NCBI GenBank assembly: GCA_009697455.1
Contig: SHUI01000006.1
Location: 1 to 41,187, forward strand
Source: Bryobacterales bacterium
GTDB taxonomy: Bacteria > Acidobacteriota > Terriglobia > Bryobacterales > Bryobacteraceae
Direction: 5' to 3'
DNA: 41,187 nt
Shown: positions 1 to 41,187 of the stretch, one piece after another
Position numbering within the stretch: position 1 is the first letter of the stretch
Layout: the number at the start of each line of letters is the position of its first letter
The notes under the pieces: model-generated
The model's input: only the letters and a program-made list of their open reading frames with translations
Databases searched by the model: none
What the model was told of the DNA's origin: nothing
Translations under genes and position numbers: made by a program

Positions 1-1548
1 CCATTCGATCTCGACAAGCTCCGCCGTTGTCGCGCCGCCTAGCCCGAAGTGAACCACCTTGTCGCTCGAACACGCAAAGCCCACGGAGGTGGTGACGTGA
101 TTGATCTGGCTTCCGATTCGAATGCGCGCGCCGATGCCGTCGCGGTTCGAGCGCGTGCCCACGAGCCGAAGTCCCAGCCAGTGGTTCGCGGCGGGCGAGA
201 CGTTGCGGAGAAGTTCCGCGCGTTCGTTCAACCGCGTTACCACGACATCGATTCGACCGTCGCCATCGAAATCTCCAAAGGCGGCTCCTCGGTGCATGCC
301 CAGGGCCGGCAGGTTCGCTGCGTCGAAGGTTCCATCCTTGCGGTTCAGAAATACTGTGTTGGGCTGCTTCGACTTCCGGCTGGAGAACAACTCGGTGTTG
401 TCCTGGACGTCGCCGTTCGCGGAGAACAGGTCCTTGAAACCGTCGTTGTCGAAATCGAAGATGCCGTTGCTCCAGCCGCTGTGCGCGAGGGTTGCTCGAC
501 CGGCGCGGCTTAGGTGGGTGCGATCTTCGAAGAGCGATTTCCCTGGCACGGCGCGGAACAGAGGGAACGTTTCATTTGCCAGCGCGGTAATGAAGATGTC
601 CTCGTAACCGTCGTTGTCGTAGTCGCGGAAGTCCGCACCCATCGACGAGAGGGCCTTCCCGTCATCGTTGAGCGCGACCCCCGCCGCGAGCGCCACTTGC
701 TTGAACTGCCCGCCGCCTTCGTTGCGGAAGAGAAAGTTCGGCAAGGTGTCGTTGGCGACGAAAACATCGAGGTCTCCGTCGTGATCGTAGTCGGCGAAGG
801 CGACTCCCATCCCCTTCCCGATGTGAGCCGCGATACCCGATCTTTCCGAGACGTCCGTGAACGTTCCGTCGCCATTGTTATGGAACAGGTTGTCCGGCAG
901 CCCCTGATAGTATTGCGGGTGGCAGTAGGTGCGATACTTGCGGGCGGCGTCGCCGCAGAAACGCTCGGCGGCGGGATTCCAGACGACATAGTTGACGACG
1001 AACAGATCGAGACGGCCGTCGTTGTCGTAGTCGAACCACCCGGCCGCGATCGACCAGCGGGATCCCTCGACGCCGGCCTTCGCGGTCACGTTTTCAAAGG
1101 TGCCGTCGCCCCGGTTGCGATAGAGAACATTGCGATTGACGCCGGCAACGAAGAGATCCTCGAACCCGTCGTTGTCGTAATCACCCGCCGCGACACCCTG
1201 TGAATAGCCGGTTCCTTCAAGCCCTGCCCGCGCGGTGACATTAACGAAGGTGCCGTCACCGTTGTTCCGATAGAGCGCGTTGTGAAACGAGGCGCCTGAT
1301 TTTTCGAGACCCGGCTGACGCGCGCCGTTGACGAAGTAGATGTCGGGCCTTCCGTCATTGTTGTAATCGAACACGGCAACTCCCCCACCCATCGTTTCGA
1401 TTTGATGCTTCTCCGGGGTTGCGGAATTCCTCAGAACGAAATCGATGCCCGCGCGGACGGATACGTCCTCGAATTCGATGCCAAAGCGGGGCGGTCTTTG
1501 GGCCGCGGCGGAGCAAAGAATGAACAGGGCCGCTGCTTCTCGTTTCAC
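1..1548 (-). CDS. CRTAC1 family FG-GAP/ASPIC-UnbV repeat protein (3' end beyond window)
   Basis: This frame is missing from the ORF track but stays open for 516 codons, from a GTG at 1548 to the window edge. After a short exported-type N-terminus (KREAAALFILCSAAAQ) it carries many calcium-type FG-GAP/VCBS motifs such as DYNNDGRPD, DYDNDGFED, DYDHDGDLDVF, DFDNDGFKD and DFDGDGRID. Each sits in a blade of the form LYRNNGDGTFxNVT, as in integrin-like beta-propellers. The last 60 or so residues (NHWLGLRLVG...GIGARIRI) match the ASPIC/UnbV domain that ends CRTAC1 proteins, so only a short tail should be missing. The family is secreted or cell-surface; its ligands are unknown. The GTG start lies inside the stop of the upstream kinase gene (GTGA), so translation is probably coupled. 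Confidence 0.9.
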   Translation of the reverse strand, partial: MKREAAALFILCSAAAQRPPRFGIEFEDVSVRAGIDFVLRNSATPEKHQIETMGGGVAVFDYNNDGRPDIYFVNGARQPGLEKSGASFHNALYRNNGDGTFVNVTARAGLEGTGYSQGVAAGDYDNDGFEDLFVAGVNRNVLYRNRGDGTFENVTAKAGVEGSRWSIAAGWFDYDNDGRLDLFVVNYVVWNPAAERFCGDAARKYRTYCHPQYYQGLPDNLFHNNGDGTFTDVSERSGIAAHIGKGMGVAFADYDHDGDLDVFVANDTLPNFLFRNEGGGQFKQVALAAGVALNDDGKALSSMGADFRDYDNDGYEDIFITALANETFPLFRAVPGKSLFEDRTHLSRAGRATLAHSGWSNGIFDFDNDGFKDLFSANGDVQDNTELFSSRKSKQPNTVFLNRKDGTFDAANLPALGMHRGAAFGDFDGDGRIDVVVTRLNERAELLRNVSPAANHWLGLRLVGTRSNRDGIGARIRIGSQINHVTTSVGFACSSDKVVHFGLGGATTAELVEIEW

Positions 1549-2378
1549 GTCCACTCCGGAAACGGATTCACCCGTGCCCGCCGCACGTCGTTTAGGAGAG
1601 CCGGCACGCGCTTGCGCCGCTTCATCAGGGTCTCAAGCACGCGGTCCAGTTCATCCTCGTCACCCACCACCCATTGAGGCGGCACCTGTCTTCGCGCTTT
1701 GTCGATCACATCGTCTGGAAAATGCACCACTTGATCGAGCCAGGGCTCAAAGTCCTTCAGCCCCCGAATCTGTGAGTAAACAAGCTTTCGCGGGTAGAGT
1801 CCTTGAACCGGCGAATCGGGAAAATCCCAGTGCGGTCCGTCGAAGATGAATCCCTGGTCCACCATGAGGGCGACAAAACCCAGCTTCAGTGGATGCACTT
1901 CGGACCCTCCCGCCCGGTCCCGCAGGCGAGCGCGAAAAAAAACGGACTGCCGCCCGTCGGCGTTGGCGGTCCACTTGTCGAAGACGAGCGCTCCTCGGAA
2001 TTCAATGATGTTTTGCACTTGCCCGAGGAGCGTGTCCGGCACGAAATCGTAAACGGCCAGTCGCGAGGGATCGCCCGGGTGCCTCGACCCGAAATGCCAA
2101 CCCGGCAGCGGCTGTATTTTTCTGGTGCCGAGCTCGATTGCGACTTCAGGGTACTCGCGCAGGAAGTCTTCGCCGATGTCTATAATCGCGTGCTCAGGCG
2201 CGGATATCTGGAGATGGCGCAGGAAACAGGAAGCGAGCAGTTCATTCACAAGAATCCGCCGATGCTGCGGATTATTTTGGAATTTAACGATGTAAAAGTG
2301 GGAATCGTCGGCCTCGATGAGATGGGCTTGCGCACCCCCACGCATCTTCCGAATCGGCCGGAGGGCGTTCAGCGGCAA
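1545..2378 (-). CDS. HipA-like kinase family protein
   Basis: The 277-residue protein opens with RPIRKMRGGAQAHLIEADD followed by YIVKFQNNPQHRRILVNE. This is the nucleotide-binding start of the small HipA-like kinase family (HipA_2 type), which is about this length. The lysine in VKF and the glutamate in NELLAS fit the usual kinase ATP-contact pair. LVFDKWTANADGRQ resembles the catalytic D-x-W-x-x-N-x-D segment of HipA-type kinases. The substrate is unknown, and this family is not a proven toxin. The start is a TTG at 2378 with GAGG 7 nt upstream; homologous sequence begins at this residue. It overlaps the CRTAC1 gene by 4 nt and is divergent from the giant SBBP gene. No HipB-like antitoxin gene is adjacent, so a classical HipBA module is unlikely. 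Confidence 0.82.
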   Translation of the reverse strand: MPLNALRPIRKMRGGAQAHLIEADDSHFYIVKFQNNPQHRRILVNELLASCFLRHLQISAPEHAIIDIGEDFLREYPEVAIELGTRKIQPLPGWHFGSRHPGDPSRLAVYDFVPDTLLGQVQNIIEFRGALVFDKWTANADGRQSVFFRARLRDRAGGSEVHPLKLGFVALMVDQGFIFDGPHWDFPDSPVQGLYPRKLVYSQIRGLKDFEPWLDQVVHFPDDVIDKARRQVPPQWVVGDEDELDRVLETLMKRRKRVPALLNDVRRARVNPFPEWT

Positions 2379-2497
2379 GTACTAACCTCGACGATCCATA
2401 ACACCACACCGACCATAGTACTACTCGCATAGCGTAAGCCGCCGAACCGGAATATCATATAGATAGAGTTGCGTCCCGACTCATCGGAGATTTTGTC
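2379..2497. promoter_or_regulatory. Divergent promoter region between the kinase and the giant SBBP gene
   Basis: This 119-bp gap separates two divergent starts. It is clearly more AT-rich than its surroundings, notably AATATCATATAGATAG at 2451-2466, which could supply the -10 element of the rightward promoter. A GGAG lies 8 nt before the ATG of the giant gene. I do not see a convincing -35 box on either strand, so exact promoter placement is open. Confidence 0.4.
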
Positions 2498-5400
2498 ATG
2501 CTCAGTCGCCTGCTTGTTCTTTCTCAACTTAGCGTTTTTGTAACATTCGCGTCCGGCGCTCACGGCCGGTACGCGAAATTACCTCTCAGTTTTGAGAGCA
2601 CAACGGGCGAAACGGCGTTCGTTTCGAGAGTTCCGGGGTACACGCTGTTCATCACACCCGGTGGCGCAATCGTCGAATCCGCCAAGTCGTCCATCCGGAT
2701 GTCCCTTGAAGGTGCGAATCAGGCGGCGGGCGCGGCCGGAATCGACAGGCTGCCAGGAAGGGCGAACTATTTTACAGGCAGGGATCGTTCCAAGTGGCGG
2801 ACAAATGTCCCCATGTACGGCAGAGTGCGTTATAGCGCCGTGTACCCCGGTATCGATCTCGTCTATTATGGAAACGATCGAGAGCTTGAGTATGACTTCG
2901 AAGTCGCGCCTGGCGCCGACCCGGGGCGGATAATCGTTGCCTTCGGACCGGCCAAGCTAAGTCTTGATGCCTCTGGCGACCTGAGTGTCACCACGGGAGG
3001 CGCGGGCTTGCGGATGCGCAAGCCCGTAATGTATCAGAACATTGACGGCAAGCGGGTCCTGGTAACCGGCGGCTTCGCACTTTCGGCGGGGAACCGGATT
3101 TCTCTGCGGGTGGGCGCGTATGACCGCTCGCGGAAGCTCGTCATCGACCCGGTCCTGAGCTATTCGACCTATCTGGGGGGCGCGGACGACGATGTGGCCG
3201 GGGCGCGTTCGGGAGGCGGAATCGCAGCCGATGCCAGCGGCAATACCTACATCGTGGGCACCACAAGTTCGGCGAATTTTCCATCATCCCCGGGCAGCGT
3301 CCAGCCGAAAAGCAAAGGCGACTCCGACGTCTTCGTCGCGAAGTTGAATTCGAGCGGAACGGCGGTGCTGTATGCCACCTACATCGGTGGCGCGGCCGGC
3401 GATACCGGATACGCGATCGCCGTTGACGCATCCGGCAATGCGTACATTGCGGGATCCACCAGTTCCACGGATTTCCCGGTTTCCGACAACGCGGTCCAGA
3501 AGACGCATGCCGGCGGCGTCCGGGATGTGTTCGTTACCAAGTTGAATCCGGACGGTTCGGCGCTTGTGTACTCCACCTATCTCGGCGGCAGCGGCGTGGA
3601 ACCCAACGCCAGCATCGCCTTGGACCCAAACGGAAACGCGTACGTGGCAGGTAACACCAATTCGACCAACTTCCCCACCACCCCGGGCGCGTTGCAGACC
3701 ACCCGCGGCGGCCTCTCCGCCGCCTTCGTCACCAAGTTGAACGACAGCGGCTCAGCATTCGTTTTTTCGACGTATCTTGGCGGAACGGGCGGCGATAACA
3801 CGGTTGGAATTACGGTTGATGCGGGATTCAACGCGTACGTGACCGGGTCGACGAACTCGTCGAGTTTTCCCACAACGGCCGGCGCAAGGCAGAGGACCTT
3901 CGCGGGTGGCGCGAGCGACGCATTCCTCTCGAAGTTCGCCTTCGACGGCGCCAGTTTGCTCTATTCCACACTGCTTGGTGGCACCGGTGACGACAGCGGG
4001 TATCGGGTCGCGGTCGATGCCGGGGGAAATGCGCTGGTCACGGGCGTCACGCGGTCGAAGGACTTTCCGGTATCCCCGGGCGTCACGCGTTCGTCGAACG
4101 CCGGAGATTCAGCGGCCTTCGTCGCGAAAGTGAGTCCGAATGGGGCGAACCTCGGCTACTCCGTGTACCTCGACGGCAACGATGACGATCAAGGTAACGA
4201 CATCGCGGTAGACTCCGAAGGCAACGCCTGCGTGGTTGGCGGTACCGGTTCGACGAACTTTCCGCTGTCGCCTAACGCGCTCGCGATGCCTGGGAAAGCC
4301 TCGTTCGCGGCGAAGCTCGCCGCCGCCAACGGCGCGATAATCTACTCCACCTACATCGGTGGAACGGGCGCAACTTCCGCGACGGGCGTGGCTGCTGACG
4401 CAGCTGGTGCGTGCTACGCGACGGGATGGACGGAATCCACGGACTTTCCCGCGTCGGCCGGAGCCGCCCAGGCGAGCAACGCCGGAAATCGCGACGTCTT
4501 TGTCGCGAAGATTTCGCCGCTCGGATCTATCTCCGGAATAGTGACCGATTCCGCCGGCGCGGGACTGAGCAATGTGACCGTCACATTGACGGGCGCCAAG
4601 AGCGTCGGCGGACAGACCGATGCCAACGGCAATTTTGCCTTCTTCGATCTCGCGGATGGCAGCTACACGGTGACGCCAACGCGCGCGAACTTCAGCTTCA
4701 CGCCGCCCAGCCAGACTTTCAGCACGCTTACTACTGCGCAAGTGGCGCGTTTCCGCGCCGAAATCCTGCAGTTTGAAATCGCGGGCAAAGTGGCGGACGG
4801 CGCCGGCAAGGGTGTCGCGGCCGTCACGGTTACACTCAGCGGTGGTCAAACCGGCACGGCGCAGACCGACGCCGGCGGTGCGTATGTATTCAAGAACCTG
4901 CCCGGTAATGGCACTTACACGGTGGTGGCGGCAAAGTCCGGATTCGCAATTGTGCCCGACAAGTTGACTTTTGAAAACCTGACAGCGAATCAGACCGCGA
5001 ACTTCACCGCCCTGCCGATCTACAAGATCTCCGGCAAGGTCACGGGTCCAACGGGCGCCGGCATGATTGGCGTCACCTTGGCGATTTCGGGAGGGATGAC
5101 CGCAACGGCCACGACCGACGCCGCAGGCGCCTACTCCTTCCCCGTGGTACCTTCCGGTTCGAACTATACCGTTACTGCATCGAGAACTTCCTGGACGTTC
5201 ACGCCCGCGAATCGATCTTTCACGAATTTGAACGGGGATCAAACGGCGGACTTCGCGGCGGTCCTCGCGACTGGACAAGCCGAAATTGTAATCGCCGACC
5301 GGAAGAACAAGGCGATTTACCGCTTTTCCAACCGCCAGATCACAAAAATAGCGAATGTCGGCACCTGCCCCACGGCGGTCGCTCCTGATTCCGCGGGGAA

Positions 5401-8400
5401 TCTCCTCGTGGCCGATCCCTGTACGAAGTCCATTATCAGCGTTACGCCCGCTGGCGCGCCGACAACGCTGTTTGCTGGTGCCCCGCTTCAGACGCCCTAC
5501 GCGATTGCCGTGGATGCGACGGGCGATGTCTTCGTCACAGATAACACGACAAGCATTATCTACCGGATCGCGCTTCCCAGCCGCGCGATCTCCGAGTTCG
5601 CAACACTCCAACTCCGCGCGGTTCCGAACGTCCAAAACGTTGGACTCGCTTTCGCTTCGAACGGCGATCTGATCTCCGCAAACGACGACGGCAACGGCAG
5701 GACTTCCGTTCTCCGGATCGCTCCGGACGGCAAAATCACAAGCGTGTTCCTGGGAACCGGAATCGAGAGCGCGGGTGGTGTGTCGATCGACGGCAACGGA
5801 ATTTTCTTCATTGCGGACTATAAGCAACGCGTCGTGGCCCGGCTTGAGCCGGGCAAATCTCCTGGATCCGTGGTGACGGGAGACGGAGTTTGCTGCAATC
5901 TGGCGGGGATCGCCGTCGACGCGGCGGGGAACGTCATTGTCACCTTGGACACAGCGTCCAAACTGCTATCCGTTTCGCCCAATGGGGCCATTACCTCCCT
6001 TGTGAACGGACCGCCCCTGTTTGAGCCCGCGGGTATTGCGATTGTCGGCGGTATCACCGCGACGCCCTCGATCGCCGGCCGCGTCCTTGAGATCGACGGC
6101 ACACCTGCTTCCGGCCTTACGGTTACCCTTACCGGAGGCGCTCAGCCTGTTACGGGCAAAACTGACGCCGGCGGCTACTTCTTTTTCCGCAATCTGGTCG
6201 CGGGAAACAACTACAAAGTTACACCCTCGCGGGCTAACTCGGCCTTCGTCCTCGCGAATGGCACGGACACGTTCGAAAATCTCATTTCGAATAAGAGTCT
6301 GGGCTTCAGAGCAGCCGTCATCTTCAGTATCAGCGGAAGGGTAGCGGATTCCGCGGGAAGCGGAGTGCAAGGGGTCAGCGTCAATGCCAGCGGATCGGCA
6401 AACGCCGGCGCGCAAACGGACGCAAGTGGCGTGTATACGCTCAAAGATCTCCCTGCGGGCAGCAGTGTGACGATCACGGCTTCGAAGACAGGCTTGATCA
6501 TCACCCCCACCGGAATTTCCATTAGCAACCTGAGCAAGAACGAAACCGGGGTCAACTTCATCGCGGGTTCGCCCGCTCAAAACGGCGATTTTATCGTCGT
6601 TGACCGGCGCGGCAAAGCCGCATACCGGTTTGCGGCCGGCGGCCGAAACGTGAGCCCGTTGGCTTCGCTTCCCGGGTGTCCTGCCGCAGCCACCGCGGAT
6701 AGCAGTGGAAACGTTTTCGTCGCGGACCCGTGCACGAAAGCAATCTATCGGGTTACAGCGGCCGGGACGGTAACCACCTACTTCTCGGGTGATCCGCTGA
6801 ATTCCCCGATCGCGATAGCCGTTGACATCGCCGGCGGCGTTTACGTTGGCGACAACGCGCGAAACTTCATTTACCGGATCGGCGCCGATGGAAAGGCCGT
6901 GGAGTTCGCGAGGCTTCCCCTTCAGTCCAGCCCCGGCGCCCAGAACATCGGGCTGGTGTTCTCCGCCGCAGGCGACTTAATCGCGGCAAATGACGACGGG
7001 AATCTCAAATCCGAAGTCATCAAGGTCGCTCCGGACGGGAAAGTTTCGGTTATCTACTCGGGGGCGGCGATTGAGAGCGCGAGCGCGGTGGCAATCGACG
7101 CGGCGGGCAACTATATCGTGGCCGATCCGCGCCAGAAGGCGATATCCAGAGTGACACCCGATGGACGCACGGCGATTCTGGTAAGCGATGTGTGCTGTGC
7201 GCTCGCGGGATTGGTGTTTGATCCGGCTTCGGGCAATCTGGTCGCGACGCTCGACACCGCAACCAAGATCATCAGCATAACACCCGGCGGCGCGGTCTCG
7301 ACCATCGTGAACGGACCGCCCCTCAGCGAACCCACGGGTCTGACAATTCTGTCAACCGGAGCAGCCAATCCCGCGATTTCAGGCCGGATTGTGGACGCTG
7401 CTGGAAATGCGGTCGTGGACGTAACCATTACCCTCACCGGCGGAGCGCAGCCCGCCACTACAAAGTCCGATGGCGGCGGCAACTACGCCTTCCGCAATCT
7501 GACGGCCGGCGGAAACTACACTGTAACGCCGTCGAAGACCGCACTCGGGTTTTCGCCTCTCAACGCGGTATTTTCAAACCTCACAAGTAACCAGAGCGCC
7601 AACTTCACCGGAGGCAACGTGTTCGCAATCAGCGGCCGCGTTATTGACGGCGCTGGCGCCGGACTCCTGGGTGTGATTATTACCCTGTCGAGTGGACCTT
7701 CGAGCGTCACCGCGCAGACGGACGTCAACGGCAACTACTCCTTCCCGAGTGTCTTTGCGGGCAGCGATTATTCTGTTTCGCCTTCAAAGACCGGCCTCCT
7801 GTTCTCCCCGGCGAACGTTTCGGTGACCAGACTGAGCCAGAACGCGGTCGCGAACTTTATCGGCGGGTCTGCCGCAACGCTGGGGGACTTTATTGTTTCG
7901 GACAGGCGAGGAAAGGCGATTTTCCGAATTTCCCCTTCGACCCGAATTCCAAATCCTATCGCCGCGGTTGGTGAATGCCCAGCCGGCATTGCGACCGACG
8001 CATCCGGGAATATCTACGTCGCCGACCCTTGCACGCGGGCTATTTTCCGCGTCACCGGAGGCGGCGTCGTCACACCCCTGTTTATCGGGACCCCTCTGCT
8101 TTCACCGGTAGCCATAACTCTTGACATCGCTGGAAACCTGATTGTAGCCGATAACGATCTCAACCAGATTCTGAGCATCGCACCTGAGACCAAGGCGGTC
8201 ACGGTGCTTGCGAAACTTCCGTTGCAATCTTCCGCAAGTACAACGGTTCAGAACATGGCACTCGCCTATGACGGCAACGGCGAATTGGTCGTGGCAAACG
8301 ACAGTGGGAGCGGGAGGAGCGAGATCATACGGATCAAGCAGAATGGCGATATCGTCAACGTACTCACTGGAACCTCGATTGCGAGCACCGGCGCACTTGT

Positions 8401-9973
8401 TATCGAATCTTCCGGGAACTACCTTGTGGCGGACTATCGCGAGCGCCAGTTGGTCCGGGTCACGCCGGCCGGGGTGGCGACCGTTGTGGTGGGGGCACTC
8501 GGGAACAATCTTGCCGGGTTGGCTCTTGATCCGGTGTCCGGCAACGTCATCGCGACCCTTGACAGCGACAGCAAGGTTATTTCAATCACGCCGAACGGCA
8601 CAACTGTATCGAATGTTGTCAGCCAGTCGCAGTTGCTGACCCCCACGGGCATCGTGGTGCTTGGTGTAACGGGAGGGTTGCCCGGACTTATCGGACGGGT
8701 CACCGATCCCGCGGGTGCGCCGTTGGCGGACATTCTGGTGACGCTGAGCGGGGGGTCAAGCGCCACGGCCCGGACCGACGCGGGGGGGAATTATGCATTC
8801 CGCGGATTGACTTCGGGCGGGACTTATACAGTCACCCCCTCCCGGGCCGGATTCCTGTTCGTCCCGCCCAGCGTCACTTTTGAGAACCTGAACCGGCCGC
8901 AACTCGCGAATTTCAGAGGCGGGGCGGCCTTCGACATCACGGTCCGCGTCACCGACGCCGCGGGCGGTCCGGTCTCGGGCGTCAGAGTCGAACTTTCCGG
9001 CGTGGCAATCGTCACCGATAATACCGGTACGTTCACCTTCCGCGGTATCCCGGGCGGCACAGGCTACGAGGTGTCGGCTTCGAAAGAGGGGTTCATCATC
9101 ATACCCCGGGCCCAAACCATTACAAATCTCACCTCCAACACCACGGTCAGCTTCACCGTCGGCGTGCCGCCTTCACCGGGCGACTACCTTGTGGCGGATC
9201 GAAAGGCAAAAACCATCGTCAGGATTTCACCGAATGGGCGCAGCGCGAACCCAATCGCAAGTCTGGGCACCTGCCCGTCTGGCGTTACAGTTGACGGCGC
9301 CGGCGTCATTTGGGCCATTGATCCTTGCACAAAGACGCTGTTCCGGGTCACACTAACCGGATTCGCGCAGTCGATCTTTGTGGGCGACCCGCTCGTTCAT
9401 CCCACAGCCATTGCAACCGATGCCGCCGGTAACGTTTTTATCGCCGACAATGGAACGAATGCGAGTGGAACGAATTCCATTTTCAAGTACACGCCTAACT
9501 CGACCTCGTTGCCGGCTGAGTTCGGCCAGTTCCGTCTCAAGTCGTCAACCACCGCGCAGAACATGGGTCTTACGTTCGACGCCAACGGCGATCTGATCGC
9601 CGCGAACGACGACGGCAGCAAGACCGAGATTCTGCGCTTCAAGCCGGATGGAACCCGATCGGTAATCTACAGCGGGTCGGCCATCCAGAGCGCAGCGGGT
9701 GTTGCTATAGACGGGACGGGTGATTTCATCGTTGCCGACTACGCAGCGCGCGTGTTCGCCAGATTGAATGCCCAGGGCAGCGTCAGTGTTCTGGCACCCG
9801 CCGGTGGAAATCCGGCCGGTGTGATCTTCGATTCCGTCACGAGGAATATTGTTGCGTCGCTTGACCAGGAGACGCGGATTGTCAATATTGGGGCCAACGC
9901 GACCGCGGTTACCCTGATCCAGGGTCCGCCTCTTACGGAACCCGTTGGCATCGCGATCTATCGCCCGAAGTAG
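2498..9973 (+). CDS. Giant exported SBBP-repeat / CnaB / NHL-type beta-propeller protein (2491 aa)
   Basis: The ATG has GGAG 8 nt upstream and opens a signal peptide (MLSRLLVLSQLSVFVTFASG). Residues about 25-215 match the DUF7948-type head found before SBBP repeats (RANYFTGRDRSKW, YPGIDLVYYGND). Seven SBBP repeats follow (about 220-675; STYLGG...DxxGNxYVxGxTxSxxFP). Three CnaB/carboxypeptidase-regulatory-like domains lie at about 678-925. Then come four propellers starting near 929, 1364, 1797 and 2229, separated by CnaB pairs. Each propeller has blades of the PxGVAxDxxGNxxVADP type and opens with xDRRxKAIYRx. The protein ends just after propeller four with no sorting tag or membrane anchor that I recognise. 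A secreted or surface structural or carbohydrate-contact role is inferred; no catalytic domain is visible. Confidence 0.92.
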   Translation: MLSRLLVLSQLSVFVTFASGAHGRYAKLPLSFESTTGETAFVSRVPGYTLFITPGGAIVESAKSSIRMSLEGANQAAGAAGIDRLPGRANYFTGRDRSKWRTNVPMYGRVRYSAVYPGIDLVYYGNDRELEYDFEVAPGADPGRIIVAFGPAKLSLDASGDLSVTTGGAGLRMRKPVMYQNIDGKRVLVTGGFALSAGNRISLRVGAYDRSRKLVIDPVLSYSTYLGGADDDVAGARSGGGIAADASGNTYIVGTTSSANFPSSPGSVQPKSKGDSDVFVAKLNSSGTAVLYATYIGGAAGDTGYAIAVDASGNAYIAGSTSSTDFPVSDNAVQKTHAGGVRDVFVTKLNPDGSALVYSTYLGGSGVEPNASIALDPNGNAYVAGNTNSTNFPTTPGALQTTRGGLSAAFVTKLNDSGSAFVFSTYLGGTGGDNTVGITVDAGFNAYVTGSTNSSSFPTTAGARQRTFAGGASDAFLSKFAFDGASLLYSTLLGGTGDDSGYRVAVDAGGNALVTGVTRSKDFPVSPGVTRSSNAGDSAAFVAKVSPNGANLGYSVYLDGNDDDQGNDIAVDSEGNACVVGGTGSTNFPLSPNALAMPGKASFAAKLAAANGAIIYSTYIGGTGATSATGVAADAAGACYATGWTESTDFPASAGAAQASNAGNRDVFVAKISPLGSISGIVTDSAGAGLSNVTVTLTGAKSVGGQTDANGNFAFFDLADGSYTVTPTRANFSFTPPSQTFSTLTTAQVARFRAEILQFEIAGKVADGAGKGVAAVTVTLSGGQTGTAQTDAGGAYVFKNLPGNGTYTVVAAKSGFAIVPDKLTFENLTANQTANFTALPIYKISGKVTGPTGAGMIGVTLAISGGMTATATTDAAGAYSFPVVPSGSNYTVTASRTSWTFTPANRSFTNLNGDQTADFAAVLATGQAEIVIADRKNKAIYRFSNRQITKIANVGTCPTAVAPDSAGNLLVADPCTKSIISVTPAGAPTTLFAGAPLQTPYAIAVDATGDVFVTDNTTSIIYRIALPSRAISEFATLQLRAVPNVQNVGLAFASNGDLISANDDGNGRTSVLRIAPDGKITSVFLGTGIESAGGVSIDGNGIFFIADYKQRVVARLEPGKSPGSVVTGDGVCCNLAGIAVDAAGNVIVTLDTASKLLSVSPNGAITSLVNGPPLFEPAGIAIVGGITATPSIAGRVLEIDGTPASGLTVTLTGGAQPVTGKTDAGGYFFFRNLVAGNNYKVTPSRANSAFVLANGTDTFENLISNKSLGFRAAVIFSISGRVADSAGSGVQGVSVNASGSANAGAQTDASGVYTLKDLPAGSSVTITASKTGLIITPTGISISNLSKNETGVNFIAGSPAQNGDFIVVDRRGKAAYRFAAGGRNVSPLASLPGCPAAATADSSGNVFVADPCTKAIYRVTAAGTVTTYFSGDPLNSPIAIAVDIAGGVYVGDNARNFIYRIGADGKAVEFARLPLQSSPGAQNIGLVFSAAGDLIAANDDGNLKSEVIKVAPDGKVSVIYSGAAIESASAVAIDAAGNYIVADPRQKAISRVTPDGRTAILVSDVCCALAGLVFDPASGNLVATLDTATKIISITPGGAVSTIVNGPPLSEPTGLTILSTGAANPAISGRIVDAAGNAVVDVTITLTGGAQPATTKSDGGGNYAFRNLTAGGNYTVTPSKTALGFSPLNAVFSNLTSNQSANFTGGNVFAISGRVIDGAGAGLLGVIITLSSGPSSVTAQTDVNGNYSFPSVFAGSDYSVSPSKTGLLFSPANVSVTRLSQNAVANFIGGSAATLGDFIVSDRRGKAIFRISPSTRIPNPIAAVGECPAGIATDASGNIYVADPCTRAIFRVTGGGVVTPLFIGTPLLSPVAITLDIAGNLIVADNDLNQILSIAPETKAVTVLAKLPLQSSASTTVQNMALAYDGNGELVVANDSGSGRSEIIRIKQNGDIVNVLTGTSIASTGALVIESSGNYLVADYRERQLVRVTPAGVATVVVGALGNNLAGLALDPVSGNVIATLDSDSKVISITPNGTTVSNVVSQSQLLTPTGIVVLGVTGGLPGLIGRVTDPAGAPLADILVTLSGGSSATARTDAGGNYAFRGLTSGGTYTVTPSRAGFLFVPPSVTFENLNRPQLANFRGGAAFDITVRVTDAAGGPVSGVRVELSGVAIVTDNTGTFTFRGIPGGTGYEVSASKEGFIIIPRAQTITNLTSNTTVSFTVGVPPSPGDYLVADRKAKTIVRISPNGRSANPIASLGTCPSGVTVDGAGVIWAIDPCTKTLFRVTLTGFAQSIFVGDPLVHPTAIATDAAGNVFIADNGTNASGTNSIFKYTPNSTSLPAEFGQFRLKSSTTAQNMGLTFDANGDLIAANDDGSKTEILRFKPDGTRSVIYSGSAIQSAAGVAIDGTGDFIVADYAARVFARLNAQGSVSVLAPAGGNPAGVIFDSVTRNIVASLDQETRIVNIGANATAVTLIQGPPLTEPVGIAIYRPK
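3155..4522 (+). repeat. Seven tandem SBBP (beta-propeller-like) repeats inside the giant gene
   Basis: Seven copies of about 65 residues each carry a (V/L)YSTYxGG anchor, a xxAVDxxGNAYVxGxTxSxxFP strand and a DxFVxKLxxxG end. Copy six is degenerate (SVYLDG). The copies differ at DNA level, so they are old repeats and not recent duplications. Confidence 0.85.
5282..9970 (+). repeat. Four-copy 1.3-kb tandem unit (propeller, with two CnaB domains between copies)
   Basis: The motif (A/V/S)DR(R/K) that opens each propeller has its Asp codon at 5297, 6602, 7901 and 9197. The periods are therefore 1305, 1299 and 1296 bp (435, 433 and 432 codons). Within each unit the order is conserved: a propeller of about 260 residues ending in GPPLxEPxGIAI, then two CnaB-like domains with SGRVxDxxGxGxxGVxVxLSG and TDxxGxYxFxxLxxG motifs. 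Unit four ends after the propeller. Each copy keeps a Cys pair, xCP...DPCTK, 18 residues apart. Confidence 0.88.
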
Positions 9974-9998
9974 AGTTCGGCACAGCTTCTGTTTTCGC

Positions 9999-10030
9999 GA
10001 GACGGGCCGCGTCGGCGGCCCGCGCGTCTC
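9999..10030 (+). terminator. GC-rich hairpin after the giant gene
   Basis: Just downstream of the stop codon, GAGACGGGCCGC and GCGGCCCGCGCGTCTC can form a long stem with a 4-nt loop and one 4-nt bulge. It lacks a run of T, so it may terminate weakly or act as an mRNA-end stabiliser before the dehydrogenase gene. Confidence 0.45.
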
Positions 10031-10064
10031 GTTCACGCCCCTGTGCTACAAAGGTAAATTGATC

Positions 10065-11096
10065 ATGAAAGCACTCTTACTTAAGCAGTACATGCAACTC
10101 GAAGTCACCGACTTGCCAAAGCCTGAGATCGGCCCGGACGACGTTCTGGTTCGCGTCCGCGCGTGCGGCATTTGCGGCAGCGACATTCACGGCATGGATG
10201 GATCGAGCGGCCGGCGAATCCCACCCGTCGTCATGGGCCACGAAGCGGCTGGCGTGATCGCCGAGACCGGTCGAAACGTGAAGGACTGGAAGGAGGGCGA
10301 CGCGGTCACCTTCGATTCCACTGTCTCATGCGGCAACTGCCACTTCTGCCGCCGCGGCGATATCAACCTTTGTGATAACCGGCAGGTTCTGGGCGTCTCC
10401 TGTGGCGAATTCCGCCGGAACGGGGCCTTCGCCGAATATGTGCAGGTCCCGCGTAATATTCTTTACCGGCTGCCTGACGGGCTTCCGTTTGAGCACGCGG
10501 CCATGATAGAAGCTGTATCGATCGCGGTGCATGCCGTGAACCTCACGCCGCGTTCCCTGGGGGACACCGCTGTCGTTGTGGGAAGCGGAATGATTGGGCA
10601 ACTCACGATTCAGGCCGCGAAAGTAGCCGGGTTCGGCCGCGTGTTCGCAGTGGACGTGGACGACGCCAAACTCGCCATGGCCCGAGAGTTGGGAGCGGAC
10701 GAGACCTTCAACTCGAGGACCTGCGATGCACCGGCGGAAATCGCGGCGCGGACCAGCGGAAGGGGAGCGGACGCGGCGCTCGAAGCGGTTGGCGCGACAG
10801 ATCCGATTCGCACTGCAATCCTGTCCGTACGCAAAGGCGGGACCGTCACGCTGATCGGCAATATTACCCAGAAGATAGAACTGCCGTTGCAGCAGGTGGT
10901 CACGCGCCAGATCCGCTTGCAAGGTTCCTGCGCGTCGTCGGGCGAATACCCGGCGTGCATCGATTTGCTTTCTAGCGGCGCGATCAAGGTGGAATCGATG
11001 ATCAGCGCCCGGACTCCCCTGGACGGAGCCGCCGGTTGGTTCGACCGCCTGTACAAGCACGAACCTAATCTTATGAAGGTGATTGTCCAACCGTGA
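10065..11096 (+). CDS. Zinc-dependent alcohol (polyol/sugar) dehydrogenase, MDR family
   Basis: This is a 343-residue medium-chain dehydrogenase. The GroES-like half carries GICGSD with the likely catalytic Zn ligand Cys37, and GHE at 58-60. The structural-zinc set is Cys89, Cys92, Cys95 and Cys103 (SCGNCHFC...LC). The Rossmann half has VVVGSGMIG for NAD(P). These features are closest to the sorbitol/threonine/galactitol-phosphate dehydrogenase branch; the substrate cannot be fixed from sequence. The ORF track begins at 9945, but that extension runs through the 3' end of the giant gene and the hairpin. The ATG at 10065 (MKALLLKQY) matches family starts and has AAAGG about 10 nt upstream. Its stop overlaps the GTG of the next SDR gene, so the two probably act in the same oxidation pathway. 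Confidence 0.88.
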   Translation: MKALLLKQYMQLEVTDLPKPEIGPDDVLVRVRACGICGSDIHGMDGSSGRRIPPVVMGHEAAGVIAETGRNVKDWKEGDAVTFDSTVSCGNCHFCRRGDINLCDNRQVLGVSCGEFRRNGAFAEYVQVPRNILYRLPDGLPFEHAAMIEAVSIAVHAVNLTPRSLGDTAVVVGSGMIGQLTIQAAKVAGFGRVFAVDVDDAKLAMARELGADETFNSRTCDAPAEIAARTSGRGADAALEAVGATDPIRTAILSVRKGGTVTLIGNITQKIELPLQQVVTRQIRLQGSCASSGEYPACIDLLSSGAIKVESMISARTPLDGAAGWFDRLYKHEPNLMKVIVQP

Positions 11097-11881
11097 GTTC
11101 GCCATTCTTCGACCTCACCGGCCGTGTCGCCATCGTGACAGGCGCAAGCCGCGGTCTCGGCCAGTATTTCGGACGCGCCCTTGCTCGAGCTGGCGCCGAT
11201 CTTGTCATCACAAGCCGCACGCTCGATTCGTTGCGTGATTTCCAGAAGGAAGTCGAAGCTCTCGGACGCCGTGCCGTGCCCGTCGAACTCGACGTGCGCA
11301 ATGAGGAAAGCATCCGCCGCATGGCGGAGGCCGCGGCCGAGGCTTACCCCAGGATCGACATCCTGATCAATAACGCCGGATGTAACGTGCGCAAGCCGAC
11401 GCTTGAAATTACCTGGGACGATTGGAATCTCGTCCTCGAAACCAACCTGCGCGGTACTTTCTTCGTTGCCCAAGCCGTAGCGAAGAAAATGATTCCGAAC
11501 GGTTATGGGCGCATCGTGAATATCGGCTCCGTCACGAGCGTGTTCGGCTATGCTGGGCTTGGTCCCTACACAGCGAGCCGCGGCGGCGTGAAACAGTTAA
11601 CCATGAGCCTTGCCGACGACTGGGGCCCGCACGGAATAACGGTGAACTGTCTTGCTCCTGGCTGGTTCCGCACCGAGCAGAACAAGGCACTCTACGAGAA
11701 CAAGGAATGGGTGGAATACATCTGCGACCGGATTCCCTTGAAGCGGCCCGGCCAGCCGAACGATCTGGACGGCGCGGTCGTCTTTCTGGCGTCCGAAGAG
11801 AGCCGGTATATTACCGGGCAGACGCTGCTCGTTGACGGTGGAATCTCAACCGGTGCAACGAAAGCGACGCTGAAAAAATAG
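11093..11881 (+). CDS. SDR family oxidoreductase with Arg at the usual catalytic Lys position
   Basis: The 262-residue protein shows the classical short-chain dehydrogenase layout: cofactor loop TGASRGLG (16-23), NNAG (93-96), active-site Asn118, Ser146, Tyr159 and the C-terminal LVDGG. It resembles gluconate 5-dehydrogenase/KduD-type enzymes. The Tyr-xxx-Lys motif reads Tyr-Thr-Ala-Ser-Arg, so the lysine expected at 163 is arginine; the nearest lysine is at 167. The start is a GTG inside the stop of the alcohol dehydrogenase (GTGA overlap), indicating translational coupling. It likely oxidises or reduces a sugar acid or polyol, together with its neighbour. Activity is less certain because of the motif change. 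Confidence 0.88.
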   Translation: MSSPFFDLTGRVAIVTGASRGLGQYFGRALARAGADLVITSRTLDSLRDFQKEVEALGRRAVPVELDVRNEESIRRMAEAAAEAYPRIDILINNAGCNVRKPTLEITWDDWNLVLETNLRGTFFVAQAVAKKMIPNGYGRIVNIGSVTSVFGYAGLGPYTASRGGVKQLTMSLADDWGPHGITVNCLAPGWFRTEQNKALYENKEWVEYICDRIPLKRPGQPNDLDGAVVFLASEESRYITGQTLLVDGGISTGATKATLKK

Positions 11882-11918
11882 GCGGTCAGGCGGGCTAGGC
11901 ATTCGACGCGAGCAGTCA

Positions 11919-12364
11919 AGTGTCGCGAGCTATTTGACGGCGCGTCCGAGTCGAGACCTGGTCTTCGCGGCACATCAGGAACTCACTGCGGAATGGTGGG
12001 CAAACCACCGTCGGCGATTCGATCTCTACATCTCCGAGATTGTGCTGCGGGAAGCGGCAAAAGGTGACGAGTCGGCTTCAGCCAAGCGCCTGGCGGAGTT
12101 GGACGGAATTGATTTGCTTGCTTTGGATGATAGCGCTCGTGAATTGGCTCATCTCTTCGTCGAGCGAAGGCTGATTCCTGAAGAGTCCGTCGAGGACGCG
12201 TCCACGTCGCTGTCGCCACAACTCAAGGTATGGACTTCCTGCTGACGTGGAACTGCCGGCATATTGCGAACGCCGAAGTGGCTGAGCGGCTTGAATCGGT
12301 CTGTTTGGAACGGGGGTACCGCATGCCGACCCTTTTCACGCCAGAGCAGTTGATGGGAAACTGA
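11919..12364 (+). pseudogene. Decayed PIN-domain (VapC-type) toxin gene
   Basis: The frame reads SYLTARPSRDLVFAAH, then FDLYISEIVLREAAKGD, RLAELDGIDLLALDD and LFVERRLIPEESVEDA. It then breaks near 12200. In another frame it resumes with HVAVATTQGMDFLLTWNCRHIANAEV and ends at FTPEQLMGN. Together these are a near-complete PIN-domain protein of the SYLTARPS / FLLTWNCRHIAN type. One base is missing between EDA and HVA, and no start codon or intact first acidic motif remains upstream (only E-QSSVASYL). Two independent lesions, neither in a homopolymer, argue for real decay. A small partner gene follows 4 nt later. Confidence 0.72.
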
Positions 12365-12368
12365 GCCT

Positions 12369-12561
12369 ATGGAAGATCACATTGTAGAAGATTCGGCGAA
12401 TTCGCGAAGAGCACGCTGCCCAATTCAAGTACGATATCGACGCGATCTTTGCAGACTATAAACGCCTGGAGGCGGAGAGCAAGCGGCCGCATGTTTCGTT
12501 CGGGCCTCGCCGAATCGAAAAGCCGATGCCATCGCCTGCGCCCAATCCAGCCTTTAAGTGA
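12369..12561 (+). pseudogene. Frameshifted small partner gene of the PIN cassette
   Basis: An ATG 4 nt after the PIN remnant begins MEDHIVE. A two-base loss near 12388-12390 then shifts the frame. The original frame continues as IRRIREEHAAQFKYDIDAIFADYKRLEAE and ends PNPAFK-stop. This IREEHAAxFxYDxDAIFAD peptide is the small protein commonly encoded beside this PIN type. It presumably acts as the antitoxin or an accessory protein, but that role is inferred from position. Confidence 0.6.
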
Positions 12562-12586
12562 ATTGCGGCCGCGTGGGACCTCGCAA

Positions 12587-13729
12587 TCAGGCTGGCCAGC
12601 CATTCGACGCGAGCATCTCGCCCCAGGAGACAGGCCTCCGCAGATCCATCGCCAACCGCCCAAGTATTGCCGTCAGCGAGGATTCCACGCCGCGCGCGAT
12701 CGTGTTCTCCGTCTTGCCGGACTGAATGCGATTCACAAACGCCACCACGGAATCGATCGAAATGTTTCGCGGCGACTTCACCTCCGCCGCTTCCTTGCCG
12801 GCCAGCCGGTAGCGCCAGCCAAGCTCGGAAGTTTCGAGCCACCCGGCAGCGCCGTAGAACTCCTCCCGCACGTCGCGGTGGCTGGGCGGCGCGAGCGTCG
12901 TCCCCCACAGGGAACCCTTTACGTTGCGCGGGTACTGATAAATTACGTTGTTGTAGTCTCGAACATCTCCGTCTTTGCCAGGCGTGCGGCCGCCGTCGCC
13001 GATCGCTGACTCCGGACGAGAGCCCACAAACCAGTTCATTACGTCAATCAAGTGGCAATTGTTTTCCACAATCTGATCGCCGCAAAGCGCCCGCCAGAGA
13101 TACCAGTTCTTGATCTTTTCATCGAGGGTTTTTGGCGGCCCTTGAGTCTTTGGCCTGCCTCCACCGTCCGATTTGACGAACCGCACGCTCGCCATGCCGA
13201 TGGCGCCGATCTTGCCGCTTTGCAGGAACTGGTATCCGGCGGTGTACACCGCGCCGTGACGCCGTTGAAAACCGAAGCCGAGGTCGCGGTCCCGCGCGGC
13301 TGCCGCGGCGGCCTTCTCGATCCGCGTGCAGCCTTCGACGTCCGGCGCGGCGGGCTTTTCCAGATACACGTGCTTGCCTGCCTTGACGGCCGCTTCGAAG
13401 TGCTCGGGATGAAGAAACACCGGCGTCGCGATCAGAACGGCATCGACCGGCGAAGCGAGCATCTTGTCCAACTCCCCAAACACCGCGAACTCGCTGCGCC
13501 CGATCTTCTGCCTCGCCTTCGCGATCTGCTCAGGGTATAGATCGCAAAGGGATGTCAGCCGCGCCTGAGTGTGCTCGGTGAGAGTCTGCCCGAGATACGT
13601 TCCGCGATTCCCGCAACCAACGAGGCCAACGGTGACCGCCGAATTCGCGGCGGTCCCGCGTACGGCGGCGATCGGCAGGATGGACGCGGCATGAAGAAAA
13701 CCGCGGCGAGTCGGACTTGTGTGGCTCAT
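12587..13729 (-). CDS. Tat-exported Gfo/Idh/MocA family oxidoreductase (second of pair)
   Basis: The 380-residue protein begins MSHTSPTRRGFLHAAS, a twin-arginine signal. The Rossmann motif GLVGCGNRG (35-43) and the family EKP motif (124-126, VYLEKP) follow. Later come NWYLWRALCGDQIVENNCHLIDV, typical of the Gfo/Idh/MocA C-terminal domain, and GFQRRH. Such proteins are NAD(P)-dependent sugar or cyclitol oxidoreductases or glycosidases. The track starts at 13744, where an ATG overlaps the previous stop (TAATG). I prefer the ATG at 13729 because GGGGA sits about 8 nt upstream of it and the Tat motif then lies at the N-terminus. It forms a tight pair with the gene upstream. Confidence 0.88.
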   Translation of the reverse strand: MSHTSPTRRGFLHAASILPIAAVRGTAANSAVTVGLVGCGNRGTYLGQTLTEHTQARLTSLCDLYPEQIAKARQKIGRSEFAVFGELDKMLASPVDAVLIATPVFLHPEHFEAAVKAGKHVYLEKPAAPDVEGCTRIEKAAAAAARDRDLGFGFQRRHGAVYTAGYQFLQSGKIGAIGMASVRFVKSDGGGRPKTQGPPKTLDEKIKNWYLWRALCGDQIVENNCHLIDVMNWFVGSRPESAIGDGGRTPGKDGDVRDYNNVIYQYPRNVKGSLWGTTLAPPSHRDVREEFYGAAGWLETSELGWRYRLAGKEAAEVKSPRNISIDSVVAFVNRIQSGKTENTIARGVESSLTAILGRLAMDLRRPVSWGEMLASNGWPA

Positions 13730-13743
13730 GATTGCAATCCCCA

Positions 13744-14787
13744 TTAGCTGATTTCGCCCGAGGCTCGCAAGAGCGTCTCGTGCAACAACAATTCGTGATC
13801 GTAGGAATACCGAAGCGGTGTCCCGGTTCTGATGGCGCGTCCCAGTTCCTCGAAGTCTTTGATGAAGCGTGGTTGCGGCGGCAGCGCGATCTCCTGCGTC
13901 CCTTTCTTGTAAGGGCCGCGATCTTCGCGCATGTCGATGCGGACAACCGGAGCGGGCTCCATCGGCTGCACCATCACGGTGCCGTCGGAGCCAATCACCT
14001 CGAAAGAGCGGTGCCGCTCGATATTCGCCACCTTCGAGGTGCTCACGATGATCGCCAGCGTGGAAGGGTATTCGAATACGGCGAGCGTATTGTCTTTCAG
14101 TGTGTCCTTGATGCTTGTATCGTGGCGTAACCAGTGGCGGACGGTGGTTGGACGGCCGAGAGCGGCGACGACGCGGTCGATCATGTGCCCGCCCAGTTCG
14201 AACATGCTTCCGCCCGGATATCGCGCTTCGACCGCCCGCTGGTCCGCGCCCCTGTCTGAATCGATGGTGGCCCGGATCATGAGGAGGTCGCCAAGCCAGC
14301 CTTTTTTCGCAGCTTCGAGCGCGAGGCTCGTTCCCGCGTGGAAGCGCCAGAGGTAACCTAGTTGCAAAAGGCGATTCCGCTTCCGCGCCAGTTCGGCAAG
14401 CTCGCGAAACGGCTCCATCTTGTTCGTCGGCGGTTTCTCGAGATGCAGGTGCTTCCCTGCCTCGATGACTCGTTTCCCAAACGGCACCGCATCCTTCACC
14501 TCGCCCTCGAATACGATCAGGTCGAGCGCCTTATCGCCGAGCATCTCGTCGATAGAGACCCAACGCAGCCGGGCGAGTCCCTTGTCGCCGGCGTGCGCCT
14601 TGCGCGTGGCGTCATTAGGCTCGCATACCGATACCACCTCGTAGTCCGGATTGCCTTGCATGGCCGCCAACTTTCCGCCAAGGTGGCTGTGCTCGACTCC
14701 GAGGATGCCCGTCCGAATTTTGCCACCCGCTGCAATGGCCGGTAACGCCAACGCGGCCCCAAGGAACCGGCGCCGATCGATTTCCAT
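13744..14787 (-). CDS. Gfo/Idh/MocA family oxidoreductase (first of pair)
   Basis: The 347-residue product starts at the ATG at 14787, preceded by a strong GGAGGG Shine-Dalgarno 4 nt upstream. The 35 extra residues in the track are upstream non-coding sequence. The N-terminus MEIDRRRFLGAALALP is a Tat-like export signal. The cofactor loop reads GILGVEHSHLGG instead of a standard GxGxxG. The EKP motif is at 117-119 (LHLEKPP), and LGGHMIDRVVAALG is the conserved histidine helix. The paralogue directly downstream overlaps by one base. The two probably process the same sugar-type substrate in the periplasm, with cofactor carried through Tat export; the substrate is unknown. Confidence 0.87.
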   Translation of the reverse strand: MEIDRRRFLGAALALPAIAAGGKIRTGILGVEHSHLGGKLAAMQGNPDYEVVSVCEPNDATRKAHAGDKGLARLRWVSIDEMLGDKALDLIVFEGEVKDAVPFGKRVIEAGKHLHLEKPPTNKMEPFRELAELARKRNRLLQLGYLWRFHAGTSLALEAAKKGWLGDLLMIRATIDSDRGADQRAVEARYPGGSMFELGGHMIDRVVAALGRPTTVRHWLRHDTSIKDTLKDNTLAVFEYPSTLAIIVSTSKVANIERHRSFEVIGSDGTVMVQPMEPAPVVRIDMREDRGPYKKGTQEIALPPQPRFIKDFEELGRAIRTGTPLRYSYDHELLLHETLLRASGEIS

Positions 14788-14976
14788 CAATTTCCCTCCG
14801 AGTGTCAGCATACAACAAGGCGGCACCGCCGAGGCAAGTACAACGCATGCAAGCGATCTGTCTCCACGCCCAACTGCTGTGGCTTCCGGCAACGATTGGC
14901 GAATAACACCGTGGAAACGGAGATTCCCGCACTGCCGTCGCTTAGGTTGTCCGGCTGAGGTCTGGACCTGACGGCG

Positions 14977-17900
14977 CTAAAACACGATCTTCAATGCAAA
15001 TTGAATCTGCCGCGCCGGGAACGTGCTGCGTATCGTGCCAAAGGCCGCGTTCGAGCGGTTCGGATTCGCGGGCCGGAAGTTCGATTTGTTGAGCAGATTG
15101 AAGAACTCGGCGCGAAATTGCACGTAGGTATTTTCCCGAGGAACATGGAAGTCCTTTTGCACGCCCATATCGGCCTGATAGAGCGCGTGGCTGCGGGCGA
15201 CGTTTCGCCCGGCGTTGCCAAAAGGCTGGCTGCGGTCCGTCGGCACCGCGACCGTCGCGGCATTCAGGTAATTGTCAATCGTGCGGCTTTGCGACGGAGT
15301 CACCGCCGGTCCGTTCACATTCGGCCTGTACCAAATGGCGCCGCGCCAGTCCGACGCGATGTTTGAAACCTGAGACACCGCGGCCGGACTGTAGCGCAGG
15401 TTGATCGGTTCGCCGCTCCACATGTTGTGAATGGCGCTGATTTGCCAGCCTCCGATCACGCCATCGAGCACGGCGGGCATGTCCGACGCAAACCTCCGCT
15501 TCTTTCCGATGGGCACCTGCCACACCAGACTCGTCGTGTTGTTGAACGTCTGATCGTACCCGGATGGACCCTTCTCCGCGGCGAGGTTGTAGAAATTCTG
15601 CACGCTCGCGCCATTGCTGCTGTTCTGGTCTTCGAGCGCCTGCCCCACGTTGTCCAGGCCCTTCGAGTAAGTAAACGAGTTCAGGACAAAGAATCCGTCC
15701 GCGTACCGCCGCTCCACCTTGACTTGCAGCGCGTTGTAGTTCGCCCAGCCGTAGTTTGCCGCGAGCGTGATCGGGTCCGAAGCTCTGGTTCGGGCGGCGG
15801 AGCTGCAAGGCGGTGTCCTCGGTTGGCGCGTTCGGGCGGGCCTGATTGAAGTCGGCGAATAGAAGCAGTTTGTTACTGCGATTGCCCACGTAGGCGAGAT
15901 CGACGACCGTGTTCCGCGCAACCTCGCGCTGAACGGAGAGAAACCAGTTCTGTACGTAGCCGGTGCGGGTGTCGCGCGGCATATAGGAAATGTTCGACCG
16001 GATCGGATCGAATCGCGCGGGGTCCGTCAGACCCGCCGGATACCCCTGCTCGGTCGGACGGAATCCAGCTTGACCAGCCGTCTGGGAGATTGCCGCGATC
16101 ACCACCTGCGGTCCGTTGATCGCCAGAAGGTTCCCGCCGCCCGCCCGGTTGAAGTGGACATAGCTGATACCGTAACCGCCGCGCACCACCGTCTTCGCGT
16201 TCAGCGAATAAGCAAAGCCCACACGCGGCGCGAAATTGTTCCGGTCCGGATTGACCTGAGCGCGGTCCGCGATCGAACCGTTCGCGCCTGGAATCAGCTT
16301 GTTCGTGAAAGGATCGAAATTGCTCAGCTTGAGGCCGCTCTCCCACTGCGGCGTGGCATATTCGTAGCGTGCGCCGAGGTTTAGCGTCAGCTTCGAGTTC
16401 AACTTGAAGTCGTCCTGGACATAGCCGAAGTTCATCACTTGGCGGTACTGCGCGACGAAAAAATTCACCAGGGAGTAGCTGGCGCGTTGTCCGAACATGA
16501 AGTCGGCCAGGTTGTAGGTGGCGTTATCGGCGGCTCCTCCCACGGGGCGGCTGAACTGTCCGTCGTAGGTGTCGAGACCATAGAGGGGGTTCACGTCCTG
16601 CACTTCCGTGTGAATGCGCTGGTATTCGTAGCCCGCCTTGAGCGAGTGCTTGCCCATAACCCGCGAATAATTCACGCGAGGATTGTAAAGGAACGGGTGC
16701 TGCCACTGCGGATTGGTCGCTTGCCGGCCGAGGCCCGTGTAGCCGTTGATATTCTGGTTCGTCAATCCGCCGCTCAGTCGCGGGTCTTCCGAGAGCCCCG
16801 AAATGCCAAACAAGGCTTGCATGCTGGGTCCGCCCAGACCGAACGGCTCCTTACCCGCGCGCGTCTTCGAGATTCCCATGCGAATTTCAAGCAAGGACGT
16901 GGGCGTTACCGTGTAGGTGAAACCCATCGCGATCTGCTGATTGAGCGCGCGGACAAAGCCGTTTCCGCCGCCGCCCGAGGGGCCGGGAATATCCGGCTGC
17001 TGGAAGATGTTGCCTTTCCGGTGGCTCAGACGCGCGAAGGCCGTCATGCGGCTATTGATCTGCCCGTCTAGCTTCACGTTCATCTTGTCGTTGTTGTTCT
17101 TGTCGCGGCGCAGCAGATTGAAATTGTTGGCGCGGGCGAGGCTGGTGGGCGCGGGCAGATTCGCCAGAACCGTTCGCGCGAACGGCGTGATGCGCGACGG
17201 CGGGATCGGCGTGTTGGCCGGCAAGACGTCTCCCGTAATCACGTTGCGAACGGGTTTATCGAATATGCCCGCGCGGTCATTCAAAGTTGGAATGCTTGAA
17301 AACGAGGGAAATTTCTGCAGTTCCCGGAAGCCTTCGTAATCGGTGAAGAAGAATGCGCGGTTCTTCGCGATGGGTCCGCCAAACGTAAATCCATACTGGT
17401 TTCGCTGGAGCACGGGCTTGACGTTGCCAACGGGCTTGAAGTACCCCACGGCATTGAGCCTCGTATTACGCACGAACTCCCACGCGCTGCCGTGAAATTC
17501 GTTCGTGCCGCTCTTCATTGAGGCATTGATGACGGCGCCGGAGGTGCGGCCATACTCGGCGCTCATGTTATTCGTGACCACCTTGAACTCCGCGACGGTG
17601 TCCGGCGATGCTTGCACCACCTGATTCGAAAACCCCTGGTTGCTCGTGCCGTAGGCGTTGTTGTCCACTCCGTCGAGAAGAAAATTATTGAACGTGCTGC
17701 GCTGCCCGTTGGCATTGAACGACCCCTCTCGCGGCGGATTGGCGAACGCGTAGGCGGACCGGCGCACGCCCGTGGTGAGCAGAGCGAGTTCCGAATAGTT
17801 ACGCCCGTTCAATGGAAGTTCGACGATTTGTTTGCTGCCGATCACCTGACCGCGGTCGCTCGAATCGGTTTCAAGCGCCTTAACGGCATCGGTCACTTGC

Positions 17901-18247
17901 ACGGTCTCGCTTACGGCTCCCACTTTCAGGACCAGGTCCACGCGCTGCCGCGCGTTCACGCGCACCGCGAAGCTGTCCACGGCCGCGGTCGCAAAGCCCG
18001 CCAGTTCCGCGCTCACGCGATACGTTCCGATCCTCACATTCAAGAACTGATAGCTTCCCGTCTCGTCGCTTTTGGTGACGGACTTGATCCCCGTCTCAAT
18101 GCTGGTGAGGGTGACGGCCGCGCCCGGCGCGGGACTGTCGCTCGAGTCGCGTACCGTGCCGAGCACGACCGCCGTATCGAACTGCGCAAGGCACATGCAT
18201 GTCAGGACCAGAAAAACAACCCACGTTCTCAATGCTGTTCTACACAT
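14977..18247 (-). CDS. Oar-like TonB-dependent receptor with carboxypeptidase-regulatory domain (one frameshift)
   Basis: About 1090 residues when joined. The signal peptide (MCRTALRTWVVFLVLTCMCLAQ) is followed by a carboxypeptidase-regulatory-like domain (VLGTVRDSSDSPAPGAAVTLT). A plug with ELPLNGRNYSELALLTTGV and FLLDGVDNNAYG comes next, then SGAVINASMKSGTNEFHGSAWEF and a long outer-membrane barrel ending in the aromatic QIQFALKIVF. The frame breaks near 15773-15775. The upstream frame ends in QLRRPNQSFGP and the downstream frame resumes ITLAANYGWANYNALQVKVERR. Removing one C from a CCC run (GGG on the plus strand) restores it. Both sides are otherwise well conserved, so this is a recent mutation or a consensus error. 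GGAGG lies 6 nt before the start. The gene is divergent from the radical SAM gene. Confidence 0.88.
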
Positions 18248-18269
18248 TGCGAGCCTCCATCTATGAAGG

Positions 18270-18298
18270 ATAGTAGCGCAGTATTACAAGAAGTTGAA
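18270..18298 (-). promoter_or_regulatory. Putative sigma70-like promoter of the Oar-like receptor gene
   Basis: On the minus strand TTCAAC and TACTAT are separated by exactly 17 nt and lie upstream of GGAGG and the ATG at 18247. The -10 matches consensus at four of six positions and the -35 is weak. Confidence 0.4.
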
Positions 18299-18360
18299 TG
18301 GGGCCGGGACAGGAGCTTCCAAAGAGGCGGTAAAATGCTCCTCCGTACAAGGAGACAGCC

Positions 18361-20080
18361 ATGGCAGACGGCGGCAGGCCGGTTGTTTTGACGGCTCCTT
18401 TGACGGAGACGATCGATCACGCGGGATACTTCATTCAGATGGCGCTGGCATCGATGCCGGTGAAGATGACAAAGGTAATCGACCAGAAGTATCCGAAGTG
18501 GCGCGAAGTGGAGCGCAACGGCGATGGTTCGGCGCGCTACATGCCTGCCGGGGTTAGATTGGTGGAGGCCTCGCTCCTGCGGCGCTTCGCGCCGGACGAT
18601 ATCGTGTGCTGTTACCCGGACGATTTGCCGCGGTTCATTGGGCCCCGCACGCGACAGGTGGGGGTGTCCACGCACAACCCGTTGGGCGTGACCTTTGCCG
18701 CCGGCGTGTACGCATCAATCTTCGGATCGTCGCGTGAGCCGATCAATTCCTCCTACGCTAAGCAAGTGTTCGCCCTGCCCAAGGATCATCCTCACCGCCA
18801 AGGATTTCAGGTGATGGTGGGCGGCTCGGGCGGCTGGCAGATTTCGCAGACGGATAGCTACGACGAATTGAACGTGGATTGCGTTGTGGATGCGCGAAGC
18901 GAGAGCGCGGACGTACTGGAGCTGGCGGCGAAAGCCCTTCGCGGCGAGCGTTCGCCTCGCTTCGTGGAGGTTGCGCATCCGAAGGAACGGGCCGCCCTTC
19001 TGACTCCAGCTGAACGCACGACGTTCGGCGTCGTCGAGATGACAACGGGCTGCGGACGCCGGTGCCAGTTTTGCCGGCCGGACCTCAATCCACAGATCGA
19101 TTTCCCGAAGGAAAAGATCATGGACGCCGTTCGCGCCAACGTGCGCGAAGGCAACAAGCAAATCTCCCTTGCCACCGAGGACATGTTCATCTGGGGCAGG
19201 TTCAAACGGAAACGCCGTTCTACTTCCCGAATCGCGAAGCCCTGGTGGATTTGTACCGCTCCGTCGTCGAGACTCCTGGCGTGGAGAATCACCTTCTCAG
19301 CCACTCGACGATGGCCCCAGCCGTGGTCGATCCAAAGCTGATCGAGGATCTCTCGGCGGTTCTGCTGGACAAGAGTCCCGTGAAACTGCCTTCGGTAAGC
19401 GCCCATCGCGAGGGCCGGATTCTGTCGCCATTGATTGGGATGGAGACGGGATCGGTAAACATGGCGCGGAAGATTATGCCCGGCAAGCGAGTCCCCTTCC
19501 CGATCGAAGAGTGGCCGAGCGTGTTGATGCAAGGACTCACGATCCTGAACCGCAACAACTGGTTCCCGGTCATGACGCTGATGATCGGCAACCCCGGTGA
19601 GACCGACGACGACTGCCGCGCAACCCTCGATTTTCTTTATGAAGTGGAGCGGCGCGGGTTGTTCGCCTTCTTCGTACCCTCCATCTTCACGCCGCTCGAA
19701 GACACGCGCATGGGCAAGAAACAGGGCGTGAGCGAGAGCCGTGAGATGACGTCGCTGCAATGGCAAATCATGCTGAAGTGCTGGAAGATGAGCGTGAAAC
19801 AAGCACTGCGCAGTTGGTGGGGACCGTCGGCCTGGAGGGTGGGCCCCTGCTGATGTTCGCGAGCGCCATGCCCGAGTGGCTGATGGCGAGGATGGGAAAG
19901 GTCTACCGCGGGCGCCCCATGCGCATCAAGAGGCGGAAGGAGTTGCTTGCGACGATCAGGAAGCCGCACTGGCGGTATTTGCGCGAGGACGCGGGGGACC
20001 TGCCGGATGGATGGGCGGACGCAGTGGCGGAATCGGCAATGGCCGGAGCGGGATCAGTGGCGGAATTGAAGATCCTGTAG
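18361..20080 (+). CDS. B12-binding-type radical SAM protein (two frameshifts)
   Basis: The ATG follows AAGGAGA by 5 nt, and a TAAAAT box lies at 18331. Residues 1-205 look like the B12-binding-like N-domain (FQVMVGGSGGWQI, VDCVVDARSES). The radical SAM [4Fe-4S] motif is C231-GRR-C235-QF-C238 in EMTTGCGRRCQFC. After EDMFIWG the frame shifts at GGGG (19193-19196) and continues QVQTETPFYFPNREALVDLY, LLSHSTMAPAVVDPK, GMETGS and GNPGETDDDC. A second break lies at GGG/CCCC (19841-19847), after which it reads LLMFASAMPEWLMARMGK to the end. Each break is repaired by one extra G. The total is about 573 residues, normal for the family. The target molecule is unknown. The gene is either a recent pseudogene or intact with consensus errors. 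Confidence 0.82.
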
Positions 20081-20105
20081 CACGTCCGGGTTTCCTGCCG
20101 CGACG

Positions 20106-20651
20106 CTATTCGTCAGCAGTTTCTTCGCTGGGAGGCTCAAACTGGTCCAGCAGATCGGGGTTGGCCGCGAACTTCTTCAGCGCGCGGATCGCCTTGGTTG
20201 AGTCAAAGCCGGCGTTGATCAGCCTGCGGTACGCCGACGCTAGATCCTTCGGAGCCTGAAACAGCACATCGGACGCCGCCTTGCGATACTTCCTCCGGAT
20301 GTAGGCGTCGATCATTGCCGCCTCGTCCGCTTCGCTGTAGACGCGCTCGACGGCGCGTCCGGCGACGGTGGGCGCGACGCGCCGCTGCCGCAGGTCGCGG
20401 ATGACGCGCGTCTGGCCAAACCCCTGGTTCTCTTTTCGAGCCGCGGCGAAGCTCTCGGCGAAACGTTTATCGTCGAGATAACCGAGGTCCTTGAGGCGGG
20501 CGATGACCGGATCGATGTCGGCCGCTGTCTCCGCCTTTAGCGTTATCTTCCGCCTGAGTTCCCCGCTCGAATGCGCGCGGCCGCCAAGCACCCTGACGGC
20601 GTACTCGAACAGCCCGGCGGCATTCAACCGTCGGACTGGGCGCTGTGTCAT
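20106..20651 (-). CDS. recX: Regulatory protein RecX
   Basis: The protein has the all-helical RecX signature: AAGLFEYAVRVLGGRAHSSGELRRKI, LKDLGYLDDKRFAESFAA and GFGQTRVIRDLRQRRVAPTVAGRAV. RecX binds RecA filaments and modulates recombinase activity. The track start at 20681 is a GTG. The ATG at 20651 (MTQRPVRRLNAAGLF) matches where RecX proteins usually begin and gives 181 residues. There is no Shine-Dalgarno before it, but a perfect TATACT box ends 7 nt upstream. recA is not in the window. The gene converges with the radical SAM gene, 25 nt apart. Confidence 0.86.
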   Translation of the reverse strand: MTQRPVRRLNAAGLFEYAVRVLGGRAHSSGELRRKITLKAETAADIDPVIARLKDLGYLDDKRFAESFAAARKENQGFGQTRVIRDLRQRRVAPTVAGRAVERVYSEADEAAMIDAYIRRKYRKAASDVLFQAPKDLASAYRRLINAGFDSTKAIRALKKFAANPDLLDQFEPPSEETADE

Positions 20652-20658
20652 GAATACG

Positions 20659-20664
20659 AGTATA
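20659..20664 (-). promoter_or_regulatory. TATACT -10-like box 7 nt upstream of the recX ATG
   Basis: The minus-strand sequence TATACT-cgtattc-ATG puts a good -10 hexamer where transcription would start at or near the initiation codon. No Shine-Dalgarno is present, so a leaderless mRNA is plausible. The box lies within the palindrome AGTATACT. Confidence 0.45.
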
Positions 20665-20708
20665 CTCACCACAAGCGGCACTGTGAGCGTCCGTGATGAA
20701 ACCGAGGT

Positions 20709-20714
20709 TATACT
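20709..20714 (+). promoter_or_regulatory. TATACT -10-like box upstream of the YtxH gene
   Basis: TATACT lies 39 nt before the ATG at 20754, followed by an AT-rich leader and AGGAGA as ribosome-binding site. No good -35 hexamer is seen at 16-18 nt spacing. Confidence 0.4.
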
Positions 20715-20753
20715 GAAATAAGAAACCCGCCTTTCTATTAGGAGATATCGATC

Positions 20754-21050
20754 ATGGACGACAACAAACTATCTTTCTTCTGCCTCGGCCTGGGTCTCGG
20801 CGTCGCGCTCGGAATGCTGTTCGCGCCGAAATCCGGCGAGGAAACGCGTGAATTACTGCTCTCCAAGGCCGACGAAGGGAAGGATTTTGTGCTGCGCAGC
20901 AGCGAAACGTTGCGCGAATCGGCGGCCGGGATCGTGGATCGCGGCAAAGAAGCGCTGGGCCAACAGAAGGATAAGCTGTCCGAAGCGGTTGCGGCCGGGC
21001 GGCAGGCGTACAAGGATGTCGTGTCGGAGGGACAGGCCTCCACAACCTAA
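20754..21050 (+). CDS. YtxH domain-containing protein
   Basis: The 98-residue protein starts with a short charged stretch and one membrane-spanning or gas-vesicle-like hydrophobic segment (FFCLGLGLGVALGMLFAPKSGEETR). The LFAPKSGEETR motif is diagnostic of YtxH-like proteins. A charged amphipathic helix with heptad-like alanine spacing fills the rest. These proteins are small, membrane-associated and often linked to stress; their function is unknown. AGGAGA precedes the ATG by 9 nt. It heads a three-gene plus-strand cluster with a membrane coiled-coil protein and a CpsB-type phosphatase. Confidence 0.85.
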   Translation: MDDNKLSFFCLGLGLGVALGMLFAPKSGEETRELLLSKADEGKDFVLRSSETLRESAAGIVDRGKEALGQQKDKLSEAVAAGRQAYKDVVSEGQASTT

Positions 21051-21074
21051 GAATCGGGACGGTTTTCGCGAATT

Positions 21075-21620
21075 ATGGACCTATCGTTCATGTACGTCAT
21101 CACGGCGGCCGTTGTGATCGCCGGTATTTCGATCCTGGTTCAGACTTTTCTGGTATTCGGGATCTTCCGGGCTGTGAAGGAATCCCAGGTGAAGCTCGCC
21201 GCGTTCGCCGAAAACGCCGAACCGCTGGTCGGCTCGGCGAAGCAGATACTTGCCGAGAACCGTCCGAAGATGGAGCAGATCGGCGACCGGGCGGTGGAAG
21301 TGGCGAGCGCCGCCGTTGAGATTGCCGGCACCGCCCGTGAGATCGCCGAGACAGCGAAACAGCAGGCGGCGCGTATCGACGAACTGTTGACCGATATCGT
21401 GGAACGCGCGACCGTGCAGGTGGCGCGCATCGATGGAGTAGTGGGAGATACAGCCGCGCGCGTACAAAACACGACGGCGGCCATCGAGAAGACGGTGATG
21501 AAGCCGGTTCGCGAGGTAAATGGAATCGTGACCGGGCTGCGCGCCGCTATCGCCGTGTACGGCAAGGGAAAGCGTCCTTCGGTGGAGCACGTAACGCAGG
21601 ACGAAGAGATGTTCATCTAG
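21075..21620 (+). CDS. Single-span membrane protein with long periplasmic/cytosolic coiled-coil
   Basis: The 181-residue protein has one N-terminal transmembrane segment (VITAAVVIAGISILVQTFLVFGIF). A long Ala/Glu/Val-rich helical region follows with repeated VExAxxAxEIAxTA-type heptads, resembling the coiled-coil of DUF948-like or chemoreceptor-like proteins. I recognise no enzymatic motif. It lies 24 nt after the YtxH gene and 1 nt before the TTG of the CpsB-type gene, so all three are very likely co-transcribed. The pairing of YtxH and this protein suggests an envelope-associated scaffold; that is inference. Confidence 0.7.
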   Translation: MDLSFMYVITAAVVIAGISILVQTFLVFGIFRAVKESQVKLAAFAENAEPLVGSAKQILAENRPKMEQIGDRAVEVASAAVEIAGTAREIAETAKQQAARIDELLTDIVERATVQVARIDGVVGDTAARVQNTTAAIEKTVMKPVREVNGIVTGLRAAIAVYGKGKRPSVEHVTQDEEMFI

Positions 21621-21621
21621 T

Positions 21622-22386
21622 TTGGTAGACATTCACAGCCATATTCTGTACGGCCTGGATGATGGCGCGCGCACCCTCGAGCAATCCGTCGCGATGGCGA
21701 GGATGGCGGCGGAGAACGGAACTACGGATATCGTCGCTACGCCGCATTCGAATCAGGAATACGTCTTCGACCCCGCCGCGATCGACGCGCGAATTCGCGA
21801 AGTGCAGTCGGCTGTGGGAGACGTGCCTCGAATCCACCGCGGCTGCGACTTTCATCTGCACACGGAAAATATCCGCGACGCGCTTGAGAACCCCTCGAAG
21901 TACGCTATCAATCAAGGGCGGTACGTTCTTGTGGAATTCAGCGACCTGCTGATCCCGGCCACTACTGCGGACACATTCGCGCTGATGCTCGGCGCGGGAA
22001 TGATTCCGATCATCACGCATCCCGAGCGTAACGCGCTGTTGCGCGGACGCGCGGAGAAGTTGCGCGCGTGGGTCGAGATGGGATGCCTGATTCAGGTGAC
22101 GGCGGGTTCGCTGCTTAGTGCCTGGGGAAAGAACGCCGGTAAGTTCGCGGCGTCGCTGATCGAGGAAGGATTCGCCCACTTCGTGGCAAGCGACGCGCAC
22201 GACCAGAAGTACCGCACCACATCCTTGCACGAGGCTTTCGAATTCGTACGCGCGAAGTGGGGCCTCGACGTAGCCCAAAAACTGTTCCTGAACAACCCCA
22301 GGTCTGTACTGGACGGTGGCGCAATCGAGCAGAATGCGAAAGCTGAGCCCAGACCCAGGAAGAAGTGGTTTGGGCGATGGCGATGA
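21622..22386 (+). CDS. CpsB/CapC-type PHP-family protein tyrosine phosphatase
   Basis: The 254-residue product begins with the PHP metal-binding motif (V)DIHSHILYGLDDGA. Further PHP-type metal motifs are ATPHSN, CDFHLH, ITHPERN and VASDAHD. This set and the length match the Mn-dependent CpsB/CapC/YwqE phosphatases that dephosphorylate bacterial tyrosine kinases controlling capsule and exopolysaccharide export. The start appears to be TTG (21622), immediately after the upstream TAG; an ATG start would remove the first metal histidines. A basic tail (RPRKKWFGRWR) ends the protein. No polysaccharide synthesis or tyrosine kinase gene is in the window, so its target must be encoded elsewhere. Confidence 0.85.
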   Translation: MVDIHSHILYGLDDGARTLEQSVAMARMAAENGTTDIVATPHSNQEYVFDPAAIDARIREVQSAVGDVPRIHRGCDFHLHTENIRDALENPSKYAINQGRYVLVEFSDLLIPATTADTFALMLGAGMIPIITHPERNALLRGRAEKLRAWVEMGCLIQVTAGSLLSAWGKNAGKFAASLIEEGFAHFVASDAHDQKYRTTSLHEAFEFVRAKWGLDVAQKLFLNNPRSVLDGGAIEQNAKAEPRPRKKWFGRWR

Positions 22387-22390
22387 AGGA

Positions 22391-22419
22391 GCTGCCGGTT
22401 GCACTCCCAGTCCGGCAGC
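22391..22419. terminator. Hairpin between convergent CpsB-type and amidase genes
   Basis: GCTGCCGG and CCGGCAGC form a perfect 8-bp stem with a 13-nt loop, starting 4 nt after the CpsB-type stop codon. There is no T-tract. It may serve as a transcription end for the plus-strand cluster. The rest of the 188-bp gap to 22574 shows no gene or other clear element. Confidence 0.42.
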
Positions 22420-22574
22420 CCAGCCAGTGCGCCGTCTCACGGAAGTGCCCGTCAGGCGTGCAGCGTATTCGGCGCGCCCGCCGGCAAACGCAACCGCACG
22501 GCCTCGATGCTCACCGCCCTGGAGGCTATCGCAGGCAAGATCGCCGGTGAAGCCATCCGCCGGCATCCTCCCTG

Positions 22575-23984
22575 TTATGCCGCGCGGTCCGGTGGACCAG
22601 GAAGCGGTCCGCGCGCGGCTTCAAGGCGCAACCCCACCTCAAGAAGCAACTCCTCGGAGTAGGGCCCACCGGCGAGTTGGATGCCGATGGGCAACCCCTC
22701 GCTTGAGAATCCGTAGGGGACGGCAAGCCCGGGAAGTCCCAGAAGGTTGAGCGGTGTGGCGGGCATCATGGCTTCGAAGAGTCCGATGGATTTCTCTCCC
22801 ACCGGCCAGCGGCGCTCACGATGACGGAACGCCGTGACGCCGCAAGGGGGCATAAGCAGAACGGGGAACCGCTCGAGTTGCCTCAGGAACGCGGCTCGCA
22901 TCTTGTCGCGCACGGCGAGGTTCGTCAGCAGTTGCTCGACGGTGGGTTCAGCCTCTTTCAGCGCACCCTCCATGAATTCCGTGCCCGTCCAGTGGGCGTC
23001 CTGCTCGCGCCCTTCGATCAGGCGCTTCGTGAAGCGGGCTGGCAGTTGGCCGAAGAAAAACCACCAGAGGTTGGGGGCGCGTTCGAGGCCCTTGGGCTCG
23101 AAAGGCTCGACGGCGAAACCGAGTTGTTCGAGTGCGCGCGCCGCCTTTCTCACCGTGTCGCGGACTTCGGGATGAACCGGAACTTTGTAGAACTGCTCCA
23201 TGATGCCGATTCGCAATCCTTCCAAAGACGGCGCGCGAAGCGGCACGGGGGCCGAGAACGGGTCGTCCGGGTCGTAGCCGGAAAGCGCGCCGAACAGAAT
23301 CTTCAGGTCTTCAACGCTCCGCGCCATGGGACCCGCGACGCCGAGAAGGCCGCCCGGGTGCGAGATCTCCGGAAAATGGCCCGCCGCGGAAACGCGTCCG
23401 GGCGTGGGCTTTAGACCTGCGATACCACAGAAATGCGCGGGAATGCGAACGGATCCGCCGCCGTCGCTGCCGATGCCGCCCGCCGAACAGTGTGCCGCGA
23501 TGGCGGCCGCCTCGCCGCCGCTCGATCCGCCGGAGGTGTGGTCGGGATTCCAGGGGTTGTTGGTGCGTCCGGTGATGAAGTTGTCGGATTCGTAGTTGGA
23601 GAGGAATTCGGGACAGTTGGTCTTGCCCAGAATGATGGCGCCCGCGGAGCGGAACCGCGCGGCGGCGGCAGAGTCCCGCGCGGCGCGATGATCCAGCCGG
23701 AAGCGGCTGCCGCAGAGCGTTGGAAGGCCGGCGACATCGAAACTGTCCTTCACAGTGACGGGCACTCCATGCAGCGGGCCAAGCGGCGCACCATCCGTTG
23801 CCAGTGCCTGTTCGGCGGCTTTCGCCGCGGCGAGAGCCGATTCGGCTTCCACGCGAACGAAGGCGTTCAAGACAGGGTTCACCTGGCCGATCCGGTCGAG
23901 ATGAGCCTGTGTCAATTCAATGGGAGAAAGCTTACGGTCACGAACAAGCGCAGCCATTTGAGAAAGAGAGAGACGATGAGGCAC
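22575..23984 (-). CDS. Amidase (amidase-signature family)
   Basis: The protein has the Ser-cisSer-Lys amidase-signature triad. Numbered in the track ORF, these are Lys105 (PVTVKDSFD), Ser180 (TSGGSSGGEAA) and Ser204 (GSDGGGSVRIPA). The spacing matches fatty-acid amide hydrolase. Flanking family blocks include GKTNCPEFLSNYESDN and the C-terminal GLPIGIQLAGGPYSEELLL. Aryl-acylamide or similar amides are likely substrates; no GatA context (gatB or gatC) is present. The start is uncertain. I use the GTG at 23984 (MPHRLSLSQMAALVRDRKLSP) because family similarity begins there. The ATG at 24053 and TTG at 24062 add residues of no family character, and none of the three has a well-spaced Shine-Dalgarno. 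Confidence 0.85.
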   Translation of the reverse strand: MPHRLSLSQMAALVRDRKLSPIELTQAHLDRIGQVNPVLNAFVRVEAESALAAAKAAEQALATDGAPLGPLHGVPVTVKDSFDVAGLPTLCGSRFRLDHRAARDSAAAARFRSAGAIILGKTNCPEFLSNYESDNFITGRTNNPWNPDHTSGGSSGGEAAAIAAHCSAGGIGSDGGGSVRIPAHFCGIAGLKPTPGRVSAAGHFPEISHPGGLLGVAGPMARSVEDLKILFGALSGYDPDDPFSAPVPLRAPSLEGLRIGIMEQFYKVPVHPEVRDTVRKAARALEQLGFAVEPFEPKGLERAPNLWWFFFGQLPARFTKRLIEGREQDAHWTGTEFMEGALKEAEPTVEQLLTNLAVRDKMRAAFLRQLERFPVLLMPPCGVTAFRHRERRWPVGEKSIGLFEAMMPATPLNLLGLPGLAVPYGFSSEGLPIGIQLAGGPYSEELLLEVGLRLEAARGPLPGPPDRAA

Positions 23985-24354
23985 ACTCCCATCGTAGTGC
24001 GTTTGATCGCGACTCCGCGCCGTAGTCTGCGATCTGGCGGCGTCCGGCGCCATGACCTTCAAACTCTTCCGAGTTTCGCAGTCTCACTCCGTGAAAGACT
24101 TGGGGCGGAGTGCGCCCTCCGGAATGAATCAGGACGTCTTCAGTCACCGCTTGCGTGAATACCGGCAGGTCGAGGCACTCGGCCACAAGCTGCCGGTGGA
24201 GCAGGCGGTCCGCCTGCTTGCCGCGCGAAGTGCGGCCGCTCGCAGGTACCGGCCATGTTATTTCTGCGCGCTTGCTTAGTTCCCAGTATGCACGGACCCG
24301 CGCCGCGGCGTCGCGGCTTGCGACGCGCTCCTATCCTGTGATGTATTGACTCAC
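23985..24354. other. Intergenic region with REP-like palindromes
   Basis: No convincing gene is seen here; the track ORFs of 60-80 codons on both strands have poor composition. The region holds a REP-like palindrome (24196-24218) and a second GC hairpin (24308-24326, GCGTCGC...GCGACGC, 5-nt loop) just upstream of the SMP-30 gene. It is the divergent promoter region of the amidase and SMP-30 genes, but no clear -35/-10 pair is visible. Confidence 0.5.
24196..24218 (+). repeat. REP-like palindrome (GTGGAGCAG head)
   Basis: GTGGAGCAGGCGG-T-CCGCCTGCT is a 9-bp perfect inverted repeat around one base. Its head differs by one base from the GTGGGGCAG head of two palindromes near 28.9-29.1 kb, suggesting a dispersed family. 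Confidence 0.55.
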
Positions 24355-25329
24355 ATGGCTCGATTCGGAATACACGCTTCCACTGTTGCCGCCGCGCTCT
24401 CCATGGCGGCCGTCGCGTGCGCTGCGGAATCGCCGCTCGCGCCCGGCGCGAAGCCGGCGAATCTGGGATCGATTGGCGCGGGGGAAGGTCCGGCCTGGAG
24501 CCCTTCCGGCGAGCTTTACTTCACTGGCGGCAACCGGATTACGAAACGGCGTTCGAGCGGCGCTGTGCAGGTCTTCCGCTCACCCTCTGGCGGCGCGAAC
24601 GGACTCCTCTTCGACAAGGAAGGCCGTCTCGTGGTTTGCGAATCGGCGAACCGCCGCATCACGCGCACTGAACCGGACGGAGCCATCACCGTCCTTGCGG
24701 ACAATTTCGAGGGGAAGCGTTTCAATTCACCGAACGACCTGACAATCGATTCCAAGGGCCGCATCTATTTCACGGACCCGCGCTACGGCAAGCGGGACAC
24801 AATGGAAATGCGTGACGCCGAGGGCCGTCTGGTCGAGGGCGTGTACCGGATCGACGCGCCCCGCAAGGTATCCCGCATCATCGCGCACGAAGTGGAGCGG
24901 CCGAACGGCATTCTGGTTTCTCCGAAAGACGAACTGCTGTACATCGCGGACAACAACAACAACGCCGTAGGCGGCGCGCGCAAACTGTGGACTTTCCGGC
25001 TTCGGTCGGATGGCTCGATCGACGCCGCGAGCCGCAAGCTGATTTTCGATTGGAAAACGGGACGCGGGCCCGACGGATTCAAAATGGACGAATCGGGAAG
25101 GCTCTACGTCGCCGCCGGCCGCACCAAACCCGCGCCTCCATTCGAAGACGCGGAGGAGTTCAAGGGCGGCGTGTACATACTATCCGCCGAAGGTGCTCTC
25201 CTGGCGTTTGTACCCATTCCGGTCGACGAGGTGACCAACTGCGCGTTCGGCGGCGCCGATAGCAAGAGCCTTTTCATCACAGCAGGGGGAACGCTCTGGA
25301 GCCTTCCTGTCACGACTCGCGGCCGGTGA
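24355..25329 (+). CDS. Exported SMP-30/gluconolactonase family protein
   Basis: A signal peptide (MARFGIHASTVAAALSMAAVACAAES) is followed by a six-bladed propeller with SMP-30/gluconolactonase motifs: GEGPAW, GANGLLFDKEGRLVVCE, FNSPNDLTIDSKGRIYFTDPRYG, RPNGILVSPKDELLYIADN and GPDGFKMDESGRLYVA. The Glu in GEGP, the Asn of SPND and the Asp of GPDG are the expected metal and active-site residues. It likely hydrolyses a sugar lactone or related ester in the periplasm. The track start at 24346 is a TTG; the ATG at 24355 gives a better signal peptide. No clear Shine-Dalgarno is seen. It converges with the sulfatase gene with only 4 nt between the stops. Confidence 0.87.
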   Translation: MARFGIHASTVAAALSMAAVACAAESPLAPGAKPANLGSIGAGEGPAWSPSGELYFTGGNRITKRRSSGAVQVFRSPSGGANGLLFDKEGRLVVCESANRRITRTEPDGAITVLADNFEGKRFNSPNDLTIDSKGRIYFTDPRYGKRDTMEMRDAEGRLVEGVYRIDAPRKVSRIIAHEVERPNGILVSPKDELLYIADNNNNAVGGARKLWTFRLRSDGSIDAASRKLIFDWKTGRGPDGFKMDESGRLYVAAGRTKPAPPFEDAEEFKGGVYILSAEGALLAFVPIPVDEVTNCAFGGADSKSLFITAGGTLWSLPVTTRGR

Positions 25330-25333
25330 GACT

Positions 25334-26826
25334 TCAACCCACGCGGCCCACGGCGTTGCGCAGCATGTCTCTGTCTCTCGTAAACCATTCGCCGTAACGG
25401 TCGCCTGGAAGGAAATCGTCATGCGTCTCCTTGAGCAGGTCCGCGAGACGCGAACGCATCTTTCCGATTATGTCTGGAGCGCGCAGGCCGTCGAACAGAT
25501 TCCGCGTTTGGTAAGGGTCGGCCGCGTTGTCGTAAAGTTCTTCGGCTCCGTTGAGCCAGCGCGTGTACGTGAATTGCTTGGTGCGCAGACCGCGCCACTC
25601 CGGCCAGTCCGTCCCCGTTTCCGGAAAGTCCCAGTGCGAGACGAAATTCATCATGAGGGCCGCGTCGCGCTCGGCTCCCTTTCGGCCAAGCGCGGAGGCT
25701 GAAAGATCCATTCCGTTCACGATATCGGGAATCTGCAATCCGCACAGCGACGCGAGTGTAGGCAGGAAATCGATCGGCGTGAACAGAGCGTCCGACTTCG
25801 ACCCGGCCTTGATCTTCTTCGGCCACCGCACAAGCAGCGGCACGTTCACGGACTCCGCGTACGGCACCATCTTGTTGTATTTCGCGTGGCTCCCGAGCAT
25901 CTCGCCATGATCGGACGTGAACACGAAAATCGTGTTGTCCGCGAGCCCCGATTCGTCGAGGTACTTCATGATGCGGCCGACGTTATCGTCCACGTTGCCG
26001 AGCATGGCGTAGTAGCAGCGCGGATCGACCGTGGGCGCGTCCCGCCGGTTCTTCACGTTCGGCCGCCAGTACAGCGTCTTCGGCGTCGCGGCCAGATTCG
26101 CGGGCGGCGTCTGCTCCGGACGCCACGGCGGATGCGGCGGGTGCGGCGCGACCGTCACGAAAAACGGCTTACCCGCGCCCGAGGTTTTCCTCATGAAATC
26201 GATCGCCATGTCGGTTTCCGAATCCGTCTCATAGCCGGGCATGATGAGGCGCTGCGACGTGTCGCGATAGTAGAAAGGCTTCGCGAAGTTGGCGTGAAAA
26301 TTGAACGCGGCCCAATCCTGATAGCCCATCCGCGCCGGGCCCGGCGGCACGAACTCCGGCTCCGGCTTCGGCGTGACGGCCTCGCCGCGTTTGAGCGATC
26401 CGGCGCGAGCGCCAGCCGCCAGATGCCACTTTCCAATGAAACTCGTGCTGTACCCGCCGCGCGAGAAGACGTCGCCCATCGACTGTCCCGTGGACGGCAG
26501 ATTGATCCAGTTCATGACGCCTCCCGAGAGCGTGGGCCAACGCCCCGTCTGCAGCATCGCTCGATACGGCGTGCACAGCGGACACGTCGAGAGACCGTTG
26601 GCGAAGTTGACGCTCTGGCTGGCCAGCCGGTCGATATTCGGCGTCGGGATGTTTTTGCCCCCGTTGTACCCAACCTCCTGCGCGCGCACCTGATCGGGGA
26701 AATAGAACAGCACGTTCGGGCGGCTGCCTCCGGTCTGCGCGGCCGCCGCCATCGACGCCGCGCTCAATGACGCGGACGCGCTCAGCATCGCTCGTCTCGA
26801 AACCGCACTGCTTGAAACCGGTTCGC

Positions 26827-26830
<4 letters not shown>
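25334..26830 (-). CDS. Tat-type exported sulfatase
   Basis: The N-terminus [22 protein letters not shown] fits a Tat signal. [11 protein letters not shown] supplies the first metal Asp (46). [15 protein letters not shown] is the sulfatase signature (C/S-x-P-x-R) with Cys86 as the formylglycine precursor. The serine often seen at the fourth position is Tyr89. [18 protein letters not shown] and [12 protein letters not shown] complete the active site. It cleaves sulfate esters, probably from polysaccharide; substrate class cannot be assigned. It needs a formylglycine-generating or anaerobic maturase, neither of which is in the window. Its ATG overlaps the uvrB stop by 4 nt (ATGA), so it should be translated from the uvrB mRNA. 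Confidence 0.9.
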
Positions 26831-28821
<1,991 letters not shown>

Positions 28822-28827
28822 CGCTTC

Positions 28828-28833
28828 AGTATA
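28828..28833 (-). promoter_or_regulatory. TATACT -10-like box 6 nt upstream of the uvrB ATG
   Basis: The minus strand reads TATACT-gaagcg-ATG. Transcription from such a box would start at or next to the ATG, implying a leaderless mRNA. No -35 consensus or SOS box is recognisable. Confidence 0.45.
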
Positions 28834-28877
28834 GACGCGTGGGTCCCAGGACCATTCAGTTCGCTGTTGGGGAATGC

Positions 28878-28909
28878 AGTGGGGCAGACGATCGTTTTGG
28901 GTCGTCTGC
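28878..28909 (+). repeat. REP-like palindrome, copy upstream of uvrB
   Basis: GTGGGGCAG heads a 9-bp perfect stem, GGCAGACGA/TCGTCTGCC, around a 10-nt loop. It shares its head with the copy at 29056. Confidence 0.6.
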
Positions 28910-28996
28910 CAATTTCGCAACCCTTTGCAGAGTTCCCGATGCGAGGGATTTTCGATCCTGCCCGTCGTATCTCTCCCGAACAGCGCGCATCCACGC

Positions 28997-29014
28997 GGTG
29001 GTTGCAGAGCCACC
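28997..29014 (+). repeat. Small inverted repeat between two REP-like copies
   Basis: GGTGG and CCACC flank an 8-nt loop. This is a third hairpin in the 231-bp gap between uvrB and the WD40 remnant. The rest of the gap holds no gene that I can support. Confidence 0.4.
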
Positions 29015-29052
29015 GTGGGCTAGAACACTACTTACAAGCAGGCTGAATTGGG

Positions 29053-29430
29053 TTGGTGGGGCAGCCGGTTCCGGCTGCCTACCGTGCGAGGCGCGGCCGG
29101 CTCTCACTGTCCCCTGCGGCCTCAGGACGTCTGGCGCGGACGCTGGAAGGGCACTCGGATTGGGTCAGGTCGGTGAGCTGGAGTCCGGATGGGGGGCAGT
29201 TGGTGAGCGGCTCCTCTGACAATACCGTGCGGGTGTGGGATGCGGCCTCGGGGGAGTTGTTGCGGACGCTCTATCACTTGCCCGAGGGCGGGTGGCTGGC
29301 GATGGAACCTGACGGACGGTATCGCGCGAATGCGGCGGGCAAGCGCTGCGTGCACTATGCGAGCGGGTGGGCGCTGTACCGGGCGGAGGCGTTTCCGGAG
29401 TTGGATATCACGGAGCAGCGCGATGCGTGA
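29053..29430 (+). pseudogene. 3' remnant of a WD40-repeat protein gene
   Basis: The frame contains one full WD40 repeat ([33 protein letters not shown]). It is preceded by the tail of another ([10 protein letters not shown]) and followed by [25 protein letters not shown] and a terminal region with [22 protein letters not shown]40 propellers need about seven repeats, so most of the gene is missing. The 5' break coincides with a REP-like palindrome, and the first 18 or so codons of the track ORF are that palindrome and its flank. The remnant keeps coding character, so the deletion looks recent. Native function was probably protein-protein interaction; it is not expected to fold alone. Confidence 0.68.
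29056..29079 (+). repeat. REP-like palindrome with GTGGGGCAG head
   Basis: GTGGGGCAGCCGG-TT-CCGGCTGCC has a 9-bp perfect stem (GGCAGCCGG/CCGGCTGCC) and a 2-nt loop. It lies at the broken 5' end of the WD40 remnant, inside the track ORF. Confidence 0.6.
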
Positions 29431-29497
29431 AGAGCAGACGCCTCCGCCGCACGCGCTGCTGGAAATGGCTCGTAGTGGGGCCGGCGCTCCGCTCGCG

Positions 29498-29515
29498 CGG
29501 AGGCCCGTGCCTCCG
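29498..29515. terminator. Hairpin between convergent WD40 remnant and coiled-coil gene
   Basis: CGGAGGC-CCGT-GCCTCCG is a 7-bp perfect stem with a tetraloop in the 161-bp gap between two convergent 3' ends. On the minus strand it lies 77 nt past the stop of the coiled-coil gene. It lacks a T-tract. Confidence 0.42.
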
Positions 29516-29591
29516 TTCCGGATTCACCGCGGCATTCGTCGGGTCTTGATGCTCACGCGCCGTGTTCGCGCCCGAATGGACGGATGCCACG

Positions 29592-30386
29592 CTACGGACT
29601 TCGCGTCAACTGCGCGATCCGCGCATTCAGCCCTTGCAACTGCCGCATGTCGTCGTCGGCCTGCTGGATGGAGCTCTGGACCCGGGAGAGGTCTCCCGCC
29701 TGTACGCCCGAACCGCTTTGCTCCCGATTCTGGAGATTGAGCGAAATAGCGCGGAACGTATCGGTCACTTCGCGATAGCGGCGCTGTAAGCTGGTGACAA
29801 GAACCTCGCGGCGGCGGTTGAGGTCTTCGATTTCGCGCGACATCGCAGCCGGTCCTCTCACGGCTGATTCCGCTCGCGTCTGCCGCTCCGTGGCGAGCTT
29901 CCCTGCCGTCTCCGCCTGCACCAGCCGGTCCGACTTGACTCGAAGCTCGGCTTCGAGAGCCGTCGAGATGCGGCGGGCAACTTGAAGGTCTTCCTTGAGA
30001 TCCTCCACCTGCGCGGCCAGTTTCCCACGGCCGCCGGACTCGGTCTCTGCCTTGACCTCGGCCCGCTCGGCTTCTTCCCGGGCGACGCCGATTTCGCGGT
30101 CGAGCGCCGCGACTCGCCCGCGAAGCTCCTCAATGATCTTGATATACTCCGCGGCGTCCGCGCCCGTGGGGACCCTGACGATCTTCGTCTCCGGAGGCGG
30201 CGCGGCATCGGTAGCCGCCGGGCCCGCCGAGGGGAGTGGCGCCGGCGATCGAGGCACCCGGCTGAGTTCAGCTTCAAGCGCGGCAACCCTTTGCCGCGCT
30301 TGCGAGTACTGCTGTTCGGCGCGTTGCCATAAGACTACGGCGGCGACTGCCGCGCAGCCAAGGACGAAGAGCGGTAGCTTTCGCAT
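29592..30386 (-). CDS. Single-span, proline-rich coiled-coil protein of unknown function
   Basis: The ATG at 30386 has GGAAGG 8 nt upstream and gives 264 residues; the GTG at 30395 (track start) would create a GTGA overlap but leaves no room for a ribosome-binding site. An N-terminal membrane anchor (LPLFVLGCAAVAAVVLW) is followed by a short coiled coil (EQQYSQARQRVAALEAEL). A Pro/Ala-rich linker (PRSPAPLPSAGPAATDAAPPP) comes next, then about 170 residues of predicted coiled coil rich in Glu, Arg and Ala. No catalytic motif is seen. It is the last gene of a group with an Oar-type barrel and a VWFA-related protein. The layout resembles a periplasm-spanning adaptor, which is only inference. Confidence 0.75.
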   Translation of the reverse strand: MRKLPLFVLGCAAVAAVVLWQRAEQQYSQARQRVAALEAELSRVPRSPAPLPSAGPAATDAAPPPETKIVRVPTGADAAEYIKIIEELRGRVAALDREIGVAREEAERAEVKAETESGGRGKLAAQVEDLKEDLQVARRISTALEAELRVKSDRLVQAETAGKLATERQTRAESAVRGPAAMSREIEDLNRRREVLVTSLQRRYREVTDTFRAISLNLQNREQSGSGVQAGDLSRVQSSIQQADDDMRQLQGLNARIAQLTRSP

Positions 30387-30391
30387 CGGGA

Positions 30392-31309
30392 TCACCTTCC
30401 AAGCGAAAAACGGGTATGGCAGGGGATTTCGCGGTCCCCGTTCATGAGCGTGACCGTAGCGGTTCGCGACTTCACGCGGCCCAATTCGAGCGCGACACTC
30501 CAGTGCGAAGCCGCCGCGCCCAGCACTTTTTCAAGCGACGCCGGGATCTCGCCGGGACTGCGGCAAAATGCCCCCACGCCTCCGCTGTCGCCCGCCAATT
30601 GCAGCAGGCCGCGCTGATACGCCTCGTTTATCGGATCTGAAAAATAGCTGAGATGGACGAAGAAAAAGGGCGTTTCCGACGACGACATCGCCTCGGAAAG
30701 CTTCTTGATTTTCTCCCGGATGAGCTGCTCGGGGAACCTGCGGCTCAGGTCCCGTGAATCGCTTGAGTTGATCACCGGGTTTGTGAAGTCTTCGCGGTAG
30801 TTGTAGATGTTGCTATCGGTGAGATAGAGCACTGCCACGCGGACGTTCGCGCGGCGATTCATGCTGTCGCCCAACTTGGCCGCCGTCTCCAGAGTGCCCA
30901 GCAGACCGGCCTTTCCCGTGGCGCCGTAGGCAAGAATCGTTTCGATAATCTTCGGCCGATCGGGAGTGGGGTCCGCCAATACCTGGAGCAGATCCTGCGA
31001 CTTCATCACGGTAAGCCAGATGTGCCCGGGCAGCCGCGGCAGGGCCTCGGCGAGGGCGCGGCGCGCGGCATCGACGAGAGAGACGTCGCCGGTGAGGTCC
31101 AGCACGAGAATGAGGATCATGCCGTCCTCCGGACCACGAGCCCGAAGTACGGTGACGGGCGACCCATCGAGGGCCGCCTTGAACCCGGCCTTGTCGAGCG
31201 GCGGATCCTGATCGAGCGCGGCCACGCGAAGCACGGTCTGCGCGGTCCGCTTGGACTCCCCGCCATTCGCGGCAAGAGCGGCGGCCAACAATAGGACCGG
31301 CAGGCGCAT
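30392..31309 (-). CDS. VWFA-related domain protein, exported
   Basis: This 305-residue protein begins with a signal peptide (MRLPVLLLAAALAANGG). The body resembles the VWFA-related proteins common in Acidobacteriota, with MILILVLDLTGDVSLVDAARRAL at the first strand, RVAVLYLTDSNIYNYRED, FFFVHLSYFSD and GGVGAFCRSPGEIPASLEKVL. The MIDAS loop is D71-L-T-G-D75 where the canonical form is DxSxS, so metal-dependent ligand binding may be altered. The ATG shares one base with the stop of the upstream receptor gene (TGATG), which implies translational coupling. The coiled-coil gene follows within 5 nt. A role in the envelope beside the receptor is likely but unproven. Confidence 0.82.
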   Translation of the reverse strand: MRLPVLLLAAALAANGGESKRTAQTVLRVAALDQDPPLDKAGFKAALDGSPVTVLRARGPEDGMILILVLDLTGDVSLVDAARRALAEALPRLPGHIWLTVMKSQDLLQVLADPTPDRPKIIETILAYGATGKAGLLGTLETAAKLGDSMNRRANVRVAVLYLTDSNIYNYREDFTNPVINSSDSRDLSRRFPEQLIREKIKKLSEAMSSSETPFFFVHLSYFSDPINEAYQRGLLQLAGDSGGVGAFCRSPGEIPASLEKVLGAAASHWSVALELGRVKSRTATVTLMNGDREIPCHTRFSLGR

Positions 31310-34137
31310 CAGAAACTGAACCTCATTCCAAGTTGGATGACCCGGCCCCCGCGGGAGCCGATGATCCGGCCAGCGTTGATATTAGGCGCGGAAGCCGGGC
31401 CGATGACGGGATCGGGATCGGCCCAGTTGCCGGTGTTGGTGAAGTTGAACCCCGTCGCCGTTACCTCCACTGCCCGTTCGGCGGAAAGGGCGATGCGCTT
31501 GGTGACGGAAAGATCGTGATTCTGGTTGCCCGGACTGAGCAATTGAGGATGTGTCCGCGGACCGTTCCCCAGCGTGAAATCCGGCGGCTGCTCAAACGCC
31601 GCGGGGTTAAACCAGTGATCGGGCGTGCGGTCAGCCGCGGGATCGATTCCGGGAACGACGTTGACGCGCAACGCATCAATCAGGCCCCCGGTATTGTTGA
31701 ACTGCGGTCTCAGGGCGAGGGGTTCACCGCTCTGAACCGAGGTTATGCCGCTGATCGACCAGCCGTCCACGATGTACCTGCGCCAGTCGTTGAACGCAAG
31801 CAAAGCCCTGCTCGACCCGAGAGGGAGTTCGTAGACGAAGCTTAGTGACAGCCGGCGGGGATCGTTGCTCGAGGTCAGCGACCATTCGTTCTTCTTGTTG
31901 TAGAAATCCTGGACGCCGTAGGGACCCGAGTAATCGTCCATCTGCTTCGAGAATTCGTAGGTCGCGTTCAGAGTGAGACCGCTTGCGGAGCGCTTCTCCA
32001 CGCGAAGCGCGCACGAGTTGCGCTTGTAGTTGGCTGCCGGCCACGAGCTGTAAACGTCAAATCGCTGGTATTGCGGATAAGGGCGCAACGTTCGGCGGAA
32101 GGCTTCCGTGTTGAGTTCGTCCCGGTAGGCTAGGTTCGAGAGCGGAATGGCATTAGGGTTGACGGCGGAGTTGCTGATGAACATCCGCTGGCCGCGGGAA
32201 TGGCCCAGACTGACCGCGAGAATGATCTGCGAAGGAAGTTCGCGCTCGAACGAGAGACCGGCGGATTGATACATGGGCACGGTGCCCGATGGATCTACAA
32301 GATCGGCGACGGTAAGATTTGCGGCGTCGGGCCGCAAGTCGGGAAGCGCGCGAGGTATCGGCGGGATTCCATTTCCGAGAACGATAGCCGGCTGAAGCTG
32401 GATGTTAGTGGAGATGAAGGCCGGCGTTCCGACGAAACCTTGAGTACCCCATTGCGCCGTGTAGATGGGAATTGAACTGAAGCTCAAACCATAGCTGAGC
32501 CGGACCACGCTCTTTGGATCGTCGCGGGGATTCCAGGCAAGCCCGAAACTCGTCTCCGGCCGGACAACCGCCGGTTGGAAGGCGCGGCCGCGGCCGTTAC
32601 GATTGGCAAAAACGAGCGCGCCCGCCCGGCCGCCGGCGGGGTTGATCGCACTCAGGTCCACCGTCGAAAAGCGATTGTACTTTTCGGTGCGCGGAAGAGA
32701 AGCCTCAATCGAGAAGGCAAAGCTGAAATTGAGTCCCCTCGAATACTCGTAGTTGTCGCGAACACCCACTGATCCGAAGCTGCCACGCCAATAGGAAGGG
32801 TGATCGACCTTCGTAACTTCCGCCGCTTCACTAAGCCCCAGCAGGAAACTGGCGAACGAATGCCCCGTATTGACGATGCCGGGTAGCGACGTAAGCGAAG
32901 GACCGAACGAAAAGTGCCCGGAAGGATACTGCGGGAGGTAGGCATTAACCAGGTACCGGCGCAATTGAGAGACGAAGCGCGACCGGTGCTTTCCGAGGCG
33001 GAACGAGAGACCTTCGGTCAGATAGTAGTAGTTGTGCGAACTGACGGCTGTGGGATTGGTGCGGCCCATGCCGAGGTAGTCGCCGAAGCGGAAGACCGGG
33101 AATGCCTTACTAAGCGGACCTCGCAGTTCGATCGCGTCCCGCGCGCCTTCTTCGCCGGGGCGGCTGCTCTCGGAGCGATCAGATCGCGCTTCGAACGTGA
33201 GCGCATTTACGGTGGACGCGTTCCTCGTGAACGTCCAGTCGGCCGCGGCCCGTCGCGCGCTGAACTTGCGGTCACTGCCGCCTGAATCGGCAACTGTGCT
33301 GAAGTAGCGGGGGGCCTTGGCCAGTCCGTCGGTGAAAGACATGTTAGCTGTCAATCGATGCCGCGCGGCGGGTGCGTGATCCAATTTCAAGATCATGCCG
33401 TCCGCATGATTCGTTTCCGGCGAGAAGACAAAGTAGTTGTTGCGGAAAAAAGGCCCGGCGTTGGCGTTCGGAAGCGGGTAGAGAGCGGTTGCGCGCAGGG
33501 CTACGGGGTCGAGGCGGGTCGGCGGGATCGTGTTTGCCGCAAAGGGATCTCGCCGATGCTCCAGGTTCTGGGTGGAGACTGGAAGAGATGGATCGAAACC
33601 GGTGTTTAGCCGCGTTGACAGCGGATCGTAGATGGGCAACCGGTTCCCGGCGCTGTCCACGGTCCGCGCGAAATCTCCGGAGTGCTCGGGGGCGATCGCG
33701 ACGGTGCGGAGATACGAACGGCCGATGCGTTCGCGAACGCCTTCGTAGGAAATGTTGAAGAAAGTGGCGCTGGAACCGTCATAAAGCCTTGGAATGACAA
33801 CCGGGCCGCCGACATTAAATCCGAACTGGTTCCGGCGCAGCAGGTTTCGCGTTCCGCCTCGCTGAACCACGTCATGGGGGACGGCGTCGAGCAGATCGTT
33901 CCGGAAGTTCTCAAAAATGCGGCCGTGCCACCCGGTCCCGGGGCTGCCGCGCTTATTCTGTTTCGGTGGCGAATCCGGCCGGAGACCGAGTTCACGAGTG
34001 AGCGTCTTGAATTCTTCGGCCGCGCGTTCAAGTTCGGAAGGGGGCACTGAAGGCTGAGGACGCCGGGGCTGTTGCGCGGCGCAGTCGATGACGGCGGGCA
34101 CTAGCAGAACGCTGATCCTTGCCAACGGCCAAGCCAT
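31309..34137 (-). CDS. Oar-type TonB-dependent receptor-like outer-membrane barrel lacking the plug region
   Basis: The ATG at 34137 opens a signal peptide (MAWPLARISVLLVPAVIDCAAQQ) and gives 942 residues; the track start (GTG, 34218) adds arginine-rich sequence. After a short helical, Pro-rich stretch (PPSELERAAEEFKTLTRELG) it reads GTGWHGRIFENFRNDLLDA and LLRRNQFGFNVGGPVVIP. This aligns with NEFHGSAWEFVRNTRLNA and LQRNQYGFTFGGPI of the first receptor in the window. The carboxypeptidase-regulatory domain and the plug (LPLNGRN, LDGVDN) are therefore absent. The barrel continues to a C-terminal GRVIQLGMRFSF with terminal Phe, expected for BAM-mediated insertion. It is coupled to a VWFA-related gene. 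No Shine-Dalgarno has good spacing; TACACT ends 6 nt before the ATG. Confidence 0.85.
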   Translation of the reverse strand: MAWPLARISVLLVPAVIDCAAQQPRRPQPSVPPSELERAAEEFKTLTRELGLRPDSPPKQNKRGSPGTGWHGRIFENFRNDLLDAVPHDVVQRGGTRNLLRRNQFGFNVGGPVVIPRLYDGSSATFFNISYEGVRERIGRSYLRTVAIAPEHSGDFARTVDSAGNRLPIYDPLSTRLNTGFDPSLPVSTQNLEHRRDPFAANTIPPTRLDPVALRATALYPLPNANAGPFFRNNYFVFSPETNHADGMILKLDHAPAARHRLTANMSFTDGLAKAPRYFSTVADSGGSDRKFSARRAAADWTFTRNASTVNALTFEARSDRSESSRPGEEGARDAIELRGPLSKAFPVFRFGDYLGMGRTNPTAVSSHNYYYLTEGLSFRLGKHRSRFVSQLRRYLVNAYLPQYPSGHFSFGPSLTSLPGIVNTGHSFASFLLGLSEAAEVTKVDHPSYWRGSFGSVGVRDNYEYSRGLNFSFAFSIEASLPRTEKYNRFSTVDLSAINPAGGRAGALVFANRNGRGRAFQPAVVRPETSFGLAWNPRDDPKSVVRLSYGLSFSSIPIYTAQWGTQGFVGTPAFISTNIQLQPAIVLGNGIPPIPRALPDLRPDAANLTVADLVDPSGTVPMYQSAGLSFERELPSQIILAVSLGHSRGQRMFISNSAVNPNAIPLSNLAYRDELNTEAFRRTLRPYPQYQRFDVYSSWPAANYKRNSCALRVEKRSASGLTLNATYEFSKQMDDYSGPYGVQDFYNKKNEWSLTSSNDPRRLSLSFVYELPLGSSRALLAFNDWRRYIVDGWSISGITSVQSGEPLALRPQFNNTGGLIDALRVNVVPGIDPAADRTPDHWFNPAAFEQPPDFTLGNGPRTHPQLLSPGNQNHDLSVTKRIALSAERAVEVTATGFNFTNTGNWADPDPVIGPASAPNINAGRIIGSRGGRVIQLGMRFSF

Positions 34138-34143
34138 GACTCC

Positions 34144-34149
34144 AGTGTA
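34144..34149 (-). promoter_or_regulatory. TACACT -10-like box 6 nt upstream of the second receptor ATG
   Basis: The minus strand reads TACACT-ggagtc-ATG, the same geometry as uvrB and recX. The GGAG within the spacer is only 2 nt from the ATG, too close for a normal ribosome-binding site. Apart from this box, the 201-bp gap up to the deacetylase gene (34138-34338) shows no gene. Confidence 0.38.
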
Positions 34150-34338
34150 CAGTGGCAGTGCGTCCCAAGTGATCGTGCGGAACTGCCGGAACCGCCTGAA
34201 CTGCAGCCACCGTTTCACAGGACGCTGAAGTTGTGATATGCGTATTTCATTCGACTGGTCAGGCGACTCACGAATCGCGCGAGCGTACTGGGCAGCGACA
34301 CGGAGGTCCGACCATGAATGGTTCGCGTAAGGCTTCAG

Positions 34339-35877
34339 CTAGCCTTCAAAACGCAGCCATCCGTGGACGCGAACGGTCTCGCCCGCGCGGCAGTCGGGCA
34401 GGACCGGATCGGAGTGAATACAGGGGCACTGGGCATTGCCCCAAGTCCTGCCGCAGCGCTCCCATTCGGTGACGATCCGCCGCCCACCCGCGACCGCTTC
34501 GGCGCGCGTTTTACTGAAGACTTTGTTATCGGCCGTCTGGATCTGAAATCCCGCGGCTTCCTTCAGCAGCACGCAGATCTGCGTGCGCAAACCGGTCAGC
34601 GTTTCGGCTGCGCCATTTCGTAGCCAAAGTTCCATGTCAGCCCCAGTCTCAGTTGGGCGGACCGCCGCGCCAAAGAAAATCTGGTTTGGCAGCGTCCATT
34701 CCGAGGCCAGGCTTCCGTCTTCGCGCCGCTCCCAGTCTCTGTTATCGATCACCAGGTTCTGTGCGTTCCAGAGCGTCGGCACGTGCGTGTGTGCAAGATA
34801 AATGAGCCCGAGATTGCTGAAGATCGCCTCCGGCACGTCGACCACAGCGAAACCACCATCCGCCCACGGCGCGAAGACGCTGGCCTTGGTGCCGCGCAAG
34901 GGATCGATAGCGCCATCAAGAAAACCGATTCGAGCATGCCGCCCTCCCGGATACGGCAGTACACGGCCCTCGAGCGGCTCCGCGCCGAGCGCGCCGAATC
35001 CGTGCCGGCGGTTGTTCGCAGCCCAGTATCGGGGCTCTCGCAGGTTGGCCTCTTCCTCAACTGGGAGCCGTAATTTTCCGTCCTTCGGCTGCGGATGCCT
35101 CAGCTTGCGAACGGGATCATCGGGCGCCGCGCCCACGAATCGAGCAAGGTCCCGCAGAGCGAGCGTCTCGAAACCCTGCGCTTTGAGATACGACATGTAC
35201 TCGCGGAACCGGTCGGGCGGCGTGTGCACCCACGGATGCGCCGGATCGGGCACTCCATGAAATTGCAGCACGACGATTTTGCCCTCGCCCGCTTCCGCCA
35301 TCACCCGCTTGAAGTGATCCAATGTCCAATTCGGATATGCGTCGCCGGTGGTCGGAATCAGGAGCGGATGGTGCTTCACCGGGTCGTAAGCCGCGCCCAC
35401 AGCGATCTGCCCGTAGGGTACTTCCGGCTGGGCTCCTCGGCGCGCGAACTTGTAGCCGCGCTTTTCGAGAGCGGTCACAGCTTCCGGGCCAAAGCCGTTG
35501 CCGCTGTAGGCGAAGCTCACGGGAACGGGAACGCCGACTTTCTTCAGTTCGTTCTCGACCAGCGCCAACTCTCCGTGCAAACGCGCGGCGTTGCGCGGCT
35601 CCGCGAAGTTCGCGTGCGTCCAGCTATGGTTACCGATCTCAAAGCCCATTTCGTGGATCTCGCCAATCTCACGCCATGTCATGAACCGCGCGGCATCCGG
35701 CATCCACTGATGGGTGACGAAAAACGTGGCGCGAAAGCCCAACTCACGGAGCATCGGCGCGACCAACGTGCGATGCGATTTCACCGCGTCGTCGAAGGTG
35801 AGCACCACGAACCTCCGCCCCTGCTGCGCGGCCATTGGCGCGGCCGCCATCGTTCCTATCCACTCCCGCCGGTTCAT
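34339..35877 (-). CDS. Polysaccharide deacetylase (NodB fold) with large C-terminal domain
   Basis: The product has 512 residues from the ATG at 35877 (MNRREWIGTMAAAPMAAQQ, a Tat-like start). The NodB domain occupies about 20-260. It has catalytic-base motif LTFDD (27-30), zinc ligands H84 and H88 in GNHSWTH, and VLQFHGVPD near 240. It should remove N- or O-acetyl groups from a polysaccharide outside the cytoplasm. Residues about 275-512 form an additional region that I cannot assign (RRHGFGALGAEPLEGRVLPYPGGRH, LVIDNRDWERREDGS, HGWLRFEG), probably beta-rich and possibly carbohydrate-binding. The start overlaps the stop of the phosphodiesterase gene (ATGA). The track's 30-residue extension is inside that gene. 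Confidence 0.87.
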   Translation of the reverse strand: MNRREWIGTMAAAPMAAQQGRRFVVLTFDDAVKSHRTLVAPMLRELGFRATFFVTHQWMPDAARFMTWREIGEIHEMGFEIGNHSWTHANFAEPRNAARLHGELALVENELKKVGVPVPVSFAYSGNGFGPEAVTALEKRGYKFARRGAQPEVPYGQIAVGAAYDPVKHHPLLIPTTGDAYPNWTLDHFKRVMAEAGEGKIVVLQFHGVPDPAHPWVHTPPDRFREYMSYLKAQGFETLALRDLARFVGAAPDDPVRKLRHPQPKDGKLRLPVEEEANLREPRYWAANNRRHGFGALGAEPLEGRVLPYPGGRHARIGFLDGAIDPLRGTKASVFAPWADGGFAVVDVPEAIFSNLGLIYLAHTHVPTLWNAQNLVIDNRDWERREDGSLASEWTLPNQIFFGAAVRPTETGADMELWLRNGAAETLTGLRTQICVLLKEAAGFQIQTADNKVFSKTRAEAVAGGRRIVTEWERCGRTWGNAQCPCIHSDPVLPDCRAGETVRVHGWLRFEG

Positions 35878-36578
35878 CGATACCCCTTTCGCTTCAAGTA
35901 TTCGGTCAGTTCCGCCGGTTTGTCCGTCTGAATTCCGGTCGCGCCGCGGTCGATGGCATTCTGCCACGCAACTTCATTGTCCGCCGGACCGAACCGATCC
36001 ACGTAAATCTCCGCCTCAGCTTCGCGCGCCACCGCGATGGCGTCGTCCGTGAAATCACGCGCATCGAAAGCAATCACGCGTGGCCGCAATTCTTGAACAA
36101 GACGCCTGGTGGTTGCCGCGTTCACGGCCTCAGGCATCACTTTGAGAGCGGGGAGTTGCCGCAACAACTCCATGCCGCCATAGATGACCGAGCGATCCAC
36201 CATCCAGTGCCGTTCGAGCGCAGCCGTGAGTGCCTTTGGCGCGACATCCTTCGCATCGACGTAAACCCGGCACCTTCCTCGCACCCACACCAGCACTTCC
36301 TCGAACGACGGCGGAGGAACGCCTCGAAACGCTTCGCCGGACTTAATGCCCGCATCGAGCTTCAGAATTTGAGCCAACGTCATGTCCTTCACGCGGCCGC
36401 TACCGTTGGTCCTCGAATCGACCGTGGCATCGTGCATCACGACCAGCTTTCCATCCGCCGTCGTGCGCACATCCACCTCCACGAAGTCCGCGCCGGCGCG
36501 AATCGCGGCATCATAGGCGGGCAGCGTGTTCTCGGGATGGTGAAGATGTTCGCCACGATGGGCGATAACGGCTATCAT
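35874..36578 (-). CDS. Glycerophosphodiester phosphodiesterase
   Basis: The 234-residue GDPD TIM barrel carries the family motifs IAHRG (His7, Arg8), PENT (15-18), FVEVDVRTTADGKLVVMHD (Glu34, Asp36, His49, Asp50), GVPPPSFEEVL and the late GATGIQTDKP. It hydrolyses glycerophosphodiesters to glycerol 3-phosphate and an alcohol. No signal peptide is present, so it is cytoplasmic, unlike its exported neighbours. It starts 24 nt after the M28 peptidase stop and overlaps the deacetylase start by 4 nt, making it the middle gene of a three-gene operon. The length is at the short, complete end of the bacterial family. Confidence 0.92.
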   Translation of the reverse strand: MIAVIAHRGEHLHHPENTLPAYDAAIRAGADFVEVDVRTTADGKLVVMHDATVDSRTNGSGRVKDMTLAQILKLDAGIKSGEAFRGVPPPSFEEVLVWVRGRCRVYVDAKDVAPKALTAALERHWMVDRSVIYGGMELLRQLPALKVMPEAVNAATTRRLVQELRPRVIAFDARDFTDDAIAVAREAEAEIYVDRFGPADNEVAWQNAIDRGATGIQTDKPAELTEYLKRKGYR

Positions 36579-36602
36579 CAGGTCCGCCTATTTCAACATG
36601 CC

Positions 36603-38249
36603 TTACTTCAACATCGCCTCGCGCCTGGCTTTGAATTCCGTGCCAGGCTTCCATTCCGGGAATTTATCGGTTTCCGCCACGCGGTAGCCAACCTGGAACA
36701 ACAATCGAGTGTCCTCCACCGCGCCGGATAAGTCCCAGTCCGGTTTCACTTCGTCGGACACCTTGTGATAGTCGTTGTTCGTGTACTCATCGCGCTTCTT
36801 CTGGCTGAAGCCGGCCGGCTTGCCGACGAACTCGGTGCCGGAATCCGGGTCAATCGCGGGGACTCCTTGTTTCGCGAATTCGAAGTGATCCGAACGGTAG
36901 AAGAAACCTTTCTCTGGTTCGGCGTCCGGTTTCACCGTACGCCCCTGTTCGGCTGCAACGGCCGCCACAACGTCGTCCAGCGTCGAATTCCCAAGCCCCA
37001 CGAGCACGATGTCTTTCGTCCGGCCCCACTGATTCATGGCATCCATGTTTATGTCGGCAACGGTATTTTTTAGGGGATACAGCGGATTCTCGGCGTAGTA
37101 TTTCGCCCCGAGCAGGCCTTTCTCTTCGGCCGTCACGGCCAGAAACAGGATAGATCGCTTCGGAGAAGCCGCCAGCTTCGAGAACGCATTGGCCAGTTCG
37201 AGCAGACACGCTACGCCCGACGCGTTGTCGATCGCGCCGTTCGAAATCTGGTCGCCCTTCATAGTCTCGTCCCGGCCCAGATGATCCCAATGCGCGGTGT
37301 ACACCACGTACTCATCCTTCTTCGAGCTCCCTTCGAGCTTTGCGACAACGTTCTTCGAATACACCTCGCGCATCGTATTGGTGACCGAAAAGCTCGCCCT
37401 CGCCTTCAGGTCGATTGGCTTAAAGTCCCTGCCGAGCGCGGCTTTCTTGAGCACGGCCAAGTCCTGTCCCGAGGCTGCGAACAGCGCCGTCGCCTTCTCA
37501 AAGCTGATCCAGGATTCCACCGCGACGCGTGCGGCGTTCTTGTCGGGACGCTGGATCTCGAAATTCTCCCGTCCAAATCCTTGCACGACGGAGAAGGGAT
37601 AGCCCGCCGGACCGGTCTCATGAACGATAATGGCAGCGGCCGCGCCCTTCTCGCTCGCGATTTCGTATTTGTACGTCCAACGCCCGTAGTAAGTCATCGC
37701 GCGACCCTTGAACGTCCTCTCATCGAGCTTGGTTGGATCGTTCGGATCGGGCACGGCGGGGTCATTCACCAGCATCACGATGGTCTTGCCTTTGACGTCG
37801 ACGCCCTTGTAATCGTCCCAGCCATATTCCGGCGCGACAACACCGTAGCCGACAAACACCACGTCCGAATTCTCCACCTTTACACTGGGCGAAAAGCGGC
37901 GCGACACCACGACCATGTCGTCTTTGAGCGACACGTTGAACGGTTTTCCGCCGGCCATCATCGACACCGTCGAGGCGGACTTGAGGCCTACGAGCGGGAC
38001 CTTCTGGACGAACGTTCCATCCGGATTCCCCGGCTTTAGTCCCGCTTTCTTGAAGGCGGCCGTGATGTAATCGACGCTCAGTTCTTCGCCTTTGGTGGCA
38101 GGGGCGCGGCCCTCGAATTCGTCGGACGCAAGAACGCGGATGTGCGCGAGTAACCCCTCCGCGGTGATTCGCCCGAGCGCATCCGAAGTGCCGTCAGGTT
38201 TCGTGCAGGAGACAGCGAACATCAAGAGGAGAAGGGGATATCTGCGCAT
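36603..38249 (-). CDS. M28 family zinc metallopeptidase with PA domain, probable lipoprotein
   Basis: Of 548 residues, the first 15 form a lipoprotein-like signal ([15 protein letters not shown], Cys15 as acylation site; the lipobox is imperfect). A protease-associated insert spans about 125-245 ([31 protein letters not shown]). The M28 catalytic domain then shows the co-catalytic zinc set: H320 (YTAHWDHLG), D341 (NGAIDNASG), E375/E376 (TAEEKGLLG), D403 (INMDAMN) and H455 (YRSDHFEF). Such enzymes are aminopeptidases or carboxypeptidases acting on small peptides in the periplasm. It heads the operon with the phosphodiesterase and deacetylase. No Shine-Dalgarno is obvious. It is divergent from the VOC gene, 37 nt away. 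Confidence 0.92.
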
Positions 38250-38286
38250 TCTTTATCATGCTACGCTATCCGATTGAGGTAATTCC

Positions 38287-39117
38287 ATGCGAACCTTGCA
38301 CCTTATGACGACCACAGCGCTGCTCTCCGCCGGATTGTCCGCGCAGCTCCCACCCCCGAACGAGACGGGCGTGGCGATGGGACACCTGCATCTTCTTTCG
38401 AAGGACACCGACGCTCAGCGGAAGTTCTGGGTCGATGTGATGGGCGGGAAGGTCGCGAAGCTGGGACAGACGGACGTCTTCAAGTTCCCCGGCGTTCTTG
38501 TGATGGCGCGGAAGGGCGAGCCCGCGGGCGGCACGAAGGGGAGCGTGGTCAATCATCTTGGATTCCAGGTTCCGAACGTGAAGGAATGGGTTGCAACGGC
38601 GAAGGCGCGCGGAGCGAGTATCGTCACGGCGGCCGAGGTGCCGCAGGCGAAGGGCGAATACTGGTTTAACCCCGGAGTCCAGACCCATCAGGCGTTCGTG
38701 ATGGGACCGGACGAAGTGAAGATCGAGATCAGCGAAGTGACAAGCCTGAAGGAACCGATCGCGCACCATCACATTCATTTCTACAATCCGGCCGTTGACG
38801 CGACGAAGGCGTGGTACGTGAAGAATTTCGGCGGCGTGCCCGGAAAGCGAGGGCCATTCGAGTGCGCCGACGTTCCGGGCGTGAACCTCAGCTTCTCTGC
38901 GGAGACCGAGAAGAACGCGCCAACGAAAGGCCGGTCGCTCGATCACATTGGTTTTGAGATCCGCAACCTGGAAGCGTTTTGCAAGAAACTCGAAGCGGGC
39001 GGCGTGAAGTTCGACCGGCCGTATACGAAGCTTCCGGCGCTGGGCATTGCGGTGGCGTTTTTCACGGACCCGTGGGGGACGTATGTGGAGCTGACGGAGG
39101 GTTTGGATAAGCTGTAA
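38287..39117 (+). CDS. Exported VOC (glyoxalase/bleomycin-resistance fold) family protein
   Basis: The 276-residue protein has a signal peptide (MRTLHLMTTTALLSAGLSAQ) and two VOC modules. Module one (GVAMGHLHLLSKDTDAQRKFWVDVMGG) ends near EVKIEISEV. Module two (AHHHIHFYNPAVDATKAWYVKNFGG) ends with FFTDPWGTYVELTEGLDKL. The histidines in GHLHL and HHIHFY and the glutamate in TYVELTE are candidate metal ligands. The family includes isomerases, dioxygenases and binding proteins; the reaction is not deducible. Export to the periplasm is unusual for this fold in general, though I believe it is common in Acidobacteriota. GAGGT lies 7 nt before the ATG. Confidence 0.87.
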   Translation: MRTLHLMTTTALLSAGLSAQLPPPNETGVAMGHLHLLSKDTDAQRKFWVDVMGGKVAKLGQTDVFKFPGVLVMARKGEPAGGTKGSVVNHLGFQVPNVKEWVATAKARGASIVTAAEVPQAKGEYWFNPGVQTHQAFVMGPDEVKIEISEVTSLKEPIAHHHIHFYNPAVDATKAWYVKNFGGVPGKRGPFECADVPGVNLSFSAETEKNAPTKGRSLDHIGFEIRNLEAFCKKLEAGGVKFDRPYTKLPALGIAVAFFTDPWGTYVELTEGLDKL

Positions 39118-39139
39118 GGCGTTCGTCCAGTGTAGTCCG

Positions 39140-39433
39140 GTGCACGCTCGCAAACAAAACGCTCAGGTAACACGAGACCAGAAGATTGCTATCTCCGGTA
39201 TCATCATACCCGCAATTCTAACGATAATTGGCGGCGTTTACGCTTTCTTTGCCCCCGAGAAGTGCTATCTCGGACGCGACGATCAGCCGCAGGCGGGTAT
39301 CAAGACCGAACCTAACCACTGGCACGGTTCAGTTTCGAAAGGTTCCCATTCAGTAAGCGCTACTTCGATCCAGGCATTTCAGATGTCCGTTTTGGCGTCG
39401 CCTAAAGACGAGATCGCTACCAGATCGTCTTAG
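39140..39433 (+). CDS. Small membrane protein of unknown function (weakly supported)
   Basis: A 97-codon ORF starting with GTG encodes one hydrophobic span (KIAISGIIIPAILTIIGGVYAFFA) flanked by a basic N-terminus and a polar C-terminal part. The topology is plausible for a small membrane protein. The local DNA is less GC-rich at third positions than its neighbours, suggesting recent arrival or non-coding origin. There is no Shine-Dalgarno. The 3' end overlaps the convergent dead PIN gene by 17 nt. I do not recognise a family. It could also be the 5' fragment of a longer lost gene. Confidence 0.38.
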   Translation: MHARKQNAQVTRDQKIAISGIIIPAILTIIGGVYAFFAPEKCYLGRDDQPQAGIKTEPNHWHGSVSKGSHSVSATSIQAFQMSVLASPKDEIATRSS

Positions 39434-39814
39434 TGCCCGACACCCGGATCTTGCCGTCGCAAGTGACAAGCGGCAGCCGCAACGCTAGCGCGGTCGCGGC
39501 TATTGCCCGGTAGGCAGGTCCGGCACAGCTTCTCGAAATCTTCCCCACCGCGAGAGCGATTTCGACAGTAAGAGGAACAGCTTGAAAATCGGAACTAAGC
39601 CCATTCAGCACCTGCGCCAACAGCGCGGTGCTTGGGATCCAATACGCCGCTTTTCGGCCAGGTATGTTGCCTCGACGATGCAGATCGCTGGGACGAAAAT
39701 CGGATCGCCCGCGCGCGTGGCAGCTCACATTGCTTCTCGGGCCCGGACGGAGATCCGCGGATCGGCCGCGAAGTACCAAAGGATGGTATACGTGTCGGCG
39801 ATGACGGCGCTCAC
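39417..39814 (-). pseudogene. Dead VapC-type PIN toxin gene (in-frame stop plus frameshift)
   Basis: From a GTG at 39814 the frame reads SAVIADTYTILWYFAADPRISVRAREAM, with catalytic Asp7. It hits TGA at 39725-39727, then continues in the same frame as AATRAGDPIFVPAICIVEATYLAEKRR. A one-base loss in a C-run (GGG at 39634-39636 on the plus strand) shifts it to STALLAQVLNGL. The rest, YRAIAATALALRLPLVTCDGKIRVSGTKTIW, is the conserved PIN C-terminus. The stop is best explained by a CGA-to-TGA change. The GTG overlaps the stop of the upstream antitoxin remnant (GTGA), the usual layout of such operons. Confidence 0.72.
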
Positions 39815-40018
39815 TCGAAGAAGCGCTCTCCGGGAAAGTTCCCCCACATTTCCTTGCGGGCTTCGGCGATACCTTCCTCGGTGACGGAAATACCCAAGTC
39901 TTTCCAGCGGTCGTACGAATTGGTCAACGGACGCTTCTCTTTCGTCCCCAAAAAGCTCGCGAAGTTCGAGCACCTCTTGCTGCTTGTCCACGGGCAGTTC
40001 CCGCAGCCGGAGGAAATT
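39811..40018 (-). pseudogene. Antitoxin remnant paired with the dead PIN gene
   Basis: One frame gives NFLRLRELPVDKQQEVLELRELFGDE. Near 39934-39944 (GAAAGAGAAG) the reading switches to KRPLTNSYDRWKDLGISVTEEG and ends EMWGNFPGERFFE-stop. Both parts look like the small antitoxin usually found before this PIN type (LPxDxQQEVL ... ISVTEExI). No start codon is found upstream of LRELP. Confidence 0.58.
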
Positions 40019-40081
40019 CCAACTTCTTCCCCGGACTCTCCCGGATTTTCCTCTCCCGGTCCTCGCGCCGCAGGAGCGAAG

Positions 40082-40558
40082 CTACGGGGTAGTCACGCGC
40101 GGATCGCCAGGATCGATTGTCGGGCAGGCACACTCCTCCGCGACCCGGCAAAGCCTCTTGTCCGCCGCGACAATGACCGAGATTAGTCCAGCCTGTTGTA
40201 GATCCAGGGCAACGGCAAGCTGCACGGCGTCAAGCGTACGAAGTGCCATCGCCACACCGTAACGCACGAGCAGCCGGCGGGCAATCTGGTAATGGCGTTC
40301 GTCGATAGAGGGCCCAATGCGGACTCGTCCTTGAGAGATGTCCGCGAGGAGCCGCCGGCGTGAAAGATGTTGGCCCGCCGCATCAAGTTCTCCGATCCGC
40401 ACCTTGATCGCGATGACGGACTCGATTTCAACCAGGGACAATCGCGACACGACAGCCGTTGATCCCTTCTGTTCCACCAGCCGCTCTACGTATTGCGATC
40501 CGGCTTCCTGATGATAGAGTTTGGCAAAGGCGCTCGTATCGAGGAAATAGCCCGGCAC
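40082..40558 (-). CDS. VapC family PIN-domain toxin (intact)
   Basis: This complete 158-residue PIN protein begins MPGYFLDTSAFAKLYHQEAG. The acidic catalytic set is visible: Asp7 (FLDTSA), Glu44 (SLVEIES), Asp110 (LRTLDAVQLAVAL) and Asp133 (VAADKRL). VapC toxins are Mg-dependent RNases that cleave tRNA or rRNA and block translation. It begins 12 nt after the stop of a DUF104-type antitoxin gene, forming a standard antitoxin-toxin order. No frameshift is seen, unlike the neighbouring pair. A small possible overlap with regulation from the dead module cannot be judged. Confidence 0.87.
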   Translation of the reverse strand: MPGYFLDTSAFAKLYHQEAGSQYVERLVEQKGSTAVVSRLSLVEIESVIAIKVRIGELDAAGQHLSRRRLLADISQGRVRIGPSIDERHYQIARRLLVRYGVAMALRTLDAVQLAVALDLQQAGLISVIVAADKRLCRVAEECACPTIDPGDPRVTTP

Positions 40559-40570
40559 TGCTGATCCAGC

Positions 40571-40834
40571 CTAGACGCGGTCATCCCGCGACGCGATGAC
40601 CGCGTCCGAGAGCGAACCGGGGATGGACGACAGAGCGCGGCGCACCTCGTCAAGAGTGATGCTGTCGTGCTTGGAGGCTTTCCATTCCTCGGGCTCGAAG
40701 TACGCGCTAACGTCGCCGGACAATTCGGGCGCGGCAGCAATCGTTACCTGAACGTGTTGACGGTGCGCGAGATCCAGAGTCTCCAGAGGCCGGAGGACCC
40801 CGTCCTCATATACGGCTTCGAACGTCTTCTGCAT
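40571..40834 (-). CDS. DUF104/AF2212-like antitoxin
   Basis: The 87-residue protein starts MQKTFEAVYEDGVLRPLETLDLAHRQHVQVTI, the swapped-hairpin beta start of the AF2212-like (DUF104) family, which binds operator DNA or toxin. The remaining acidic part (YFEPEEWKASKHDSITLDEVRRAL) should form the toxin-neutralising segment. It is the first gene of the intact VapC module. The region upstream (40835-40999) holds no gene I can support and probably contains its promoter. Confidence 0.82.
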   Translation of the reverse strand: MQKTFEAVYEDGVLRPLETLDLAHRQHVQVTIAAAPELSGDVSAYFEPEEWKASKHDSITLDEVRRALSSIPGSLSDAVIASRDDRV

Positions 40835-40999
40835 AGGTCCTCAGGGTAGCGGATTGATCGGGAACCTGTGTCGAGACTCACTGAGGGCAAAACCGAGGGC
40901 CTGGACAAGCTGAAGGTCTTGACCGCGTGCCGCCGAGAAATCGCCCCCGCCGGTCACAAAGCGAGGTTCAGGATTTTCTGGATGTAGTTGCGCCGCGCA

Positions 41000-41187
41000 C
41001 TATCGACGACGCCGTTGCCAAGCGGGAAAATGTTGATCCTTCATCTGATCCACGTCGCGTCCCGGAACGTGCTTTGTCTCGCCGCGATCCTCAGGCTTCG
41101 TGTCCTCGAGATGGAATTCGACGACGCGATGCCCCGGCTTGCGGGCTAACGCAAGCGGGTAGTCCGGGTAGTGGCGTCCCGCCGTAG
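41000..41187 (-). CDS. 3' end of an unidentified gene entering from the right edge
   Basis: On the minus strand, a frame open from the edge encodes 61 residues (GRHYPDYPLALARKPGHRVV, EFHLEDTKPEDRGETKHV) and ends at TAG (41000-41002). Third codon positions are strongly G/C and the peptide has normal amino-acid balance. The overlapping plus-strand ORF in the track is Arg/Ser/Pro-rich and looks like a shadow. I do not recognise the family. Confidence 0.4.
   Translation of the reverse strand, partial: TAGRHYPDYPLALARKPGHRVVEFHLEDTKPEDRGETKHVPGRDVDQMKDQHFPAWQRRRR

Follow-up and report, generated by a model that had tools for sequence, protein, structure and literature searches.

A plug-less family of Oar-type outer-membrane barrels in Acidobacteriota, linked to an exported VWA-fold protein

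The Bryobacterales contig analysed here (the window, a stretch of 41,187 nucleotides) carries a gene for an Oar-type outer-membrane barrel that seems to start where the first strand starts. This raises the question whether the gene is the remnant of a longer receptor or encodes a barrel that naturally dispenses with its plug and, in the latter case, what takes the place of the plug. Three consecutive genes, encoding the barrel, a VWA-fold protein and a coiled-coil protein, are read in this order on the minus strand from position 34137 to 29592. The features of the locus, with their basis in brackets, are as follows:

34144..34149, minus strand: -10-like hexamer TACACT, candidate near-leaderless promoter, ending 6 nt before the ATG (ortholog comparison)
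31309..34137, minus strand: plug-less Oar-type outer-membrane barrel of 22 strands, 942-aa precursor (PF25183 only, AF2 model, clade)
34075..34137, minus strand: candidate signal peptide of the barrel, to about CAA/QQ (hydrophobic N-terminus, A-x-A/AQ-like sites throughout the family)
33967..34035, minus strand: conserved N-terminal helix/motif ExxxAxEEFKxxTRxLGLRxDSP in the place of the plug (precedes the first strand in all intact orthologs)
31312..33927, minus strand: barrel domain, from WHGR to the C-terminal F (PF25183, predicted strands)
30392..31309, minus strand: exported VWA-fold protein, probably periplasmic, 305 aa (AF2, PDB folds, PF13519, TIGR03436, adjacency)
30734..30817, minus strand: VWA hallmark loop TDSxIxNYREDxTNPVINxSDxRDLSRRF (densest invariant residues)
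29592..30395, minus strand: membrane-anchored coiled-coil protein, 264-267 aa, accessory (hydrophobic N-terminal anchor, conserved C-terminal part)

Domain composition and ancestry of the barrel

The sole Pfam match of the barrel gene (31309-34137) is PF25183 (OMP_b-brl_4; E 5e-131, residues 70-935), with a score of 439 bits against a curated cut-off of 30, and the Pfam profiles for the plug (PF07715) and the carboxypeptidase-like domain (PF13620) find no match in it. PF25183 is common to the window barrel and the plugged Oar-type receptors of its genome, and the other receptor in the window (15275-18247) carries both PF07715 and PF13620 besides its barrel. The claim of an earlier, sequence-only reading that the barrel begins at the first strand region without these two domains was thus borne out, with H71 (WHGRIFENFRND) as the start of the barrel region. 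Upstream of H71, only the signal peptide, the helix ELERAAEEFKTLTRE (residues 35-49) and a basic/Pro linker are present, which agrees with the short helical, proline-rich segment that had been proposed to replace the plug. The window protein is exported and Oar-type and has no space for a plug or a carboxypeptidase-like domain. Elsewhere in the window (2498-9973), a 2491-aa protein contains a DUF7948, beta-propeller repeats, about nine carboxypeptidase-like domains and a Vgb_lyase-type propeller.

Structure prediction of the barrel alone (AF2), which had been suggested as a check, yielded a model of about 22 barrel strands with no globular domain ahead of them (mean pLDDT 87.5), in which the N-terminal helix was placed with modest confidence at residues 14-28 of the mature protein. 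The best PDB fold matches were the TonB-dependent transporters YddB, FusA and Fiu, while PDB sequence searches returned nothing useful for the barrel and VWA profiles and only generic coiled coils for the third protein. Positions conserved solely in the plug-less family fall mostly (55/79) into presumed extracellular loops, as assigned here from the model, which make up about 53% of the length, and scarcely ever into periplasmic turns. This distribution does not favour extensive docking on the periplasmic side.

The N-terminal arrangement of the window barrel recurs throughout the family. All 108 orthologs whose 5' end is intact have a short helix directly ahead of the first strand (WHGRxxENxRND) and a signal peptide before that helix; the helix consensus AxEEFKxxTRxLGLRxDSP becomes fainter in the most distant families. 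Plugged homologues, which the sequence-only reading had named as an argument against itself, did not turn up: PF07715 was matched by 0/38 orthologs tested with Pfam, and none of the 108 intact N-termini has a plug ahead of the first strand. PF13620 was likewise absent from the window barrel and the orthologs tested by Pfam (n=38), whereas PF25183 was matched by 38/38 family members. In most of the plugged paralogs examined, the first strand comes after about 250-320 codons, compared with typically about 60-130 in the plug-less family. The family consensus ahead of the first strand contains no stretch resembling a TonB box, a motif that is itself degenerate. When placed in a tree with 20 barrels of the window's own genome, the 38 plug-less barrels formed one clade, separate from the plugged paralogs, with a support of 100.

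A TA[ACT]ACT hexamer is located 4-16 nt ahead of the chosen barrel start in 22/38 orthologs, as against 0-2/37 in nine windows farther upstream and 0/40 ahead of VWA starts. In the window and its orthologs, TACACT or TAAACT most often ends 6 nt before the ATG. This arrangement suggests a -10 element that sets the transcription start near the ATG, giving a near-leaderless operon, and its position lends independent support to the barrel start codon. Between species, dN/dS was 0.10-0.14 for the barrel, 0.08-0.22 for the VWA protein and 0.2-0.34 for the coiled-coil protein, and all three genes are under purifying selection. Seen in isolation, the open reading frame would suggest a 5'-truncated or decayed receptor, or a pseudogene. 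More than 100 orthologs with the same N-terminus, the signal peptide, the -10-like element at the start, the single clade and the purifying selection rule this out, and its probability is practically nil.

The genome of the window (4.5 Mb, incomplete) shows a very large expansion of Oar-type barrels, with 127 matching places and 55 plug matches. A second plug-less barrel in this genome (L003, 911 aa) is only apparent, as the gene is cut by the contig end.

Partner genes and their linkage to the barrel

In the window, the barrel stop and the VWA start share 1 nt (TGATG, 31307-31311), as read earlier from the sequence, and the two codons overlap by 4 or 1 nt in 21/39 loci. The AF2 model of the VWA protein (pLDDT 92.3) matches VWA domains in the PDB, e.g. 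those of ArnAB, the inter-alpha-inhibitor heavy chain and Rpn10. PF13519 was matched by 34/37 members and TIGR03436, weakly to moderately, by 31/37 (best 2e-12); the window's own VWA protein gave no match to TIGR03436 at E<=1. The MIDAS motif DxSxS is absent: position 71 is D in 37/37 members, position 73 is T, V, A or S, and position 75 is D in 32/37, so that the two serines are not preserved and the metal site is degenerate, which makes integrin-type ligand switching unlikely. The highest density of invariant residues is reached in loop 165-192 (D165, Y171, N181, D184, D187, S189, R190 and F192), where the confidence of the model falls to about 77. Owing to this combination of dense conservation and reduced confidence, the loop is a candidate and likely a partner-binding surface. 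The protein itself is probably located in the periplasm.

The coiled-coil gene starts at an ATG at 30386 or a GTG at 30395. In its product, conservation is found in the C-terminal part (RRRE..RRYREVTDxYR...DLSRIQ...AEEDLRQL..LNAQ), away from the membrane anchor. The membrane anchor and the coiled coil described in the sequence-only reading were recovered, whereas the Pro-rich part proved variable. Most loci in the window's own family include the gene, downstream of the barrel-VWA pair, and more distant families lack it; relatives at the order and class level keep the barrel and the VWA protein without it. The core of the module therefore consists of the barrel and the VWA protein, with the coiled coil as an accessory. 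Between uvrB and the coiled-coil gene, a short open reading frame (29053-29430) resembles the end of a WD40-repeat protein and looks like a remnant.

A search with the VWA protein in 151 genomes produced matches in 77, nearly always in single copy, with 56 of these genomes belonging to the window's own family and 21 to other families of the order and class. A plug-less barrel was encoded immediately upstream of the VWA gene in 40/40 loci fetched. Conversely, a barrel-profile search of public genomes gave 79 loci, and the VWA gene followed the barrel in 73/73 of those in which the contig continues, the contig ending too early in the other six. The two sets have loci in common, and the profile was made from VWA-linked loci and is hence biased to orthologs. 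All but one of the 79 records are titled Acidobacteriota or subgroups thereof (including Bryobacter, Sulfopaludibacter, Solibacteraceae and group 11), and the odd one, a MAG labelled Arcobacter, is probably mislabelled. Among 20 genomes without a VWA match, 19 had no barrel ortholog and none had a complete barrel; the remaining one (G041) has only part of a barrel gene, which is interrupted by the end of its 3,489-base contig. Phylum-wide searches gave 4/396, a lower bound with few candidates scored per genome. The module is carried by many soil and freshwater Acidobacteriota.

One locus (L162, 4833-10779) contains tandem plug-less barrels of 949 and 1002 aa with a single VWA gene after the second, indicating that the barrel-VWA pair is retained even after duplication; the two barrels may form a mixed complex. 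In another (L157), a short gene on the opposite strand intervenes between the barrel and the VWA gene. The conserved three-gene order expected earlier was therefore upheld for the barrel and the VWA gene and not for the third gene, which is not universal, and the loss of linkage that would have spoken against the proposal was not seen. Overall, a plug-less Oar-type barrel with an obligate VWA partner and a frequent coiled coil was supported, while the coiled coil turned out not to be essential.

Putative lpxD-like, LOG-family, SpoIIE-type phosphatase and TrkA-type channel genes lie upstream of the barrel on the opposite strand in 13-24 loci. They are absent from the window, and this wider neighbourhood was rejected as part of the module. 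The divergent lpxD-like, LOG-family and SpoIIE-type phosphatase genes (all putative) were observed in 22-24 loci each (L068-L175).

Models for the closure of an unplugged barrel

The following course of events is proposed. An ancient acidobacterial Oar-type TonB-dependent receptor would have lost its plug and carboxypeptidase-like domain once, giving rise to a stable ortholog family whose barrel gene is the first of a small operon and whose product may act as a TonB-independent 22-strand outer-membrane channel. A barrel of such size, empty inside, would leak. We therefore propose that the VWA protein, presumably a soluble periplasmic product of the same message and often translated in a coupled manner, binds the barrel and closes, gates or stabilises it in place of the plug, and that the short N-terminal helix and the conserved loops at the surface assist it. 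In loci that encode it, the coiled-coil protein would be anchored in the inner membrane and span the periplasm to the barrel-VWA complex. In Myxococcus xanthus, deletion of the Oar plug lowers the protein level and stops secretion of PopC, and deletion of plug and NTE abolishes accumulation (PMC6434023). Since removal of the plug destabilises Oar in this organism, a natural plug-less Oar probably requires compensation. A precedent exists in type 9 secretion, where a separate Plug protein closes the barrel (PMC10202324). Control of the pore in trans by the VWA protein is the simplest model, given an obligate, exported and often translationally coupled partner, and we give it about an even chance. 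Closure may also involve the loops of the barrel, which might even seal the pore unaided, or the VWA protein may approach the barrel from a different side.

The conserved loops also bear on a different reading, in which they keep the pore permanently shut, with the VWA and coiled-coil proteins serving as a tether between the outer membrane, periplasm and inner membrane. Such a structural anchor would fit both the concentration of family-specific conservation in the loops and the position of the conserved part of the coiled coil, distal to the membrane anchor. It is nevertheless unlikely, because many loci have the barrel and the VWA gene without the tether protein, and 22 strands with all Oar loops would be an unusual choice for a mere anchor. 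Slightly less likely still is an exporter akin to Oar for PopC, with the VWA protein as a substrate that is released to or docked on the surface. Protein secretion in M. xanthus does require the Oar barrel (PMC6434023), and the obligate one-to-one pairing and the conserved surface loops would suit this role; however, Oar-mediated secretion depends on the plug and its TonB box (PMC6434023), whereas the barrels of this family lack a plug and nothing obvious would energise their pore. Nor does the VWA protein show the marked variability often seen in surface proteins.

Finally, a plug domain encoded elsewhere might act in trans and keep the protein TonB-dependent. The genome is rich in plug domains, yet no plug gene lies near the barrel, and the only plug match on this contig is that of the other receptor. 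Nearly all matches sit in long open frames, the few shorter ones tend to adjoin barrel fragments on the same contigs, and no free-standing plug accompanies the module across loci; this possibility is very remote. In the model that fits best, the barrel is a TonB-independent outer-membrane channel or translocon, the VWA protein shuts, gates or stabilises its pore, and the coiled coil forms a bridge to the inner membrane; we hold this model about as likely to be right as wrong. That it represents an undescribed class of translocon, built on a TonB-dependent-receptor barrel that lost its plug, gated in trans by a VWA protein and, in many lineages, physically connected with the inner membrane through a rod-like coiled coil, is a more tentative proposal, for which the chances lie below even.

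Relation to known envelope systems

The window barrel has 22 strands and the conserved stretches of the Oar subclass (e.g. M. xanthus Oar; PF13620, PF07715 and barrel) and differs from it by the short conserved helix in place of the two N-terminal domains and by its obligate VWA partner. As the plug domain PF07715 belongs to the published definition of TonB-dependent transporters (PMC6434023), the window protein is not one by this barrel-plus-plug definition, though descended from one. The type 9 translocon (SprA/Sov with Plug and PorV) offers a parallel to the proposed model, since a periplasmic protein distinct from its large barrel shuts the pore and further partners span the envelope, but SprA is a different barrel of 36 strands, whereas that of the window has about 22 and belongs to the Oar family; its partners are a VWA and a coiled-coil protein, and the module contains no T9SS parts. 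Compared with the acidobacterial VWFA family TIGR03436, the window-type VWA protein has a distinct hallmark loop and a degenerate MIDAS, occurs in single copy and is tied to the barrel. In the gliding machinery of M. xanthus, the VWA protein CglB occurs with the Glt outer-membrane barrels and envelope-spanning parts. The window module likewise comprises a VWA protein, an outer-membrane barrel and a putatively envelope-spanning part, but no gliding genes were seen in it and its MIDAS is not conserved; the Glt barrels and the window barrel are not known to be related. Searches of openly accessible journal papers turned up no account of naturally plug-less receptors forming an ortholog family, nor of the barrel-VWA gene pair.

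The plug has been treated as a defining part of the TonB-dependent class, and its artificial removal makes Oar unstable. A natural plug-less family that is always paired with one exported protein offers a ready means of testing how barrels of this type are shut and supplied with energy. The family-wide loss of the plug and the constant presence of this partner suggest a new type of channel in the envelope, opened under the control of the partner protein, and point to an unassigned envelope system in a dominant and poorly understood soil phylum.
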